Below, piece by piece: positions 1 through 64,000 of a DNA stretch of 64,000 nucleotides. The DNA comes from Candidatus Uhrbacteria bacterium (lineage in GTDB: Bacteria > Patescibacteriota > Patescibacteriia > 2-12-FULL-60-25). The stretch's first letter is position 1. Every line of letters starts with the position of its first letter. Position numbers and translations under genes: made by a program. Below the pieces are notes generated by a model. That model was not told the DNA's origin. It did not search any database and saw nothing but the letters and a program-made list of their open reading frames with translations. The stretch spans positions 1 to 64,000 of the forward strand of contig JAHBAS020000007.1 in assembly GCA_018499965.2 (NCBI GenBank). Direction: 5' to 3'.

Positions 1-49
1 AAAAAGCGAGTAAAACGTAACCGCAGTCTTCGTGAAAGGAGTGTGCGTC

Positions 50-316
50 ATGATGGCGTATAAAACAGAAACAGTTCTTTTTCTGGAGTTGCTAAGAAGC
101 TATCCTGGACCGACCGTAGATGATCTTTTGCGTATCGCTCGAGTGTTCGATCAACTGGAAGAGCGAGCGTTTCTTGCTGCGACTCAGCGACTCAATGCGC
201 GGATCTTTCCGAACTTCCAATCCATCGGACTCGGAACGGTTTCCCCGGGAGTGGATCCTGCTCTTCCGACGAAGCTTGTTCTTTGCTCTTTGTTCTATCT
301 TGGTGCGGCGTGTTAG
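50..316 (+). CDS. Small hypothetical protein (88 aa)
   Basis: I do not recognise this protein. It is believed over the overlapping frames because AAAGGAG at 35-41 lies 8 bases before the ATG at 50 and a strong hairpin with a T-rich tail follows the stop. The first half looks helical and charged (residues 23-41, VDDLLRIARVFDQLEERAF); the C-terminal third is Pro/Gly/Leu-rich and ends in a cysteine. No signal peptide or clear membrane helix. It stands alone, convergent with trigger factor. Confidence 0.5.
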   Translation: MMAYKTETVLFLELLRSYPGPTVDDLLRIARVFDQLEERAFLAATQRLNARIFPNFQSIGLGTVSPGVDPALPTKLVLCSLFYLGAAC

Positions 317-344
317 TTCTGCCGCAGAAGATTTCTTATCGCAG

Positions 345-370
345 GCGGATTCCACGTGGAGTCCGCTTTT
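345..370 (+). terminator. Intrinsic terminator of the first small gene
   Basis: A near-perfect palindrome (345-366, GCGGATTCC paired with GGAGTCCGC around ACGT) is followed by TTTTGCTTTT, about 30 bases after the stop at 316. Confidence 0.7.
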
Positions 371-388
371 GCTTTTATATGTCTAATG

Positions 389-417
389 AAAAACCCTGAT
401 ATGAAATCAGGGTTTTT
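389..417. terminator. Bidirectional terminator between the first gene and trigger factor
   Basis: Stem AAAAACCCTGAT (389-400) pairs with ATCAGGGTTTTT (406-417) around ATGAA. T-runs on both sides let it stop the minus-strand trigger factor transcript as well as read-through from the left. Confidence 0.85.
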
Positions 418-435
418 CTATGACGGATGCGATGT

Positions 436-1788
436 TTATTCGTGGTCGTGTGTGCAATTTTCGTCGTGGCACTCTTCATCATGATCGTGTTCCGGATAGC
501 CTTTGATGCCGTGCTTATGGAGCAAATCCAAGGTCTTGCGATTGCGCATCATAATGGCAACGTACTCGCGGTACTCCGGTGAAGAGACGCGTTCACGAGT
601 CGCCGTATCGTCTGGGCGGATGCCGGCAAGGATACGATCGATTTCCGCATCGACTTCCTGGTCCAGGATCGTGATGTTTTCGATCTTCGCAATGCTCTTT
701 ACGAGCGTTGCGGCACGGATGCGTCGGATCGCTTGCGGCACGAATTCGAGTCGGAGTTCGTCGCGGGTCTTCTTGATCGAGGCGAGGTAGTCATCCATCT
801 TCATGTGGCGCTCTTCCACGGTCCGTTCCAATTCCGCCATCATCTTTCGAATTTCATCGTTCACCAGAAGCTCCGGCGCATCGCTGAAAGAGGATTCGTC
901 AACGAGTTTTTCGAGAAGCTCAATCTCCGCCTTTTCCGCGGCACGACCTTCTTCTTCGAGCGTGAGGTTTTTTCGAATCACGTCTTTGAGTTGGTCGATA
1001 TCCTTCTGTCCCAGGCTCTTGGCAAAATCCTCATTCAATTCAGGTAATTCGAGCCCAAGAACGTTTTTGGCTTTTACGTTGAAGTCCACGTTCTGGCCGG
1101 CGAGGTGTTTCTGGAAGTGTTCGGTCGGGAACGGGAGCGAGAATGTTTTTTCGTCTCCGGTTTTCATGCCAACGAGCTGATCCGTGAAGCCAGGGATGTA
1201 GTGCGGCTCGTTGAGGTAGATCTTGTAATCACGCGCGGCCCCGTCTTCGAGTGCGACATGGTCTTTGGTCATGTCGAGGTCGATGATGACAATGTCTTCG
1301 AGCGTCGCGGGTTCGGTTTTTGCAACTTCTTTGCGCTGCATCATGCGCAGTTCTTTCAGGGCTTTTTCAACATCCGCCTCTTCAACGGCCCGTGGGGAAA
1401 ATGTCGCCCGTTCCTTTTTATAATCCGCCAACTTTTCTACGGTTGGAGCGATTGGAGCGATGACCGTAAATTGAATGGGTTGTTTTGGCGTGAGTTTATC
1501 GACCTGTACTTCCGGGGATCCGACGGTATCAAGATCGTTTTCAAGAATGGCGTGCATGTATCGTGCACGTACGATGCGCTCAAGCGCGGCTTCCCAAATA
1601 CGCATTTCACCAAAGGCTTTGGCGACTTCAGCGTACGGCGCTTTGCCTGGGCGGAAGCCAGGGATGGCTTTGCCAAGACTTATTTCCGCAACGGCCTCTT
1701 GGACGTACGGATCCGCTTCTTCCGGGGAGACGGTAAAGACGAGTTTAACCTTGGAACCTGAGAGTTTTTCGATCGTTGGGGCTTGCAT
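436..1788 (-). CDS. tig: Trigger factor, ribosome-associated chaperone and prolyl isomerase
   Basis: Binds the ribosome near the exit tunnel and holds nascent chains. The N-terminal ribosome-binding domain carries the GFRPGKAP signature (about residue 45); a central FKBP-like PPIase segment and a long helical C-terminal arm follow, as in the whole family. I start at 1788 because MQAPTIEKL matches the usual N-terminus of the family and a promoter reads just upstream; in-frame starts also exist at 1839 and 1851, but the latter lies inside the previous gene's terminator. Unusual: the protein ends in a His/Cys/Asp/Glu tail (EHDHDEECHDENCTHDHE) that could bind metal and is not part of the standard family architecture. 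Confidence 0.93.
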   Translation of the reverse strand: MQAPTIEKLSGSKVKLVFTVSPEEADPYVQEAVAEISLGKAIPGFRPGKAPYAEVAKAFGEMRIWEAALERIVRARYMHAILENDLDTVGSPEVQVDKLTPKQPIQFTVIAPIAPTVEKLADYKKERATFSPRAVEEADVEKALKELRMMQRKEVAKTEPATLEDIVIIDLDMTKDHVALEDGAARDYKIYLNEPHYIPGFTDQLVGMKTGDEKTFSLPFPTEHFQKHLAGQNVDFNVKAKNVLGLELPELNEDFAKSLGQKDIDQLKDVIRKNLTLEEEGRAAEKAEIELLEKLVDESSFSDAPELLVNDEIRKMMAELERTVEERHMKMDDYLASIKKTRDELRLEFVPQAIRRIRAATLVKSIAKIENITILDQEVDAEIDRILAGIRPDDTATRERVSSPEYREYVAIMMRNRKTLDLLHKHGIKGYPEHDHDEECHDENCTHDHE

Positions 1789-1800
1789 ACTGTGGATCGG

Positions 1801-1829
1801 AGCGTACCGGGAATTAGCAGGAACGTCAA
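1801..1829 (-). promoter_or_regulatory. Candidate tig promoter
   Basis: On the minus strand TTGACG (1829-1824), a 17-base spacer and TACGCT (1806-1801) precede the ATG at 1788 by 12 bases. The predicted start would leave a leader of about 6 bases. It lies inside the longer alternative reading of tig. Confidence 0.45.
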
Positions 1830-1840
1830 TGGAAGTCATA

Positions 1841-1877
1841 AAAGAAAACACCCCGGGACGACAGACGTTCCGGGGTG
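1841..1877 (-). terminator. Terminator of the M23 peptidase gene
   Basis: Stem CACCCCGGGACG/CGTTCCGGGGTG around ACAGA; read on the minus strand it is followed by TGTTTTCTTTT. It lies about 20 bases past the peptidase stop. Confidence 0.85.
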
Positions 1878-1895
1878 CTTGATATGCGTTGAATA

Positions 1896-3200
1896 CTATC
1901 GAATGTAAGATAGCGGATTGACTCGCTTGCCGTTGATGTAGACCTCGTAGTGAAGGTGGGTACCGGTAGAGCGTCCTGTTGTGCCCATCATGGCGATTGT
2001 TTGTCCGCGCTTCACAGTATCTCCGGCTTTGACGAATATTTTTGAAGCGTGAGCGTAGCGCGTTCGTGTCCCGTCGCCATCAAGGACGATTTGCAATCCA
2101 TATCCTCCGCTGTTCCAGCCCGCGGTTGAGACTACGCCGTCATGGGAGGCATAGAGCGGGGAGTCGTAGTCGCCGTCAATATCGAGACCGGTGTGCTTCC
2201 ATCCATAATACTGCGTGATCACGTGTCCGCTCGTTGGCCAGAGGAGTTTTGTTGCAGGAACCGAGCTTGCATCTGCATCTTCCGGTTTGCCGAATCGAGC
2301 TGCTTTTGCGGCATTTGCCTCAAGTGTATTCTGTGATCGTGTTACGCCTTTCGCAAGAGGTGTCGTAACGCGTGTTGCAACGGTTTCTGCTGGAGGCGTG
2401 CCACCAGGGAGGATTAATTCCGTTCCCACGGCAACGCTCTTTTCCGGATCGAGTCGGTTCATGCGAATGATTTCTTCAAGTTCAGAGTCGTATTTTTTTG
2501 CGAGGGAAGAGATCGTTTCTCCTTTTTTCACCGTCACGAGGACGCCGGATACGGGTGGAATACGAAGTGTGTCCCCGGGTCGGATGTATTGCGTCGCGGT
2601 TCGTCCATTGGACCAAAGGAGGGTTCCGATGTTCACGCCGAATTGCTGAGCAATGGTGCTAAGCGTATCCCCGTTTTGAACCACGTAGTTCACGGTTTCC
2701 GTGCGCTCTTGGGCCGGGCCATCTGGTTGATTTGGTTCATGGGGCACGAGATTGGCTACGAGCGTTCCTGGAACGGATGGAGAGGTGATTGGAAGTTCGG
2801 CACTCGTTTCGTAATCAAAATCGATATCCGGAGCAGCGATGATCGAGTCGTTCGTATATCGGGAATCCTGGACGAGGAGATTAGCGCCGGCATCTTCTTC
2901 GGTCGTTCGCGTATCGTTTCCAGCAACCATCTCATATAAGAGACTGGTTTGTCCGGCATCCTGTGGACTGGTTTGTCCGGCAAAGACATTCGTCCCGATC
3001 GTTAGGATCGACATGGTGACGATGATGGCGTGCGGGAGGTATCGATGCGTGAAGATGGTTAAAAGCCATCCGCGAACAGGGGTGCTCACGCGGGCATATC
3101 GTAAGCGGAACACGGTCACGAGGCGATACGTCGGGAGGATGAAAATGTATGCAAAGCCGCGTCCGACAAAAGACGCTGTCCGCGCTATGGCCGGTGACAT
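1896..3200 (-). CDS. Membrane-anchored LysM-M23 metallopeptidase
   Basis: A peptidoglycan endopeptidase or cell-separation factor acting outside the membrane. 434 residues: a basic N-terminus, one membrane segment (about 54-74), a Pro/Thr-rich linker, two LysM peptidoglycan-binding domains (about 171-215 and 220-266), and a C-terminal M23/LytM domain (about 326-430). The zinc ligands and catalytic histidines are present: H336 and D340 (HTGLD), H384 (YAHAS) and HLH at 415-417, so it should be active. I see no Shine-Dalgarno before the ATG at 3200. It is transcribed as a single gene ending in its own terminator. Confidence 0.9.
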   Translation of the reverse strand: MSPAIARTASFVGRGFAYIFILPTYRLVTVFRLRYARVSTPVRGWLLTIFTHRYLPHAIIVTMSILTIGTNVFAGQTSPQDAGQTSLLYEMVAGNDTRTTEEDAGANLLVQDSRYTNDSIIAAPDIDFDYETSAELPITSPSVPGTLVANLVPHEPNQPDGPAQERTETVNYVVQNGDTLSTIAQQFGVNIGTLLWSNGRTATQYIRPGDTLRIPPVSGVLVTVKKGETISSLAKKYDSELEEIIRMNRLDPEKSVAVGTELILPGGTPPAETVATRVTTPLAKGVTRSQNTLEANAAKAARFGKPEDADASSVPATKLLWPTSGHVITQYYGWKHTGLDIDGDYDSPLYASHDGVVSTAGWNSGGYGLQIVLDGDGTRTRYAHASKIFVKAGDTVKRGQTIAMMGTTGRSTGTHLHYEVYINGKRVNPLSYIR

Positions 3201-3390
3201 CGTGTTTACAGTTCGGGCGAGCGTTCGAAAAAGCCAGAGGCGCGCGCGGCTGAAGACGGATGGGGATCGGTGTGTCGTATGTTTGGGAAGAAGGTCGCTC
3301 TCCTCGTGCGTCCTTGCTTCAAGGGTCTCGCTAGAGAGATCCTCGGTTGAGACGTCAGGGTAGCAGCGAAAGCCCTTTTTGTCAATGAAT

Positions 3391-3430
3391 AACCCATAAA
3401 AATCAGCTTATTTTAGCAATTTTTATGGTT
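3391..3430. repeat. AT-rich inverted repeat upstream of the M23 gene
   Basis: AACCCATAAAAAT (3391-3403) is mirrored by ATTTTTATGGTT (3419-3430), with an inner GCT/AGC pair around TATTTT. It lies between the ComM stop and the peptidase start and could be an operator or a weak ComM 3' hairpin. A similar GCT-AT-rich-AGC core occurs in the palindrome at 38454-38478. Confidence 0.5.
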
Positions 3431-3482
3431 TAGATGTGTTAAGTGAAGTTGGCCGATTTTTTATCGGAAAACGGCGTTTCGC

Positions 3483-5000
3483 CTACTCATGTATTTGCCG
3501 ATACTGCAGCGCTTCGGCGATGTGGGAGAGCTCCACGCGCTCGGTATTTGCGAGATCCGCGATCGTGCGCGCGACCTTTAAGATACGGAAATAAGATCGT
3601 GCGGAGAGTTGATACATGGTCACGGCATGCTCGAGAAGTTTTTTGGCTTCATCGGTGATTTTCGCAAAGGATCGTATGGCGGATGATGAGAGCTCGGCAT
3701 TCGTACGTACGCCGGTTTGCTTCTCGCGCTGCAATTGAATAGATCGCGCCTGAGCCACGCGCTCCCGAATCGTAGACGATGGTTCTCCAGGAACGAGTGT
3801 CATGAGTTGATCGACCGGAACTTTTGGGACGTCGATTAAGAGGTCGATGCGATCGAGCAGCGGTCCGCTGATGCGTTTTCGATACGAGGAAATGAGTATC
3901 GGCGTGCATGAGCATGCACGGTCTTTATCCGTGGCATATCCGCATGGGCAAGGATTCATCGCCGCAACCATCGTAAATCGCGCGGGAAATGAAACGGATT
4001 GTTGTACGCGTGAAATTGAAATACATCCGTCTTCCAGGGGTTGCCGAAGTGTTTCAAGAACGGTTCGCGGGAATTCTGGAAATTCATCCAAGAAGAGTAC
4101 GCCACGATGTGCGAGCGAAATTTCTCCGGGTTTTGGGATCACGCCTCCGCCGACGAGCGACGATCCGCTTGCCGTGTGATGCGGGGAACGGAACGGTCGA
4201 ACGGTCATTGCGCCTTCTGCGGCATCAAGGAGCCCGGCCGCGCTCCATACGCGCGTCACCTCCAGGATTTCGGAAGGATCGAGTGGCGGAAGAATAGAAG
4301 CAAAACAATGAGCGAGTAATGTCTTCCCACTTCCTGGCGGTCCTTGCATGAGGATGTTGTGTCCGCCTGCTGCCGCGATTTCGAGCGCGCGCTTGGCCTG
4401 CTCTTGTCCGCGGATCTCGGAAAAGTCATGCGCATACGTTGGGAGAATTTCTCCACTGATAATGCGTTGCGGTGATTCCGGGAGATCTCGAATGCCTTGG
4501 AGATGCGCAACCGCATCCACGAGCGTATCTGCGCCATAGATTCGAATATCCGGAATGAGTGACGCTTCTTTGGTATTTGCGGATGGAATGATCAGTGCTT
4601 CGTATCCGCGTTCATGCGCAAGCGCCGCAAGGCTGAGCACGCCATTGATCGGACGAAGTGTGCCATCGAGCGCGAGTTCTCCAGCGAGCAGCGTGCGTGC
4701 AACACGCGTCTCATCAAGTGATGTGCTGATCGCGGCGATTGCTACGGCGACTGGGAGATCATAGAGCGTTCCGAACTTCCGGATGTCTGCGGGTGCAAGG
4801 TTTACCACAACCACGCCTCGCGGAAACGGAAGTCCGGATTGTTTCATGGCGCTTTTTACGCGTTCGCGCGCTTCTTGCATCATGGCGTCCGGAAGTCCGA
4901 CGACGAAGAATTTGGGAAGTCCGGAGCGTGCATCCGCCTCGACTTCGACGAGTTCGGCATGAAGTCCAATGAGCGATCCGGTACGAATGGTTGTGAGCAT
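3483..5000 (-). CDS. comM: ComM/YifB-family AAA+ ATPase (Mg-chelatase-like)
   Basis: In naturally competent bacteria ComM is a helicase that promotes branch migration when imported DNA recombines. 505 residues: an N-terminal Lon-protease-like domain (about 1-170), then an AAA+ module with Walker A GPPGSGKT (220-227), Walker B with VLFLDEFPEF, and the family's cysteine-rich segment (PCPCGYATDKDRACSC). I use the ATG at 5000 because the family normally begins with ML.(K/T)(V/I)xxxxLxG; thirteen extra in-frame codons run upstream. It suggests DNA uptake capacity, consistent with the type IV pilin-like proteins elsewhere in the window. Confidence 0.92.
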   Translation of the reverse strand: MLTTIRTGSLIGLHAELVEVEADARSGLPKFFVVGLPDAMMQEARERVKSAMKQSGLPFPRGVVVVNLAPADIRKFGTLYDLPVAVAIAAISTSLDETRVARTLLAGELALDGTLRPINGVLSLAALAHERGYEALIIPSANTKEASLIPDIRIYGADTLVDAVAHLQGIRDLPESPQRIISGEILPTYAHDFSEIRGQEQAKRALEIAAAGGHNILMQGPPGSGKTLLAHCFASILPPLDPSEILEVTRVWSAAGLLDAAEGAMTVRPFRSPHHTASGSSLVGGGVIPKPGEISLAHRGVLFLDEFPEFPRTVLETLRQPLEDGCISISRVQQSVSFPARFTMVAAMNPCPCGYATDKDRACSCTPILISSYRKRISGPLLDRIDLLIDVPKVPVDQLMTLVPGEPSSTIRERVAQARSIQLQREKQTGVRTNAELSSSAIRSFAKITDEAKKLLEHAVTMYQLSARSYFRILKVARTIADLANTERVELSHIAEALQYRQIHE

Positions 5001-5102
5001 AGGTTGATCTACAAAATCAAAACAGACTCCAGAGATCATCCGGAGTTGGTTATGAGTGATTTTCTAGTTAGTCTCATGGAATGGTGATAGAAGCAAGGGG
5101 GC

Positions 5103-5130
5103 AAAAAATCCGCTCATGAAGCGGATTTTT
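5103..5130. terminator. Terminator of the dksA-like/lspA unit
   Basis: AAAAATCCGC (5104-5113) pairs with GCGGATTTTT (5121-5130). It follows the lspA stop on the minus strand; T-runs on both sides make it bidirectional. Confidence 0.85.
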
Positions 5131-5161
5131 GAATCATCCTGTTTATAACCAAATACGCAAT

Positions 5162-5680
5162 CTACGGAGAGTGAGCTGGAGGTGTGAGAACGATGTCAGG
5201 TTTCTTTTTGCGTGCTTGTGAAAAAAGATAGATAACAATACCGATCGTAATGGCGATATCTGCGATATTCACGACGCTGCGTCCAAGCAGAAGAAGCCAG
5301 TCGATCACATATCCGTAGTGCAAGCGATCATAGAGATTGCTAAGCGCTCCGCTGATAATGCACGTGTACGCCATCGCGTGGACCAGGTGTTCTTGCCGGA
5401 AACTTTTCCAAAGCGCGTGGCTTAAAGCGGCAATGACGATAATAGTGACGCTGGCAATAATGAAGATCGGAACCGGGACGTTTGCCATAGCTCCGTAGTT
5501 TCGATGCAGGAGGATGTCGATGAATCCTGGAATGACGTCGATGGTTTGCGATGGATCAAGTTGCGTGATCGCGAGGTGTTTCGTGTAGCGATCCGCGAGA
5601 ATCACAAAGGCCGCCAACAGTGTGGCGGCCGATCCTTTATATAGGAAAGCTAAACTTCTTGGGTGAGGGCTTTCTTGCAT
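5162..5680 (-). CDS. lspA: Prolipoprotein signal peptidase (signal peptidase II)
   Basis: Cleaves signal peptides of diacylglyceryl-modified prolipoproteins in the membrane. 172 residues with four predicted membrane segments. Family motifs are intact: D30-R-x-T-K, N61-Y-G-A, and the two catalytic aspartates in NLYDR (D118) and NIAD (D141). Its start overlaps the end of the upstream zinc-finger gene by about 30 bases, so the two are translationally coupled. Several lipobox proteins in this window (19930, 39191, 56889) are its likely substrates. Confidence 0.95.
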   Translation of the reverse strand: MQESPHPRSLAFLYKGSAATLLAAFVILADRYTKHLAITQLDPSQTIDVIPGFIDILLHRNYGAMANVPVPIFIIASVTIIVIAALSHALWKSFRQEHLVHAMAYTCIISGALSNLYDRLHYGYVIDWLLLLGRSVVNIADIAITIGIVIYLFSQARKKKPDIVLTPPAHSP

Positions 5681-6030
5681 GCGATGCAGGAAGATGACGC
5701 TGGTCGAGCTTCGAGGCGCTTTTCCTGAATGTCCTTGCCGCAGTACTTACATGCGCCGTATTTTCCATTTTCAATGGACTTGATGGCGCTGATGGTGTCT
5801 TGCAATTCCTTTTCTAAGCGGCCCTTTAAGGAAAGTTCGTCGCTATATTCCGTGACCTCCATAGCGTTGTCATCGTCAGAATTGCCTCCGGATTCCGGGT
5901 ATTCCGCCTCGTAATGGTTTTTCAATGAAGGGTCTTTGCTTCCGATATCAGAAAGTTCCTGTTCGAGCCTTTGTTGCTCGGCGATGAGCTGCTCTTTCAT
6001 CCGTGCGATGAATTCGGGCGAGTGGGCCAT
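5650..6030 (-). CDS. DksA/TraR-type C4 zinc-finger protein
   Basis: 126 residues. The N-terminal two thirds form a helical coiled coil and acidic segment; the C-terminus has a four-cysteine zinc finger (CKYCGKDI, then SSCIACK) typical of DksA/TraR/YteA proteins. Family members bind RNA polymerase through the secondary channel or act as general stress proteins; which applies here cannot be read from sequence. First gene of a two-gene unit with lspA. No Shine-Dalgarno is visible before its ATG. Confidence 0.85.
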   Translation of the reverse strand: MAHSPEFIARMKEQLIAEQQRLEQELSDIGSKDPSLKNHYEAEYPESGGNSDDDNAMEVTEYSDELSLKGRLEKELQDTISAIKSIENGKYGACKYCGKDIQEKRLEARPASSSCIACKKALTQEV

Positions 6031-6205
6031 AAAAGGTGGGCTAGGATTGAAGTGGGTTCAGGATAGCTGGAAGCGGGTATTTCAGCAAGTAGGGGCAAGA
6101 TTCCCTTGCCCCGGGTCTCGCGCAATTTTGTGAGTTGTCAGATCCGTGAGTTTACGGGTTCGCATGTTTGAAAGTTGGAACGTTTGGTATTGGAAATCAA
6201 ATTTT

Positions 6206-6261
6206 TCTAAAAAGAAAAGAGGCTTCAGGTGCCCCTCAGAGTATGAATGGGTTGAAGCCTC
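6206..6261 (-). terminator. Terminator of the candidate RNA
   Basis: GAGGCTTCA (6219-6227) pairs with TGAAGCCTC (6253-6261) around a 25-base loop; on the minus strand the tail is TTTTCTTTTT. Confidence 0.6.
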
Positions 6262-6697
6262 TAGGCTTTTGCGGTGGTCGGGAACGTGTATGGGTGCGGA
6301 GCGGAATGGTGCGTCGCTCAACGCTGAACGCTCAACCGAGCGGGTGCAGAAGCCTTGAAGAAGGTGCTGCTATGTTGACCGGATCCTGGTAGTGCCCAGT
6401 ATGTGCATGAAGCACAAGTGCGGGATACCCGAGGACTTTTACGTTTTGTTTTTTGATTTTTTTGACTCGTCAAACGATGAACGTATGACTAGTACAGGGA
6501 TCCAGTTAACATATGGATCGGGCATTCAGTGAACAGGTCTGAATATCCGTCCCTCTGCAGTTTGAAGGTGCGGGCGCCAGGGAATCCTTCTCTTCGGGCA
6601 AGCCAGAGGGCTCGCAGGGCAAGTGACACCGATTTGATGTCCAAGAAGGTTGGCAGGGAAGCCGTGCTGATTTACAGGTGGCCTCTTTAAAGTCCGT
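6206..6697 (-). ncRNA. Candidate structured RNA in an 800-base gene-free stretch
   Basis: No convincing coding frame exists between 6031 and 6840. On the minus strand a good promoter (6732-6704) should start RNA near 6697, and a stem of 9 pairs with a T-rich tail would end it near 6206. In between are many small hairpins, for example GCGAGCC/GGCTTGC and CCCTCTG/CAGAGGG. The 5' end (AAAGAGGC) can pair with GCCTCTTT at the 3' end, giving a closed molecule of about 490 bases. I found no tmRNA ends, no RNase P GAAAGTC core and no SRP GGAA-loop motif, so the class is unknown. A T-rich run near 6430-6470 could split it. Confidence 0.4.
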
Positions 6698-6703
6698 GTA
6701 TAT

Positions 6704-6732
6704 ATTGTAGATAAGATTTGGAAAACAAGCAA
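6704..6732 (-). promoter_or_regulatory. Promoter of the candidate RNA
   Basis: Minus strand TTGCTT (6732-6727), 17-base spacer, TACAAT (6709-6704). It sits in an AT-rich patch downstream of the 383-residue protein gene. Confidence 0.55.
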
Positions 6733-6840
6733 TGGTTTACGCATGAAATAATTTTCTGGCTCTATATATAGCTAAAAATGATTTATGCACAGGTATGTGG
6801 AAAACTGGGGATATCTTTATGAAGAAGATACTGGTCTGGG

Positions 6841-7992
6841 CTACTCGTTTACGCAAATAACACCGCCGCCGTCCGTTTCGTGTATTCGGAGGGAGTTGAA
6901 GAGTTTTTTCCAGGTTTCCGGGGCATGAAAGAGATTGAGCGTATTTTTCATGGCGTTGCCGGAAATCACGAGCCGAGGTGTGCCTGGGCAGTTGGTTTGA
7001 GCCATGGGGGTCGTTTGGGCTGAATCGTCTGGCTTGGGCGTTTCAATGATAAACGGGGTACCGGAAGCGGCTGTCTTTGCATCGGCGAAGAGCTCCAATG
7101 CTTCTGTTTGGTCTGGAATGGCAAATGATCGAAGGGATGCCTGATCGAATCCGGCATAGACCTTTCCTGTATCTTGAAGCGAGATCTCGGTCCAGATGGC
7201 GCGGGTTCCGGATGGGCTTATGAAGAGTGCTTGTGGTGTGGATGCGATCTCTCGAAGATTAATGCCTTGTGTTTGAAGGGATTGTAGGAGCGGATTGGCT
7301 TCATCGCCATTTCCGCGGAGGATGACGAGCATGTCGCTTTGTCGTTGTTCCGGAACGCTTGCTTGCGATGATGGAAGATCAATGGACCCTCGGGAACCGT
7401 CCCATGTACCATATACGAGATCGGGTTTTTGAAGATCGCCTTCGAGGCCAAGTGCTGTTTTTAATGAGGATGCGTCAACGATCCAGCTCGCACGATGTTT
7501 CTTTGCGAGTTGGAATGTTTTGGAAAAGTCGTTGATGCGGACGCGTTCCGTACGAAGCTCTCCTTGGGTGAGGAGATGAGTGAGTCCCTTGGTTCGAACC
7601 TGGATGTCTCCCGAGGCAACCGCGGAGTTGGTTCGAAATAGAGAGGCGAAGGCGCGAATGGATCCATCCTCTGGGTGATACGCCCAGCCGAGGAGTACGG
7701 GGGTTCGAGATCGGGATTCGATCGCCGTTCTCCAAGTGAGTGGGAGGCTTGCGATGAGTTCACCGCTCAAGGTGTTTTGGATGGAGCGGGGGACGACAAC
7801 GATGGTAAGGATGCGATGCTCTGGAAGTTCGATACGTGCCCCAAGTCGGATGTAGGCGATCATGCCAACAATGATCAGAATCAACGCAACAATGCCGATA
7901 GCGATACGCGTCCGCAGGCTGTGCGGACGTGAGGAGCTTCCGTAGGCGAGGATTGCGCTTCCGTTGGATGGGGTAGTGATCAAGTTTGTCAT
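6841..7992 (-). CDS. Membrane-anchored protein of unknown function (383 aa)
   Basis: I do not recognise the family. A cytoplasmic N-terminus of about 28 residues is followed by one strong membrane helix (about 29-48) and a large outside domain with no repeats. The last 60 residues carry two cysteines (TNCPGTP and GGVICVNE), which could form a disulfide. The start codon is immediately downstream of the terminator of pnp, so it needs its own promoter or read-through. Confidence 0.75.
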   Translation of the reverse strand: MTNLITTPSNGSAILAYGSSSRPHSLRTRIAIGIVALILIIVGMIAYIRLGARIELPEHRILTIVVVPRSIQNTLSGELIASLPLTWRTAIESRSRTPVLLGWAYHPEDGSIRAFASLFRTNSAVASGDIQVRTKGLTHLLTQGELRTERVRINDFSKTFQLAKKHRASWIVDASSLKTALGLEGDLQKPDLVYGTWDGSRGSIDLPSSQASVPEQRQSDMLVILRGNGDEANPLLQSLQTQGINLREIASTPQALFISPSGTRAIWTEISLQDTGKVYAGFDQASLRSFAIPDQTEALELFADAKTAASGTPFIIETPKPDDSAQTTPMAQTNCPGTPRLVISGNAMKNTLNLFHAPETWKKLFNSLRIHETDGGGVICVNE

Positions 7993-7994
7993 GC

Positions 7995-8026
7995 AAAAAA
8001 AGAATCCAGAACAGAGTGTTCTGGAT
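7995..8026 (-). terminator. Terminator of pnp
   Basis: ATCCAGAACA (8004-8013) pairs with TGTTCTGGAT (8017-8026); the minus-strand tail is TCTTTTTTT. Confidence 0.88.
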
Positions 8027-8104
8027 CTTTCTATCGTCTTTGCAGCTCTTTGTCTACCAATGTCTGGAGCTCTTTATGCCTGAGGCTTATCGCATTGAAT
8101 GCGA

Positions 8105-10333
8105 TTAGCGACGGAATGGTGGGCGACGATCTCGACCTCCGCCTCCGTGATGCGGAGCTCCTCCACTGCGGCGTTCACGTGATGGAAGCGGTTCGCCGTT
8201 ATCTACATAATCCGGACGTGCGCGCTTCATCGAAAGATTCACACGACCCATCGCATCAATTTCGATGACTTTGACGTTCACGGTATCTCCGACCTTCACG
8301 ACGTCGCCAACCGTTGGGACGCGTTCCGGCGCGAGTTCGGAAATATGCACGAGACCTTCTTGCTTTGGAAGGATTTCCACGAAAGCCCCGAAGTCCATGA
8401 TGCGTGTCACTTTGCCGCTAAAAACTTCCCCAACTTCGACTTCACGGACGATTTGTTTGATCCAATCCACGGCGCGCTTCATGTTCTCCGCACTCACGGA
8501 TGTGACCATCACAAGACCGCTATCTTCGATATCGATTTCAACTTTCGTCTCCGCGATAATTTCGTTAATAACCTTTCCTCCTGGACCGATGACTTCACGA
8601 ATCTTTTCCGGATTGATGAAGAAACTTTCGATGCGAGGCGCCCACTTGCTCAACTCTGGGCGAGGAGCCGGGATCGTCTTCTCGATCACTTGGAGGATTT
8701 CCATGCGTGCATCGCGAGATTGCGCGATCGTTTGCTCGACCGCGGCCCATGGGAGTCCAAGGGTCTTCGTATCCATCTGTACGGCCGTGATGCCATTTCG
8801 CGTTCCGGTGATCTTAAAGTCCATGCCGCCTTTTCCATCTTCGAGATCTTGGATGTCTGTGATCACGCGGAATTTTCCTGTTGCATCATCGAGCGCGATG
8901 CCCATCGCAATACCGGCGACAGGTGCGGTAATCGGGACACCGGCATCCATGAGCGCGAGCGTTGATCCGCAGGTGGAGGCCATGGAGCTCGAACCGTTTG
9001 ATCCAAGGACTTCAGAAACCACGCGAATGGTGTATGGGAAGGTTTCTTTATTCGGAAGTACGGCGAGGAGCGCGCGTTCTGCGAGTGCGCCGTGTCCGAT
9101 TTCGCGACGCCCTGGTCCGCGGTTCGGCTTGGCTTCACCAACGGAGTAGCCAGGGAAGTTGTAGTGGTGGAAGTAGCGACGCTTCGTCTGATACTCCATG
9201 GTATCGATCGTCTGTTCCATGCTTGGCGCGCCGAGCGTGACCGTGGAAAGCACTTGCGTTTCTCCACGATTGAAAAGACCGCTTCCATGCGTGCGTGGAA
9301 GGAGTCCAATCATCGACGTCAATGGACGGATTTGCGTAATCGCTCGTCCGTCAACGCGCTTCCCTTCTTCTAAGATGGCGCGCGTGACTTCACCGTTCAC
9401 GAGTTCCTTGATCCATTCTCCGATCTTCTTTTTATCATCTGCATTCACGCCTTCGAGTTTTGCGATGAGCTGTTCTTTGAGTTTTGATTGCGCGTTCTTT
9501 CGATCGGCTTTCGTGACGAGTAACTGTGACCACATCACGGAAGGCGCGAGTTCGCGAACGATCGTTTCTGCGCGCTTCCTGAGATCTGCGATGCGTGCAC
9601 GCTCGGTCTTCTCTTCATCGGAGAGTGCGCTCGTTGGATCCCACTTCGCAACGACATTGTCCTTCGCGACCTTGTTGATGAGTTCAATGACAGGATCGAG
9701 ATTCGCATGCGCGAGCTTCATGGCCTCGAGCATGACGCTTTCTGGAACTTCCGTTGCACCGGCTTCAACCATAAGCGTCTTGTCGCGTGTTCCAGCGACA
9801 ACGAGATCGAGTGTCCCTTCTTCGATTTCCGCGTAGGTTGGCATCACGATGAGTTTGCCGTCTTTCTGTCCGATGCGGATGGCGGCAATCGGACCATTCC
9901 AAGGAATATCCGACATCATGAGTGCACAGCTTGCGCCGATGAGTCCTGGGATGTCGCCGTCATTTTCTTGGTCGTGGCTCAACACGGTTGCAACGACTTG
10001 GATTTCGCGACGAATGCTTTCATCGAAGAGCGGGCGAACCGCACGATCAATGAGGCGTCCGGAAAGGACGGCTTCGTCAGTTGGTCGACCTTCACGCTTG
10101 ATGAAGCGCGATCCTTTGATGCGACCTGCGGCATACATGCGTTCTTCGTATTCCACTTGGAGCGGAAGGAAGTCGATGCCTGCACGTTCACCGCCCATCG
10201 TGGCGGCACAAAGCACGACCGTGTCGCCGTAGCGAACGGTACATGAGGCATTCGCCTGTTGGGCGAGGAGGCCGGTGCCGATCGTGAGCGTTCGACCAGC
10301 AAGTTCGATGGAGTACTCTTTTTGAGCTTCCAT
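8105..10333 (-). CDS. pnp: Polynucleotide phosphorylase
   Basis: Phosphorolytic 3'-5' exoribonuclease of mRNA decay, normally a trimer. 742 residues, full length: two RNase PH-like domains with the helical linker between them, then a KH domain (about 560-620) and an S1 RNA-binding domain (about 630-700). The C-terminus is a short Gly/Arg/Pro-rich tail. It is expressed from its own promoter about 130 bases upstream and has a structured leader. Unlike the common rpsO-pnp pair, here an NYN-domain gene lies between rpsO and pnp. Confidence 0.97.
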   Translation of the reverse strand: MEAQKEYSIELAGRTLTIGTGLLAQQANASCTVRYGDTVVLCAATMGGERAGIDFLPLQVEYEERMYAAGRIKGSRFIKREGRPTDEAVLSGRLIDRAVRPLFDESIRREIQVVATVLSHDQENDGDIPGLIGASCALMMSDIPWNGPIAAIRIGQKDGKLIVMPTYAEIEEGTLDLVVAGTRDKTLMVEAGATEVPESVMLEAMKLAHANLDPVIELINKVAKDNVVAKWDPTSALSDEEKTERARIADLRKRAETIVRELAPSVMWSQLLVTKADRKNAQSKLKEQLIAKLEGVNADDKKKIGEWIKELVNGEVTRAILEEGKRVDGRAITQIRPLTSMIGLLPRTHGSGLFNRGETQVLSTVTLGAPSMEQTIDTMEYQTKRRYFHHYNFPGYSVGEAKPNRGPGRREIGHGALAERALLAVLPNKETFPYTIRVVSEVLGSNGSSSMASTCGSTLALMDAGVPITAPVAGIAMGIALDDATGKFRVITDIQDLEDGKGGMDFKITGTRNGITAVQMDTKTLGLPWAAVEQTIAQSRDARMEILQVIEKTIPAPRPELSKWAPRIESFFINPEKIREVIGPGGKVINEIIAETKVEIDIEDSGLVMVTSVSAENMKRAVDWIKQIVREVEVGEVFSGKVTRIMDFGAFVEILPKQEGLVHISELAPERVPTVGDVVKVGDTVNVKVIEIDAMGRVNLSMKRARPDYVDNGEPLPSRERRSGGAPHHGGGGRDRRPPFRR

Positions 10334-10344
10334 GTTTTTTGGAT

Positions 10345-10422
10345 GCGTACGAGCGTACGCACATGTGAGCTCCTCCGCAGACGTAATCCGCTCAGAAAGC
10401 AGATCAGTGTCTGGAGAGGAGG
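10345..10422 (-). promoter_or_regulatory. Structured pnp leader
   Basis: In the leader RNA a GGAGGAG element (10376-10370) sits about 37 bases before the ATG, separated from it by the perfect hairpin GCGTACG-CT-CGTACGC (10360-10345). Further upstream CCTCCTCTCC (10422-10413) can pair with GGAGGAG. Known pnp leaders are autoregulated through a hairpin; the same could apply here. Confidence 0.35.
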
Positions 10423-10464
10423 CGTGAGTAAATGATGTTTCGATATCCTCAAAACACTGCGTCT

Positions 10465-10493
10465 ATTCTAGCAAAAAAAGGCCTTGTTGTCCA
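10465..10493 (-). promoter_or_regulatory. Promoter of pnp
   Basis: Minus strand TGGACA (10493-10488), 17 bases, TAGAAT (10470-10465) with an upstream TG (extended -10). Confidence 0.65.
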
Positions 10494-10542
10494 TGAGGAA
10501 GGAGCGGGTCGTAGAGGTGGTAAGTGGTAAGTAGAACATACG

Positions 10543-10568
10543 AAAACCCTCCGATTTGGAGGGTTTTT
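10543..10568. terminator. Terminator of the NYN-domain gene
   Basis: AAAACCCTCC (10543-10552) pairs with GGAGGGTTTTT (10558-10568); it lies just past the stop of the minus-strand NYN gene. Confidence 0.85.
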
Positions 10569-10586
10569 CCGCTACCGTCTACGAAT

Positions 10587-11264
10587 TTAGCTCGTAATTC
10601 GGACCGAACGTCGTCCACTTCCTGCTGTGGGATTCGTTGGCTTTCGTACGTGCTTCGGTTCCGGGACGTCGTCGAGCGTGAGATCCGAATCGTCATGATC
10701 CGTTAGCACGTCTTCTGGGATTTCAATTGGGGTAACGTAGTTCTGTTGCGCGACGCGACGATTTCCACCGGTCATCAAGAGTTCATCTGCATGCGCGGAA
10801 ATATCGAAGTAATCATCCACGGCTTCTTTGAGAAGCTTGGAGGTGGATTCGGCAAATGCTGCGACTTCCACGATAATGCCTCGGTTTTTGAGGTATTCCA
10901 CGAGTGGAATGAAGTCTCCGTCGCCGGAAACGATCAAAACCACGTCTGCGCGTTCGCTGAATTTAATCGCGTCTACGGCAATGCCGACATCCCAATCCGC
11001 TTTGCGTTCACCGCTAGCAAATTCAATCACGTCTTTTGATTTCACTTCAATGCCGTTTGCCGTGAGCGCTCCTAAAAAGCCTTTTTCTTCACCGGTCTTC
11101 GATGTGGCGGCATACGCGACGGCTCGAATGAGGCATCGGTTCGCAACGATCGTTTCAACGAGTTTTGCAAAGTTAAGATGGGCTCCGTACAAATGCTTTG
11201 CAGAGTGATACATGTTCTGCGTGTCGATCAATACAACCACGCGCTGTTCTGGGCGTTTCATCAT
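10587..11264 (-). CDS. NYN/LabA-like domain protein (predicted RNase fold)
   Basis: 225 residues. Residues 1-155 match the NYN (PIN-like, DUF88/LabA) fold: an early acidic motif LIDTQN, KADWDVGIAVDAI in the middle and SGDGDFIPLV, which supply the acidic metal-binding cluster typical of this nuclease superfamily. The last 60 residues are acidic and then basic and look disordered. The TTG further upstream is unlikely; ATG-ATG at 11264/11261 is preferred. It lies between rpsO and pnp, a context that fits RNA processing, but the substrate is unknown. Confidence 0.85.
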   Translation of the reverse strand: MMKRPEQRVVVLIDTQNMYHSAKHLYGAHLNFAKLVETIVANRCLIRAVAYAATSKTGEEKGFLGALTANGIEVKSKDVIEFASGERKADWDVGIAVDAIKFSERADVVLIVSGDGDFIPLVEYLKNRGIIVEVAAFAESTSKLLKEAVDDYFDISAHADELLMTGGNRRVAQQNYVTPIEIPEDVLTDHDDSDLTLDDVPEPKHVRKPTNPTAGSGRRSVRITS

Positions 11265-11343
11265 AAATGGTGGATTTTGGAACGGGTTAAGCAATGAAAG
11301 AGATGCGAAGCATCAAAAACGTTCCTATCCTTTTGTATACGCA

Positions 11344-11372
11344 AGAATATCATCTTTTCTTTATCTTGTCAA
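11344..11372 (-). promoter_or_regulatory. Consensus promoter of the NYN gene
   Basis: Minus strand TTGACA (11372-11367), 17 bases, TATTCT (11349-11344). Confidence 0.75.
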
Positions 11373-11400
11373 CCGGTGTTTACTAACAGGGGTATGGACT

Positions 11401-11455
11401 GGTTGATTGGGAAGTGTAATTTCTAATCAACGAATCACCTATTTACCAATCAACC
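11401..11455. repeat. Dispersed palindrome, family 2 (GGTTGATTGG)
   Basis: Perfect 10-base arms GGTTGATTGG (11401-11410) and CCAATCAACC (11446-11455). The right flank CTATTTACCAAT recurs at about 42873, and CCAATCAACC recurs near 14891. Confidence 0.6.
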
Positions 11456-11460
11456 AAACA

Positions 11461-11489
11461 AAAACCCCGCATTACTGCGGGGGTTTTTG
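11461..11489 (-). terminator. Terminator of rpsO
   Basis: AAAAACCCCGCA pairs with TGCGGGGGTTTTT around TTAC, abutting the rpsO stop. Confidence 0.9.
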
Positions 11490-11750
11490 TTACACCTTGA
11501 GATTTGCCATCAAATCGTCGTAGGCCTTGGCGTCTTCACGCTTGAGGTACTTCATGAGCTTGCGGCGCTCGCTGACCTTTTTGATCAAACCGCGGCGGGA
11601 GCTGAAGTCCTTCTTATGCGTTTTCAAGTGTTCCGTGAGATCCTTGATTTCCGCCGTCAAAATGGCGATCTGGACCTGAGGAGAACCGGTATCGGTTTCG
11701 TGTGTCTTGTACTTCTCAATGATGCGCTTCTTCTTTTGTGCGTCTAACAC
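11490..11750 (-). CDS. rpsO: 30S ribosomal protein S15
   Basis: 86 residues, all-helical, collinear with bacterial S15 (TDTGSPQVQIAILT and SRRGLIKKVSERRKLMKYL are family hallmarks). Binds 16S rRNA in the central domain. It has its own strong promoter and a leader of about 118 bases, long enough for the autoregulatory structure known in other S15 mRNAs; I could not fold it reliably by eye. Confidence 0.97.
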   Translation of the reverse strand: MLDAQKKKRIIEKYKTHETDTGSPQVQIAILTAEIKDLTEHLKTHKKDFSSRRGLIKKVSERRKLMKYLKREDAKAYDDLMANLKV

Positions 11751-11875
11751 AGGGGTTGTTCGGAATCTATCTGCGATATTCGATCCATATGAATCGGATA
11801 GTACAGGTAGGTCCCGGGTAAGCGTCGCGTCTAGCTAGGGCCGAACGTGACGTAGGTTTTGTGAATGATGCGAGG

Positions 11876-11904
11876 AAAATACCAGGATTCGCGGGATCGG
11901 TCAA
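11876..11904 (-). promoter_or_regulatory. Promoter of rpsO
   Basis: Minus strand TTGACC (11904-11899), 17 bases, TATTTT (11881-11876). Confidence 0.7.
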
Positions 11905-11951
11905 GGGACGTTGGTGGGCGAAATAGGGTCTATTCCCGCCCACAGCCTACC

Positions 11952-11978
11952 AAAAAGCAGTCCCTGCGGACTGCTTTT
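11952..11978. terminator. Terminator of the Ala/Lys-rich secreted protein gene
   Basis: AAAAAGCAGTCC pairs with GGACTGCTTTT around CTGC. Confidence 0.85.
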
Positions 11979-11997
11979 CCATTCCGATGCTTTTCGA

Positions 11998-12825
11998 TTA
12001 CTGCGCAGCGGCTTCCTTTGCAGCCTTGAGAGCGGCGAGAAGGGTTTCACGCGCGGTCTTGGCGGAAGCCTGGAAGGCTTCCTTTGCCGTCTTTACGGCA
12101 GCGAGGCGTGTTTCACGGGCCGGCTTTGTGGCTTCAAGGAATGTCGTTGTCGCGGCTTTTACCGCGGCTTTGTATTCGGTGCGGGCGGTATTCACAGCGG
12201 TCTTAAAGACTTTTTCCGCAGCGAGCTTTTCCGCATCCGTTCCATTGCAGCTTGTCTTTAATGTTGCGATCGCGGCATCGATGGCGGCTTTGCGTTTTGC
12301 AAGCGCGGCATCAACCGCAGTCTTTCGTGCATTCGTCGCGCTTACGGTTGCAGCCTTCTCAGCTTCGAATGCGGCTTTGATTGCGTCATTGCGGGTTTTG
12401 GTCGCAGCTTCGATTGAAGTTTGGTACGCGGCGAAGGCGGCCTTTTCCGCATCCGTCAACGTGCGTTTCATGAGGGATTTCCCACGAAGCTTCATGGTCT
12501 TTCCGTCGTTGTCTCCAAGACGCTTCGCATATTTTTCGGATGCGTCCAGATTTTTGACGCGTGCGTTATGCGTCCAGTCGACATCTTTCTTTGCGAGACG
12601 TTCCGCGAGATCGATATCCGTACGAGCTTGCTTGATCACAGGGATGGCAATCGTTCCGGTAGCGGAACTATTGCATACGCGATCGACGAGACTCATGGAA
12701 ATCTTTTTTGGTTTCATCGCACGTCCTTCCTTGTTTCCATCCGAGTTTTGCGCGAAGGCGATACTTGGCGAGATGATCATTGAAGCGATGGTAAACGCTG
12801 CAATGAGGGGTGTGATGTTTTTCAT
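11998..12825 (-). CDS. Secreted Ala/Lys-rich helical protein
   Basis: 275 residues. An N-terminal signal peptide (residues 1-25, cleavage after AFA) leads into a short conserved-looking segment with a cysteine, then about 150 residues of Ala/Lys/Thr/Glu-rich sequence with many short AA-K-A blocks, predicted to be a long helical or coiled-coil rod. A second cysteine lies at about residue 192. No enzymatic motif. Comparable low-complexity secreted proteins are common in Patescibacteria and may be cell-surface spacers; that is inference. Confidence 0.75.
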   Translation of the reverse strand: MKNITPLIAAFTIASMIISPSIAFAQNSDGNKEGRAMKPKKISMSLVDRVCNSSATGTIAIPVIKQARTDIDLAERLAKKDVDWTHNARVKNLDASEKYAKRLGDNDGKTMKLRGKSLMKRTLTDAEKAAFAAYQTSIEAATKTRNDAIKAAFEAEKAATVSATNARKTAVDAALAKRKAAIDAAIATLKTSCNGTDAEKLAAEKVFKTAVNTARTEYKAAVKAATTTFLEATKPARETRLAAVKTAKEAFQASAKTARETLLAALKAAKEAAAQ

Positions 12826-12901
12826 AGGCTTTCATGGTACCACGTTTTGAAATATTCCTGTGGAAAAACTGATTTTTTTCGCTTTGTAGAGAGGGGAATG
12901 G

Positions 12902-12956
12902 CTGACGGTCTATGGTCGACGGCAAAGGCATTTGGCCGTAAGCCCTAGACCGTCAG
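12902..12956. repeat. Dispersed palindrome, family 1 (GGCTGACGGTC)
   Basis: CTGACGGTCTA (12902-12912) and TAGACCGTCAG (12946-12956) form perfect 11-base arms. Related copies lie at about 40405-40460 and 49850-49890. Confidence 0.6.
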
Positions 12957-13002
12957 TTTATAAAACAAACAAGCCTCCTGCCGACGATTGGCAAGAGACT
13001 TG

Positions 13003-13407
13003 CTAAGGGAAGAATTCCTTGAGCTTCGCGTACGGCACATTACGTCGATCCTCGAAGAGTTCGATGAGGATGGAGATGTGAGTATGGAGGTCTTGGTGTG
13101 CTTGAAGATGCGAGAAGAGGGTAAGGAAGAAGAACATCGCGTCATCGAAGCGTTTGATCGATGCGTATTTCCGCAAGAGCCTTTTTCGTCTCGATGCCGG
13201 AAAGAGTTGTGTGATGATGAAGATGAACTTCGGCCGTTGTGCGTTCCTGAAACAGTGGAAGTCCCGACATCGTCGACAGGTTTCTTTCCAGAGCGTTGAC
13301 TTGCAGATGTCGCAACGTCGGTACGCAGTGACAGTGGTCGCTGCGTTCTTTGGCTTGGTATTACGCAAGGGCGATCGCTGCGGTGGAATGCTTTTTGCGC
13401 TCGACAT
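13003..13407 (-). CDS. Zinc-ribbon protein, paralogue of its upstream neighbour
   Basis: 134 residues. Residues 30-50 hold two CxxC-type knuckles (CDICKSTLWKETCRRC), followed by basic and hydrophobic helices. The layout (zinc ribbon then helical domain) matches the upstream gene, which ends 11 bases before this one starts, so the two form a short operon. A second minus-strand frame overlapping it is Ser/Arg-rich and is a shadow. Function unknown. Confidence 0.6.
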   Translation of the reverse strand: MSSAKSIPPQRSPLRNTKPKNAATTVTAYRRCDICKSTLWKETCRRCRDFHCFRNAQRPKFIFIITQLFPASRRKRLLRKYASIKRFDDAMFFFLTLFSHLQAHQDLHTHISILIELFEDRRNVPYAKLKEFFP

Positions 13408-13418
13408 GGCAACTCCTT

Positions 13419-13793
13419 TTATGCAGCCGATGGCGGATCGTCTTGCGGATGGTTGATCGAGGGACTCATTTGCTCAAAGACGTACCATGCTCTGGAGATT
13501 CGCGTGAGACGATTTCTGTTGTCGTGACTGTCGGTCCTTTTCTCTAGATTCGCGCGAACGCCGTCAAGGCAAGATGCGGTCTCTTGCGGCGTCTTCGTTT
13601 TGTCGTACGTCTGCATGAACATCTGCTGAAAAGCCTCACTGAAGATACTGATGACACCTTGAATCGTTCGTCGGTGATGCTTTTTCGCTTGATCGAACTT
13701 CGTGCAACGTTCACAGAATGCCGCCTTGATCATTTTCTTGCCATTGCAGATTGGGCATTTTTGCGGACTTCGAATCGGAATGGAATCGCTCAT
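13419..13793 (-). CDS. Zinc-ribbon protein
   Basis: 124 residues with an N-terminal zinc ribbon (CPICNGKKMIKAAFCERC, residues 13-30) and a helical domain with an acidic, Pro-rich end. AGGAGG lies 5 bases before the ATG, one of the best ribosome-binding sites in the window. First gene of a two-gene unit with a paralogue. No known family recognised; nucleic-acid or protein binding is plausible for such ribbons. Confidence 0.7.
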   Translation of the reverse strand: MSDSIPIRSPQKCPICNGKKMIKAAFCERCTKFDQAKKHHRRTIQGVISIFSEAFQQMFMQTYDKTKTPQETASCLDGVRANLEKRTDSHDNRNRLTRISRAWYVFEQMSPSINHPQDDPPSAA

Positions 13794-13882
13794 GGTTCCT
13801 CCTAAGGTGGGGTGAAAAGGTACGGAAATAGCCTACGTCGTACCTGATATAGGGTCAATAGAGGTGATGGGTGGTAAAGAAA

Positions 13883-13911
13883 TTATTGTTTTGCGACGCT
13901 AGTGATATACT
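13883..13911 (+). promoter_or_regulatory. Promoter of the recombinase gene
   Basis: TTATTG (13883-13888), 17 bases, TATACT (13906-13911). Only 6 bases separate the -10 box from the ATG at 13918, so the mRNA is probably leaderless. Confidence 0.65.
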
Positions 13912-13917
13912 CATCCT

Positions 13918-14865
13918 ATGTCCAAAACGCTCTCCTCATATCTTCGCCAATACCTGGAGTATTTGGAAATCGAAAAAGGCCGATCGCAAATGACGATTCG
14001 GAACTACGAGTTTTACCTTCAGCGATTTATCGAATGGGCAAAAGATCCGGCAGCGGATGCGATTTCGAGCGAGATCATTCGTCAGTACCGGCTTTATCTC
14101 AATAGACTCGAAGACGGTCGAGGGAACGGCACGCTAAAGAAGAATACGCAGAATTATCATCTCATCGCCCTTCGTTCCTTTTTGAAATACCTCGCCCGCA
14201 ATGACGTGCAAACGCTTCCGGCGGAAAAGATCGAACTCGCAAAGCAAGGTTCTCGCGACGTGGCCTTTCTTGATGCGCCGGATCTCTCGCGTCTTTTGGA
14301 TGCGCCGGACCGGACGGACGCGCCGAAGATCATTAAAGTTCGTGATCGCGCTATCCTCGAACTTTTTTTCTCAACGGGTCTTCGCGTATCCGAGCTTGCG
14401 AACTTGCGAAAAGAACATATCAACCTCGATCGCGATGAATTCACGGTCCGCGGAAAAGGCGATAAGACGCGCGTCGTTTTCATTTCGCATCAAGCAAAGC
14501 ATTCGCTCAAAGCGTATCTCGATATGCGCGAAGACGAGCGCCCATTCCTCTTTTTGCGGCATGATCGCGCAGCTTCCGGCGCGGATGTGATCGGCCCGAT
14601 CACACCGCGATCCATCGAGCGTCTCGTGCATCGCTACGCCGTTTTCTCCGGGATTCCAAAGCACGTCACACCGCATACGCTTCGGCACTCGTTTGCAACG
14701 GATCTTCTCATGAATGGCGCGGACATCCGCTCGGTGCAATCTATGCTCGGCCATAGCAGCATCACGACCACGCAGATTTATACGCATATCACCAACCAGC
14801 AATTGCGTCAGGTGCATGAGGCGTTTCATGATGTGAGGAGAGAGGGAAAGAAGGATGATGAATAA
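13918..14865 (+). CDS. xerD: Tyrosine recombinase XerC/XerD
   Basis: Site-specific recombinase that resolves chromosome dimers at dif sites. 315 residues with the SAM-like N-terminal DNA-binding domain (about 5-100) and the catalytic domain. The full catalytic set is visible: R156 (TGLRVSEL), K180 (RGKGDK), H253 and R256 (HTLRHSF), H279 (LGHSS) and Y288 (IYTH). It stands alone, away from any mobile element, so a housekeeping role is likely; many reduced genomes use a single Xer protein. XerC versus XerD cannot be separated by eye. Confidence 0.88.
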   Translation: MSKTLSSYLRQYLEYLEIEKGRSQMTIRNYEFYLQRFIEWAKDPAADAISSEIIRQYRLYLNRLEDGRGNGTLKKNTQNYHLIALRSFLKYLARNDVQTLPAEKIELAKQGSRDVAFLDAPDLSRLLDAPDRTDAPKIIKVRDRAILELFFSTGLRVSELANLRKEHINLDRDEFTVRGKGDKTRVVFISHQAKHSLKAYLDMREDERPFLFLRHDRAASGADVIGPITPRSIERLVHRYAVFSGIPKHVTPHTLRHSFATDLLMNGADIRSVQSMLGHSSITTTQIYTHITNQQLRQVHEAFHDVRREGKKDDE

Positions 14866-14905
14866 ATGATTGACTAGTACATGAATTCCCAATCAACCGT
14901 ACGAT
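14866..14905. repeat. Partial family 2 palindrome
   Basis: ATGATTGACTAGTAC and CCCAATCAACC form degenerate arms between the recombinase and the next gene; CCAATCAACC is identical to an arm at 11446-11455. Confidence 0.4.
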
Positions 14906-14908
14906 CTT

Positions 14909-15520
14909 ATGCCTAAAATTTCCACCATTAAAAAACCCGAACCTGCATCCAAAGACACGCTCATCCCAACCGGGTTGATCGTGATCGCCGACTACGTTGA
15001 GCGCGTGCCGGAACGCGCGATCGAATTGCTTACGTATGAGTTGCAGCGTCGTGAGCGCGAAAAAGTTCTCCTTGAAGAAACGAAGGGATTCCTTTCCTGG
15101 CATCCGTGGAGCACGCTTCGGCTTCTCCTGCTTTCCGGTGGCGTCGCTTTTACCGTGGCGTGGTCATTTAGTTTGATTTCGGACTTCATGCGTCTCTATA
15201 ACGAGACCGTTACACGAGCGAACCTGCAAGGCGCGGCGTTTGGAAATGCGAGCATGGATTTGACGAAGCTCATCCCACAGTCCGCTTTCGGATTTTTTTC
15301 CGGCCTTCCGGAGTTTGGAACCAAAGAATCCGTTCTCGTCGCACTCGGCGTGATCGTTGCGCTTGCGGCATTTAAGCTTCTCTTCATTCTGTTGAATTGG
15401 GAGAAGATCAAAGTGTTAAACATCTCCGATCGAGCGCTCATGGAAGAGATGAGATACCTTAAAGGATGGATTGCTGTTTTAAAGCAACCGTCGACACCGG
15501 TAGTAGCGAAGGCCGCATAA
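14909..15520 (+). CDS. Two-helix membrane protein of unknown function
   Basis: 203 residues. A soluble N-terminal region (about 65 residues, charged and helical) precedes two membrane helices (about 70-92 and 145-165) separated by an outside loop of about 50 residues with Phe/Gly-rich sequence; the tail returns to the cytoplasm. No family recognised. It follows the recombinase gene after 43 bases and precedes tRNA-Arg. Confidence 0.75.
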   Translation: MPKISTIKKPEPASKDTLIPTGLIVIADYVERVPERAIELLTYELQRREREKVLLEETKGFLSWHPWSTLRLLLLSGGVAFTVAWSFSLISDFMRLYNETVTRANLQGAAFGNASMDLTKLIPQSAFGFFSGLPEFGTKESVLVALGVIVALAAFKLLFILLNWEKIKVLNISDRALMEEMRYLKGWIAVLKQPSTPVVAKAA

Positions 15521-15596
15521 CGCGGCGAGGGTTGCTTGGTTGAGCGATTCGAGATACGCTAGCCTCCGTTACGACGTCTACGCGTTCGTAGCCCAT

Positions 15597-15672
15597 GCCC
15601 CGGTAGTTCAACGGATAGAATAGCGGACTTCTAAGCCGTCAGATGTTGGTTCGATTCCAACCCGGGGCACCA
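15597..15672 (+). tRNA. tRNA-Arg (anticodon TCT)
   Basis: Acceptor GCCCCGG pairs with CCGGGGC; the anticodon loop CTTCTAA gives UCU; the T arm is GTTGG-TTCGATT-CCAAC. Discriminator A and an encoded CCA end the gene at 15672. The last anticodon-stem pair is an A-G mismatch. A terminator follows. Confidence 0.93.
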
Positions 15673-15675
15673 TGC

Positions 15676-15703
15676 AAAACTCCTCGCAATCGCGGGGAGT
15701 TTT
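15676..15703. terminator. Bidirectional terminator between tRNA-Arg and the cyclodipeptide synthase gene
   Basis: AAAACTCCTCGC pairs with GCGGGGAGTTTT around AATC, between two convergent genes. Confidence 0.88.
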
Positions 15704-15726
15704 GCTGTATGTAGAGATTATTTTCT

Positions 15727-16395
15727 CTACAAGCCTTTTCCGATTCTCAATTCGACTAATATCATTTCTGCAAGTGAAGGCGAGCCTTCCCGAAGGCATC
15801 CTGATGTAATTTCTTTCATGACAGGCAAGTGTGCTCCCGGATAGATATTTACGCCGTACCCCTCTATCACGAGCAATTCAAAAAGCGCGAGTTCTTCAAT
15901 TTGATAAAACTTAGAGTGGCGACGAGCGCTTGCGGTATGCAAGTGCGTTACTGATTTTCGTTCAAGGAATGCATTGACACCTTCCTCGATGAAACGTTGA
16001 AAAATGAGGTCAGTCTCCCATAGCTTTTCAAATGCATCAACGCGTTCTCGAAACGGTGACTCTCGACATAATTCGGCGGCTGATAAAATTTTAACATGGG
16101 AAAGATCGAGGGAATCAAGAAGCTTGCGAATGCGACGAATGCGAAGTTTTCCTTCCTCTACTGCGATATCTAAAGCGCGTTGTTCGGTTACGTCCTGTTG
16201 ATCTTCGATATTATGACGATGAAAGTAGTCTCCGATGACGATGTCGAAACTTGATACATGGTTACGGGTCCATTCTATAATCTCGCGTAATCGAGCAGTT
16301 GAAGCCGATGTATTATTACTTAGACTTATACTGATATACCCACGGCTCGTGCGCAACAGATTTTCTTTTTCTGCCGGGAAAATAGTAACAAGCAT
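15727..16395 (-). CDS. tRNA-dependent cyclodipeptide synthase (AlbC/CDPS family)
   Basis: CDPSs take two aminoacyl-tRNAs and join their amino acids into a cyclic dipeptide by a ping-pong mechanism through an acyl-serine. 222 residues, close to the family size. Compared from memory with AlbC: YISISLSNNTS (20-30) aligns with the nucleophile loop GISAGNS, making S24 the nucleophile and N27 the AlbC N40 equivalent; a basic helix (KLRIRRIRK, 83-91) fits the tRNA-binding helix; FYQIEELALF (163-172) gives Y164 and E168, matching AlbC Y178 and E182; Y185 in NIYPG matches Y202, but with P next to it as in the XYP subfamily. No oxidase, methyltransferase or P450 partner lies beside it. It is convergent with tRNA-Arg. 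Product unknown. Confidence 0.8.
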   Translation of the reverse strand: MLVTIFPAEKENLLRTSRGYISISLSNNTSASTARLREIIEWTRNHVSSFDIVIGDYFHRHNIEDQQDVTEQRALDIAVEEGKLRIRRIRKLLDSLDLSHVKILSAAELCRESPFRERVDAFEKLWETDLIFQRFIEEGVNAFLERKSVTHLHTASARRHSKFYQIEELALFELLVIEGYGVNIYPGAHLPVMKEITSGCLREGSPSLAEMILVELRIGKGL

Positions 16396-16595
16396 ACGCT
16401 TGTGTAAGCATATAGCAGCGTATGGTCTGAATCAAATGAAGAAAAGAACGAAGGAGATCTGGATAGAAGGTTCGAAAAGAAATCCGTATGGATTTTATGT
16501 AAGTTAGACTTGACGCATCGTATGCTTTATGTAAAGCTGATGGCATCGCGATGAGCAAGTTGATTCGCGTGCAAAGTCAAAAAAGAAGGTGGTCC

Positions 16596-16949
16596 ATGAA
16601 ACGTTTTTTTGCAGCGTTAGGTGTCACGGCGGTAGGTATCTCGTTGTTCGGCTTTCTTCCTCCGTCTCAGGTTCCGGTTGATAGAGAGGCGCGGGAAAAG
16701 TGGGAAGAAAAAGAGAGGTTAAGAGTCGTTCAAGAAGGACAAAATGAGCAAGCGTCTCGACAGGCACTCCTTCAAACTAAAGCGAATGAAGTCGTAAGCG
16801 TCATTCAGTACATTGAGGATACGCGAACAAGTCCGCATCTCTGCTTCGCGTATATTTGGTCAGGTTCTCCTGACGGTGGTCCAGGCTTTGCACATGTTCC
16901 GTGTGAAGCGATTCCGCCAGGGCTGCTGACGAAGGCAGAGGTGAAGTGA
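16596..16949 (+). CDS. Small secreted protein with charged helix
   Basis: 117 residues from the ATG at 16596, chosen because GAAGGTGG lies just before it; an in-frame ATG at 16551 would add 15 residues. A signal-like hydrophobic segment (residues 4-23) is followed by a strongly charged helix rich in E/K/R/Q and a C-terminal part with two cysteines (HLCFAYIW and HVPCEAIPP). Function unknown. Its own terminator follows. Confidence 0.65.
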   Translation: MKRFFAALGVTAVGISLFGFLPPSQVPVDREAREKWEEKERLRVVQEGQNEQASRQALLQTKANEVVSVIQYIEDTRTSPHLCFAYIWSGSPDGGPGFAHVPCEAIPPGLLTKAEVK

Positions 16950-16984
16950 GCACGTGTGTCGTCTACTTAGGCAGATCGCTGCCT

Positions 16985-17021
16985 CCCGCCGTATCAGGAG
17001 ATATGGCGGGTTTGTTTTTTT
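16985..17021 (+). terminator. Terminator of the small secreted protein gene
   Basis: CCCGCCGTATC pairs with GATATGGCGGG, tail TTTGTTTTTTT. Confidence 0.9.
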
Positions 17022-17117
17022 AGATGATCTGTTGTAATTTCACGTGCGTGAATGCTGGGTGAAGACTTGGCTTCATTCGCACCCTATAAAAGAAAAGACA
17101 CCGAAAGGGCCAGGATC

Positions 17118-18215
17118 ATGGATGAAGTTCGTCGTTTTTCGTGTTATCGAGACGGTGAAGTCATCACCGCCGATGGGAAAATGGTTCGATTTACGTGCGC
17201 TCCCGAGGACGTGGAAAAGGTGCGCGATTTTTTCGCCACCCACGTTCGGAGCATCGAAAGGACATTAACCGGTCGCATTCGGGACTTGGAAGGAAGGGGG
17301 CATGGGTATTCGCGATACGACATCGTTCAGCATAAGTATGCCGGTGGCGGAAGCGGGTACATCCAGGTTCTTGAAATCAGGAATCCTCCGGACGGGCGAT
17401 GGGGTTTCGTGATCGAGATGTTCGACGGCTGGGCCGGAACGATGTTTACGGAATGGGATACGATCGAACAGGCATGCGCGGCGTATGAAGCTTATTGGGG
17501 AACGCGTGACCTTCAAGAGAAGCTCCCGACATTGGAGGGGTTTCGTCGCCAAGTGAATTGCGGCGTACTCACTCCCTGGTTTTTAGCCATTGGAAATGAA
17601 CAGCTTGTTGGCGACTACACGTTTCCACATGACTTGCAGGATGATCCGGTGTTCCGTTTTGGAAAACGATTCGTCGTGACGGATTTCGAAGGCGTTCCGG
17701 CGATCAAGTCCTGCATGGGAACGCGTTTCATCAAGCGCATGACAGGTTCGTATCCTCAACGGGAGGAGGTGTATCGCCTCGTGTACTGGGATGATGGAAG
17801 CGTATGGGATGATCGCAGTTCTTCGTCAAAGCGACCTCGTCCGCTCCACGGAGGTGAGCTATGGATCACGGAAGCCTTGCGGAAGTTCATGCATATCCTC
17901 GCAGGAAAAGGGACAGAGCTTCGTATTGATTTCACGAACGGGGACCGTTTCACTGGAAAGCTTAATAGGCCCAAACAATGCACGCATCATCTGGAAGGTC
18001 GTTACTTCGTCGTTGTACGGGTAAAGGGAAAGAATACGTACAACGAAGGATGGGTAGACTTCAAACCCACAGTTGAACTTCCAAACGTCGCGCAATACGT
18101 CGCTCATCTCGCGCGAGAGAAAGGAACGGAAATCGAATATCTGGAAGTGAAACAGTATCAAACGCAACAAGGAGGGAAGAAGTGGCCCGGTGTCTTTTTT
18201 TCTCCGACGCCGTAA
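17118..18215 (+). CDS. Hypothetical protein (365 aa)
   Basis: No family recognised. I start at 17118 because TATAAA (17085-17090) and AAAGGG precede that ATG in the right order; an ATG at 17052 would lie upstream of the -10 box. The protein is soluble, Trp/Tyr/Phe-rich, with no signal peptide, membrane helix or repeat. Two stretches with short beta-like segments (around 100-150 and 260-320) suggest separate domains. A strong terminator follows. Confidence 0.75.
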   Translation: MDEVRRFSCYRDGEVITADGKMVRFTCAPEDVEKVRDFFATHVRSIERTLTGRIRDLEGRGHGYSRYDIVQHKYAGGGSGYIQVLEIRNPPDGRWGFVIEMFDGWAGTMFTEWDTIEQACAAYEAYWGTRDLQEKLPTLEGFRRQVNCGVLTPWFLAIGNEQLVGDYTFPHDLQDDPVFRFGKRFVVTDFEGVPAIKSCMGTRFIKRMTGSYPQREEVYRLVYWDDGSVWDDRSSSSKRPRPLHGGELWITEALRKFMHILAGKGTELRIDFTNGDRFTGKLNRPKQCTHHLEGRYFVVVRVKGKNTYNEGWVDFKPTVELPNVAQYVAHLAREKGTEIEYLEVKQYQTQQGGKKWPGVFFSPTP

Positions 18216-18236
18216 CGAAGGAGGTTCGTCTCAAGA

Positions 18237-18277
18237 GCCGTGGATTGTCCAAATAAGGATGGTCCACGGCGTTTTCG
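18237..18277 (+). terminator. Terminator of the 365-residue protein gene
   Basis: GCCGTGGA pairs with TCCACGGC around an 18-base loop; tail GTTTTCG. Confidence 0.7.
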
Positions 18278-18368
18278 TAGATCGAAAAGTTGACGTTTTT
18301 TGCTAAAAGGCGTTTGCTATAGGGGTAACGGTTGGTTGTTATCGCCGTTCTTTTGAAAGGGTTGGCTT

Positions 18369-18632
18369 ATGCAGGAAGTACGGAAAATACCAAAGGTTCC
18401 TTTGCCGATGCCGAATGATCAGACGGATCCATATCTCGTAGAGGGATCAGACCGATCCGTCAAAGACGCTTCGCGCGCTCGTCGAGATTTTTCGTATACG
18501 GTTCTCTTGTCCCCAAAGGGAGATCTCTATCAGCAAGCTCGTACGGCGATCATCGCGAAGCTTGGTCATGGGGATTTCGTGATCAAGAAGATTCTCCTCA
18601 TGGGCTCTGCTCCTGGTACTCGTCCCCGTTGA
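18369..18632 (+). CDS. Small hypothetical protein (87 aa)
   Basis: AAAGGG 8 bases before the ATG supports this start. The N-terminal half is Pro/Asp/Ser-rich and probably disordered; residues 43-80 could form a compact alpha/beta unit (FSYTVLLSPKG, then a helix and VIKKILLMG). Unknown function. It has its own terminator, so it is likely a monocistronic gene. Confidence 0.55.
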   Translation: MQEVRKIPKVPLPMPNDQTDPYLVEGSDRSVKDASRARRDFSYTVLLSPKGDLYQQARTAIIAKLGHGDFVIKKILLMGSAPGTRPR

Positions 18633-18680
18633 CCCCTGGGCCCGATCGTTATTCGGGTTCGGGGGTCGCTTATTTTTTTA
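18631..18680 (+). terminator. Terminator of the 87-residue protein gene
   Basis: GACCCC...GGGGGTC with inner CCCGA/TCGGG pairing; tail GCTTATTTTTTTA. Confidence 0.85.
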
Positions 18681-18691
18681 GCCGCATCTCA

Positions 18692-18720
18692 TTGACTTCC
18701 TCTCAGAAAGATCCTACGCT
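18692..18720 (+). promoter_or_regulatory. Promoter of the SPFH gene
   Basis: TTGACT (18692-18697), 17 bases, TACGCT (18715-18720), then 8 bases to the ATG at 18729: a leaderless arrangement. Confidence 0.65.
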
Positions 18721-18728
18721 CCTCCTAT

Positions 18729-19475
18729 ATGGAAATCTTTTTTTCTCTCCTTCCGTTCGCGATCGTGCTCCTTATTGCGTCCATCCGTCAGGTGAACCAA
18801 TATGAGCGTGGCGTGAAGTTTACCTTCGGTCGCTATACCAAGCTCGTTGAGCCAGGGTGGCGACTTGTGTTCCCGGTGATCCAATCCATGCGAAAAGTAG
18901 ACGTTCGCATCAAAGCCACGGATGTACCGGATCAGGAAGCGATTACGCGCGACAACGTGAGCTGCCGCATTAACGCGGTCATCTACTATCGCATCGTAGA
19001 TGCGGGCAAGGCTGTGCTCGAAGTGGAAAACGTTTGGTACGCCGTGAACCAGCTCGCGCAGACGACCATGCGAAACGTGGTCGGTCAGCTCGCCTTGGAT
19101 GAACTCCTTTCCCAGCGCGACCAGGCATCCCTTCGCATCCGTGAAATCATCGAACAGGACGCGATCGCCTGGGGTCTCGACGTGTCGAACGTAGAATTGA
19201 AAGACATTACGCTTCCAGAAGATATGAAGCGAACGATCGGTAAGCAGGCCGAAGCCGAGCGCGAACGTCGTGCGGTGATCATCAATTCCGAGGGAGAAGT
19301 CGTTGCCGCCGAGAACCTCAGAAAAGCCGCGGATATCCTAGCTTCTTCATCCGGCGCGCTTCATCTCCGTACGCTCAACTCCATCAACGATATCTCATCG
19401 GATCAATCCAATACCGTCGTTTTCGCCGTTCCATTGGAGGTCTTGAAGGCTTTTGAGAACTGGTCGAAGAAATAG
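18729..19475 (+). CDS. SPFH/band 7 (slipin-stomatin) membrane protein
   Basis: 248 residues. One N-terminal membrane helix (2-20) is followed by a band 7 domain: NQYERGVKFTFGRY, EPGWRLVFPVIQ and IAWGLDVSNVELKDI are slipin hallmarks. A charged helical segment (about 175-200) would drive oligomerisation. Slipins scaffold membrane microdomains and are often paired with an NfeD-type protease partner, which is not next to this gene. It has its own promoter and terminator. Confidence 0.93.
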   Translation: MEIFFSLLPFAIVLLIASIRQVNQYERGVKFTFGRYTKLVEPGWRLVFPVIQSMRKVDVRIKATDVPDQEAITRDNVSCRINAVIYYRIVDAGKAVLEVENVWYAVNQLAQTTMRNVVGQLALDELLSQRDQASLRIREIIEQDAIAWGLDVSNVELKDITLPEDMKRTIGKQAEAERERRAVIINSEGEVVAAENLRKAADILASSSGALHLRTLNSINDISSDQSNTVVFAVPLEVLKAFENWSKK

Positions 19476-19490
19476 TTCCAAAGTCTTAAA

Positions 19491-19521
19491 GAAAAAGATC
19501 CGTAGTAACGGGTCTTTTTCT
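19491..19521 (+). terminator. Terminator of the SPFH gene
   Basis: GAAAAAGATCCGT pairs with ACGGGTCTTTTTC around AGTA, tail TTTTC. Confidence 0.85.
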
Positions 19522-19553
19522 TTTCTCTCAACCTATCTACACTGGATAGATCT

Positions 19554-19880
19554 ATGTCCCATACGCTCTCTAAGATTCAAACTCTTGTGATGGAAGTCGC
19601 AAAAGAAAAAGGATTCGGCACAAAGCCGGAAGAAGTAAATGTCGGTGAGAAAATCGCCCTTATCCACTCGGAGGTTTCCGAAGCCTATGAGGCCTATCGC
19701 CATAAGAACATGGACGGGGAGGACGGGTTCCGCGAAGAGCTCGGAGATGTCGTTCAGCGCATTCTTCATCTCGCCGGTATTTTTGGAATCGATCTTGAAG
19801 CCGAAATCGTAAGAAAGATCGAAGAAAATAAAGGGCGAGAATGGAAGTGGGGCGGTATGAATGAAGGGCACGTGTCATGA
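19554..19880 (+). CDS. MazG-like nucleotide pyrophosphohydrolase
   Basis: 108 residues of the all-alpha NTP-PPase (MazG/iMazG) fold. The metal-binding ExxE...ExxD pattern is visible: HSEVSEAYEAYR then REELGDVVQRILHLAG. Such enzymes hydrolyse (d)NTPs, often damaged ones, to NMP and PPi. TACACT ends 10 bases before the ATG and no Shine-Dalgarno is seen. Substrate not predictable. Confidence 0.88.
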   Translation: MSHTLSKIQTLVMEVAKEKGFGTKPEEVNVGEKIALIHSEVSEAYEAYRHKNMDGEDGFREELGDVVQRILHLAGIFGIDLEAEIVRKIEENKGREWKWGGMNEGHVS

Positions 19881-19892
19881 GTTTGCGTATCC

Positions 19893-19921
19893 TTGTCTCT
19901 AATCCCGAATCGCCGTACACT
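19893..19921 (+). promoter_or_regulatory. Promoter of the lipoprotein gene at 19930
   Basis: TTGTCT (19893-19898), 17 bases, TACACT (19916-19921), then 8 bases to the ATG: leaderless arrangement. Confidence 0.6.
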
Positions 19922-19929
19922 CTTTTTAT

Positions 19930-20583
19930 ATGAAGCGAATACTCACATTTCTCGTTCTCGGAGCTCTCTTTGGCGCGGGCTGCACGAAACCGATTTCAAG
20001 GCCCGCGATACCTTCTCCTGGAACGGGGTCCACATCGACGTCTGGCGAAGAAACGGGTCGGGTTCCAGCTTCATGGAATACCGCGAATATTTCCGTTGGC
20101 GAGGCGATTGTCCATATGTTATTCCCCGGATCATTCGTGATGACCAATACGAATAGCGATGGGCAGGTGATGAACGTGGACATGGGGACGGCGGTCGAGA
20201 AGCCGGGTGAGCGTTCCGTGCCAGGACGATCGATGCGCATCTTCGTGGTCGACCCTCAGGACCAGCGCATGCGCGACTGCGTATTTTCCGAAAACGAGTG
20301 GACCGCGGGTCGTGCACCGGAGATGAAGACGAATCTAACGTTCGGAACGTCAAAGCTCTCTTTCTGCGAATCGAGCGAGCAGGAAGGCGCGGCGGGGAAT
20401 CGGTACTCGGTCTACACGTATACCACCCCAATCGGCGGGCAAATCCTCGTGTTGGAATTCACGGTGCACTCCGTGGTATGTGAAAACTTCGAGCGCCCGG
20501 AAGAACAATGCGTAAGCTTCGACGAAGCCCGGGATACGGCGATTTTCCCGGATATCCTCTCACGTATCACCGTGGAGGAATAA
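19930..20583 (+). CDS. Predicted lipoprotein of unknown function
   Basis: 217 residues. The lipobox LFGAGC puts the lipidated cysteine at residue 18; a Ser/Thr/Pro/Gly linker of about 25 residues follows, then a beta-rich outside domain with three cysteines (DCVFSE, SFCESS, VVCENF plus EQCVSF) that could pair as disulfides. No known domain recognised. It is a likely substrate of the signal peptidase II encoded at 5162. Confidence 0.8.
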   Translation: MKRILTFLVLGALFGAGCTKPISRPAIPSPGTGSTSTSGEETGRVPASWNTANISVGEAIVHMLFPGSFVMTNTNSDGQVMNVDMGTAVEKPGERSVPGRSMRIFVVDPQDQRMRDCVFSENEWTAGRAPEMKTNLTFGTSKLSFCESSEQEGAAGNRYSVYTYTTPIGGQILVLEFTVHSVVCENFERPEEQCVSFDEARDTAIFPDILSRITVEE

Positions 20584-20587
20584 GATC

Positions 20588-20616
20588 TTGCCAAAATCGT
20601 CTGAATCCCGTATGAT
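20588..20616 (+). promoter_or_regulatory. Promoter of tRNA-His
   Basis: TTGCCA (20588-20593), 17 bases, TATGAT (20611-20616). The leader before the tRNA (about 100 bases) contains two hairpins, AGGAC/GTCCT and the palindrome CGCCTTAAGGCG. Confidence 0.65.
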
Positions 20617-20722
20617 CCCTTCGCTTTCGGGTGTATTTTGCAGACAACTAAGAGGAGGCTTTTAGCGAAATGCGTCAGGACCCTGTGTCCTCCGCCTTAA
20701 GGCGCTACGCCCTTCTTCCCAT

Positions 20723-20797
20723 GGTGACCATGGTGTAGAGGCAACACAGCGGGTTGTGGTCCCGTTATCATGGGTTCGATTCCCATTGGTCACCCCA
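20723..20797 (+). tRNA. tRNA-His (anticodon GTG)
   Basis: GTGACCA pairs with TGGTCAC; an extra 5' G (20723) faces C73, the identity pair of histidine tRNAs. Anticodon loop TTGTGGT contains GTG; T arm ATGGG-TTCGATT-CCCAT. CCA is encoded and ends at 20797. Confidence 0.93.
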
Positions 20798-20798
20798 T

Positions 20799-20830
20799 AA
20801 AAAACCCCTCGATTATTCGAGGGGTTTTTT
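20799..20830. terminator. Terminator of tRNA-His
   Basis: AAAAAACCCCTCGA pairs with TCGAGGGGTTTTTT. The stop codon of the convergent minus-strand gene (20813) lies inside it. Confidence 0.9.
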
Positions 20831-21406
20831 ATTTAATTCTTCTCTAAACTCCTGAACAGCATCCATCTCTTGTGAGCGCCAACTCTCTGTTACGCTAATG
20901 ACTTTTTTGAGCACAGGATCTTGATTCTCGCTTAGTTGAAAAAAGAATATATAGGGCTCTTCTCCTCCAATTTTGTCTCCTTTAATATAAACATTTGATA
21001 CAGCGAGTATCCCTATATAACCGTCTAAATCTTTATACGCTAACGGTTCACTAAATCTAGGTGGCGAAATCAATGCGTTCTGTAGAGCCTCAACCTTTTT
21101 CAGGTATTCATCCTTCTCTTCTTGGCTTTCTGCTTTTGCTATCTGATTTTCATAAAATTCTTTTCGCTTATCACGATACGCCGTCCCGTAAAAACTTCTT
21201 ATCGCTTCATGGATCTCTTCTTTTTGATCCTCATTCAAGTTGATCGTACTGATCCCTTTTTCAGCGAGCTCTTTTGTATTTCTGTAAAAGTAATCCTGAT
21301 CTGTTTTGTTTTGATTCCTGACCAATCCGGTGTTGATTTTCATAGCTAAAATGATCAACACGAGCGTGTACAAACATGCGAATAATAAAAATTTTATTTT
21401 TTTCAT
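20813..21406 (-). CDS. Membrane-anchored protein of unknown function, AT-rich
   Basis: 197 residues from the ATG at 21406, chosen because it begins directly with a membrane anchor (MKKIKFLLFACLYTLVLIILAMK, here residues 1-22 approximately); an upstream start would put 23 polar residues before it. A charged helical section (about 55-110) and a compact C-terminal domain follow. Base composition is visibly more AT-rich than its neighbours, which may mean later acquisition. No family recognised. Confidence 0.7.
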   Translation of the reverse strand: MKKIKFLLFACLYTLVLIILAMKINTGLVRNQNKTDQDYFYRNTKELAEKGISTINLNEDQKEEIHEAIRSFYGTAYRDKRKEFYENQIAKAESQEEKDEYLKKVEALQNALISPPRFSEPLAYKDLDGYIGILAVSNVYIKGDKIGGEEPYIFFFQLSENQDPVLKKVISVTESWRSQEMDAVQEFREELNKKPLE

Positions 21407-21595
21407 ATCGTCCAGTTGGATGATTAATGAAAGCCGTTCTTTTTCTTTTATACATGAGCCTGGTGTATTTTTCAATTAAGCTCGAATAGGGAGCTGAACC
21501 ACTCACGACACAATAAGTGTCTTCCTCGTCCCAAAAGGCGGGGATTTTTGTATACCTCTAACGGGATTGAAAACCAGGTGCTACGATAGGTTGAT

Positions 21596-21964
21596 ATGAG
21601 CATCGAAAAACCAATTTCAGAGTCATCGGAGGGTGCGTCATCTGGGGCAGAAGGGGTTGAGAATCCTGATCCGAAGGGCGAGAAAACTGATAAGGAAAGG
21701 CAAGCCGAGGCAGAACAGCGGTGCCGCGAATGGTTTATCGAGGATTTTGTGGCGAGTTCAAACCTGGAACCCGAAGAGCGGGTTTTTGTGACGCGATATA
21801 TCCAAACGCATCACGGAGTATGGATTCAGTACGATGGAAAAGACGTTCGTGTTGAAGATGATGACGTATGGATCAAAGATAATAGTTTAATGGTGATCTT
21901 TACGGTCTTCGATGAAGAGCGGAAGATCCGTGAAATTGAGGTGGAGATCCCACTCTCGGAATAG
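21596..21964 (+). CDS. Acidic hypothetical protein (122 aa)
   Basis: The first 40 residues are Ser/Gly/Glu-rich and probably disordered. Residues 45-122 look like a small alpha/beta domain (WFIEDFVASS, then beta-like VWIQYDGKDVRVEDDDVWI). TACGAT ends 8 bases before the ATG, so the transcript may be leaderless. The next gene starts one base after its stop, so the two are cotranscribed. Function unknown. Confidence 0.65.
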   Translation: MSIEKPISESSEGASSGAEGVENPDPKGEKTDKERQAEAEQRCREWFIEDFVASSNLEPEERVFVTRYIQTHHGVWIQYDGKDVRVEDDDVWIKDNSLMVIFTVFDEERKIREIEVEIPLSE

Positions 21965-21965
21965 T

Positions 21966-22193
21966 ATGAACGAATACCAAGCCACGTTGAAAGAAGTAAC
22001 GGACATGTTTGAGTCTTGCGGATGCGAGACGGACGTAGCGACCCCGTCGTCTTCCCAAGTCCTTTTAACCGTCAAAGGGGCTGTTTCGATGTGTCCGCCT
22101 GCGATTTTTGAGGAACATGTTGAAAAAGCCAAGGAGTTGATGCAGTCCGCACATCCAGGGGTTGCATTCGATGTTGAAGTGAAAGAGGAGTAG
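21966..22193 (+). CDS. Small hypothetical protein (75 aa)
   Basis: The start at 21966, one base after the previous stop, is preferred over an in-frame start 54 bases earlier that would overlap it. Sequence suggests a ferredoxin-like alpha/beta mini-domain: a helix, SSSQVLLTVKGAVSMCP, a helix, then VAFDVEVKEE. Two cysteines (CGC) sit at residues 18-20 and another at 43. No family recognised. Confidence 0.6.
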   Translation: MNEYQATLKEVTDMFESCGCETDVATPSSSQVLLTVKGAVSMCPPAIFEEHVEKAKELMQSAHPGVAFDVEVKEE

Positions 22194-22230
22194 TGTTGTT
22201 TTTCCAAAAATTGATCTATCATCTATCCAT

Positions 22231-22539
22231 ATGAAAACATGTATCACGTGCGGCATGCCGCTTGAAGGCGAGCATGCAGGAGATATCGGTCTCGAAACTC
22301 CGGAGGGCTTGGTATGCATCCACGATATCGTAGATGGGCAAATCAAAAAGCCCGAAGATGTTTTTGAAGGCGGTGTACGATTTTTCCTTTCGATCAATGC
22401 AGGGGACCGTGATCTTGCGGAGCGCATTACGCGCAAGAACATGAATTCCCTTCCATACTGGAAGAGCCATCCTTGCGAGGCCTTGAACGGTCCGGAGGCG
22501 ACGGATGAAGAATTCCAGGCGGTCTTGGCGAAGATGTAA
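22231..22539 (+). CDS. Putative zinc-ribbon protein (102 aa)
   Basis: Begins with CITCGMPL and a second CxH motif (VCIHDIVDG), a pattern found in small 'putative zinc ribbon' proteins. The C-terminal half is helical with a conserved-looking HPCEALNG. Upstream, TATCAT ends 8 bases before the ATG, so probably leaderless. A hairpin terminator follows. Role unknown. Confidence 0.7.
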   Translation: MKTCITCGMPLEGEHAGDIGLETPEGLVCIHDIVDGQIKKPEDVFEGGVRFFLSINAGDRDLAERITRKNMNSLPYWKSHPCEALNGPEATDEEFQAVLAKM

Positions 22540-22557
22540 GAAGCTTTTTAGAAAATA

Positions 22558-22588
22558 TCCGACCTCGCAAGGGGTCGGATTTTGGTTT
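22558..22588 (+). terminator. Terminator of the zinc-ribbon gene
   Basis: TCCGACC pairs with GGTCGGA around TCGCAAGG; tail TTTTGGTTT. Confidence 0.75.
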
Positions 22589-22603
22589 AGACTGATTGGA
22601 GAT

Positions 22604-23248
22604 ATGTATAACCATGAAATCCTGGGGCTAGGAGGCGAACGGGTTGTCCGTCCGGATCCTGTTCATCCTGATACGTGGGTTCGAAAGGAAAAGCGCGACG
22701 GACAAGAGCAGCCTTTGCGTGAGGTAAAGGCGGGTTTTTATCTTACGAAAATCCTTCACCTTCTCTATCCGGAGAACGTCCCTGATGTCCATCAGGCGAG
22801 CGGACATGTGCTCGTGGCAGAGAGAAAAGATTTAGGGCCGGATCATGCGTTATTGAATGAAGAAGTTCGTCGATATGAAGAGGGTGAGGATGTCTCGGAG
22901 GATTTTCGAAAGCAGACGGCTCTTGCGAAGCAACGGCTTTTAGAGGATTCGCGAGTCCGTGAGGTTATCCGTATGTTTGAGCAATGCGGCGTCTCCATTG
23001 ATGATGCCGCAGTTAATTTTGGAGTGGATCAAAATGGAAATGCAATTTACGTTGATGCCTTTGAACCATGGCGAGAACAGAAGGGTAATTCGCTGAAGCC
23101 GGGGTACGATACGCAGGCCTTGCGTCAAGCTATTATGGCGATTGAAGATGATGTGAAGCAAAAAAGCGGTCTTCATTGGCTGGATCGTTTGGATCATCTC
23201 TTCGCCGAGGAAGAACATGAACGTCGCGAAGGACATTTGGATGCGTAA
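22604..23248 (+). CDS. Hypothetical protein (214 aa)
   Basis: The ATG at 22604 is chosen because the terminator of the previous gene lies just upstream; an in-frame start at 22505 would run through it. TAGACT ends 10 bases upstream. The sequence opens with GLGGERVVRPDP, includes VLVAERKDL and FGVDQNGNAIYVDAFEPW, and is charged and soluble. There is a faint resemblance to protein-kinase-like folds but the catalytic motifs are not clear, so I leave it unassigned. Confidence 0.7.
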   Translation: MYNHEILGLGGERVVRPDPVHPDTWVRKEKRDGQEQPLREVKAGFYLTKILHLLYPENVPDVHQASGHVLVAERKDLGPDHALLNEEVRRYEEGEDVSEDFRKQTALAKQRLLEDSRVREVIRMFEQCGVSIDDAAVNFGVDQNGNAIYVDAFEPWREQKGNSLKPGYDTQALRQAIMAIEDDVKQKSGLHWLDRLDHLFAEEEHERREGHLDA

Positions 23249-23260
23249 AACGTCATAGAT

Positions 23261-23848
23261 ATGTCGAAACGAGCGAATTGGTTAACGTATTACGCGAATA
23301 CTAAAAATCGGCCCCCGTCTGATCTTTTAGTGAAAGCTCTGGAATACGTGTCTCAAAAAGGGAGAGCGATTGATATCGGTGGCGGCGCATTGAAGGATTC
23401 CCGATATCTTCTCCAAGAAGGATTTGAGGTGATAAATATCGATAGTCAAAAATTGCCAGCGGATTTTACGCGGGATATTGATAAAGAGCGTTTCCAGCAC
23501 GTTGTCTCATCTTTTGAAAAGTACGTTTTTCCGAAAGAGGCGTACGATCTCGCATCGGCCATGTACGCATTGCCTTTTAACCGTCCAGAAACCTTCGATC
23601 GTGTTTTTGAGGACGTGAAGAAATCGCTGCGCGTTCAGGGGATTTTGTGCGGGAATTTTTTCGGAGATCGTGATAGCTGGGCGAATGATCCAAAGATGAC
23701 ATTCCACACTTTGGATCGGGCGAAAGCATCGCTTGCGGATTTAGAGGTTTTGTTTTTTAAGGAGCGGGAGTGGGGCGGTATGCTCGCCGATGGCGTGACG
23801 AAAAAGCATTGGCACATCTTCGAATTCATCGCACGAAGACAAGAATAG
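23261..23848 (+). CDS. SAM-dependent class I methyltransferase
   Basis: 195 residues. The SAM-binding motif I is AIDIGGGALKDSRYLL (about 37-52), followed by acidic strand 2 end NIDSQKLP, with LASAMYALPF as motif IV and RVQGILCGNFFG as the post-motif. The general layout resembles TehB/small-molecule methyltransferases. It begins 12 bases after the preceding stop. Substrate not predictable. Confidence 0.85.
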   Translation: MSKRANWLTYYANTKNRPPSDLLVKALEYVSQKGRAIDIGGGALKDSRYLLQEGFEVINIDSQKLPADFTRDIDKERFQHVVSSFEKYVFPKEAYDLASAMYALPFNRPETFDRVFEDVKKSLRVQGILCGNFFGDRDSWANDPKMTFHTLDRAKASLADLEVLFFKEREWGGMLADGVTKKHWHIFEFIARRQE

Positions 23849-23854
23849 TTCGTT

Positions 23855-23888
23855 GAAAAGTGAAAGCGGCCATCAAGGGATGGCCGCT
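23855..23888 (-). terminator. Hairpin between convergent methyltransferase and NlpC/P60-like genes
   Basis: AGCGGCCATC pairs with GATGGCCGCT around AAGG; on the minus strand the tail is TTTCACTTTTC, so it probably ends the minus-strand gene. Confidence 0.65.
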
Positions 23889-24445
23889 CATGTGCGAGGC
23901 TTTGCGAGAAATACGGACTCTGCACCGAAATCCTTCATCATGTTGCGGAGTCTTGAGACTTCCAGTCCGCCACCAGCGCCGTACACCGAAAGGTAGAGAC
24001 CGAAACCGAGGTAGACCGCTGCGTGGTGGAAGAAATTCCCTTCACGATTCAGGAGGAAGACGATGTCTCCTTTTTTCAAACGCTTTGGGCAGGGAGATGT
24101 GCGCCAGTATGTTCGCCCGAGAAGTTTTTCGTGTTGCTTGATGCCACCCATGAGATTCGCGAACGCATAACAGTCGAAGCTCATATCCTGCTTAGCATGG
24201 TAAGACATGAGGAATCGAACGATGCCCTTGCGAATGCGCGGAGGAATATCAAGCGGGATCTTCTGTAACGCTGGTTTTTTCTGATACCTGAAGAATTTGA
24301 TCCGCCGAACATCCCCGAGATTCTCATGTGTATTCAGGAGAATAGCGGTTCTCTTTTTCTGGATGACCAGAGGGTAGATGCGAACCTTTTGATGATCCGC
24401 AGTGGGAATGGTTGAGAGAAAAGGACTGATCAAAATGGTGAACAT
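23888..24445 (-). CDS. NlpC/P60-like cysteine peptidase or amidase
   Basis: 185 residues from the ATG at 24445, which has GGAGG 6 bases upstream. The catalytic pattern of the papain-like NlpC/P60 superfamily is present: Cys in MSFDCYAFANLMGG, then His in FFHHAAVYLGFGLYLSVYG, preceded by the usual KKGDIVFLLN strand. The N-terminal 80 residues are basic with no clear signal peptide. Likely acts on peptidoglycan or a related amide; target unknown. Converges with the methyltransferase gene. Confidence 0.72.
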   Translation of the reverse strand: MFTILISPFLSTIPTADHQKVRIYPLVIQKKRTAILLNTHENLGDVRRIKFFRYQKKPALQKIPLDIPPRIRKGIVRFLMSYHAKQDMSFDCYAFANLMGGIKQHEKLLGRTYWRTSPCPKRLKKGDIVFLLNREGNFFHHAAVYLGFGLYLSVYGAGGGLEVSRLRNMMKDFGAESVFLAKPRT

Positions 24446-24554
24446 TGAAGACCTCCATCGTTGAACCTGAGGCCTTAGTATCATAAAATGCCGTGAAAAT
24501 CAAGACTTGGAGATCGGCGTTTACGGGTAACTCGTTTCCCTGTAGGCTTGGCAT

Positions 24555-25211
24555 ATGGAATTGGAATTTCTTTACGATCTCTCGAAGGATATCGAAAATT
24601 ACAAAAGGGCTTCGAAGTCGATCAATAATAAAATGCCGACGAAGATGCAATCTTTGTACATCGCTCAGTATGGCGATGCCTTTGAAGATCGAAAACTGGA
24701 AGCGTTTATCACGACCTATATTTCAGAACAAGGATTAATTATGCCCGCTGAAGCTGAGCGGATAAGGATGAGCTGGCGAGTCATCGAACAAGAGTTTTTA
24801 AAACGCGTTGAACAGATTTTTGGCATAACGTGTCCGTTGGATGTCGTGCGCGTATACCTCACGACGGATGGTCGTTGTTCGTATCATACCGAGCAGGGAT
24901 ATTTTTTCGTTTCCGTCACGAGACCATATCAAAACCGTACGATCATGCACGAATTATTTCATTTTTGGACATGGTGGGTTTTTCATGAAGAAGTTGAGAG
25001 TGGACGAATGACGAAAGAGCAGTATAACGACGTGAAAGAGTCGTTGACGGAACTGGTAAACGTGGAATGCAGTGATTTATTAGGTGATGTCCATGATGAC
25101 GGGTATCCGCAACATCAAGAAATCCGGGCGGTGGTTAGAAAGACGTGGATAGAGACTAAGGATATAAAACGAGTTTTTGAGGTGGCTACGAAATTGGTGC
25201 TAAGCGCGTAA
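24555..25211 (+). CDS. Predicted zincin-type metalloprotease-like protein
   Basis: 218 residues. The motif HELFHFWTWW (about residue 135) fits the HExxH zinc-binding signature, with a downstream glutamate-rich helix (ESLTELVNVECSD) that may provide the third ligand. No signal peptide, so a cytoplasmic enzyme or an inactive relative. TAGGCT ends 6 bases before the ATG. The family is not one I can name. Confidence 0.65.
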   Translation: MELEFLYDLSKDIENYKRASKSINNKMPTKMQSLYIAQYGDAFEDRKLEAFITTYISEQGLIMPAEAERIRMSWRVIEQEFLKRVEQIFGITCPLDVVRVYLTTDGRCSYHTEQGYFFVSVTRPYQNRTIMHELFHFWTWWVFHEEVESGRMTKEQYNDVKESLTELVNVECSDLLGDVHDDGYPQHQEIRAVVRKTWIETKDIKRVFEVATKLVLSA

Positions 25212-25232
25212 AGAAGTCCATGTTTTTCATGT

Positions 25233-25433
25233 ATGTCCGACGGAACGCTTCGTAGTAGTATCTATCCTGGCTTGGCCGTGGTGATCGTGTTAAAAGAGGA
25301 TCAGAAAACCGGCAAAGGCACGCAAGGATTCGTCAAAGATATCCTCATGAATATCCCGGTTCATCCACGTGGCATCAAAGTCCGACTTGAAACCGGAGAA
25401 GTGGGGAGGGTGCAGTATATTTTGGGGTCGTAA
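25233..25433 (+). CDS. YwbE-family protein
   Basis: 66 residues, collinear with YwbE (DUF2196): IYPGLAVVIVLKEDQKTGK, GFVKDILMNIPVHPRGIKV and GEVGRVQYIL match family positions throughout. A small beta-barrel protein of unknown function widespread in bacteria. 21 bases after the metalloprotease-like gene and likely cotranscribed with it. Confidence 0.88.
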   Translation: MSDGTLRSSIYPGLAVVIVLKEDQKTGKGTQGFVKDILMNIPVHPRGIKVRLETGEVGRVQYILGS

Positions 25434-25442
25434 TTCGAATAT

Positions 25443-25496
25443 GTATACCATTGACACTTTGGTATACAAGTGTATACTTATGATAATAAGGTATAC
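25443..25496 (+). promoter_or_regulatory. Promoter with four GTATAC operator copies
   Basis: TTGACA (25451-25456), 16 bases, TATACT (25473-25478). GTATAC occurs at 25443, 25462, 25472 and 25491; two copies frame the spacer and one lies past the expected start site. This is the layout of an autorepressed toxin-antitoxin promoter. Confidence 0.7.
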
Positions 25497-25502
25497 ATCT
25501 CT

Positions 25503-25772
25503 ATGAGGAATATGGCTAAAGAAAAGCAATTTTTGACCGTTATTGAGGCCGCGAAAGCCATGGGGGTGACGCGTGCTGCAATTTATAAGAAGATGAAAAA
25601 TGGGCAAATTCCGTTTGAGAAAGTTTACGGCCACTTTTTGATTCCTGCAGAAGGGGTTGAAGGGGGTGCTATGAGAGGCCTTACAGAGGAAGGAAAGGCG
25701 GAAATTGATCAAGGGGTCGCTAAGGCGATGAAAGAATATGGCGAGACATTGAAGCTTCTTGGGAAAGAATAG
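25503..25772 (+). CDS. Antitoxin with excisionase-type helix-turn-helix
   Basis: 89 residues. An in-frame GTG at 25470 lies inside the promoter, so an ATG at 25503 (or 25512) is the real start. Residues 9-40 form a MerR/excisionase-like helix-turn-helix (TVIEAAKAMGVTRAAIYKKM) that would read the GTATAC operator; the C-terminal half is helical and should bind the toxin. The Doc-type toxin starts one base after the stop. Together they form a type II toxin-antitoxin pair. Confidence 0.8.
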   Translation: MRNMAKEKQFLTVIEAAKAMGVTRAAIYKKMKNGQIPFEKVYGHFLIPAEGVEGGAMRGLTEEGKAEIDQGVAKAMKEYGETLKLLGKE

Positions 25773-25773
25773 T

Positions 25774-26232
25774 ATGTTGCATACGATCGTGTCTTTGAGC
25801 ATTCAGGATATTCAATATCTTGCACATTCGTTTGCGAGGCGAATGATGGAATGGGGTGAGCCTATTCCGGATTTTGAAACACGATATCCGAATATTTTGG
25901 AATCATGCATCAACACGCCTTTTCAGAAATTCAATAAAAAGTTTCTCTATAAAGGCCTTGAAGAAAAGGCGGCCATTTTGTTTTACCTCCTGATCAAGAA
26001 TCATCCTTTCCAGAACGGAAATAAACGCATTGCCGTTATGTCGCTTCTTGTTTTTCTCCACGTGAATAAGAAATGGCTCATCACGGAGCCGAATGGACTC
26101 TATCGTTTTGCCGTGTGGGTCGCGCAAAGTCCTACGGAAGTTCGTGATGAGGTTGTGATGGCGATTCGGAAATTCATTAAGAAGAACATCGTGAACATTG
26201 CTGATGTAAAAGGTTCACTCATCGTCACGTAA
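25774..26232 (+). CDS. Doc/Fic-family toxin (death-on-curing)
   Basis: 152 residues. The Fic core motif HPFQNGNKR is fully conserved (H-x-F-x-x-G/A-N-K-R of the Doc subfamily), within a compact helical fold. Doc proteins of this type phosphorylate EF-Tu in known cases; other Fic enzymes AMPylate. I start at the ATG at 25774; a TTG 15 bases earlier overlaps the antitoxin. It is coupled to the antitoxin and followed by a terminator. Confidence 0.85.
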   Translation: MLHTIVSLSIQDIQYLAHSFARRMMEWGEPIPDFETRYPNILESCINTPFQKFNKKFLYKGLEEKAAILFYLLIKNHPFQNGNKRIAVMSLLVFLHVNKKWLITEPNGLYRFAVWVAQSPTEVRDEVVMAIRKFIKKNIVNIADVKGSLIVT

Positions 26233-26251
26233 GATAGAGGAGATAAATTTT

Positions 26252-26285
26252 AAAACCCCGAAAGCACGTATGCTTTCGGGGTTTG
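26252..26285. terminator. Terminator of the toxin-antitoxin unit
   Basis: AAACCCCGAAAGCA pairs with TGCTTTCGGGGTTT around CGTA. It also lies downstream of the convergent gene at 26312. Confidence 0.88.
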
Positions 26286-26311
26286 AGATGGTCCTTTCTG
26301 AGTGAGGTGTC

Positions 26312-27214
26312 TTAGTAGCGAGGCGGAGCCTTCTTTCGAATCTCCATGAGTTCCGCGCGGCTCGTGCCGAGCTCCTTGAGCGATGTCTTCGCTCTTCGGA
26401 TATGTTTCCGTACCTCTGAGAGCCAGTAGAGCGACGGGCTCTCTCGAGCGATCCTGAGCGCTTCTTCCGCTCTTTGTTTGTGATACGCACTGGGATAGAC
26501 GAGCTCGCGAAGCTCAGCGTCAGACGTGCCGATATCTTCGAGGTTTTGATTGATGCATGCGAGAAATTGTCTGATATACCAAATATTGGTCGAAATGTAC
26601 CGATAATTAGTCGATTTTCCTCTCGTTTCTCTCAGTTCGTCCAGTAACGCTTTTGCTTTTCTGAGCGCTAGCGTATGCAATTTTGTCTCTGTCACGCCTA
26701 TCTCTTTACGCGGATATTTTTTCGGATCCCGCAGGAGATCTAAAATATTCGCCTCGCGCGAGTCTCTCTCATAGAACTCTCCTTTCTTGAAGGCGAGGAC
26801 GATCTTTTTCGCCTCCGTGATCCTATACGGTTTGCCATCCGTGAAGTCATCGAGTTCTTTCTTAGTTGTGCCGATGTGATGTGGTACGCAGTTGGCGAGA
26901 GCAAGGCATCTTCGTACATGCCAAGCGGCCATTTTAGTCTCTGCAGCATAGAGCATGCAGTATTTTCTGGCGCGTCCGAGATGTCGTTTCGCTTCTTGAA
27001 GGTATCCGTCTTCAATTCGATCTCGAAGTATTTTTTCGGAAAGTCCGATATCACGCCAGGTTGCATGGGCGCGAAGGAGGAGATAGCTCATACGCATGAT
27101 GGCATATGTGTGATCTACCTCATTGCGTCGAAAGGCATCGGCGAGTTTTTGTGCGCACTCGAGATACTTCGGGGCATGATAGCTTGGTTGTTGAAGGGGC
27201 GGTGCTTTTTCCAT
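26312..27214 (-). CDS. Helical-repeat protein with five IGTSxxEL motifs
   Basis: 300 residues, basic, all-helical. A motif of the form (D/E/H)IG(T/L/V)(S/T)xxxL recurs at residues 56, 114, 172, 228 and 282, that is every 54-58 residues, each time after a helix with paired Arg/Leu (for example HVRRCLALAN, YIRQFLACIN, HIRRAKTSLK). This looks like a tandem helical repeat of about 57 residues not matching TPR or HEAT patterns I know. AAGGAGG lies 5 bases before the ATG. Basic charge suggests nucleic-acid or protein scaffolding; function unknown. Confidence 0.75.
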   Translation of the reverse strand: MEKAPPLQQPSYHAPKYLECAQKLADAFRRNEVDHTYAIMRMSYLLLRAHATWRDIGLSEKILRDRIEDGYLQEAKRHLGRARKYCMLYAAETKMAAWHVRRCLALANCVPHHIGTTKKELDDFTDGKPYRITEAKKIVLAFKKGEFYERDSREANILDLLRDPKKYPRKEIGVTETKLHTLALRKAKALLDELRETRGKSTNYRYISTNIWYIRQFLACINQNLEDIGTSDAELRELVYPSAYHKQRAEEALRIARESPSLYWLSEVRKHIRRAKTSLKELGTSRAELMEIRKKAPPRY

Positions 27215-27306
27215 GAAAACCTCCTTATGTAGCTAGGGTTTTCATGCGAGTAAATCATAAAATGACAATACAGTAAACAGGTTAAAGTCTATTATTACGT
27301 TAAATA

Positions 27307-27345
27307 TTGCATTTTTATCAATTTTTTGTTAAACTTGTTAACAAA
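27307..27345 (+). promoter_or_regulatory. Promoter with overlapping operator palindrome
   Basis: TTGCAT (27307-27312), 17 bases, TAAACT (27330-27335). The palindrome TTTGTTAA-ACTTG-TTAACAAA (27325-27345) covers the -10 box and ends one base before the ATG at 27347, so binding there would block the gene itself. Confidence 0.65.
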
Positions 27346-27346
27346 T

Positions 27347-28090
27347 ATGGATCAAACCATTCTCCAATCCTTAATTGCCGTTGGGCTTTCTGAAAAAGAA
27401 GCCCGGGTTTTCATTGCCCTCTTAGGTCTTGGCGAAGGGACGGCTAGCGCTATTGCGAAGAAAGCGGAAATTAAGCGTTCAATCGTTTATTTTACGCTGC
27501 AGAAACTCATTGAAAACGGCTATGCACAAGAAATCGGCAATCAAAAGGTGAAACGATATGTCGCGGTTCCGGCTATGAGGTTGCTTCAGCATGTCCAAGC
27601 GAATGTGGAGAATTTGCGCATGATGATTCCCTTGTTGAACGCTATGCAGCGGGGACGGGAAGACCAGCCTCGCATCGAATTGTTTGAGGGGAAAGAGGCG
27701 ATCCTCCCGGTCTATCGTTCGATGGAATTTGCGCAGCAGTCGTTATATTTCACGTGTTGGGAAAAAGTGAAATGTGCCTTTCCGGAAGAGGTTCGTCGCT
27801 GGTCGGTGAATGCGGCAAGCGTTCGGAATCCGAACAAGGTAAAAAACATCATCGTCGACGATAAGGCTGGTCGTGAAATGGCAAAAGCCGTAGGAGGGAA
27901 TCCGAAGCAGGAGTTCCGCGTTTTACCGAAAGATCTTTCCTACTGTATGAATATCGGCATCGCCGATACCACCGTCGCGATCACCAACTTCGATCCGCTT
28001 TTCGTGGTTGTGATTCGTTCGAAGGCGATTGCGGAAGGCGTTGCCGCGCTATTTGATCTCGCATGGCAGTCGGCAAAACCACTGCGATGA
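27347..28090 (+). CDS. TrmB-type transcriptional regulator
   Basis: 247 residues. The N-terminal winged helix-turn-helix (LIAVGLSEKEARVFIALLGL, TASAIAKKAEIKRSIVYFTL) is typical of TrmB/SpoIIIJ-linked regulators; the C-terminal half resembles the phospholipase-D-like effector domain of the family (FEGKEAILPVYRSM, IADTTVAITNFDP). The in-frame TTG codons upstream lie within the operator palindrome, so the ATG at 27347 is used. Likely autorepressor; ligand unknown. Confidence 0.82.
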   Translation: MDQTILQSLIAVGLSEKEARVFIALLGLGEGTASAIAKKAEIKRSIVYFTLQKLIENGYAQEIGNQKVKRYVAVPAMRLLQHVQANVENLRMMIPLLNAMQRGREDQPRIELFEGKEAILPVYRSMEFAQQSLYFTCWEKVKCAFPEEVRRWSVNAASVRNPNKVKNIIVDDKAGREMAKAVGGNPKQEFRVLPKDLSYCMNIGIADTTVAITNFDPLFVVVIRSKAIAEGVAALFDLAWQSAKPLR

Positions 28091-28097
28091 CGTTGAT

Positions 28098-28763
28098 CTA
28101 TTTTATTTTCTCAATCATCTCCACCGCTTCATCGATCTGTTTCGCGAGATCATCTCGCGACGTATCAAATGTATAGAGGAACGGAAAATCAAGGTGTTCG
28201 TGCAATGGTTTTCGACGCAGGTAGTTCGCGATCGCATGATCGGCATCACGAAGGATCGGATGATGCTCTGCATTGTCTGATGGCTGATGTCGGATACGAA
28301 GCCTTTCGAGGATAAGCGGTTCTGGCGCTTGGATGTGTATCCAAATGATTCGTATATCAGGATGCCCTTCTGTATTCGCTCGAACGAGATCTTTTCCATT
28401 ACCTGCACAATCGGAATCTATGCCAATGCTATATCCGAGATCGATATATTTTTTAGCGAGGGAATCCGCGATCTCCAGGGTTCGAAGGAGATTGTAGCCT
28501 TTGAGTTGCAATTGCCTGCGAATCTCATCTCCGGAAATACGAACGAGTCCGAGTCGCGCGCTGAGGAGTTTGATGACCGTCGTCTTTCCGGATCCAACGA
28601 GTCCAACCGGACAGAGGATGATTTGCGGTTGATGTTTTTGAGTGGGGAGGACGATCGTCTCTTCCATCCCTTTTACGATTTCTTCAAACGTTTCATCCGT
28701 AAGTTCTGCGCCCTTGGCGGATTCTTGTTTTGCTTTTTGGACGGCTTCAAATTCGTGTGACAT
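28098..28763 (-). CDS. P-loop kinase-like ATPase
   Basis: 221 residues. Walker A GLVGSGKTT (54-62) near the N-terminus, RISGDEIRRQ and DSDCAGNG as the lid/acceptor region typical of small AAA_33/gluconate-kinase-like enzymes, and ERLRIRHQPS with further basic residues that contact phosphate. A charged helical extension precedes the domain. Small-molecule or RNA-end kinase is possible; the substrate is not predictable. Convergent with the TrmB-type gene. Confidence 0.78.
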   Translation of the reverse strand: MSHEFEAVQKAKQESAKGAELTDETFEEIVKGMEETIVLPTQKHQPQIILCPVGLVGSGKTTVIKLLSARLGLVRISGDEIRRQLQLKGYNLLRTLEIADSLAKKYIDLGYSIGIDSDCAGNGKDLVRANTEGHPDIRIIWIHIQAPEPLILERLRIRHQPSDNAEHHPILRDADHAIANYLRRKPLHEHLDFPFLYTFDTSRDDLAKQIDEAVEMIEKIK

Positions 28764-28769
28764 ACGAGG

Positions 28770-28798
28770 ATGGTAAAATGGAATAGGGTAGAAAACAA
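28770..28798 (-). promoter_or_regulatory. Promoter of the P-loop kinase gene
   Basis: Minus strand TTGTTT (28798-28793), 17 bases, TACCAT (28775-28770), then 6 bases to the ATG: leaderless arrangement. Confidence 0.55.
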
Positions 28799-28860
28799 GA
28801 TGTCGTGTACGATTGACAGAGTGCTTGTTTTCTGTTTACCTATACGTCCACGGAGGAAGC

Positions 28861-29151
28861 ATGAACGCCAGACAATCTGATTTTGAACCTCTTCCAAAAG
28901 TACCTTCTATCGTTGAACTTCCCAGAACGCCATCTCAAGAATCCGTATTGCTCAGCGCTTTGCTCGACGACCCGCGGCTCGTGACACTCGGTCGTGTACG
29001 ACAAATTCTCACGTCTCAAGGTCCTATCGACATGACGATTCGGCGAGGCAATGTTTTTGCGGATGAAGCGCAGGCGTATATAGAAATCGGGATCGCGCCT
29101 CCGAGTATGGATCGCGTCCCCCGGGATCGAAGAAGAAGTTCAACGAGCTAG
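28861..29151 (+). CDS. Small hypothetical protein (96 aa)
   Basis: GGAGG 5 bases before the ATG marks the start. Pro/Leu-rich N-terminus, then a helical stretch and a beta-like segment (PIDMTIRRGNVFADEAQAY), basic Arg/Ser tail. TTGACA lies about 45 bases upstream. Unknown function; divergent from the P-loop kinase gene. Confidence 0.6.
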   Translation: MNARQSDFEPLPKVPSIVELPRTPSQESVLLSALLDDPRLVTLGRVRQILTSQGPIDMTIRRGNVFADEAQAYIEIGIAPPSMDRVPRDRRRSSTS

Positions 29152-29172
29152 CGACGATCGTCGCAATGAATG

Positions 29173-29203
29173 AAACGGTCTTCCCTCTCCAGGAAGACCG
29201 TTT
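29173..29203. terminator. Hairpin between convergent genes at 29.2 kb
   Basis: AAACGGTCTTCC pairs with GGAAGACCGTTT around CTCTCCA. No long T-run on either side, so termination is less certain. Confidence 0.55.
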
Positions 29204-29206
29204 GTG

Positions 29207-31024
29207 CTATGCGGCGCGTGATTGCCTGTCTGATTGATTGAGAAGTTCTTGAATTCGTTCTTGATCTTCCGCACTGGGGGCCTCGAAGCTTTCTCTGGTC
29301 GGGAAATATTCCGCGAAGCGTTTTGTTGGCTGGCTCGTATCCTCGATGGCTTTGGTTTTCGGCTTTGGCTTTGCGAAGAGATTGAGGAATCGTTTTTTCG
29401 CCTCAAGAAGTTGGCGAGCATCGCTGCTCCATTCCGGAGGCAGGAATCCGATCCGTTGAAGCGTTGAGGCATTCGCCAATCCCACGAGATTCGGCGGCGG
29501 CCATCCGGCTTTCTTCGCTTCTTTTCGGAGCTTAGCTTCTTCTTTTTTGCGTGCCGCCTCTGCCGCCTCCCTCTCTTTCGTGTCGCGCTCCACTGCGATC
29601 CGTTCAAGGGCTTCGCGATCCTGCTCGCGTCTTGCTTTTCGTTCTGCCTGCGTGTGCGCTTTTTCTTCTCTGAGTTTTTGCCTCTCGGATTCCGAAAGCG
29701 TGACGTCCTGTTCTTGTTTTTGGATTTTCTGCTGAAGTCGCTCAAGCTCGATACGTCGCGCGTTTTCTTCTTCTTGCGCTCGTAATTTTGCAATTGCGGC
29801 GATCGCCTGGGCTTCCCGTTCGGCCTTTTCTTTCTCGCGTGCGCGATACTCTTCTCCAAGTCGCATGGCCGCTTCCTGCTTTTCTTGAAAATCCTTCTGT
29901 TCGGCGATCAGATCTTCTTCGGTTAATCCCAAAAGCGTCAGGAGGCGATGGCGTTCGGATGCGATCGTTTCCTGATCTTCTCCCTGATCGCTTTCTTCAA
30001 GCGAATCGATGAGCGGACGTAGCGTTTCAAAGGAATCCCGTCGATTCACGGGTGCGAGCGCAGGTCGACGGAGCGCAGCCTCGAAAGATTCTTTGACGGC
30101 TTCCGCTTCGAGGACAACGAGATGCGTTGATGATCCCTGAAGGTGTCGTTCGGCCTTTTCGAGAACGAGGGCTTGGCTTTTCTTTCCCTCTTTATGAACG
30201 CCTCGCTTAAATGTTTTGAGCTGAAAATCCAGGCGATCACCCGCGGCGGTGATTTGAACGTCGATGGATCCGCGATCCGAGCGGAGATCCTCGCGTGGCG
30301 TTCCATGGCTCACAGAAACGAGGTGTCCGGTATCAGCTGCGTGGATGAGGCGACGGATCAGGTAAATCTCTTCGAGCTCAAATCGTTTGCCCCAATCTTC
30401 CTCCGCGAGTCCCTCGATGATCTCTTTGAGCTGACGATCAAGTTCGGCGAGTTGTTCCTTGCGTTCCGCATCGTCTGGAATCCGTTCCGCAAGTCGAATG
30501 CGCAAATCATTGATAAGCACCTCAATATCCGACCTTTTAAGAGAGATGTTTTCGCTGAGCGCGAATGTGGGTTCTGCGTGGAGTTTTAGGAGGCTTTCAT
30601 AATGGCCAACGGCTTTCCGTTCTGCTTCGAGGATTTGTTCGCGGAACGGAAAGACTTCGAATTCATCCGCCACTTCTTGGCGCGTAAGCGTTTCGGATGG
30701 CTTTGGTTCGCGTTCCTGGTGTGCGGGCTGTCGGATCAGCGCGGCTTGCCATGCTCCGCCGTGATAGAAATTTGCTTTCTCGTGGAGTTCGATGCCTCTG
30801 ATGAAATGGAGGAGCGAACCAAGTTCATGCCGCTCTTGCTCAATCGTTCCGATGCGCTCATCTCGGCGAGCGTCGTCAATGCGTCGCTCGATGACGCTCG
30901 CCTCGATATCGCCGTAGATGAAGTCTCGTGCATATCGATTGAGTGTCTGATCGTACTGCGTATCCGGCGTATCGCTTTCATGATACGGACGGGCATTTCG
31001 GATGAATGATTCGCGCTCGGACAT
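29207..31024 (-). CDS. Large charged coiled-coil protein (605 aa)
   Basis: No named family. I start at 31024 because TATACT ends 6 bases upstream, a leaderless arrangement; an in-frame start 96 bases earlier lies beyond it. Residues about 1-330 are a mixed helical domain; residues about 300-330 contain beta-like segments (DVQITAAGDRLDFQLKTFKRG); about 370-520 is an E/K/R/A-rich coiled coil; the C-terminus has a Trp/Pro-rich linker (GWPPPNLVGLA). No signal or membrane segment. It is divergent from a secreted DUF5715-like protein gene. Confidence 0.75.
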   Translation of the reverse strand: MSERESFIRNARPYHESDTPDTQYDQTLNRYARDFIYGDIEASVIERRIDDARRDERIGTIEQERHELGSLLHFIRGIELHEKANFYHGGAWQAALIRQPAHQEREPKPSETLTRQEVADEFEVFPFREQILEAERKAVGHYESLLKLHAEPTFALSENISLKRSDIEVLINDLRIRLAERIPDDAERKEQLAELDRQLKEIIEGLAEEDWGKRFELEEIYLIRRLIHAADTGHLVSVSHGTPREDLRSDRGSIDVQITAAGDRLDFQLKTFKRGVHKEGKKSQALVLEKAERHLQGSSTHLVVLEAEAVKESFEAALRRPALAPVNRRDSFETLRPLIDSLEESDQGEDQETIASERHRLLTLLGLTEEDLIAEQKDFQEKQEAAMRLGEEYRAREKEKAEREAQAIAAIAKLRAQEEENARRIELERLQQKIQKQEQDVTLSESERQKLREEKAHTQAERKARREQDREALERIAVERDTKEREAAEAARKKEEAKLRKEAKKAGWPPPNLVGLANASTLQRIGFLPPEWSSDARQLLEAKKRFLNLFAKPKPKTKAIEDTSQPTKRFAEYFPTRESFEAPSAEDQERIQELLNQSDRQSRAA

Positions 31025-31111
31025 ATGATGAGTATAGACGTTTTGCGCCTTATCAGAAAGAGAGAAAGTACCGACTTTTCGGACGCTTCCATCTACGATA
31101 TGCTTTTTCAT

Positions 31112-31969
31112 ATGATGCACGAACGTTTTTCTCCAGAAGTTCCGTCCTCATCCGAGGAGTCGAAGCCGCTCAAGCCGCAAGGGCGAGCTGGTATCGGTCG
31201 TACCGCGCGGGCCGTGATGGCCGCCGGGGCGGTTCTCGCCGCTACAGAAGGGGAAGTGGAGGCCAAAGGCCCGAGGGACCCGGTAAAGGAGTACGCGCAT
31301 CTTTCATTGCCGAGCGGGGAATCGTTGAATGCGCATCGCGACAAAGGATTGTTAAAAGAGCAGGCCATGACCGAGCGGTTCGGGTTCAGGAATTTTAAGA
31401 ACGAAGCCGATCTTCGCAAGGCGATTGAAAGAGGGGAGCTTGTTGCATTGAATCCGGGCCCGGAGGATGGATATGTATTCGATGTTGGTATTGGAGAGCT
31501 CGCCAAGCCGGAATCCCGCCATCTCTACCGGTCTATCGCGGCAGATGTCGCAGGGGAGTTCGTCGCGTTCGCGAAGGCGTACTATCAGAAGTTCGGGACG
31601 AAGCTGATCGTTAGTTCGATCGTACGAACCGAGGAGTATCAACGTGGGCTTTTGAAGGGTCGGAACAAGAACGAGGCGGCACCGGCTACGAAGTCGAGTC
31701 ATTTGCATGGACATGCCGTGGACATCCTCTATAGGGCTTCGGAGACACCGAAACGGCCCCAGGAGTATCAGATGGGCGTAGAGGAGGAAGAGTGGCTATT
31801 CGCCCGGGTGCTCATGGATGAGCACGATGGAAAGAAACAGGCGTCGTTGGAATTAAGCAACGGGGTGCTTCATGTGGTTTTCTATCCTTCAAAAGAAGGA
31901 TCGTCTTTCGAGCAGCCGCAGCAAAGGGTTGAAGTGCCTACGGATATCGTTGATCCATGGGCAAGGTAG
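31112..31969 (+). CDS. Secreted DUF5715-like/M15-like protein
   Basis: 285 residues from ATG at 31112; an ATG at 31025 would put coding sequence across both this promoter (TACGAT at 31094-31099) and that of the divergent gene. After about 25 polar residues a signal-like segment (ARAVMAAGAVLAATEG) suggests export. The core VSSIVRTEEYQRGLL followed by SSHLHGHAVDILY matches DUF5715 and resembles the zinc-binding H...D of M15 D,D-peptidases. A final strand pair (GVLHVVFYPS) completes the fold. Probable cell-wall role. Confidence 0.78.
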   Translation: MMHERFSPEVPSSSEESKPLKPQGRAGIGRTARAVMAAGAVLAATEGEVEAKGPRDPVKEYAHLSLPSGESLNAHRDKGLLKEQAMTERFGFRNFKNEADLRKAIERGELVALNPGPEDGYVFDVGIGELAKPESRHLYRSIAADVAGEFVAFAKAYYQKFGTKLIVSSIVRTEEYQRGLLKGRNKNEAAPATKSSHLHGHAVDILYRASETPKRPQEYQMGVEEEEWLFARVLMDEHDGKKQASLELSNGVLHVVFYPSKEGSSFEQPQQRVEVPTDIVDPWAR

Positions 31970-32026
31970 CCCACGGCCATTTTTGACCGTTCGCTTGGCA
32001 GACGTGTATCTGCTACGATCATTTTC

Positions 32027-33715
32027 ATGACGCAAGAAACAGCTTTAACGATCCTCAAAACCGGTGCGAATGTGTTTTTAACCGGTGAGCCGGGATCGGG
32101 AAAAACGTATACGGTCGGGCAGTACGTTTCATGGCTTCGGAGTCATGGGATTGCGCCAGCGATCACAGCATCCACGGGCATTGCTGCGACGCATATCGGA
32201 GGTACGACCGTGCATTCCTGGTCCGGGATCGGGATCCATAAGCATATCAGCGATGACGAGATGGATCGGATTTTGGAGAACGGCAAGCTCGTCCATCGCA
32301 TTGAACGAACGTCCGTTCTTATCGTCGACGAAATCTCCATGCTGGATGCGCGAACGTTCGCATGCGTGGATCAGGTCTGTCGCAAAATTAAGAAGCCGGA
32401 TCTCGCATTCGGGGGATTGCAAATCGTCGTCGTCGGCGATTTTTTTCAGCTCCCTCCGGTTTCGCGCACGGATGAAGATCCGGCGGAGTTTGCCTATGCC
32501 TCTTCGGCCTGGCAACGCGCGGATTTCATGACCTGCTACCTTTCAGAACAGCATCGACAGGATGATGCGGATTACGTTCATCTCCTGTCCTCGCTTCGAA
32601 GCGGTACGCCTTCTGCGGATGTGCACGAGCGGCTTCGTTCCCGCTATCTCGGTGATCGTATCACGGACTGTTTTCCTCGATTGTATGCACATAACGTGAA
32701 CGTGGACCGGGTAAACGACGAAAAACTTTCCGAACTCCCAGGTGATGCACAGATTTTTGAAATGGAAACGCGTGGATCGAAGTCTCATGTCGAGCGCTTG
32801 GTGAAGAGTTGTTTGTCTCCGGAATTCTTGTCGCTCAAGATCGGCGCGCGCGTGATGTGCACGAAGAATCATTTTGAAAAAGGATTCGTCAACGGCACGC
32901 TCGGAGACATTGTGGGTTTCGATGAAGATGAAGGGCATCCGATTGTGAAGACCCTGAACGGTCGAACGATCACGCTCGAACCAATGGAGTGGACCGCCAC
33001 GGATGGATCTAAGACCATCGCCAAGATCGTGCAATTCCCGTTGCGACTCGCTTGGGCCATGACGATTCATAAGAGCCAAGGGCTCACGCTGGACGCGGCG
33101 GTGATGGATCTCTCGGAAGCGTTTGAGTATGGTCAGGGCTATGTGGCGCTTTCACGCGTGCGTTCGCTCGCGGGCCTGTATCTTTTGGGATATAACGCCC
33201 GTTCCTTACAGGTTCATCCGGAGATTCTTGAAGTAGATGCGGAGTTTCGCGCTCGGTCCATGCAAATCGAAGAAGAGTTCGCGCATGAATCCGTGGATCG
33301 TCTCAAACAAGTACAAACGGATTTCGTTATTGGTTGCGGTGGATTGCTGGACACCGTGAATTTCGTTCCTGAACGAATGGCTGAACCGAAGGTAAAGAAG
33401 AAGCGGGAAAAGAAAACGGCGACGCATGATGAAACGCTCGCGTTATTCTTGCAAGGAAAGACGATCGCTGAGATCGCGGAAGCGCGGAGTTTTGCTCCAT
33501 CCACGATTTTTGCACACATCGAAAGATTGTATATGGATAGCAAGATCGAGAAAGCGGATGTCGAAAAGATTTTGCCGGATCATGTCGTTCGGGCCATGGC
33601 GGAAATCAAGCGGGCTTTTGAGGCGTCTGAGGATGGAAAATTAGCCCCGATTTTTGAACAGTTTGGTGGCAAATATTCGTATGATGAATTGCGTCTTGTT
33701 CGAATGGTGATGTAG
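32027..33715 (+). CDS. PIF1-like superfamily 1B helicase with C-terminal HTH_40
   Basis: 562 residues. Walker A GEPGSGKT (20-27), motif II DEISMLD, motif III GDFFQLPPV, and the SF1 C-terminal motifs VYVALSRV-type (GQGYVALSRVRSL) and LAWAMTIHKSQGLT are all present. A lysine-rich linker leads to a C-terminal helix-turn-helix (about 460-555, SFAPSTIFAHIERLYMD) of the HTH_40/RQC-like type. Such bacterial PIF1 helicases unwind G-quadruplexes and D-loops. TACGAT ends 7 bases before the ATG. Common in Patescibacteria. Confidence 0.9.
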   Translation: MTQETALTILKTGANVFLTGEPGSGKTYTVGQYVSWLRSHGIAPAITASTGIAATHIGGTTVHSWSGIGIHKHISDDEMDRILENGKLVHRIERTSVLIVDEISMLDARTFACVDQVCRKIKKPDLAFGGLQIVVVGDFFQLPPVSRTDEDPAEFAYASSAWQRADFMTCYLSEQHRQDDADYVHLLSSLRSGTPSADVHERLRSRYLGDRITDCFPRLYAHNVNVDRVNDEKLSELPGDAQIFEMETRGSKSHVERLVKSCLSPEFLSLKIGARVMCTKNHFEKGFVNGTLGDIVGFDEDEGHPIVKTLNGRTITLEPMEWTATDGSKTIAKIVQFPLRLAWAMTIHKSQGLTLDAAVMDLSEAFEYGQGYVALSRVRSLAGLYLLGYNARSLQVHPEILEVDAEFRARSMQIEEEFAHESVDRLKQVQTDFVIGCGGLLDTVNFVPERMAEPKVKKKREKKTATHDETLALFLQGKTIAEIAEARSFAPSTIFAHIERLYMDSKIEKADVEKILPDHVVRAMAEIKRAFEASEDGKLAPIFEQFGGKYSYDELRLVRMVM

Positions 33716-33891
33716 AGGGGGGTGTTCGTAGATCCGTAAGTCCGTAGGACTGTGGTTCGAAGTGCAATTCGACTCACGAACCTTGTTCTTTGCGATGCTT
33801 TGCAAAAAAGCGTGTTTATGATGAACTATATCTATTGTCGCCCTTTAGACAAGCGGGAAGGTTTTGCTATCACACGATAGAAAGGATTCAC

Positions 33892-34119
33892 ATGTTCACG
33901 CCAGGTTATATACCTACGCATGGTTCGCCGTATGATGACGTGGATACGAAAGATGCTTCTGAGGAGCAAAAGGAAATCTCATGGCCAGCAGTTGTCGCAA
34001 TCGTCGTTCTGGCTGTTGGAATTGCCGTAATCGTGACACCGTACAATCTCTTTCAATTATGGCGTCACAGGCATGATGGGGTTCATCCTCCTGTTTCACC
34101 CGGAGGTCATCATGGATGA
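33892..34119 (+). CDS. Single-span membrane microprotein (75 aa)
   Basis: AGAAAGGA precedes the ATG. An acidic N-terminus (about 30 residues), one membrane helix (about 31-50) and a His/Pro/Gly-rich tail. First of three small membrane protein genes in a row; the next start overlaps this stop by 8 bases. No family recognised. Confidence 0.65.
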   Translation: MFTPGYIPTHGSPYDDVDTKDASEEQKEISWPAVVAIVVLAVGIAVIVTPYNLFQLWRHRHDGVHPPVSPGGHHG

Positions 34120-34345
34120 ACGGGATTCCTCGCGGTCAACGGTCATCGCTCCACCGCCACTCGAACTTTTTCCTCCGGAGCAAATGCACGAAATGGTTTC
34201 CCGCCCGCCTCCGTTGCCAAAAGAGGCATTCGTTTCTCAAGCGACGGGATCTGTGCGGGAAGCGTTGATCACGGCTTTCGTTGCCTTGCTCGTCGGAATG
34301 GTCATTGGTTCGGTGGGGGTGCTTATCTGTCTATATATTCTTTAG
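34112..34345 (+). CDS. Single-span membrane microprotein (77 aa)
   Basis: GGAGG 6 bases before the ATG at 34112, inside the end of the previous gene, so the two are translationally coupled. A Pro-rich cytoplasmic N-terminus (about 48 residues) leads to one long C-terminal membrane helix ending LICLYIL at the stop, a tail-anchor layout. Unknown function. Confidence 0.6.
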   Translation: MDERDSSRSTVIAPPPLELFPPEQMHEMVSRPPPLPKEAFVSQATGSVREALITAFVALLVGMVIGSVGVLICLYIL

Positions 34346-34374
34346 TTTTCGTAAAAAAAGAAAGGAGTACGAAC

Positions 34375-34593
34375 GTGATTCTCTTCATTCTCTTTGGTGC
34401 GGGAGATGGTTTTCCGCCGATGTCAGGATCTCCGGATCCGGATGATGCGAAGAACGGACCGGTCGCCATCTTCTTAGGGGCTGCGTTGTTGGTAATTTTA
34501 CTAGCCATGAGATGTTCCGAAAAATGTTCCGCGGAACGATCGTCGAACCGAACGTCTCCAACCGTCCCCGCGACTATCTCTTCTTCTCGATAA
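34375..34593 (+). CDS. Small membrane protein (72 aa), GTG start
   Basis: AAAGGAG lies 7 bases before a GTG at 34375. A short N-terminal hydrophobic run, a Gly/Pro/Asp loop, a membrane helix (about 29-46), then a Cys/Ser-rich tail. Third gene of the small-membrane-protein unit; weakest of the three as a coding call. Confidence 0.45.
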   Translation: MILFILFGAGDGFPPMSGSPDPDDAKNGPVAIFLGAALLVILLAMRCSEKCSAERSSNRTSPTVPATISSSR

Positions 34594-34607
34594 TCGTCGA
34601 GATCTCC

Positions 34608-34637
34608 TCACACCCCGATGGCTTCATTGGGGTGTGT
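34608..34637 (+). terminator. Weak terminator-like hairpin
   Basis: ACACCCC pairs with GGGGTGT around a 14-base loop; the tail is T-poor, so it may be a pause site or 3' stabiliser. Confidence 0.4.
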
Positions 34638-34685
34638 TGCGTTCTCCTCCCGTGTTCTCTCTCAGGATGCTATACTTTTGGCTGC

Positions 34686-35702
34686 ATGGAGCAAAATCTT
34701 TCACCAGATCGTCCTAACGTGGAGAATGAATGGAGGTGGATTTATTGTGGAATTTTTTGCATTATCGGTATTGCTATTGGTTTAGGTACGGCGTATTTTC
34801 TATGGAAGGTTGATCATCTGGATCGAATTCCGGAAATACGCGATTCTTCATCGGGATATCGGTTTATTAATCCGTTACTCGATTGCGATCTAGGACAGGA
34901 GTACCTTTCGAATAGGATTTCCAAACCATCAAGCGCATCACTTAAGAAAAAAATAGAGCTTTTAAAGAAGGATGGAGATCTCGTGTCTGCATCTTTGTAT
35001 TATCGAGATTTGAATAATGGTCCTTGGGTAGGAATAGGGGAAAAAATGACCTTCGCACCAGCGAGTCTTCTGAAGCTTCCGATCATGATGTACTACTTCA
35101 AGTTGGCGGAATTAGATCCGTCTATCTTGCAGCAAAAAGTGGTAGCGACGCCTCCTTCGATACAAACGGAACAGCATTTTAAGCCAAGCGAGTCTCTTGA
35201 GACTGGAAAAGAGTATTCGATCATAGAGTTGATTGAACACATGATTCGGTATTCTGACAATCAGGCAACACTCATTCTTTTAGGTTTATCAAAGGAGTCT
35301 CCTATTAATAAGGTCCTTCAGGATCTTTCGATCGAGATGTCTAAGGATATGAATGGTCAGCCGATGATTACGGTGCGTGATTATGCTGTGCTTTTCCGTG
35401 TGTTATTCAACGCCTCTTACCTGAATCCGATTTTTTCCGAAAAGGCTCTACGACTTCTCTCGGAATCGGATTTCAACCACGGCATGAGAGGTGGCATTCC
35501 ATCTGAAATTTTGATTGCTCATAAATTCGGTGAACGGGAATTGGACGCAGATGGTCTTACGCAGGTTCATGATTGCGGCATCGTGTATCAATTCATGAAA
35601 CCGTATATTCTTTGCGTGATGACACGTGGAAAGGATCCGGATCGTTTAGCCGAAATTATCGCAGATATTTCAAAAGACGTTTATCAATTTGTGGCGAAAT
35701 AA
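34686..35702 (+). CDS. Membrane-anchored class A beta-lactamase-fold serine hydrolase
   Basis: 338 residues from ATG at 34686, preceded by an extended -10 (TGCTATACT) 9 bases upstream. One N-terminal membrane helix (about 17-40), then a serine hydrolase domain with SxxK (PASLLKL, serine near residue 126), SDN (RYSDNQAT) and an HKFGE motif in place of KTG. Residues fit the beta-lactamase2/PBP-like class; whether it cleaves lactams, acts on peptidoglycan, or is something else cannot be told. More AT-rich than its neighbours. Confidence 0.8.
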   Translation: MEQNLSPDRPNVENEWRWIYCGIFCIIGIAIGLGTAYFLWKVDHLDRIPEIRDSSSGYRFINPLLDCDLGQEYLSNRISKPSSASLKKKIELLKKDGDLVSASLYYRDLNNGPWVGIGEKMTFAPASLLKLPIMMYYFKLAELDPSILQQKVVATPPSIQTEQHFKPSESLETGKEYSIIELIEHMIRYSDNQATLILLGLSKESPINKVLQDLSIEMSKDMNGQPMITVRDYAVLFRVLFNASYLNPIFSEKALRLLSESDFNHGMRGGIPSEILIAHKFGERELDADGLTQVHDCGIVYQFMKPYILCVMTRGKDPDRLAEIIADISKDVYQFVAK

Positions 35703-35735
35703 GAAATATGTCACGTTTGCGGACCATTTCTCGTA

Positions 35736-35768
35736 GTTCATGATAGAGGCATGAACTCGTGTTATCAT
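35736..35768 (+). promoter_or_regulatory. Promoter region of the ECF sigma gene with a palindrome
   Basis: GTTCATG-ATAGAGG-CATGAAC (35736-35756) sits just upstream of TATCAT (35763-35768). The palindrome lies where a -35 box would be, so it may be an activator or repressor site, or part of a sigma-specific promoter. Confidence 0.45.
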
Positions 35769-35789
35769 CTTAGAGACAGGCCTCTTCAG

Positions 35790-36365
35790 ATGGATCCAAA
35801 AGAACTCGCGGCAATCGAAGCGTGTCAGGCTGGAACGCCTGGGCGTTTTGACGACCTCTACCAGCTCTATGCGGAAAAGATCTACCGTTTCATCTTCTTT
35901 AAGACATTCCATCGTGAGACGGCAGAAGACATTACCAGCGACGTCTTCATGAAAGCATTAGAACGCATTGGTCAATTCGACGCTGCACGGGGAACGTTTT
36001 CCGCCTGGATCTATCGAATCGCCCGCAATGCGGTGATCGACCACTATCGGACGAATCGTACATCGGAAGAGATTGAGGATGGGTGGACAGTCGTTTCATC
36101 CACGGATGTGGAGCGTGATGCGGAAACCGCCGTTGCGTTCGAAAAGGTACAGGAGGCGCTCAAGTTGCTTAAGCCGGAACAACGGGAAATCGTTGTTATG
36201 CGGCTCTGGGACGGGCTTTCGCATCAGGAGATCGCGGCGATCCTCGGCATGACGGAATCGAACGTGAAGCAGGTTTTTTCACGGACGATTCGAAGACTTC
36301 GGGAAGAATTTGGAGAAACGATACTCATGATGGTACTCGCAATCGGCCTCGGATCCCTACATTAG
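35790..36365 (+). CDS. ECF-type RNA polymerase sigma factor
   Basis: 191 residues. Sigma-70 region 2 (RFDDLYQLYAEKIYRFIF, AEDITSDVFMKAL, GTFSAWIYRIARNAVIDHYR) and region 4 helix-turn-helix (LKPEQREIVVMRLWDGL, IAAILGMTESNVKQVFSRTI). ATG at 35790 is preferred because the -10 lies 21 bases upstream; an ATG at 35751 sits inside the palindrome. The gene downstream, 30 bases on, encodes a membrane protein and is the likely anti-sigma partner. Confidence 0.9.
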   Translation: MDPKELAAIEACQAGTPGRFDDLYQLYAEKIYRFIFFKTFHRETAEDITSDVFMKALERIGQFDAARGTFSAWIYRIARNAVIDHYRTNRTSEEIEDGWTVVSSTDVERDAETAVAFEKVQEALKLLKPEQREIVVMRLWDGLSHQEIAAILGMTESNVKQVFSRTIRRLREEFGETILMMVLAIGLGSLH

Positions 36366-36395
36366 AATATCCATTGATATCCATAAATTACCCCT

Positions 36396-38096
36396 ATGCC
36401 CAAATTAACCCCTAAAGATATTTCCGCGCTCCTTGAGGAACTCTACGCGACTGATCCTTCCCTCCGCGATCGCGAAGCGGATTTGAAGCGTCTTATCCAA
36501 ACGCTTGCTGCCGCAAAACCAAATGCCGTCGTTGATTCGACGTTTATTCAAACTCTACGAAAGACTTTGGCGGAAAAGGCGAAAACCCTTTCTGTCCAAC
36601 GAACCCCTTCTATGAAAATTTCTCTTCCTACGATTCATTCATCCCGATTTTGGCCAGCGCTCGGTTTTACGGTCAGTGGAGTTGCCGTTGGCATGATGGC
36701 GATGTTGTATGTGACCCAAGATATGGGTATTTCATCGACCTTGCGCATGAAGCCCGTTGCAACGCAAAATGAGAATACGGATTTCGCCACGAGAGAACGG
36801 GTGCTGTCTATTGAGCGTATTGCGAATGGCGCTTTCGGTCAGCTTGCAGTGAATGCCGGAGTAACCCAAGAAATGGGCGTAGCGCCGTCTTCCGGTATGG
36901 GTGGTAACGCCGTGTCATATGAGGCTCGGTCATTAGCTATGCCGATTGCGGCATCGGAGGCTCCTGTACCTCGAGCTGATGGAGCGGTGACTTCTGGAGT
37001 GGCGTCGCCTGATATGAAAATGATCGCGCCGTATCCGATGGTACAGGTAGATTATGAGTACACCGGAGAAGCGCTTGATCTGACGGATACGTCGCTTGAT
37101 GTGTTAAAGCGATCCCCTGGTTCGTTTTCCGGAGGCTCGTTAGTCTCGGCACTTCGCGGTTTGAACCTTGGCGTTGCCGATCTCTCTTCTTTTGGGAACG
37201 CGAGCGTTGGCGATATCAGCATTTATCAGAACGAACCCTACGGATATCAGATTTACGTAAGTCCTCGCAGCGGCACGATATCTATCGATCAAAACTGGGA
37301 TCAGTGGAAAGACGCGTATCCGACATGTCAGGATGATCAGTGCTGGAAGGCGAGTCAGTTAAAGCGATCGGATGTACCTTCGGATCAAGAGCTCGTACAG
37401 ATCGCGGATGCGTTCATAGCACAACATCGTATTGACCGTTCGGTCTACGGTGCCGGAGAAGTTGATAAGTCATGGGAACAGTATGCTTCGAATGAGAATG
37501 GGGAGGTGTATATTCCGGATGTCATGCAAGTTACGTATCCCCTCATGATCGATGGAAAGACCGTGTACCAAAACGGAGGTGCGAAAATGGGAATCGTGGT
37601 AGGGATCAATCTTCGCGTCAAAAAGGTTTCGAGCGTGTACAACTTACAGCAGCTCTCGTTTGAGGCATCGGCCTATGACGCGGAAACCAATGCGGATACG
37701 ATTCTTGCAGAGGCGAAAAAAGGAGGCTTGTCATCGCCGATTCGATACATGCAAGAGAATGTGGAAACGAAGACGGTAAAGGCGGAATTAGGAACTCCGA
37801 TGAAGGCCTTGGTCCAAATTTACCAGTATAAGGACAATCAATCTTTCGAGCTGTATGTTCCGGCACTTATTTTCCCGGTGACGAAAGCGCCAGACGTTTC
37901 CAGTGGTGCATGGGCGCCGAGTGCGGTGATCGTGCCACTCGTCAAAGGAATCGTGCAAGACATGCCGACGATCATGCCATTGATCGAATCGGGCGCGATG
38001 ATTAAATCCGGCGATGGCGCAAGCGGATCATCCGGAGGTATGGTGACGCCACCGGCGATGCCGTCCGTGGTTTCCGAACCGGATACGAAGCGATAA
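36396..38096 (+). CDS. Membrane protein downstream of ECF sigma; likely anti-sigma factor
   Basis: 566 residues. A soluble helical N-terminal domain (1-75, SALLEELYATDPSLRDREAD), one membrane helix (about 90-110), and a large outside region with a Ser/Ala/Met-rich linker and a beta-rich domain (about 225-530). The topology, and the position right after an ECF sigma gene, fit a transmembrane anti-sigma factor; that is inference, since no known anti-sigma zinc motif is visible. Its outside domain resembles the lipoprotein at 39191. Ends with a terminator shared with the convergent HTH gene. Confidence 0.75.
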   Translation: MPKLTPKDISALLEELYATDPSLRDREADLKRLIQTLAAAKPNAVVDSTFIQTLRKTLAEKAKTLSVQRTPSMKISLPTIHSSRFWPALGFTVSGVAVGMMAMLYVTQDMGISSTLRMKPVATQNENTDFATRERVLSIERIANGAFGQLAVNAGVTQEMGVAPSSGMGGNAVSYEARSLAMPIAASEAPVPRADGAVTSGVASPDMKMIAPYPMVQVDYEYTGEALDLTDTSLDVLKRSPGSFSGGSLVSALRGLNLGVADLSSFGNASVGDISIYQNEPYGYQIYVSPRSGTISIDQNWDQWKDAYPTCQDDQCWKASQLKRSDVPSDQELVQIADAFIAQHRIDRSVYGAGEVDKSWEQYASNENGEVYIPDVMQVTYPLMIDGKTVYQNGGAKMGIVVGINLRVKKVSSVYNLQQLSFEASAYDAETNADTILAEAKKGGLSSPIRYMQENVETKTVKAELGTPMKALVQIYQYKDNQSFELYVPALIFPVTKAPDVSSGAWAPSAVIVPLVKGIVQDMPTIMPLIESGAMIKSGDGASGSSGGMVTPPAMPSVVSEPDTKR

Positions 38097-38113
38097 AAGA
38101 CGGAGATAAAAAC

Positions 38114-38146
38114 AAAACCCCCTACGTGTGTACGCAGGGGGTTTTC
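38114..38146. terminator. Bidirectional terminator
   Basis: AAAACCCCCT pairs with AGGGGGTTTT around a loop containing ACGTGTGTACG. Between the convergent anti-sigma and HTH genes. Confidence 0.85.
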
Positions 38147-38159
38147 GTTTGATCGGAAA

Positions 38160-38411
38160 TTATTCGCAAACGCGCTTCAACTGGAATACGTGTTCAACTG
38201 GATGGTTGAAGAACTGGGAAATGAGAAGCGCTAAGGAAAGAGACGGAATATAGTCGCCTTTTTCCATGGAACAAATCGTCTGACGGCTAACGCCGACAGC
38301 CTTCGCAAGCTGTTCCTGTGTGATTTTCTTCTCCTGCCGTAAGTTGCGGAGACAGTTATAGACGGTATGTTCTCGGGCCATATAAGTGATGATGGCAAGG
38401 ATATCAGACAT
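38160..38411 (-). CDS. XRE-family HTH regulator
   Basis: 83 residues. Cro/C1-type helix-turn-helix: LRNLRQEKKITQEQLAKAVG with VSRQTICSMEKGDYIPSL as the recognition part; the last third (ALLISQFFNHPVEHVFQL) is the usual dimer extension. The TTG 15 bases upstream is unlikely; ATG at 38411 is used. The palindrome at 38454-38478 lies in its promoter region and may be its own operator. Confidence 0.85.
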   Translation of the reverse strand: MSDILAIITYMAREHTVYNCLRNLRQEKKITQEQLAKAVGVSRQTICSMEKGDYIPSLSLALLISQFFNHPVEHVFQLKRVCE

Positions 38412-38453
38412 TTCTTTTTCGGTCAAGGGTGGTTGTCAGCTTGAGCTTAAAAT

Positions 38454-38478
38454 GGCTAAACTGAGCTATTTTTTAGCC
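38454..38478. repeat. Palindrome between the XRE gene and its divergent neighbour
   Basis: GGCTAAA (38454-38460) and TTTAGCC (38472-38478) with AGCTATTTT between. It sits in the shared promoter region of two divergent genes, a classic operator position. Confidence 0.55.
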
Positions 38479-38513
38479 TATTCAAGTCATGGTATTTTTG
38501 CTATGATTTTTGA

Positions 38514-39179
38514 GTGAAATTGGCGAAATATCTCATTGGTATCGTTTGCGGTTTGAGCTTTGGCTTGTATGTTCAGGCTCAGGCGACCCCGTCTTTTGCC
38601 GTTTTTGATATTGAAGCCGCTTCAGAGGGGTTTGATCTCGTCGTTGGTATTCAACCATTGGCTGCGCAAGCGCTCGCCGGATCGTTCGTGAGTTCAAGTT
38701 CTACCATTCAGCGCATTGAGGCGAATGCTGAAATGATCGCCGCATACATCCAGTCATCCGTTTCATTAAAGCAGCAAGGTGATCGGTGTTCTTGGGATCC
38801 GAAGCCGGAAACGGTAGCGCAGGATACGATCACGCTTCATGCCGAAGGCGTGACCGTACGTGGCCGCGTGCATTGCGCGGATGCTCATCGTTCGATCGCA
38901 TTGCAAACGGATCTTTTTCAAGGCATGTTTGCCGAACATCGAAATATCGTACGCATGAAAACGGCAGATGGATCGTATCGTGTGATTGATCAATTGGATG
39001 CTTCGCATGATCGCACAGTCCTCGATCCGAATTTGGCGTATGCATCATCGTCTGATGTATCGACGGATGGTTCGGATCGTCTTGATGTCGCGTGGATTCT
39101 TTTTGCGATTGTCATTTCGAGCGCATGCGTTTTTGGCGCGCATCATCTTTGGCGTCGAAAGAGGGCGGGTCGCGTGTAA
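38514..39179 (+). CDS. Secreted, C-terminally membrane-anchored protein of unknown function
   Basis: 221 residues, GTG start. Extended -10 TGCTATGAT ends 7 bases before the GTG, a leaderless arrangement. An N-terminal signal peptide (cleavage after VQAQA), a beta-rich outside domain, and a C-terminal membrane helix (about 192-212) followed by RRKRAGRV, which is the layout of an LPXTG-like or sortase-independent anchor without the sortase motif. Divergent from the XRE regulator; may be its target. Confidence 0.7.
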   Translation: MKLAKYLIGIVCGLSFGLYVQAQATPSFAVFDIEAASEGFDLVVGIQPLAAQALAGSFVSSSSTIQRIEANAEMIAAYIQSSVSLKQQGDRCSWDPKPETVAQDTITLHAEGVTVRGRVHCADAHRSIALQTDLFQGMFAEHRNIVRMKTADGSYRVIDQLDASHDRTVLDPNLAYASSSDVSTDGSDRLDVAWILFAIVISSACVFGAHHLWRRKRAGRV

Positions 39180-39190
39180 GGTAAAAATCT

Positions 39191-40378
39191 CTACGGAAGC
39201 GGTACGATGTTGTTCGTCGTCTCTGATCCGGCGTATTGATCGAGGGGTAGGAGAGGAATCATGGTGACAAGCGGACGCTTGCTCCCATCGAGGAATGTGA
39301 CGATACCTTCTGCGCGAACGGACGGAATGTAAAACGTTCGTCGTTCGTCGTTCACTTTGACGTCGTGACGATAGAGGCCTTGGGAGAATGCGTTGTAGGT
39401 GATGGTGCCGCTTGCGGTCCAGGAAGGAAATCCATCTGCGCCTCCTCGCATGAGGAAGTTGAGCATGTCCTGTTCGGAAATGCTTGGATAGTTGGAACGG
39501 TCCACGTCCTGGATCATCTCGAAGGTCCCGCTTTCCACGCTTTGCGTATCCGATCGAACGACGACTTCTGCGCCGTTCACCAGGCTACCATCCGACTGAT
39601 AGACGATTTGATTGTCTTGGTTGAAATTGAATTGAATCAGGTTCCGATTCGGAAATTCGGGTGTAACGCACGCTGCATTTTTTTGCGGCAAACGAGGAAT
39701 GTCTTCATCGAGAACGTGGGCATCTTGGGCGCCGGATCGAATCTGTTCAACGGATAAGCTTGTCATGCATCGTCCGTTTTGTTCCTCGTGTTTCCACCAG
39801 CTTTCCCATGAGAAGGCGAGTTGCGGATTCCCCCAGATTTGAATCGGAAATGCTCCACGGTCAACGAGAAACGTTTTTGCGGCCTGTCCCATGAGTTCGG
39901 AAGAGGTGAGCGAAGGGACGGTCAGTGCATCGCGCATGAGTCCGGATCGAACGAATCCAATTCGTCCGTATTCTGCATCATAGCTCCAGTGGTATCCGTT
40001 ATCATCCGTCCATTCGAGCTTGAGTTGCTTACTCGTTGGTGAGCGTTGGAGAAGGCCTGCGGGAATATGCAGTCCGGTAGTGATGTTCTGAAGGAAGGTG
40101 GAATTGGGGAGTGTTTGGCGTTTGCGAAGTACCGTAATGCGGGATGGGAGTGAAGGAGGCTTTGCGATCCAGGTTACGGTTTGATGATCGCGTGGCTCAC
40201 CGATGATTGGGGCACGTCCAGGAATGTTGCCAAAGCCTCGGTCAAAGGTGACGGCGCCTTCTGGGGACGGTGTTCCGGTGCTACTCGAAGACGTCGGCGG
40301 CGTTGGAATGATTGACTGAATGCAGCCAGCTCCGAGGAGGGTGATTGCGAAGCATGTGATGAGAAATCGGTACGGCAT
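39191..40378 (-). CDS. Predicted lipoprotein, similar to the outside domain of the anti-sigma candidate
   Basis: 395 residues from ATG at 40378, with TATACT 6 bases upstream (leaderless). Lipobox LLGAGC at residues 15-20, then a Ser/Thr/Pro linker and a large domain. Several blocks echo the protein at 36396: here NIVYQSDGSLVNGAEVVVRS, there TVYQNGGAKMGIVVGINLRV, with similar flanking helices (DMLNFLMRGGADG against DTILAEAKKGG). This suggests a shared domain, possibly PepSY/DUF-like. Function unknown. Confidence 0.72.
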   Translation of the reverse strand: MPYRFLITCFAITLLGAGCIQSIIPTPPTSSSSTGTPSPEGAVTFDRGFGNIPGRAPIIGEPRDHQTVTWIAKPPSLPSRITVLRKRQTLPNSTFLQNITTGLHIPAGLLQRSPTSKQLKLEWTDDNGYHWSYDAEYGRIGFVRSGLMRDALTVPSLTSSELMGQAAKTFLVDRGAFPIQIWGNPQLAFSWESWWKHEEQNGRCMTSLSVEQIRSGAQDAHVLDEDIPRLPQKNAACVTPEFPNRNLIQFNFNQDNQIVYQSDGSLVNGAEVVVRSDTQSVESGTFEMIQDVDRSNYPSISEQDMLNFLMRGGADGFPSWTASGTITYNAFSQGLYRHDVKVNDERRTFYIPSVRAEGIVTFLDGSKRPLVTMIPLLPLDQYAGSETTNNIVPLP

Positions 40379-40404
40379 GGAAGTAGTATACATCGTTTGC
40401 TTGC

Positions 40405-40460
40405 CGTCGACGGTCTACGGGGTTTGTACATTTCCTGTCGACCGTTAGCCGTCGACCATT
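40405..40460. repeat. Dispersed palindrome, family 1
   Basis: GCCGTCGACGGTCTACGG and its partner CTGTCGACCGTTAGCCGTCGACC match the arms at 12902-12956 and 49850-49890 (core GACGGTC/GACCGTC). Confidence 0.5.
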
Positions 40461-40476
40461 TGACCCCTTCGCTCTC

Positions 40477-40505
40477 TTGACGCCCCCTTCTTTATCTCCT
40501 AGTAT
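40477..40505 (+). promoter_or_regulatory. Promoter of the Fe-S assembly cluster
   Basis: TTGACG (40477-40482), 17 bases, TAGTAT (40500-40505). The ATG of the regulator gene is 13 bases further on, so the leader is about 6 bases. Confidence 0.65.
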
Positions 40506-40518
40506 GTAACCAGGTAAT

Positions 40519-40944
40519 ATGCAAGGATTTTTTCGTATCCCCGCCAGATTGCACAGCGGATGTATTCTCATGACGGAATTGGCGCAGGTATCCGATTCGG
40601 ATACCCGTCTTTCTTTGCGTCAGATCGGGGAGCATATGCAGGTTTCGGATGGATATCTCGAGGAAATCGCCGCAACGTTAAAAGCCGCAGGGCTTATCGA
40701 TGGACGGACCGGTCCCAAGGGCGGGTATCGCCTCGCGCGAAAGCCGGAGGACATCTCCATGGAGGAAATCGTGCGCGCGATCGAAGGGCCGGTAGCGCTC
40801 GTATCATGCCACGACGGATCCGCGTGCCCGGTTCAGGAGCTCTGTCACTCAAAGTGTCTGTGGGATTTCTTACAACGCACGGTCATGGATTCCCTTCGGG
40901 AAAAGAAATTATCGGATTGTATCGCAGATATCGGTAAAGCCTAG
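40519..40944 (+). CDS. Rrf2/IscR-family Fe-S cluster regulator
   Basis: 142 residues. Winged helix-turn-helix (LAQVSDSDTRLSLRQIGEHM, VSDGYLEEIAATLKAAGLI) followed by the three-cysteine pattern of Rrf2 proteins (CHDGSACPVQELCHSK, with a fourth Cys as an alternative), which binds a [2Fe-2S] cluster and senses the cell's Fe-S state. First gene of a unit with a cysteine desulfurase and a scaffold, the same order as isc operons. Confidence 0.85.
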   Translation: MQGFFRIPARLHSGCILMTELAQVSDSDTRLSLRQIGEHMQVSDGYLEEIAATLKAAGLIDGRTGPKGGYRLARKPEDISMEEIVRAIEGPVALVSCHDGSACPVQELCHSKCLWDFLQRTVMDSLREKKLSDCIADIGKA

Positions 40945-40945
40945 T

Positions 40946-42151
40946 ATGAAGAAACGTATCTACCTTGATCATGCTGCTACGACGCCCGTTGATCCGGCGG
41001 TTATTCGTGCCATGCGTCCATTTTTTTCAGAGCAGTTCGCAAATCCGTCATCGTTGCATGCGGCAGGGTCGGAGGCACAGCGGGCGGTTGCGCAAGCTCG
41101 ACGAACGATCGCGGACCTTTTGCATGCGCATGAAGAGGAAATCGTTTTCTGTTCCGGGGGAACCGAGTCGGACAATCTTGCGATCCAAGGCACGATCCGT
41201 GCGCATCGCGAACATGGCAATCATGTGATCACGAGCACGATTGAGCATCCGGCGGTATTGGAAACGTTGGAGCGCTTGGCTCGACGTGGAGAAATTGAAC
41301 TCACGAAGATTCCCGTGAGTGAAGATGGTCTCGTGCCCGCGGAGCGCGTTGCACAAGCGATAACGGAACGTACGGTTCTCGTGAGCATCATGATGGCGAA
41401 TAATGAAATCGGAACCGTCCAACCGATTGCCGATATCGGCCGTGCGATTTTGGCCTATCGAAAAGATCATCCGGGGATCTATCCGGTTTTCCATACGGAT
41501 GCCTGTCAGGCTGCTGGAACATTGGATTTGGACGTCATGAAACTGCATACAGATCTCCTCACGTGCAATGGGACGAAGATCTATGGTCCGAAAGGAATCG
41601 GATTGCTTTTTGTTCGACGCGGTTTGAAGATTGAACCGATGATGATCGGCGGCGGTCAGGAGCGGGGGTTGCGTTCAGGAACTGAGGATGTGCCGGGAAT
41701 TATCGGGTTCGCAAAGGCATTCGAGCTCGCTCAGAAGCGGAAAGAAAAAGAAAACGTTCGTCTGGTGGCATTGCGCGATCGGCTTATTGAAGGTTTGTTG
41801 CGCATCCCGAAGTCGCGGTTGAATGGTCATGCAACTGAGCGCTTGCCGAATAACGCGAATATCTCGTTTTTGGATATCGAAGGCGAAGCGGCTGTGCTCT
41901 ATTTGGATGCGAAAGGCATTTGCTGCTCAACGGGTTCCGCGTGCGCTTCAACCTCCCTTGATCCGTCGCATGTGATTCTCGCGCTGGGCATGTCTTATGA
42001 AGCCGCGCACGGTTCCCTGCGTTTTTCACTCGGACATGCGACCATGAAAGAGGATGTCGATACGGTGATTAAGGTCATGCCAAAGATCGTCGAGCGTCTT
42101 CGTCATATGAGTCCGGTGAATTTGGATATGAAATATTTTAAAAAAGGGTAG
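40946..42151 (+). CDS. iscS: Cysteine desulfurase (NifS/IscS)
   Basis: 401 residues, full length, starting one base after the regulator gene. The PLP lysine region (HTDACQAAGTLDLDVMKLH, then TCNGTKIYGPKGIGLLFV) and the catalytic cysteine GICCSTGSACAS are intact. Moves sulfur from cysteine to the IscU-type scaffold encoded 37 bases downstream. Confidence 0.96.
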   Translation: MKKRIYLDHAATTPVDPAVIRAMRPFFSEQFANPSSLHAAGSEAQRAVAQARRTIADLLHAHEEEIVFCSGGTESDNLAIQGTIRAHREHGNHVITSTIEHPAVLETLERLARRGEIELTKIPVSEDGLVPAERVAQAITERTVLVSIMMANNEIGTVQPIADIGRAILAYRKDHPGIYPVFHTDACQAAGTLDLDVMKLHTDLLTCNGTKIYGPKGIGLLFVRRGLKIEPMMIGGGQERGLRSGTEDVPGIIGFAKAFELAQKRKEKENVRLVALRDRLIEGLLRIPKSRLNGHATERLPNNANISFLDIEGEAAVLYLDAKGICCSTGSACASTSLDPSHVILALGMSYEAAHGSLRFSLGHATMKEDVDTVIKVMPKIVERLRHMSPVNLDMKYFKKG

Positions 42152-42188
42152 GCGGAGAAATACCACCTCCTCATAACGATCTCCTGCT

Positions 42189-42839
42189 ATGTCAGACGTA
42201 ACTTCCCGGGACGCGAAACAGAAATGGGTCTACACGAATACCGTGAAAGATCATTTTTTTCATCCGCGCAATTTCATGGAAGATGAAGAGACGTATCAGG
42301 CGAGCGGCGTGGGAATGGTCGGTTCTCCGGCTTGTGGAGACATGATGAAGATTTGGATCAAGGTCGATCCGGCAACGGAGCGGATCACGGATATGAAATG
42401 GCAGACCTTCGGATGTGCCTCCGCGATCGCGTCCACGTCTATGATGTCGGTCATCGTCACGGAGAATGGGGGAATGACGATCGAGGATGCGCGCAAGCTC
42501 AGGCCTCAGGACATCATGGAGCGTCTCGGCGGATTGCCTGTTCGTAAGGTGCATTGCTCCGTGCTTGGTGATAAGGCGCTTCGTTCTGCAATCAACGACT
42601 ATTTGCGAAAGGTTAATCAGGATGCGCGCGTGGAAGTGGAACACGGGAGATTGGTGGACAAGGTGGTAAAGGTCACGGATCATGATATCGAAGAAGCGGT
42701 GCTCGATGGCGCATGGACGCTCGAAGCCGTTCAGCGAAAGACCAAGGTCGGAACCGGTGACCCTTCTTGCATCCCAGAGGTTGAACAGCTTATTCGCTTC
42801 TACCAAGAGAAGCATTTCGGGAAGGAAGACGGGAAATAG
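42189..42839 (+). CDS. IscU/NifU-type Fe-S scaffold with a degenerate BFD-like C-terminal domain
   Basis: 216 residues. The IscU domain (about 15-130) has its three cluster ligands in GSPACGDMM, FGCASAIAS and KVHCSVL. Residues about 135-205 look like the [2Fe-2S] BFD-like middle domain of NifU (VKVTDHDIEEAVLDGAWTLE, KTKVGTGDPSC) but most of its four cysteines are gone, with one left. So this is a NifU-like protein without the middle cluster and without the C-terminal Nfu domain. No Shine-Dalgarno; AACGAT ends 8 bases upstream. Confidence 0.88.
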   Translation: MSDVTSRDAKQKWVYTNTVKDHFFHPRNFMEDEETYQASGVGMVGSPACGDMMKIWIKVDPATERITDMKWQTFGCASAIASTSMMSVIVTENGGMTIEDARKLRPQDIMERLGGLPVRKVHCSVLGDKALRSAINDYLRKVNQDARVEVEHGRLVDKVVKVTDHDIEEAVLDGAWTLEAVQRKTKVGTGDPSCIPEVEQLIRFYQEKHFGKEDGK

Positions 42840-42840
42840 T

Positions 42841-42889
42841 TAATTGGTGGGCGCATTTTCTCAATCGTCTATTTACCAATTACCTGTTT
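42841..42889. repeat. Dispersed palindrome, family 2
   Basis: TAATTGGT (about 42841) and ACCAATTA with the flank CTATTTACCAAT shared with 11401-11455. Confidence 0.5.
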
Positions 42890-42921
42890 TCGCGTACGAT
42901 CCTCCGTATACGCATTTTCCT

Positions 42922-43176
42922 ATGTCTGATGCAAAAAAATCTGAACCAAAGAAGCCGTTGAAAATCTCCCGCGTGGTCGTTGATCGCGACGCGTGTATCG
43001 GCGCGGCTCCGTGCGTCACGATCGCTCCAGGCGTGTTTCAGCTTGATGATGAAAATAAGGCCTATATCGTGGATCAAAACGGCGCAGACGCCGAAACGAT
43101 CATGCTCGCAGCCCAATCTTGTCCAGTGCAGGCGATTATCGTTTACGATGAGCAAGGCAATCAGATTTATCCATAA
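42922..43176 (+). CDS. Small ferredoxin with an unusual cysteine set
   Basis: 84 residues. The Fe-S binding region reads DACIGAAPCVTIAPGVFQL and ends SCPVQAI, so three of the usual four cysteines (CxxCxxC...CP) are present and the second is replaced by Ala, a pattern seen in [3Fe-4S] ferredoxins such as the CxxDxxC type. Sits right after the Fe-S assembly genes. The N-terminus is Lys/Pro-rich. Confidence 0.85.
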   Translation: MSDAKKSEPKKPLKISRVVVDRDACIGAAPCVTIAPGVFQLDDENKAYIVDQNGADAETIMLAAQSCPVQAIIVYDEQGNQIYP

Positions 43177-43199
43177 AGGTTGATGTTGAGATAGTGAAA

Positions 43200-43237
43200 C
43201 GCCCTGACTTGAACCATTCCAAGTCAGGGCGATTTTG
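43200..43237 (+). terminator. Terminator of the Fe-S cluster
   Basis: CGCCCTGACTTG pairs with AAGTCAGGGCG around AACCATTCC; tail ATTTTG. Confidence 0.75.
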
Positions 43238-43263
43238 TTCGGCAACAGAGAGGAGGTGAAACA

Positions 43264-44649
43264 TTACGGCTTTTGTCGTACATCTGCCCGTTCTGGATCC
43301 CAGTTTGTCGGTCCGAGGCCGCCGGCTTGAACCGCGACAATCGCTTGTCTTGCTGGCAGACGCGAGCTTGGAGGTAGATCAATTTCTGGTTGCATAAAAG
43401 GGATAGCCGTTTGCTTCTCAGGAATGCCCTGAGGCCACACCTCTTCTATGGATACGCCGAGGAGCGTTCCACTGTGCGATGAGGGGATTTCCTCATCGTT
43501 GAAAAAATCTCCTTCCTGGGTTTCCGTCGGTACGGTTTGTGCTGCGAGGCCTTGAAGCGTTTCCGATCTGTGGTATTGGTAGCCTGTCTTTGGAAGTCGT
43601 GGAATTTCCACGACCTGATCTGTGGTCTCCGGTGGCGGCTTGCTGAATCCTCGAGTTTGCCGTTCTGTACCCCCTATTTCATCAAGTGTGACGTCCTCGA
43701 TGGCAACTTCGTCCTCATTGATTTCGATCACAACCTCGTCGTCATCGGTTTCGGTCTCTGCGGGCGGGTTGTCCTGTTGGGGATGCGGTGGCGGTCGAAG
43801 TGTTTGTGCCGTTCCGTCCGGATCCGTTTCGTCTTCTTCCGGAGGTTTCTCGGTGCTAAAGGGTATCAGGTCGATGAGTGTACGTTCCGGATCTTCGATG
43901 TCGATAGAACCGGGATCGTCTAGTTCTGGCTCGTTGGGCCCTGCTGCGAGAATATGGATCATCTGCGGCTGTTCTTCTCGAAGGATATTCGTGATGCTCT
44001 CGGAAGACAGTTCTGTTTCTCTGATGTGATGCCTGAGTGTTCTGATCGTCTGATCGCGTTTTTCGATCATAGCGAGCATGCGCTCGGCGAGGTTGGAGAG
44101 GTCTGATCCGGCTTCGCGCGCGACATTGAGATCGAGTTGCACTTGGATTCGATCACGAAGCGTTTGCTCCGTAGAATCGAGCTGCTCTTGTCGTGTACGA
44201 ATAAGTTCCAGGACCAAGTCGAATTCGAAATTTCCTTTCCCGCGAAGAAGTGTAAGCTCATTGAGCCATGCCCGATCAATGCGTACGATCGTCGTACGCG
44301 TTTCTGCAACAACGCTGTATCGCGCCGGTTGATCTGCATACTCTTCGGAGAGCGCTTCGGCAAAGCCGACGCGTCCAGCCTTGAGGATACGGAGTTCTTT
44401 GGTAAGCGGAATCCCTTGATGTTCAACGACGAGTTCTTCGCGAGCTTGACCATCAAGGAGGACGAATGCACGATGGTACACCCGTTCTTGAGCGATGATG
44501 GTATCGCCGGCCACGAAGGATTCTTCGCGTTCTTTCAGGTCTGGATTTCGCTCAACGAGCGTTTTCCAATACCGTCCCAATGCGGGATATTTGATGTCGA
44601 TCACGGTAGCCCCGCTCATTTCTGGGGAGTGATTCTTCTGTTGGTTCAT
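43264..44649 (-). CDS. Protein with an N-terminal cyclic-nucleotide-binding fold
   Basis: 461 residues from ATG at 44649, which has AGGAAGG 6 bases before it. Residues about 40-150 match the CRP/cNMP-binding beta-roll (FVAGDTIIAQERVYHRAFVLLDG, then ITKELRILKAGRVGFAEALSEE). A coiled coil follows (about 165-230), then about 150 acidic, Pro/Asp/Glu-rich disordered residues. The C-terminus has short hydrophobic motifs (SGTLLGVSIEEVWPQGIPE). No DNA-binding domain, so it may be a signalling scaffold. Convergent with the ferredoxin gene. Confidence 0.75.
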   Translation of the reverse strand: MNQQKNHSPEMSGATVIDIKYPALGRYWKTLVERNPDLKEREESFVAGDTIIAQERVYHRAFVLLDGQAREELVVEHQGIPLTKELRILKAGRVGFAEALSEEYADQPARYSVVAETRTTIVRIDRAWLNELTLLRGKGNFEFDLVLELIRTRQEQLDSTEQTLRDRIQVQLDLNVAREAGSDLSNLAERMLAMIEKRDQTIRTLRHHIRETELSSESITNILREEQPQMIHILAAGPNEPELDDPGSIDIEDPERTLIDLIPFSTEKPPEEDETDPDGTAQTLRPPPHPQQDNPPAETETDDDEVVIEINEDEVAIEDVTLDEIGGTERQTRGFSKPPPETTDQVVEIPRLPKTGYQYHRSETLQGLAAQTVPTETQEGDFFNDEEIPSSHSGTLLGVSIEEVWPQGIPEKQTAIPFMQPEIDLPPSSRLPARQAIVAVQAGGLGPTNWDPERADVRQKP

Positions 44650-44880
44650 GCTGCACCTTCCTCTGTTGTTTGGAGGTCGAAAGTTCGTTTTGGCAGGAAT
44701 GCCATTCCCCACTTGAGGGAATGAGCGACCTTTTCATATCAAAGATGTGTTGTCAAGCCCGCCTTGCAGACTTAATCCTCATATCTTAGAAAGAAATGGC
44801 CAAAAATTTATGCATTTTGCTGCGTCAGCAGCGTAGCAAAAAATGGACAAAGATGCGATCCGTTTGGCGAGTTTCTTGAA

Positions 44881-44912
44881 AAGAAAACACCTGCTGAGCA
44901 GGTGTCTTTTTT
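44881..44912 (-). terminator. Terminator of the RNA methyltransferase gene
   Basis: ACACCTGCT pairs with AGCAGGTGT; the minus-strand tail is TTTTCTTTTC, and the plus strand has TCTTTTTT. Confidence 0.85.
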
Positions 44913-44923
44913 GTAATCATTGA

Positions 44924-46126
44924 TCAGTTTCCGACGTAGGTGAGGACGACGATACGACGCGCTACGCGCTGCCCTTGTCGATGGTAGATGAGCGGACCGT
45001 TGCTGGTATCCCATTCTCCGAGCGGATTGACTACGCGATAGCCGATACGCGCTACTTCTTCATCCAGTCCTACGCGGGCGATTCCGTTATCGGTTTTAAA
45101 CGACGGCCAGACGATCACCAAGCGTGCGCCTTTGACGAGCGTCGGTCGAAGGTGGTCGAGCGTTTGCATCCAGAGTGCGGAAATTTCTTTTGCATTGCGT
45201 TCGATCGCGCTCTGCGATTCATATCCTCGAAGCGGAGGTCCCATCATGCCTTCGCTCACCACGACGTTTATCGAAGATGGATCAAGTCGATCATCGAGAT
45301 TTCGTGCATCTGCAGCGAAGATCGTGGTTCGCTCCGCATCTTGTTCGGTTAAGATCTCCTGCGCCACGAGCCATTCCAAATTGCGTTGCGATGATGCGGA
45401 CTGTCGCGTTTCAATGTCGCTTCCGATAATTCGCTTCGCGCGTGTGACCAATGCCGCTTCCATTAAGATCGTGCCATTGCCGCAAAAAGGATCAAGCAAC
45501 GTTTCACCTTTTTGCACGCGGGCGAGATTCGTCAGGATGCGGGCGAGTTTTGGCGGGAGCATGCCGGCTTCATCGTCTCGTGCCGGTCGCCCGAAGTCCC
45601 GCTCGCTCCACGCGTCGGCGTTTTGCACATGCGTGGTCTTTCCGATATACGCCTTGCCGGATGAGATGATGCAGACGATATCAGTTCCGTATTCCGTGAG
45701 CTTGAGTTTTGCCACGGCCGCCGGTGAGAGCGCTGCCCCTTCTTTACTCGTGACCCATCGGCTCCGGATGCCTCGATCTTTGAGGGCGTGCTTTAATCCG
45801 ATCGGCATTTTCTGAAGATCTTTCTGCATGCGTTCCGTGCCGCCGAAAACCGTAAATCCGAAGTCGAGATTTTCAACGTTCGTTGATTTTTGGATCAGGT
45901 CCGCAAGACGGTCTGCGCTCATCTCGTCCATGGAAAATTCGTCCACGATTTCTCCGAGCTTCACGGTTCCACCCAGCGTTTCCATGAGCATGGTTCCGTC
46001 CCATTTTGCATCTTCAACAATCGCCGCATGACCGATGAGGATGGGCGCATCAAGTTGCGGACGAATGGCATGGAATTCCGCCAAGGAGAGCCGCGGATGC
46101 GTGCCGAAGATGAGGAAATGTTTCAT
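44924..46126 (-). CDS. THUMP/UPF0020-type RNA (guanine-N2) methyltransferase
   Basis: 400 residues from ATG at 46126 (MKHFLIFGTHP), with AGGA upstream; longer frames exist. The N-terminal half is a THUMP-like RNA-binding region; the C-terminal half is a SAM methyltransferase with motif I DPFCGNGTILMEA and VVSEGMMGPP in the place of NPPY. Related to Trm11/TrmG10-like enzymes that modify tRNA guanine N2; rRNA is also possible. It has its own terminator. Confidence 0.78.
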   Translation of the reverse strand: MKHFLIFGTHPRLSLAEFHAIRPQLDAPILIGHAAIVEDAKWDGTMLMETLGGTVKLGEIVDEFSMDEMSADRLADLIQKSTNVENLDFGFTVFGGTERMQKDLQKMPIGLKHALKDRGIRSRWVTSKEGAALSPAAVAKLKLTEYGTDIVCIISSGKAYIGKTTHVQNADAWSERDFGRPARDDEAGMLPPKLARILTNLARVQKGETLLDPFCGNGTILMEAALVTRAKRIIGSDIETRQSASSQRNLEWLVAQEILTEQDAERTTIFAADARNLDDRLDPSSINVVVSEGMMGPPLRGYESQSAIERNAKEISALWMQTLDHLRPTLVKGARLVIVWPSFKTDNGIARVGLDEEVARIGYRVVNPLGEWDTSNGPLIYHRQGQRVARRIVVLTYVGN

Positions 46127-46384
46127 GGCATTCATCCTACATGGAGTCGGGGATCTAGGGAAGGCTCGGATCGGAAAAAGTTTCCAGATCTTCTGTTTTT
46201 GCACGATATTTCCGTGGGTATCGTTGGATTTTATTTTTTCTCTATCACAACATTTGACGCATAGAAGAATGTATGGTGAAGTTTGCTATTCCCCTTGGTG
46301 GGGGAATCGGACTTTTGGTCAGGGAATCCTGACCTAGAAATACATTGATCTTTGGACAATTCGGACAGATTGGAAAGGAGACAC

Positions 46385-48403
46385 GTGATTCAAAAATATC
46401 GGATCTGGATGCTCTTTGCATCCTTGTTACTGATCCTTTTGAGCGCATGTCCCGCATGGGCGGGGGATTACGATGCGAAAGAAGGAGATCACTTCGCCAT
46501 TATCAGCCGTATGGTTGAAGATGGGAAGGAAAGGCAAGTCGTCCGCATCCATCGGCATATCGTCGATACGCGGCAATTTGCTGCCTTGTTCGGAACGGAC
46601 ATGTTCCGTATTCGAGCAGACAATCTCACCAAGACGTTAGCGCTCTGTCATGTCGGCGGACCGTTTCCATGGAGACGTAAGCTGGTTCGACGGGAGTTTG
46701 TTGAGGAAGATCGGGCATCAAGCGAATATTGGGACAGACATTGTCCCGATCAAGCTCAACGATACGTATATATGATTCCGGGAGAGGAGATCGTCATCAT
46801 GACAACGCAAGGCATACAGGAACGTGAACCGAGTGGGGGTGGAAATGTGAATTCGGATGGACCGGTGAATTCCGGCGCAGACATCGGCGTGCCGACCGCA
46901 GTGGTTGCAGCTCCGCAGATGAATCTATCTGATCAGATCGCGGCATGTCGTACGCCAAAGTGCGTATGGGATCTCGTGAGTCCGATCGCATCAAGTGTGA
47001 CGTGGCCGAGTGCTCAGCCGAAGCCTTTACCGGCAACGAATGACGCTCCTTCGGCTTCGCCGCTTCCGATGATGATGGGGACGGGGATGATGTGGAGCGA
47101 TCCGCTCATGGCGGACCTTCATGCATGTACGAATCTCGATTGTATAACGGCTACGCTTCGTTTTGCATCCATTTCGGATACGTCACTCACTCAAGGAACG
47201 GAACATCAATCATCTCAGTCGGTTGGGGTGCCCTCGCGTCGAGAAGTTATGCTCGAAACGGCATTGACCACACAATCCATTGGATTCTACCTCGCGGTCG
47301 GAATCGCTCTCGTGGCGTGCGTCATGGTTCTCATCATGGCTCGTCGAGAAACGAAGATGAGGCGGTACTACGAATATCGGCTCGAGAACAACGATGATGC
47401 GCTGTACGTACGAAACAGGGAGCTCGAAGAATCGCTACGACAACAGGAGGCAAGGTTCGCTGAAAAGGTAGGAGAATCTCTCGCGAATGCGAGACGTGCA
47501 ACGTCACTTGCTCAAGATGCGGCAGAAGCGAATCAATCGCTCACCCGGCTCTTGCACTCGTGTGTGAATCAAGGTGAACGTATCGAACTTCCGGAAACCG
47601 CTTCCACGCGCGAACATGTGACAGCACTCGAACAAGCGATCGGATCGCTTCGTCGTAAACTGTATCGAGAGATGAGCGTGATGGTGACCGGACTCAATAA
47701 GGAGGCAAGACTATCCATCGACAGTCACAATACGGGCACGTACAAGTTGATGCAGACGGCGCTCATTCAGGATCTGCGATTCGCCATACGGGCGTACATC
47801 GACACGACGCTAGAAGAGCGTGATGCCGCTTTGCAACGAGATGTTACACGCATATGTCGACTCATCGGCGTGAATCACATCGCCTCAACGGAAGAAGGGT
47901 TACAACATCTCTCAGCGTGCCTTGCTTGGATGTCGAGCGAATTCGCTCGCATGTGGGAAGGGACGTCCATTGAAAGGGTGAAGTTCCAAGGAGCGGAAGT
48001 TCCCGAGTTCACCTATTGGGTTCGGCATCTCGAATCAGCGCTGCCTCAAATCGAAACGATGCTCAGCGCTTACAGCGCGGAAGTCGAGCGTCTTAGGACG
48101 GAGGCCATCGGTCTCAAGTCGAGCTCGTCACAAGCGGCAAATAACAACGGTTCCTCTGATTGGCGTTTTTTCCTGTTTAAGGGAATCGGAGGTTTCTTCC
48201 GGGATCAACGAGCTCATCGCGGTCTCTCGCTGGAAAGCGCAGAGCAGTTCGATGCTCTGCAGACATTTCTCGGGCTTGTATATCAAGTCGAGATCTTGCT
48301 CAAAGGACAGCAGCTTTGGCTGAAGTATCCTGCGGATATGGAGCTTCCGTCGGCCTCGAAGTGGGAGTCAGTTCCCCCTCCGCCGCCAGACAAGTTCTGC
48401 TAG
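46385..48403 (+). CDS. Membrane protein with secreted cysteine repeats and coiled coil
   Basis: 672 residues, GTG start at 46385 with AAAGGAG 7 bases upstream; a TTG 33 bases earlier is unlikely. An N-terminal signal segment (LLLILLSACPAWAG, which may be a lipobox), an outside region with two CX4C repeats (ACRTPKCVWDLVS and ACTNLDCITATL), a membrane helix (about 300-320), then a cytoplasmic coiled coil (about 335-390) and a helical C-terminal domain. No family recognised. Unusual because a signal-peptide protein also carries an internal membrane helix and a large cytoplasmic part. Confidence 0.72.
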   Translation: MIQKYRIWMLFASLLLILLSACPAWAGDYDAKEGDHFAIISRMVEDGKERQVVRIHRHIVDTRQFAALFGTDMFRIRADNLTKTLALCHVGGPFPWRRKLVRREFVEEDRASSEYWDRHCPDQAQRYVYMIPGEEIVIMTTQGIQEREPSGGGNVNSDGPVNSGADIGVPTAVVAAPQMNLSDQIAACRTPKCVWDLVSPIASSVTWPSAQPKPLPATNDAPSASPLPMMMGTGMMWSDPLMADLHACTNLDCITATLRFASISDTSLTQGTEHQSSQSVGVPSRREVMLETALTTQSIGFYLAVGIALVACVMVLIMARRETKMRRYYEYRLENNDDALYVRNRELEESLRQQEARFAEKVGESLANARRATSLAQDAAEANQSLTRLLHSCVNQGERIELPETASTREHVTALEQAIGSLRRKLYREMSVMVTGLNKEARLSIDSHNTGTYKLMQTALIQDLRFAIRAYIDTTLEERDAALQRDVTRICRLIGVNHIASTEEGLQHLSACLAWMSSEFARMWEGTSIERVKFQGAEVPEFTYWVRHLESALPQIETMLSAYSAEVERLRTEAIGLKSSSSQAANNNGSSDWRFFLFKGIGGFFRDQRAHRGLSLESAEQFDALQTFLGLVYQVEILLKGQQLWLKYPADMELPSASKWESVPPPPPDKFC

Positions 48404-48439
48404 TTGCGCAGCACATCATTCAATACTCGCTTGACGGGT

Positions 48440-48615
48440 GTTGATCGCTGCTTCTCGAGGCACGGGTATGGGTGCGTCCCTCCGGCCTGAAAATCCATGT
48501 GATGTACTACCTTTCCAATCTTGGGGCCTCGACACGGATCAGGCCCCTTCCGAATTGGTAGCGGGCAACTTGCCCGAAACGCTCTCAAGAATCCTTGAGA
48601 GCGTTTTACGTTCAA
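48440..48615 (+). ncRNA. Structured RNA candidate between the membrane protein and rpsF
   Basis: The 360 bases between 48404 and 48763 hold no convincing gene. On the plus strand nested pairings are visible: CTACC...GGTAG and GGGGCC...GGCCCC (about 48505-48560), GGGCAA/TTGCCC, then the strong stem AACGCTCTCAAG/CTTGAGAGCGTT with a T tail (48577-48608). Either a small RNA, a long structured 3' UTR of the upstream gene, or an attenuator. No known class recognised. Confidence 0.3.
48577..48608 (+). terminator. Terminator upstream of rpsF
   Basis: AACGCTCTCAAG pairs with CTTGAGAGCGTT around AATC, tail TTTT. Ends whatever is transcribed from the left. Confidence 0.8.
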
Positions 48616-48621
48616 GAATCC

Positions 48622-48650
48622 TTGACATTTTATGGGGAATTTCGTACGAT
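48622..48650 (+). promoter_or_regulatory. Promoter of the rpsF-ssb-rpsR unit
   Basis: TTGACA (48622-48627), 17 bases, TACGAT (48645-48650), then a leader of about 107 bases before the rpsF ATG at 48764. Confidence 0.7.
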
Positions 48651-48763
48651 GCTGCCACTTCATTCTTAAACAGTCGGCCAAGGCTCTCCACAGAGGCGAG
48701 CTGCTCGAATCATGCGGAATTCCTAAGGATTTTGCATGAAACGGGACGTACTGAAACAGTGTT

Positions 48764-49309
48764 ATGAGCGAATACGAGCTCATGTATATCGTTCCAACGT
48801 CGTATACAGAAGACGAACTTGGAACGGTAGAATCCAATGTTGCCCAGATCATCGAAAAGAACGGGGCAACCATCGTAAAAACCAAGCGTTTGGGCAAATT
48901 TAAATTCGCCTACGCGGTTAAGGGCCAGCATTTTGGTCACTATGTCCTCGTCCGTTTTAGCGGAGAGACATCCGTGGTCGCTGGCATCGAAAACGGTTTG
49001 CGTTTGAGCCAGAAGGAGATTTTGCGCCACCTCATCGCCCGCGGTGATGAAGTGAGCGACACTTTCAACCTCGTCCAGTTCCAGGAAGTTCATGTTGAGG
49101 GAACGGACGCCCGTCGCCGCCGAACGGCTCGCGCGGAAAAGGGTCCAGAAGAAGGCGAAGCCAAGGAACAGGAACAGAAGGAAGGCGTAGCCGCGATCGA
49201 GAACGTTGAAAACAAGTCCGCTGCCGTGGTTGAACAGGGCATCGAAAAGCTCTCCGAAGAAGACTTGCAGAAGAAGATTGATGAAGCGCTCGAAGAGAAA
49301 ACGAAGTAA
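48764..49309 (+). CDS. rpsF: 30S ribosomal protein S6 with long acidic extension
   Basis: 181 residues; the S6 fold is residues 1-95 (YELMYIVPTSYTEDELG, KRLGKFKFAYAVKGQHFG), then about 85 extra residues of E/K/A-rich sequence (LSEEDLQKKIDEALEEKTK). S6 normally ends near residue 100-135, so the tail is unusual. S6 pairs with S18 in the 30S subunit; here rpsR lies two genes downstream with ssb between, the standard order. Confidence 0.95.
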   Translation: MSEYELMYIVPTSYTEDELGTVESNVAQIIEKNGATIVKTKRLGKFKFAYAVKGQHFGHYVLVRFSGETSVVAGIENGLRLSQKEILRHLIARGDEVSDTFNLVQFQEVHVEGTDARRRRTARAEKGPEEGEAKEQEQKEGVAAIENVENKSAAVVEQGIEKLSEEDLQKKIDEALEEKTK

Positions 49310-49401
49310 TTCGAATCTTCTAAAGTTATCCCTATTGACAGGGGGGTCAGACCTGTCACGCTAAAGGTATTCCCCTTGCTTATCCCTATTAGCTTTTACC
49401 T

Positions 49402-49839
49402 ATGTCGATGAGTCTCAACCGTGCTCAGGTGATCGGGAACCTCACCCGTGATCCAGAAATTCGCTCTACGCCTAGCGGTCAGAGCGTGGCAAACTTCTCC
49501 GTTGCTACCAGTAGTTCTTGGAAGGATGCCCAAGGAACGAAACAGGAACGAACGGAGTTTCACAATATCGTTGCCTGGGGCAAGCTCGCTGAAATCTGCG
49601 GACAGTATCTCGCAAAAGGTCGCAAGGCCTATGTCGAAGGTCGTTTGCAGACGCGAGACTGGGAAACCCCAGAAGGCCAGAAGCGTCAACGCACCGAAAT
49701 CATCGCTGACGAAGTGATCTTGCTCGATCGTCCATCCCAGGGTGGAGGATTCAATGCAGGAGCCGCGTCTTCCTCTTCTCCATCGGTTGAAAAGTCCATG
49801 GGAGAAGAAGAAATCAAAGTTGAAGATATTCCATTCTAA
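49402..49839 (+). CDS. ssb: Single-stranded DNA-binding protein
   Basis: 145 residues: an OB-fold (about 3-110) with NRAQVIGNLTRDPE, WGKLAEICGQYLAKG and YVEGRLQTRDW, then a Gly/Ser linker and an acidic tip ending EDIPF, the motif that recruits repair proteins. Between rpsF and rpsR as in most bacteria. Confidence 0.97.
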   Translation: MSMSLNRAQVIGNLTRDPEIRSTPSGQSVANFSVATSSSWKDAQGTKQERTEFHNIVAWGKLAEICGQYLAKGRKAYVEGRLQTRDWETPEGQKRQRTEIIADEVILLDRPSQGGGFNAGAASSSSPSVEKSMGEEEIKVEDIPF

Positions 49840-49848
49840 AAAATAACG

Positions 49849-49889
49849 GCTCACGGTCAATGGTTTTTCCATCGACCGTCAGTCCCATT
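49849..49889. repeat. Dispersed palindrome, family 1
   Basis: GGCTCACGGTCAATGG and CCATCGACCGTCAGTCC form the two arms around TTTTT, matching the family at 12902-12956 in 17 of 19 positions on the left arm. Confidence 0.5.
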
Positions 49890-49958
49890 AAGCCATCACC
49901 ATGGTCGTTCGTCTCGATTCTTTCGGATCAGGCGTTCAGATCCTCGTGACCCCCAATT

Positions 49959-50180
49959 ATGGCTAAAAAGCCAATCGAAGCGAAACAGTGCCACTTTTGC
50001 CGCGTGAATACGACGGTGATTGATTACAAAGATACCGATACCCTTCGCCGATACCTTTCTTCCTTCGGGAAGATCGTGCCTCGCAAGCGTTCCGGCGTCT
50101 GCCAGTGGCATCAGCGCAAACTCGCCAACGCCATCAAGCGTGCGCGTTTCATGGCCTTGCTCCCATACCTCGTTCAATAA
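49959..50180 (+). CDS. rpsR: 30S ribosomal protein S18
   Basis: 73 residues with the family motif RYLSSFGKIVPRKRSGVCQWHQRKLA; the N-terminal CHFCRVN keeps two cysteines, as in zinc-binding ('C+') forms of S18. Partner of S6 in the small subunit. No Shine-Dalgarno; the start follows the ssb gene by 119 bases that include a repeat. Confidence 0.96.
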   Translation: MAKKPIEAKQCHFCRVNTTVIDYKDTDTLRRYLSSFGKIVPRKRSGVCQWHQRKLANAIKRARFMALLPYLVQ

Positions 50181-50195
50181 TTCGAACGTCGTATC

Positions 50196-50229
50196 AAAAA
50201 ATCCTCCAACAGACGTTGGGGGATTTTTT
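50196..50229. terminator. Terminator of the rpsF-ssb-rpsR unit
   Basis: AAAAAATCC...GGATTTTTT with inner CCAAC/GTTGG; T-runs on both sides. Confidence 0.85.
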
Positions 50230-50284
50230 GTTTGGAGCTGGCACGCCATGGACAGTTCTGGAAAAATTGAGCATGCTTATGGGT

Positions 50285-51265
50285 ATGAATACTGATTTTC
50301 TCCGTCTTCGTAGCGTGGTCGTAAAAGCGATACGCCGGTTTTTTGACGACCACGGTTATACCGAAATGCATACGTCTCGTCTCGTCGGTCTCCCGGGCCA
50401 AGAGCCCTATCTCGAAGCGTTTGAGACAACGGTGGTCGAAGCGGGTGGATCTCGTCACGAAGCTGCTCTCATCACTTCCCCCGAGTATGCCATGAAGCGC
50501 CTTCTCGCCAACGGGATGGATAAGATCTACGACCTCGGTCCATGTTTTCGAAACGAAGAGCCATGGGATGGTACGCATGATCCAGAGTTTTTAATGATCG
50601 AATGGTATCGGAAGGATGGGAATCTTTCGTCGCTCATGGATGAGACGGAAGATATGGTGAGATTTGTAAGTGACACTTTGGGCCGTCATCCGTCCACCGT
50701 CAGCCCCGGGCCCATTCCTCGCATTACCTGTGAAGAAGCATGGAAGGAAAAGACCGGGACGGATCTTGCGGAGTTAATTGGCGATCGTGAGGCGATGGCG
50801 CATCTTGTTGCGGAACGCGGTCAGACCGTGACGGAAGGTGATACGTGGGATGATCTCTATTTTAAAATTTTCTTGAGCGAGATCGAGCCGGAGCTTGCAA
50901 AAAAAGGATGCTTTTTGCATCGCTATCCGATTTCTATGGCCGCGCTCGCAAAGCCATGCGCGGATGATCCGCGCTTTGCGGAACGAGTGGAGCTCTATCT
51001 CGGAGGGGTGGAACTCGCGAACGGATTCCATGAGCTCGCGGATGCGGATGTCCAGCGCGTGCGATTCATCGAAGAGCAGGAACTCCGTCGATCGCTCGGG
51101 AAAAAAGTTTGGCCACTTGATGAAGGATTTTTGTCTGATCTTCCAAAGATGGGAAATGCCGTTGGGATTGCGTTTGGCGTGGAGCGTCTCGCGATGCTGA
51201 TCGCAGGCGCATCATCGATCAACGAAGTGATTCCGTTTTCCGCGCGAGAACGATTCGGTGGATAG
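50285..51265 (+). CDS. epmA: EpmA-like elongation factor P lysine ligase (LysRS paralogue)
   Basis: 326 residues from ATG at 50285; in-frame upstream codons run through the preceding terminator. This is the class II lysyl-tRNA synthetase core without the anticodon-binding domain, the hallmark of EpmA/GenX, which attaches (R)-beta-lysine or lysine to elongation factor P. Motif 2 FRNEEPWDGTHDPEFLMIEWY, motif 3 GNAVGIAFGVERLAMLIAG. An efp gene (54216) lies 3 kb away with the acceptor lysine conserved. No EpmB (lysine 2,3-aminomutase) gene is in this window. Confidence 0.9.
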   Translation: MNTDFLRLRSVVVKAIRRFFDDHGYTEMHTSRLVGLPGQEPYLEAFETTVVEAGGSRHEAALITSPEYAMKRLLANGMDKIYDLGPCFRNEEPWDGTHDPEFLMIEWYRKDGNLSSLMDETEDMVRFVSDTLGRHPSTVSPGPIPRITCEEAWKEKTGTDLAELIGDREAMAHLVAERGQTVTEGDTWDDLYFKIFLSEIEPELAKKGCFLHRYPISMAALAKPCADDPRFAERVELYLGGVELANGFHELADADVQRVRFIEEQELRRSLGKKVWPLDEGFLSDLPKMGNAVGIAFGVERLAMLIAGASSINEVIPFSARERFGG

Positions 51266-51273
51266 CAGTTGAT

Positions 51274-52020
51274 TTATCGCGCCATGACCTCGGCTTGGTA
51301 GACGTTTACGTCATCGATGAGGCCGGTAAAACCCCATCCTCCATGATATAAATGTCCGATCGCCAGATTTCCCGTTAGCGTCGTTGGCGTATTCGGGGTG
51401 GTCATGTAAGGCGTTGAGAGGTTGTCAACGAAAATACGGATCGAGTCTTGATTGCCGGTTACGATGATCAGATGCCATTTTCCATCGTTATATCTTTTTG
51501 ATCCGGTCGCGCAGGTTGGTGAAGTGAGGCATGTATGAAGATACCCGTTGCTTCCTTCGAGCAAGATCGGCGTATCGTCTTGCGAAAGGATAACGCCGCT
51601 GTCATCAGTTGCGGTTTTGATCCACAGCGAAACGGTGAAGCTGTTATTGCGAAGAGCCCAGGTAAAGTCCGGATCAACATACGTCTCGCCGCTCACGGCG
51701 CTGTCGAAAGTGAGAGAGCACCCGATGCCCAATGGAGTGTCAGTGGACCATGTTGTTCCGTAGGTCATCGTTCCGTTATGGCCTTGACCAGAGCCGTCGC
51801 GCACCGCGCTTCCTGCGCATTCATCAAATCCCCATACGCCGACGGCATATTCGCCAATGCCATCGAGAATCGATCTTGAAAGATGTTGCGCAGCGGCGAC
51901 TCTGGCTTTTTCTTTGGCATTCCTAAAAGAGACGACCGCAAATGACGAAAGGAGTCCGATGATCGCAATGACGACCATGAGCTCGACAAGGGTGAAGCCG
52001 GATGAAAATCTGCGTTTCAT
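51274..52020 (-). CDS. LamG-domain pseudopilin
   Basis: 248 residues. Type III (prepilin) signal GFTLVELMVVIAIIGLLSS (about 8-26, glutamate at +5 of the mature protein), then about 35 residues of helix, then a concanavalin/LamG domain (about 60-235: VWGFDECAGSAV, SFTVSLWIKTATDDS, FTGLIDDVNVYQA). A prepilin fused to a lectin-like domain suggests a surface adhesin presented by a type IV pilus or pseudopilus. Second gene of a pair with a paralogue. Confidence 0.85.
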   Translation of the reverse strand: MKRRFSSGFTLVELMVVIAIIGLLSSFAVVSFRNAKEKARVAAAQHLSRSILDGIGEYAVGVWGFDECAGSAVRDGSGQGHNGTMTYGTTWSTDTPLGIGCSLTFDSAVSGETYVDPDFTWALRNNSFTVSLWIKTATDDSGVILSQDDTPILLEGSNGYLHTCLTSPTCATGSKRYNDGKWHLIIVTGNQDSIRIFVDNLSTPYMTTPNTPTTLTGNLAIGHLYHGGWGFTGLIDDVNVYQAEVMAR

Positions 52021-52061
52021 GAGATGGGTATCGTGAGCGGTAAATTTTTGTACGAGCGTTG

Positions 52062-52880
52062 CTATTTTTTGGCGACTTCCAATGATCGTCCACCTTCGGC
52101 GTAGAGCGTTTGAACTTCTTGGCTGGAGAGCGTTCGTCGATAGACGCGAACGTCGTCGATGTAACCCGGGAAACCTCCGCCGATCGTTAGGTTTGCGCCG
52201 TTCGTAGCAAGGGCTCCTGCTCCTACGCGAGATCCGATAGCAGATCCGTCAATGTAGAGTTGGCCACCTTTTTGGGATTCGTAGCTAATGACAACGTGCG
52301 TCCACTGATTTAGTTCGAGTTTGATATTCGGATACGGTGAAATCTGACTCCATGTACCGCCTCTATTCGCATAGTAGGTGATCGTTCTGCTATTCGGGTT
52401 TGTTTGACCAAAGACGTAAAGAGCAAAATTCGCATCTGCGACTCCCGTCCATTTTGAAATCGGGTTTGCCGCGTTTCCTGCTGGCACGGCTAGTGGATAG
52501 AGCCATGCGCTGATCGTGAGATTGTCTGGGATGTCGAGCGATCCGTTGTCTGGAATGGTGACGTTGACGCCAGAAGTATTCATGGAGCATCCTTGGCCGG
52601 TTGGTGTTTCGGTTGACCATGCCGGTGCAGCGGTAAACGACCCGGTATTTCCAGAGCCGGATGAATCCGCCACGCTCGTTCCGGAACATTCATCAAAATC
52701 CCAACGTCCAACAAGGTCATCTCCCATACCTCGAAGGAGCTGACCGGAAAATGCGTATCCTTTTGCAACGCGGGCCTTTTCTCGTGATCCGGCAAGCTGA
52801 ACCACGGCGAACGTGGCAAGGAGTCCGATGATCGCGATCACGACGAGAAGTTCAATGAGCGTGAAGCCGCGTTTCAACAT
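52062..52880 (-). CDS. LamG-domain pseudopilin, paralogue of the previous gene
   Basis: 272 residues. Prepilin signal GFTLIELLVVIAIIGLLATF (5-24), then a LamG/concanavalin-like domain (about 60-255: GRWDFDECSGTSVADSSGSG, WTHVVISYES, GYIDDVRVYRR). TATACT ends 6 bases before the ATG (leaderless). The paralogue follows 41 bases after its stop, so they form a unit; tandem duplication is likely. No assembly ATPase or peptidase is in this window. Confidence 0.87.
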   Translation of the reverse strand: MLKRGFTLIELLVVIAIIGLLATFAVVQLAGSREKARVAKGYAFSGQLLRGMGDDLVGRWDFDECSGTSVADSSGSGNTGSFTAAPAWSTETPTGQGCSMNTSGVNVTIPDNGSLDIPDNLTISAWLYPLAVPAGNAANPISKWTGVADANFALYVFGQTNPNSRTITYYANRGGTWSQISPYPNIKLELNQWTHVVISYESQKGGQLYIDGSAIGSRVGAGALATNGANLTIGGGFPGYIDDVRVYRRTLSSQEVQTLYAEGGRSLEVAKK

Positions 52881-52933
52881 GTCAGAAGTATAGCAAAAAA
52901 ATCCGTATCGATATTTATCATCGCTTTTTCGTG

Positions 52934-53521
52934 CTACGAGAGCGGGGCGAACAACGTTTCGATATTCTTTCGATGAGCTTCATTTAACGATGCGCGCAGC
53001 ACGTCGATGATGAGTTCTTTTTCCGTGAAGGTAACGTCTTGAGCGAGAGCGAGAAATTGATTGAATGACACTGGCTTGAGCATGATTTTTTCTCCCGGAT
53101 CAAGCGATTGATCTGCGACCTTCGTTAAGCCTTTTGCAATGAACGTGTACACCGCCCAGTCGATTTTCGTGGTCGGTTGTTCCGCCTTCCAGAGGATGAA
53201 GTCTTTTGCTTCATACCCCGTCTCCTCTAGGAGTTCACGCTTCGCGGCTTCAAGGACACCTTCGCCTTCGTCAATCTGTCCTCCTGCGGCTCCGATGAAC
53301 GGTTGTCTTCCCGGCTGTTCCTGTTCGGTGAGGAGAATACTTCCGTCATCTAGTACGGGATATACGATAACCGTGTCCGGCCGCTTTAGTTTTTCAAATG
53401 TCTGCGTTGTTCCGTCGAACATTTTTTGCTCCCATTGATACACGTCAAACATGACGCCTTTGAATACGCATACGGCATGAGGAGGAAGAGGTTGCTTGGA
53501 AAGCGGTCGTTCGATGTTCAT
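52934..53521 (-). CDS. NUDIX hydrolase, ADP-ribose pyrophosphatase-like
   Basis: 195 residues. The Nudix box is complete: GGQIDEGEGVLEAAKRELLEETGYEA. The N-terminal beta sheet and the later VNEMAP-type region are arranged as in ADP-ribose/GDP-mannose pyrophosphatases. TATGAT ends 11 bases upstream of the ATG. Exact nucleoside-diphosphate substrate not predictable. Confidence 0.88.
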   Translation of the reverse strand: MNIERPLSKQPLPPHAVCVFKGVMFDVYQWEQKMFDGTTQTFEKLKRPDTVIVYPVLDDGSILLTEQEQPGRQPFIGAAGGQIDEGEGVLEAAKRELLEETGYEAKDFILWKAEQPTTKIDWAVYTFIAKGLTKVADQSLDPGEKIMLKPVSFNQFLALAQDVTFTEKELIIDVLRASLNEAHRKNIETLFAPLS

Positions 53522-53572
53522 AGATTTTCTCTATCATACAGATGAAGGAGCGAGAAGCGAAGACGAGCCTTT

Positions 53573-53601
53573 TTGAATTCTGGGAGCGCGTCCGTTATGA
53601 T
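53573..53601 (+). promoter_or_regulatory. Promoter of the gene at 53611
   Basis: TTGAAT (53573-53578), 17 bases, TATGAT (53596-53601), then 9 bases to the ATG: leaderless arrangement. Confidence 0.6.
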
Positions 53602-53610
53602 TGATGTCAT

Positions 53611-54090
53611 ATGAACGAACGTCCTTCTTTTCACGATCTTCCCGCTGTCGAAGATCCTTCCAAGGCATTGGCAAAAAAACTTGATACATTCGGACGAAAT
53701 TTTTTTGATACAAGGCTTGATTTTAACGAGTCGCAGTTATCGGGTGAGGACCTGATGCGTCAACAGATAGGGGAGATCCAATCTCGAATAACGCAATTAG
53801 AGGGGCGGGACATCGGGGAGCAGGAGAGGTTGGAGAGCCAAATCGGGATCATCCGAAGCGGGATGGATGCGGTACGGACGAATAAGAGACCGGATCCGGA
53901 ATATTTCGCGTATCTTCAGGAGCTCGAAGACCGTATCGTCCAGGCATATGAACGAGCGAAGCAGGATGCAGAAGCGGAGCCAGAAAACGAAGAGAAACAA
54001 AGGATTCTTGCAAGCACGGAGATGTTTTTGAATTCCATCCGTGGGTATCAAAATCGCCCAGTCCTTCGAAAGGACGATCTTGTAGCATAA
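53611..54090 (+). CDS. Helical hypothetical protein (159 aa)
   Basis: Almost entirely charged helix: three amphipathic stretches (about 20-45, 50-95 and 100-140) without signal peptide, cysteine or enzymatic motif; predicted coiled coil. Divergent from the NUDIX gene. No family recognised. Confidence 0.65.
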   Translation: MNERPSFHDLPAVEDPSKALAKKLDTFGRNFFDTRLDFNESQLSGEDLMRQQIGEIQSRITQLEGRDIGEQERLESQIGIIRSGMDAVRTNKRPDPEYFAYLQELEDRIVQAYERAKQDAEAEPENEEKQRILASTEMFLNSIRGYQNRPVLRKDDLVA

Positions 54091-54215
54091 TCGTATCCCG
54101 TCTTGACCGATTTGCCGTTTTCCGGCACAATCTCCGCAAAATCACCGCGCAGGTTATTGTTGATGTGGCCGCGTCTTCGCTCCCCACTCCCCTCTACCCT
54201 CGCCCCAATCTCACT

Positions 54216-54776
54216 ATGGCTTCCCCAAACGAAATCAAAAAAGGACTCGTCATGTTGTACAACAACGACCCATGGGTCGTGACCGAGTTCCAGCATATCA
54301 ATCCGGGCAAGGGCGCGGCATTCGTGCGTTGCCGCATCAAGAACGTCCGCGATGGTCGTACGCTTGAACAGACGATCAAGGTCTCGGAATCTATTACGAT
54401 CGTGGCGGTAGAATACCGAAACGTGCAGTATCTCTATAAGGATGAAATCGGATACAACTTCATGGATCCAGCGAGCTACGAACAATTCTCCATGGATGCC
54501 TCATCCGTGGGTGATCAGTCGAAGTACTTGCAGGACGGTATGACGGTGATGTTGAGTTTTTACGAAGAAAAGCCGATTGCCTTGCAGGTTCCAAAGAAGA
54601 TGACGTTCGTGATCACGGAAACCATGCCAGCGGTAAAGGGTGATACGGCTGGAGGAAATGTCACCAAGGAAGCAACGGTTGACGCAGGTTTCACGATTCG
54701 CGTTCCGATCTTTATCAATCAGGGTGAAAAAGTGATTGTGAATACGGATACGGGTGAATACGTGGAGCGAGCATAG
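54216..54776 (+). CDS. efp: Elongation factor P
   Basis: 186 residues. Relieves ribosome stalling at polyproline. KOW-like N-terminal domain, then two OB domains (about 70-185). The loop that carries the modified lysine reads HINPGKGAAFVR, aligning with the PGKGQAF loop of E. coli EF-P, so the lysyl ligase encoded at 50285 is the probable modifier. The ATG at 54216 is preferred over an upstream in-frame start. Confidence 0.95.
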   Translation: MASPNEIKKGLVMLYNNDPWVVTEFQHINPGKGAAFVRCRIKNVRDGRTLEQTIKVSESITIVAVEYRNVQYLYKDEIGYNFMDPASYEQFSMDASSVGDQSKYLQDGMTVMLSFYEEKPIALQVPKKMTFVITETMPAVKGDTAGGNVTKEATVDAGFTIRVPIFINQGEKVIVNTDTGEYVERA

Positions 54777-54792
54777 AACGAAAGAGAGAACG

Positions 54793-54823
54793 AAAAATCC
54801 CCGGTGAAATGCCGGGGATTTTT
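54793..54823. terminator. Terminator of efp
   Basis: AAAAATCCCCGG pairs with CCGGGGATTTTT around TGAAATG. Confidence 0.88.
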
Positions 54824-54906
54824 GATGCAAAAAACGTTTTGCGGATATTCTCCATTCTTCCTATCAGTGGTATACTCCAAGCGAATTTTACTCCCTTGGA
54901 GGGGAT

Positions 54907-56844
54907 ATGTTAGAAACATCATTGCAGTGTTTTCAGAAGGGAAAGATGATCTGTCGGAATTTTCCTGATCCGATCATTATTGTTGACGTGCATGGTATCG
55001 TGAAAGACGGTTGCGGCGGATCTGGTGGAACATTCCACGCGGAGCCGACGCAATTCATCGGGCAGAAGCTTGCGGACACGTCTTTTTTTACCAATTCATC
55101 CCGAAAAGCGATCACGTCAATCATCAAAGAAGTTTTTCAAAAGGATAAAACCGTGAGTTCGGATGTAGTGGTCCATTCAAAGGAAGGGGATGGCGTCGTG
55201 CAGGTGATCGCAAGTTTGATCGATGGAGATAAGGATACGGCGGCGCTCGTGTTCCATGACGTCACGTGCGTACGTTCCGTTGAACAGCGTTTGTTGGATA
55301 GCGAAAAGCGATATGAGGAGCTTTTCGAGAACATGCGCAGCGGCGTGGCCGTGTACCAGGCGATCGATGACGGGAATGATTTTATCATCACGGATTTCAA
55401 TAAGGCTGCGGAGCGATCGGATAAGGTAAAGCGCGAAGACGTGATCAATCATCGCGTTACGGAGATGTTCCCGGGCGTGCGAGAGATGGGGTTCTTGGAT
55501 CTTCTTCGTCGCGTATGGAAGACGGGTGTTCCGGAATACTTCCCGCCGACGATGTACGAAGACCGTCGCATCGGAAGGGTGTGGTGGGAAGATTACGTGT
55601 ATAGGTTGCCGACCGGAGAGATCGTCGCTGCCTTTGCGAATATCACGGATCGCATGAAGGCGCTTGAAGATATGCAGCAGGCTGCGAAGGTCGCCACGGG
55701 TGAGCGCGATAAAATCAACGCCATCGTTGAGAGCATTGCGGATGCGGTATTCGTGGTGGATGCACAGGATCGCATCACGCTTTTTAATCCGGCCGCTTCT
55801 TCGCTTTCCGGTTTTACGCCTGAGGATTCCATCGGAAAGCCGTACTACTCGCTTTTGAAGTTTATCGATGAGCGTACGGAGACGAAGGCGGACCAGTTCG
55901 TGAACGAAGCTCGAAAGAACGGGAATGCCCGGCCATCGGGTCATCATATCCTTCTCGTGAACCGGGAGGGCGAGCGTATTCCGGTTGCGCCGAACGCGCA
56001 GGCGATTTCATCCGGAGACGGATCCGGTCCTGGTCACGTCGTCGTAGTGTTCCGTGATGTCACGGCTGAACGCGATCTCTATCGCCAGAAGTCCGATTTT
56101 GCCTCGCTCGTTTCCCAGCAACTCATGGAACCGCTTGAAGGCTCGAAGTGGTTTTTGGACCTCATGCTTCGTGGAAAAGCCGGGGATCTCCCAAGCGAAC
56201 CGCGCGGATACATCGAGCAGCTGGCAGCGAGCAATAAGCGCATGATCTTGCTCGTGCAAGACTTGCTCTTCGTTTCCCGTCTGGATGCCGGAGAGCAGAT
56301 CGAGATCAAGCGTACGCCTACGGATGTGATCAAGACGATTGATGCGGCCATCGAAGACAATGCCGATTATATCCGGGAGATGAAAGTCGAGGTCGTGAAG
56401 GCTGAAGATGTTCCAAGTTCGCTCGTCATGAATGTGGACGGTGAAAAGCTCGAAGAAGTGTTGTACAACTTAATCAGTAATGCCGTGAAGTACTCAAAAC
56501 AACGCGGGATGATTGAAATCGGCGTTGAAAAAGATGCGCAGAAAGTAACGATCTCGGTGCAAGATCATGGCGTGGGTATTCCGGAGCGTCAGAAGTCGCG
56601 TATTTTCGAAAAGTTCTTCCGTGCGGATAACGTGGTTCAAAAAGTCACGGACGGTACGGGATTGGGCGTCTATCTCTCCAAACGCATTACTGAAGCGCAT
56701 GGAGGATCGATTTGGTTCGATTCCCAGGAAGGCCTTGGAACTACGTTCTACGTTTCTGTTCCGCTGAAAGACGATGAAAAGCGTAATCGCAAAACCACGC
56801 GTCGATCGGAATTGCATGCGAATGGAACAAAAGAAGGGGAGTAA
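54907..56844 (+). CDS. Multi-PAS sensor histidine-kinase-like protein without the acceptor histidine
   Basis: 645 residues, soluble. Three PAS domains (about 15-118, 130-250 and 264-388, the second with PGVREMGFLDLL) precede a dimerisation helix and a HATPase_c domain with N box (NLISNAVKYS), G1 (DHGVGIP), F box and G2 (GTGLGVYLSK). The dimerisation helix reads SLVSQQLMEPLEG: the usual H of the SHELRTPL box is Q404 (codon CAG at 56116), so it cannot autophosphorylate there. Perhaps a degenerate kinase acting on another protein, or a signalling ATPase. Strong Shine-Dalgarno TTGGAGG before the ATG. Confidence 0.9.
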   Translation: MLETSLQCFQKGKMICRNFPDPIIIVDVHGIVKDGCGGSGGTFHAEPTQFIGQKLADTSFFTNSSRKAITSIIKEVFQKDKTVSSDVVVHSKEGDGVVQVIASLIDGDKDTAALVFHDVTCVRSVEQRLLDSEKRYEELFENMRSGVAVYQAIDDGNDFIITDFNKAAERSDKVKREDVINHRVTEMFPGVREMGFLDLLRRVWKTGVPEYFPPTMYEDRRIGRVWWEDYVYRLPTGEIVAAFANITDRMKALEDMQQAAKVATGERDKINAIVESIADAVFVVDAQDRITLFNPAASSLSGFTPEDSIGKPYYSLLKFIDERTETKADQFVNEARKNGNARPSGHHILLVNREGERIPVAPNAQAISSGDGSGPGHVVVVFRDVTAERDLYRQKSDFASLVSQQLMEPLEGSKWFLDLMLRGKAGDLPSEPRGYIEQLAASNKRMILLVQDLLFVSRLDAGEQIEIKRTPTDVIKTIDAAIEDNADYIREMKVEVVKAEDVPSSLVMNVDGEKLEEVLYNLISNAVKYSKQRGMIEIGVEKDAQKVTISVQDHGVGIPERQKSRIFEKFFRADNVVQKVTDGTGLGVYLSKRITEAHGGSIWFDSQEGLGTTFYVSVPLKDDEKRNRKTTRRSELHANGTKEGE

Positions 56845-56888
56845 GGTGTTTCTTGATTTCAACCACTCAACACGCGTATCATAGGGCT

Positions 56889-57074
56889 ATGAAAAAACGA
56901 ATGATCGTCATTGCGGCAACGGGCTTGCTCCTCATCGGAGCCGGTTGTGCTTCGCAAAAAACGGAGATGAAGATCTCTGCGCAAAAACAATCGTTCGTCG
57001 AACGCCGCACCGGCCAGCCGCCAACGCCTCCAGAAAATATCCCCGCGCCAACGCCTGTGAAGATTGTAGAATAA
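56889..57074 (+). CDS. Very small lipoprotein (61 aa)
   Basis: Lipobox LIGAGC puts the lipidated cysteine at residue 20; the mature part is only about 40 residues, Lys/Pro/Gln-rich. TATCAT ends 6 bases before the ATG (leaderless). Function unknown; small lipoproteins of this size are often assembly or envelope factors. Confidence 0.65.
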   Translation: MKKRMIVIAATGLLLIGAGCASQKTEMKISAQKQSFVERRTGQPPTPPENIPAPTPVKIVE

Positions 57075-57099
57075 ATCGTAGGCCATTTAAAAGTTGTAT

Positions 57100-57132
57100 C
57101 AAAAACCTCCAGGATTCCTGGAGGTTTTTTTG
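57100..57132. terminator. Bidirectional terminator between the small lipoprotein gene and tRNA-Leu
   Basis: AAAAACCTCCAGGA pairs with TCCTGGAGGTTTTTTT; serves both convergent genes. Confidence 0.88.
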
Positions 57133-57153
57133 TATGTCTCGCGTTCAACGCGA

Positions 57154-57238
57154 TGGTGGGCGGGGAGAGACTCGAACTCTCATGGGTTGCCCCGTCGGCT
57201 TCTAAGGCCGGTGCGTCTACCAATTTCGCCACCCGCCC
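57154..57238 (-). tRNA. tRNA-Leu (anticodon TAG)
   Basis: Minus strand GGGCGGG pairs with CCCGCCC; anticodon loop CTTAGAA gives UAG; a long variable arm (GACGGGGCAACCCATG region) and T arm GAGAG-TTCGAGT-CTCTC. Discriminator A and encoded CCA at 57156-57154. The long variable arm marks leucine/serine tRNAs. Confidence 0.93.
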
Positions 57239-57317
57239 GGGTGACTCGTTTTCGAGCTCGGCTTAGCATACGATGAACCGCGATCCCGGGCAAGTATCGG
57301 ATGCGGCCTTGAAGAAG

Positions 57318-57347
57318 AACGGCCCGATATCCATCGGGCCGTTTTCT
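57318..57347 (-). terminator. Terminator of the PP2C gene
   Basis: AACGGCCCGAT pairs with ATCGGGCCGTT around ATC; the minus-strand tail is CTTCTTC, weak in T, so efficiency is uncertain. Confidence 0.6.
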
Positions 57348-58733
57348 TTACTTCTTTTTCGGTAGGGGTTTTGCACGGAGCGTTACCGCGGCTTTGTCAT
57401 CCGGCTTTTTGAGGTTTGAACCCTCGCTTACCTGGATGCGTTCCATGACTTTCGTAATTTCCGTGAGTCGATTCAATCGAGATACCGGATCTTTTTCATT
57501 CATGGCGCCTTTGATAGCGTCAGTATCCAATTCACCTTCATGCTCCAAGAAATCGAGATAGCCGTCCGTAAGCATGACGAGCTCATCGCCCTCTTCCAGT
57601 TCTTCGATCGTAATGCGAGGGCTGACTTTATCAGCACCAAGCGCTTGCGTGTTCATGAGTCTAAGCTGTCTATAGGTTCTAGCTGTTCTTCCAAACGTGA
57701 AATCCTTGTCGGGATTCTCGCGCATTTCCTTAAAGAGTTCTGGCGTGATCACGCCCGCTTCCATAAGACCGTCCAAGGCACTGTCTTCAATGGTCATGCG
57801 TTCGATGCTGCCGTCTGATTTTCTGCGCAATGCTCCACTGTCACCGATATTCGCCGTGATAGAGAATCGACGCCCGTCTTCCGTGGTATGAATCATGGAG
57901 ACGCAAGCGGTTGTCTTTCCATTCGTAGCCTTCACGTCATGGTTGATTGCCTTGAGTGCGCTTGAGAGTGCGATGGCCTTTTTTGCTATCGCGGGATCGA
58001 CATCGATATAGCTAGATGTGATGATCTGTTCTTCTTTTTTCGCGTGCGCGAGTTCGCCGGTTTTGCCATCACGCACGACGAGATGGACCTCTGGGACCAA
58101 GACGAGTTCGAGAACGGATGGATTCAAATCGCGAACGGTTTCAAGCGCGTTTCGCATGCGGGCCAATAGCACTTCCGAAGCTTTTGCGCTCGCGAGCGCG
58201 CCATTGCCTTCGCCGCCAAGTCCATCAAAAACGCCTCCGACAACGCCGAATTCCGGATCTTCAAAAATACGAACGCAGTCTTCATTCGGTTCATCGTCTC
58301 CACGTTTATCTCCCTTATGCATCGTGAATGCCGCTTCAACGCCGTCGATAAGCTCGAACTGACGTGCTTCAATAGCCCGTTCTTTTTGAAGCGCGACGAA
58401 ATTGATTGGCTTGCGCTGTTCCTGTTTCTTTTGTTCCGGACGGCGTGGCGGCGGGGGAACGGAGAATTTTCCGGAACGGTCATCCGCCCCGTATTCGATG
58501 TCCTGAAGGTCGACCTCTTCAATACCTTCTTCATCTTTGGTCACGAAATCATCCTCGGTCACGATTTCATTTCCATGCTCATCAAGTTCCCGAATATCGT
58601 CTTCGGGAATAGCTACGGCGATTTCTTTCGCTTGCGGCTCAGGAGGCGTGATGCGCTTCTGCTCTGGTCGAGGAGGAAGGGCTCGTTTTTTCTCTGGTGC
58701 GGCAGGAGAAGGTTTTGGCATAGCTTCTAACAT
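57348..58733 (-). CDS. PP2C-type protein phosphatase
   Basis: 461 residues from ATG at 58733, exactly 9 bases after a -10 box; an in-frame GTG upstream lies inside the promoter. A Pro/Glu-rich, probably disordered N-terminus (about 1-125) precedes a PP2C domain with metal-binding motifs DDEPNEDCVRI, GGVFDGLGGEGNG, NIGDSGALR, LTDGYLDFL and PDDKAAVTL. PP2C enzymes remove phosphates from serine/threonine; in bacteria they counter Hanks-type kinases. No such kinase is in this window. Confidence 0.9.
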   Translation of the reverse strand: MLEAMPKPSPAAPEKKRALPPRPEQKRITPPEPQAKEIAVAIPEDDIRELDEHGNEIVTEDDFVTKDEEGIEEVDLQDIEYGADDRSGKFSVPPPPRRPEQKKQEQRKPINFVALQKERAIEARQFELIDGVEAAFTMHKGDKRGDDEPNEDCVRIFEDPEFGVVGGVFDGLGGEGNGALASAKASEVLLARMRNALETVRDLNPSVLELVLVPEVHLVVRDGKTGELAHAKKEEQIITSSYIDVDPAIAKKAIALSSALKAINHDVKATNGKTTACVSMIHTTEDGRRFSITANIGDSGALRRKSDGSIERMTIEDSALDGLMEAGVITPELFKEMRENPDKDFTFGRTARTYRQLRLMNTQALGADKVSPRITIEELEEGDELVMLTDGYLDFLEHEGELDTDAIKGAMNEKDPVSRLNRLTEITKVMERIQVSEGSNLKKPDDKAAVTLRAKPLPKKK

Positions 58734-58742
58734 ATGGAAGGT

Positions 58743-58771
58743 ATCATACACGAAAATAGGCTTTTTGTCAA
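58743..58771 (-). promoter_or_regulatory. Consensus promoter of the PP2C gene
   Basis: Minus strand TTGACA (58771-58766), 17 bases, TATGAT (58748-58743), then 9 bases to the ATG; the clearest leaderless case in the window. Confidence 0.75.
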
Positions 58772-58902
58772 GTTAGATGGACACGTTTTTCTCTTTAAAA
58801 ATAGCCTTTTCTAAAGAGATTTTTGATAGATGCCTTGTAGGCTTGACTTTTCTGTGGAAAAGGGCTACCGTATGCGGTTCGTATAAAGAAAGGAGGTTTG
58901 CG

Positions 58903-59736
58903 ATGAAAATCTTTGTCACGAGCGATTTGCACGTTGGACAGTCCAAAGAAAATGACGCCGCGGTCCGCTCAATCGCGAACCACGTGCAGCGTTCTGCCTC
59001 GCAGAGCGATGTTCTTCTGCTTGGAGGGGATTATGGCAATACGGATGAACAAACCCGAGAATGCCTTCGTCTCTTTCGACGATTTCCGGGCACTGTTCTT
59101 ACCGTTCCGGGGAACCATGATATCTGGGTCGATGATAATGACCTTTCTTCGAATCGTTTAGTACGTTTCCGCATGATGGCTGAGGGTTTTGGAATGCATT
59201 CCTTGCATCATCGCCCCGTGCTCATCGGAGACGTGGCTTTTGTCGGATCTCTTGGTTGGTACGATTATTCTTTCCGAGATCCGATCGGAATTGATGATGC
59301 CTGTTATGAGGCGAAATGTTGGAATGGGTATGCATGGCATGATGGCGAGTGCGCGAAATGGTTGAGCGATGATCGTGCGATGACGAGAATCTTCGCTTCG
59401 GTTTTGAATGATCAACTTCGTGCGGTTACGGCAGCTCGGCCTTCTTCGATCATCGGACTGATCCACCACGTCCCTATAAAGGATTTGTTGGCTTGGCCGC
59501 GATGCTTCGTGCCGAAGGATTGGCGTTTCTTAAACGCTTTCCTCGGTGCGGAACGATTCGGAGAATTGTTCATGCAATACGGTGTCCAGCAGGTATTCTG
59601 CGGACATATCCATTCCTCAAAGCGGGTACGCAAAGGAAAAACGGTCTTTCAGAGCATTGGGAGCGAGAATAATCGAAAGCAGGTTCTGGTTTCCGAGAAC
59701 GGGAAAACGCGTCATCTTTGGATCACTTCGTCGTAA
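58903..59736 (+). CDS. Calcineurin-like metallophosphoesterase
   Basis: 277 residues with AAAGGAGG before the ATG. Metallophosphoesterase motifs: FVTSDLHVGQ (motif 1), LLLGGDYGN (2), VPGNHDIW (3), LIGLIHHVPI (4) and FCGHIHSSKR (5). The set is complete, so the enzyme should hydrolyse phosphodiesters or phosphomonoesters; the partner or substrate is not indicated by the neighbourhood. Confidence 0.9.
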   Translation: MKIFVTSDLHVGQSKENDAAVRSIANHVQRSASQSDVLLLGGDYGNTDEQTRECLRLFRRFPGTVLTVPGNHDIWVDDNDLSSNRLVRFRMMAEGFGMHSLHHRPVLIGDVAFVGSLGWYDYSFRDPIGIDDACYEAKCWNGYAWHDGECAKWLSDDRAMTRIFASVLNDQLRAVTAARPSSIIGLIHHVPIKDLLAWPRCFVPKDWRFLNAFLGAERFGELFMQYGVQQVFCGHIHSSKRVRKGKTVFQSIGSENNRKQVLVSENGKTRHLWITSS

Positions 59737-59763
59737 AAAGCGCTTCATCTCTGGAGCGCTTTT
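59735..59763 (+). terminator. Terminator of the phosphoesterase gene
   Basis: AAAAAGCGCT pairs with AGCGCTTTT; stop codon overlaps the stem. Confidence 0.75.
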
Positions 59764-59797
59764 CGACTTTTTGTGGGCATGAGACAATCCATCCATT

Positions 59798-60076
59798 ATG
59801 GAACGATCATATTTTCAAGGCGCGATTCTCCGTCAGGTCCGGGAATTGTTAACGGATGGGAACATTCCCCTTCCTCATCTTCAGGCGATTTCCCAAGAGG
59901 CATTGGACGTGTCGGGGAATGATCATATTTCAAACGAAGAAATCGTCGCTTTTTTGGAACGCTATCCTGAAGTGAGCAGCCAACTGTTAGTCACGCTGGA
60001 AGCGGAGGATCGTGATGCGCGAAGCGCGGCCATGGAGCAGATCCGAAAGCTTCTTGATCAGCAAAAAACGTCCTAA
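59798..60076 (+). CDS. Small helical protein (92 aa), operon partner of a Fic-fold protein
   Basis: Three or four helices (LRQVRELLTD, PHLQAISQEALDVSG, EEIVAFLERYPEV, SQLLVTLEAED...EQIRKLLDQQ) suggest an EF-hand-like or all-alpha adaptor without metal loops. It ends 4 bases before the Fic-fold gene, so the pair is cotranscribed; it may be a partner or antitoxin-like protein, which is inference. Confidence 0.6.
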   Translation: MERSYFQGAILRQVRELLTDGNIPLPHLQAISQEALDVSGNDHISNEEIVAFLERYPEVSSQLLVTLEAEDRDARSAAMEQIRKLLDQQKTS

Positions 60077-60080
60077 TGCT

Positions 60081-61433
60081 ATGCACGTAGAAATCGAATT
60101 TCCAGACGAGCCGAAGAAAGAACGCCGATCTCCTGCGAAGGAACGTGGCGGTTCTTCCGTTGAACAACAGGAAGGCGAAGCGGCGGAAAAACAGGCGTTG
60201 TTGCGCTTGATCTCCAAAGACGGCATGGAGGCCAAACAGGCGCTCCGCATCATGGCACGTTACGGCAAGCCTCCGCGTGAAGAAATTCAGGCATCGTTGG
60301 GGGAGCAGCTCGAACTGTTTGGGTTGCATGAAGGAGATCTTTCTCCTATTGAACGAAAACAATGTCTCGCGATTATCGATTCGTTGACCGAAACGGATGA
60401 TCTTGAAAATCCCGAACAAGTCCATGAACAGTTGGAATCTTTTTTGGCGGAAAGTTTTGTGGAGAAGGCGTTCGAAAAAATCGATCGATTCAACTTGTTT
60501 TACGAACAAAAAGCAGAGCCGGAGCAATTACGATCCGCGCTTCGGGAGGTGATGGGCACGGTAGGCGCGATGGCGAAAATCAGCTCTCCTTCGGATCCGA
60601 ATACGGCAAAGCTTTGGAAGGATCTTTCGGAGCGATACATCGGGGTGATCCTGCGGAAAAAGGGAGCGGATATCGAACACAAAAAAGTGTTTGAAGAAGT
60701 CTTCGATGAGTTTCAGGATGTGATTGAAGGGGACTTGTACGATAAGTTCGCCATGGACGTCTATTTAAAAGGCGATCATCACAAATACGATGCGGAGGGT
60801 TTATCAATGGCTTTATACGGCAGAACGAAAGAAGAAGTGAAAGAGAAGAAATTGGAAAATCGTAAAACCGTCGCGCAGTATCTATTGGAACATAAAGATG
60901 ACGAGCCTTCGATTGAGTTGCTTCAAGAACTCCATCGAATCTACAACGACGGCATTGTGCCGAAGAAGTATGCGAATTTCCGGCGCGAGGGCCATGAGGT
61001 TTCTTTTGGCGGCAAGCGCGTTGGTGTATTAGGCGAAGATGTCCGAGCAGAATTGGAGCGGCTCATTGATCGCACAAAAGAGATGCTTGATCGTAAGTCC
61101 ATTGGCGTTCGTTACGGTATGGAGGCGGCGAAGCTTCACAACGAAATGTTGCACATCCACCCGTTTTCCGATCGCAATGGAAGTACGTCGATGCTTTTCT
61201 TGGAGTTTTTGATGGCGAAACGAGGATACGTTCCTCAGGAAAAGAAGACGGCTCATTACTATGATTATGTTCGAAAGGTTGTAAAAAACAATCCGTTGGC
61301 CGTTGCGGTTGTCGGCGCCGGCCAATATGAGATGGTTCGATCTTTCGGATATTTCAAGGGTGAAACCACGAAGGGTAAAGAGGATCAATATCAGGCTCTT
61401 TTGGAACGGGAATACGGCACTGAAGCAAAATAG
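60081..61433 (+). CDS. Fic-fold protein with an altered active-site motif
   Basis: 450 residues. A long charged, probably disordered N-terminus (1-60), helical middle, and a Fic domain near the C-terminus. The catalytic loop reads HPFSDRNGSTS: the His and the phosphate-binding region are present but the last two arginines of HxFx(D/E)GNGRxxR are Ser and Met, so ordinary AMPylation is doubtful. A TDDLEN sequence (about 105-110) has the shape of an inhibitory [S/T]xxxE[G/N] motif. Coupled to the small gene upstream. Confidence 0.7.
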   Translation: MHVEIEFPDEPKKERRSPAKERGGSSVEQQEGEAAEKQALLRLISKDGMEAKQALRIMARYGKPPREEIQASLGEQLELFGLHEGDLSPIERKQCLAIIDSLTETDDLENPEQVHEQLESFLAESFVEKAFEKIDRFNLFYEQKAEPEQLRSALREVMGTVGAMAKISSPSDPNTAKLWKDLSERYIGVILRKKGADIEHKKVFEEVFDEFQDVIEGDLYDKFAMDVYLKGDHHKYDAEGLSMALYGRTKEEVKEKKLENRKTVAQYLLEHKDDEPSIELLQELHRIYNDGIVPKKYANFRREGHEVSFGGKRVGVLGEDVRAELERLIDRTKEMLDRKSIGVRYGMEAAKLHNEMLHIHPFSDRNGSTSMLFLEFLMAKRGYVPQEKKTAHYYDYVRKVVKNNPLAVAVVGAGQYEMVRSFGYFKGETTKGKEDQYQALLEREYGTEAK

Positions 61434-61454
61434 TCGTCTACCATAGAGTGTTTT

Positions 61455-61483
61455 AAAAAGATGCCCAGATGGCATCTTTTTTT
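61455..61483 (+). terminator. Terminator of the Fic-fold gene
   Basis: AAAAGATGCC pairs with GGCATCTTTTTTT around CAGAT. Confidence 0.85.
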
Positions 61484-61508
61484 CGTCTTCCTTCCCCCGC
61501 CTTATCTC

Positions 61509-61979
61509 TTACTTATGATACTCACTCCCGGCTTCGATCATCCTTGCCCGGTAAATCTGTTCAATGAGCATGAGCCTGGCGATCCCGTGCGGAAAGGTCA
61601 TTGGGCCGAAAGAGAGGGTGAAATCGGCCTTTTGGAGGACTTCTGGATCAATGCCCCAGGATCCGCCGATCAAAAAGACGAGGTGACCCTTTTGAGTCCA
61701 CGTTTGGATATGCGTTGAAAAGGCTTTGGAATCAAGCGTTTTTCCTCGAGAATCCAGGGCGATAATCGTCGCATCTTCCGGAATGCCTTTAAGAAGACTC
61801 TCTCCTTCGACTTTCATGCCTTTTTGTGGGTCCGGTTTTGCGCTCTTTCCATGTCCTTCTGGTAATTCAACGACCTCGATACCGCCAAAACGATCCAATC
61901 GTGTGGTGTACATGTGGATAGCTTCTTTTTGCCAGGATTCCTGAAGTCGACCGATGGCGCGAATAATCGTATTTTTCAT
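61509..61979 (-). CDS. rlmH: 23S rRNA pseudouridine1915 N3-methyltransferase RlmH
   Basis: 156 residues, full length, of the SPOUT-type RlmH fold: LPEGHGKSAKPDPQKG, IIALDSRGKTLDSKAFS, GHLVFLIGGSWGID and the C-terminal MTFPHGIARLMLIEQIYRARMI. Methylates pseudouridine 1915 in helix 69 of 23S rRNA. It is divergent from the 23S gene whose product it modifies; their promoters share the 62.0 kb region. Confidence 0.95.
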   Translation of the reverse strand: MKNTIIRAIGRLQESWQKEAIHMYTTRLDRFGGIEVVELPEGHGKSAKPDPQKGMKVEGESLLKGIPEDATIIALDSRGKTLDSKAFSTHIQTWTQKGHLVFLIGGSWGIDPEVLQKADFTLSFGPMTFPHGIARLMLIEQIYRARMIEAGSEYHK

Positions 61980-62016
61980 AGATTTTTGAGATATTTTAGA
62001 GGTATCATTCCAGGAC

Positions 62017-62045
62017 TTGACAGATCATGCAAGTTTCTCTATTAT
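62017..62045 (+). promoter_or_regulatory. Strong promoter of the 23S gene
   Basis: TTGACA (62017-62022), 17 bases, TATTAT (62040-62045). The sequence between it and the 23S 5' end contains no 16S or tRNA gene. Confidence 0.75.
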
Positions 62046-62475
62046 ACCGGCACTTCATGAGACGCATGTCCCTACCAATCACTTCGGTGAAAGGGACCTC
62101 TGGCTCGCAAACTGCAAATGGGTAAAATCACACCTATAAGCTAAGCGCGATCCGGGGAAATTTCCGGGGCTTAGCTTAACCGCTAAGCTCCTTTTTTAAC
62201 CCCAGTAGAGACAGTCAGCCGGATCTACCTGATTCATTCAGAGATGTCCGATTGCCTGCCTCATGTCCCACCGGTGGTGGGATGAGAGATCCAGGCCGGA
62301 TTTTTGACAACAGAAGATCAGTACGCAATACGTACAGAACATCTAAACCTTATTTGATCGAAAGAGATCGAGTAAGTTACACATAAGCAAACGAAAAAAT
62401 CTTCTTTTAAGCGAGAAGATAGCCAACACGGTTTCGGCCTACGATCATGACGGGAAAACGTCGTGGATCTGGATG
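62046..62475 (+). other. Untranslated leader upstream of 23S rRNA
   Basis: About 430 bases without a gene. It contains a perfect stem CTCATGTCCCACC/GGTGGTGGGATGAG (about 62260-62286), AAGCTAAG/CTTAGCTT with an inner CCGGGG/CCGGGG pair (about 62140-62180), a T-rich stretch after GCTAAGC near 62190, and a second TTGACA at 62306 that could be a P2 promoter. A hairpin CTTC...GAAG lies just before the gene. Confidence 0.55.

Positions 62476-64000
<1,525 letters not shown>

Follow-up and report, generated by a model that had tools for sequence, protein, structure and literature searches.

The gene located at positions 15727-16395 on the minus strand of the analysed stretch of 64,000 nucleotides (hereafter the window), from the genome of a Candidatus Uhrbacteria bacterium, encodes a real, ordinary-looking yet divergent cyclodipeptide synthase (CDPS), designated here as CDPS1. 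Very probably, CDPS1 is a free-standing XYP-type enzyme that is catalytically competent and releases an unmodified cyclodipeptide; its gene was probably acquired laterally. Two points are of interest, namely the presence of two CDPSs of separate origin (CDPS1 and CDPS2) in one reduced genome and the position of the CDPS1 gene in a variable slot beside a tRNA gene.

The open reading frame of CDPS1 is intact, with an ATG start and neither a stop nor a frameshift in its 222 codons, and no canonical start occurs in the in-frame region upstream, up to the preceding stop. The protein exceeds the curated cut-offs of both family profiles, Pfam PF16715 (31.3 bits; cut-off 27) and NCBIfam TIGR04539 (60.6 bits; cut-off 45), and a sequence search of the PDB with E up to 10 returned 14 matches, all of them CDPSs, of which the first is the CDPS of Streptomyces sapporonensis (9j61; E 3e-9). 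With CDPS1 left out, a profile of 20 other family members scored it at 86.7 bits and its shuffled versions at no more than 4.0 bits (500 made, 357 reported), and the match to the family is thus far beyond chance. Close relatives were found neither by a single-sequence scan of genome contigs, nor by tblastn in plasmids, nor by an alignment scan of viral contigs; no ortholog of CDPS1 was found in the sequence searches, and a promoter scan revealed no promoter-like site for the gene.

The structure of CDPS1 was modelled with AlphaFold2 (pLDDT 79.6, pTM 0.77) from an input alignment of CDPS1 with 13 family members from its phylum, the model being weak at residues 188-206 and at both ends. All 50 Foldseek matches of this model at E<=0.001 are CDPSs. 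The best E-value was obtained with 9j61 (TM 0.67-0.72), and the TM values were 0.75-0.77 for Fdum-CDPS, 0.55-0.60 for the NYH-type enzymes AlbC and YvmC, and 0.44-0.50 for ParcuCDPS. In an AlbC-indexed alignment, (i) S24, N27 and D56 correspond to S37, N40 and D68, (ii) Y164 and E168 correspond to Y178 and E182, and (iii) Y185 corresponds to Y202 and P186 to position 203, which is H203 in AlbC. This mapping reproduced 14 of the 15 published pocket residues of ParcuCDPS (PMC5816076, Table 2), a count that allows for the E174L mutation carried by the ParcuCDPS chain used. CDPS1 therefore keeps all four catalytic residues and, in D56, the Asp equivalent to D58 of ParcuCDPS, whose loss removes >90% of activity (PMC7613923). 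The family assignment made in the initial annotation is upheld by the profile scores, by a predicted fold whose matches at E<=0.001 are CDPSs only and by this complete catalytic set; the residues it had quoted (S24, N27, the KLRIRRIRK helix, Y164, E168, Y185 and P186) are all found where it had placed them.

The basic helix KLRIRRIRK had also been taken as a CDPS signature, and this part of the argument is not retained. In the solved structure of an XYP enzyme bound to tRNA, it is strands beta2 and beta7 that grip the acceptor stem; their basic motifs in XYP enzymes are K-phi-x-F and L(R/K)FKK, respectively (PMC7566563). These motifs are not clear in CDPS1, in contrast to the classic XYP enzymes: its beta2 region is the N-terminal MLVTIF, without Lys, and its beta7 motif is partial (LRIGK at 216-220), both lying at the low-confidence ends of the model. 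The helix is consequently of uncertain weight. As for the reaction, by analogy with the family CDPS1 would draw on the EF-Tu pool for an aminoacyl-tRNA and move its amino acid onto S24 in pocket P1; a second aminoacyl group would be accepted from another aminoacyl-tRNA via pocket P2, with E168 as the base and Y164 and Y185 as helpers, and the cyclised dipeptide would be released without modification.

What defines the XYP subfamily is the Pro that follows the final Tyr; any residue may occupy the X position. CDPS1 is accordingly classified from its sequence as XYP-type, since P186 follows Y185. It departs from the NYH type, in which the final catalytic Tyr is followed by His: AlbC and YvmC share with CDPS1 the catalytic Ser, Asn40, Tyr, Glu and Tyr, but have this His in place of Pro186. 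An Asn at X40 is also present in ParcuCDPS, in 9j61 and in all other XYP rows of the same phylum in the alignment; it is thus common in XYP enzymes, and the mix of NYH and XYP features read into the protein by the initial annotation is ruled out, X40 being a free position (PMC7613923).

A maximum-likelihood tree of 21 CDPSs resolved three groups, NYH (96/93), ParcuCDPS-like XYP (99/96) and classic XYP (89/88), the last of which includes CDPS1, 9j61, Fdum, Nbra and L030. The branch of CDPS1 is long (1.61 changes per column) and the support for classic XYP is moderate. CDPS1 falls outside the ParcuCDPS-like clade in the best tree, and in AU tests its inclusion in that clade and its grouping with NYH enzymes both gave p 0.055, just short of rejection, whereas a sister position to CDPS2 was rejected (p 4e-4). 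Subfamily profiles scored CDPS1 at 80.6 bits for classic XYP, against 34.7 bits for NYH and 34.4 bits for the ParcuCDPS-like group. Taken together, the tree and the profiles place CDPS1, with moderate confidence, among the classic XYP enzymes and not in the ParcuCDPS clade, which is a new result of this analysis.

Comparison with characterised enzymes gives the following picture. The reference enzymes of the classic XYP type are Fdum-CDPS (5ocd), Nbra-CDPS (5mlq) and Rgry-CDPS (5mlp). Fdum and Nbra, which belong to the same tree group as CDPS1, have like it an aromatic residue at 156 and R159 in P2, but their X40 is Q or A and they carry W119, the corresponding residues of CDPS1 being N and A. 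The S. sapporonensis enzyme 9j61 is XYP-type and shares with CDPS1 the N at X40, G67, a small residue at 119, F186 and G204, although the identity is only about 20%; its PDB entry is titled only cyclodipeptide synthase, and its organism and pocket motif suggest that it is of the BcmA type. BcmA-type enzymes, from bicyclomycin clusters, are cyclo(Ile-Leu) synthases, and CDPS1 differs from them in having no oxygenase cluster of the bcmB-G type. ParcuCDPS (PDB 7qb8), which makes cyclo(His-Pro) and cyclo(His-Glu), comes from the same broad host group, is XYP-type with N at X40 and has the same Ser-Asp pair (S26/D58, S24/D56 in CDPS1), but it belongs to the other clade, its P1 is GAYAWELY instead of YSVGALFN, and its relative in the genome is CDPS2.

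In AlbC indexing, pockets P1 and P2 of CDPS1 read YSVGALFN and GAFRGLP, and both are unlike any published consensus. The consensus of the cLI/cLL (BcmA-like) group is FGLGCVFM for P1 and FRYRGFS for P2 (PMC5816076, Table 2); CDPS1 is identical to it at 2 of 8 and 2 of 7 positions, respectively, which leaves it outside that group. The nearest P1 is that of 9j61 (FGLGCIFM), since both have G67 and their residue 119 is small, most other enzymes having Trp there; the P1 of 9j61 resembles those of cLI/cLL makers, i.e. of cyclo(Leu-Ile) and cyclo(Leu-Leu). The only named relative found among genome contigs lies on Photorhabdus khanii contig NZ_AYSJ01000007, to which PMC5930311 assigns part of a bcm-like cluster that is fragmented. 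This contig and the likeness of P1 to that of 9j61 suggest, with low confidence, that P1 of CDPS1 might hold an aliphatic residue, a tentative assignment that is rather less probable than its opposite. Separately, the BcmA-like CDPS of P. khanii (L031:5890-6648) reads as interrupted in frame at 6396.

A rival reading is that CDPS1 descends from a CDPS but no longer catalyses, serving instead as a regulator or sink that binds aminoacyl-tRNA or some other ligand; the long branch, the lack of a detected ortholog, the unusual P1 and P2 and the weak start of the beta2 motif speak for such a role. However, none of S24, N27, D56, Y164, E168, Y185 and P186 has been lost and the reading frame is unbroken, so that this explanation has a low probability. 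CDPS1 is thus probably an active enzyme, and its product is likely a plain cyclodipeptide, because neither a cytochrome P450 (PF00067) nor a 2OG-oxygenase (PF03171) was matched in the 94%-complete genome. In agreement with the initial annotation, no tailoring enzyme was recognised nearby, and the combination of 2OG dioxygenases and a P450 with a CDPS that marks bicyclomycin-type pathways gave no match in this genome.

The CDPS1 gene lies in the following setting, given by window positions:

13918-14865, plus strand: tyrosine recombinase of the Xer type, also present in relatives (73-77%)
14909-15520, plus strand: conserved 203-aa gene, left flank of the slot
15597-15672, plus strand: tRNA-Arg(TCT), convergent with CDPS1 and 54 bases from its stop, left end of the slot
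15673-18728, no strand: variable slot of about 3.06 kb, from tRNA-Arg to the SPFH gene
15674-15731, no strand: two back-to-back hairpins between tRNA-Arg and CDPS1
15727-16395, minus strand: CDPS1, XYP-type cyclodipeptide synthase, 222 aa
16551-16949, plus strand: 132-aa ORF in the slot, divergent from CDPS1, no family found
17052-18215, plus strand: 387-aa ORF in the slot, no family found
18369-18632, plus strand: 87-aa ORF in the slot, no family found
18729-19475, plus strand: SPFH/Band 7 gene, right flank of the slot, 70-81% identity in relatives

The convergent tRNA-Arg(TCT), reported at the outset to lie 54 bases away, was confirmed. The hairpin at 15674-15705 has 14 pairs (z -9.5) and that at 15710-15731, which overlaps the CDPS1 stop, has 8 pairs (z -7.0); they are probably the terminators of the convergent tRNA-Arg and CDPS1 transcripts, and a simple terminator scan flagged neither of them. 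The distance between tRNA-Arg and the SPFH gene is only about 160 bases in a genome of the same genus (G003), about 630 bases in another relative (G001) and about 40 bases in a genome of another genus (G012). The CDPS1 gene is accessory. Its GC3 is 0.386, compared with a mean of 0.535 (sd 0.058) for 51 ORFs of the window, and the 387-aa ORF of the slot has an ordinary GC3 of 0.549. The shortness of the slot in related genomes and the low GC3 indicate that the gene was probably acquired laterally into the slot behind tRNA-Arg(TCT), which is also reported here for the first time. A mobile element with its own integrase was considered and is not supported: the Xer-type recombinase at 13918 belongs to the left flank and is conserved in the relatives that share the locus, and hence is not part of the insert. 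No second copy of the 3' end of tRNA-Arg was found in the window. A second variable stretch extends from the SPFH gene to tRNA-His (window 19476-20723), measuring 1.25 kb versus about 120 bases in G003, and the ORF at 20813-21475, with a GC of 0.36 against a window mean of 0.50, is possibly another foreign gene.

A variable slot beside a tRNA gene, a low GC3 and the absence of the gene from the three other genomes of the genus examined would also suit a recent acquisition that is decaying without a selected function in its host. This reading is slightly less probable still than the loss of catalysis, as the 222 codons contain no stop or frameshift, the catalytic residues are all present and the genome retains a second CDPS. 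Last, the idea that CDPS1 was wrongly taken for a CDPS and has another HUP-class fold, for instance that of an aminoacyl-tRNA synthetase-like protein, draws on the HUP Rossmann fold that CDPSs share with class Ic synthetases (PMC2922099) but is refuted, since no synthetase or other HUP family was matched in the Pfam, NCBIfam and PDB sequence searches and the structure prediction led at E<=0.001 to CDPSs only. A functional, laterally acquired CDPS therefore stands as the preferred reading.

The initial annotation is to be supplemented on one point: a second enzyme of the family, CDPS2, is encoded on another contig of the same genome (G000:C15:3449-4153, L014, minus strand) and scores 67.3 bits against PF16715. 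CDPS2 belongs to the ParcuCDPS clade, unlike CDPS1, and the two proteins hence have, by their sequences, separate histories, a further new finding. The CDPS2 gene, of low GC (0.384), follows prfB at a distance of 5 bases, and 60 bases separate it from the ABC transporter gene that comes next. A link between CDPS2 and this exporter is weak, for the ABC gene has a 56% ortholog in a genome without CDPS (G002), and the closest relative of CDPS2 (L018) has no ABC neighbour.

The carriage of a CDPS by so small a genome had been considered notable. The genome is indeed small (1.11 Mb; 94% complete), but the surprise is lessened by the precedent of ParcuCDPS, from Parcubacteria RAAC4_OD1_1, which was assayed in 2018 (PMC5816076) and whose structure was solved in 2022 (PMC7613923). 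Genome sizes of 0.5-1.6 Mb across many families of the phylum, and the ParcuCDPS-like relatives, point to the Patescibacteria. Scores above the TIGR04539 cut-off were reached in 8 of the 381 genomes searched for the class and in 6 of the 380 searched for the phylum, the source genome being counted in both; CDPSs are present in 2 of the 41 genomes of the order examined and in none of the three other genomes of the same genus examined. Both NYH and XYP types occur in the phylum. Each CDPS gene of the patescibacterial genomes compared sits in a different gene context, and no tailoring partner is shared among them. One further match (L012, in G098) was dropped as a chance match inside a RuvA-like protein.

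Several other CDPS loci were noted during these comparisons. In two other genomes of the class, an NYH CDPS is fused to a C-terminal SBP_bac_3 solute-binding domain (L015:5019-6458 and L016:836-2323), and none of the papers in the library searched contains both 'cyclodipeptide synthase' and 'solute-binding protein'. A shortened relative of these fusions (L020:8065-8643) is open in frame, but its CDPS domain is cut short towards the end and most of its SBP domain is missing. An XYP CDPS of G365 (L022:8210-8911) naturally carries Cys instead of the nucleophilic Ser (PVCLGN); in ParcuCDPS, S26C gave the highest yield among the mutants tested (PMC7613923). A class I methyltransferase gene (L050:6680-7390) precedes an NYH CDPS gene of the same strand by 22 bases, and the two possibly form a tailoring pair. 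Finally, a gene of peptidase family S51 (L053:11288-11944) lies 50 bases downstream of a CDPS-like gene, on the same strand.

The source bacterium is probably host-dependent. Roles toward the host have been discussed for CDPSs of intracellular bacteria (PMC2922099), and by analogy such a role is possible for CDPS1. A broader reading, which is unlikely, is that a host-dependent Patescibacterium collected these two unrelated enzymes, one of them within a small insert at a tRNA gene, and that the two different unmodified cyclodipeptides they release act on its host or competitors; CDPS1, whose pockets match no published group, would then make a dipeptide ring so far assigned to no CDPS. CDPS1 adds to minimal, probably host-dependent bacteria an XYP-type CDPS lineage distinct from ParcuCDPS, and a single genome of about 1.1 Mb can carry two CDPSs of separate origin. 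Among the genomes sampled for the phylum, only some 2% have a CDPS above the family cut-off, and the gene contexts differ, a pattern that fits repeated gain of single genes and makes the benefit of cyclodipeptides to a reduced cell directly testable.
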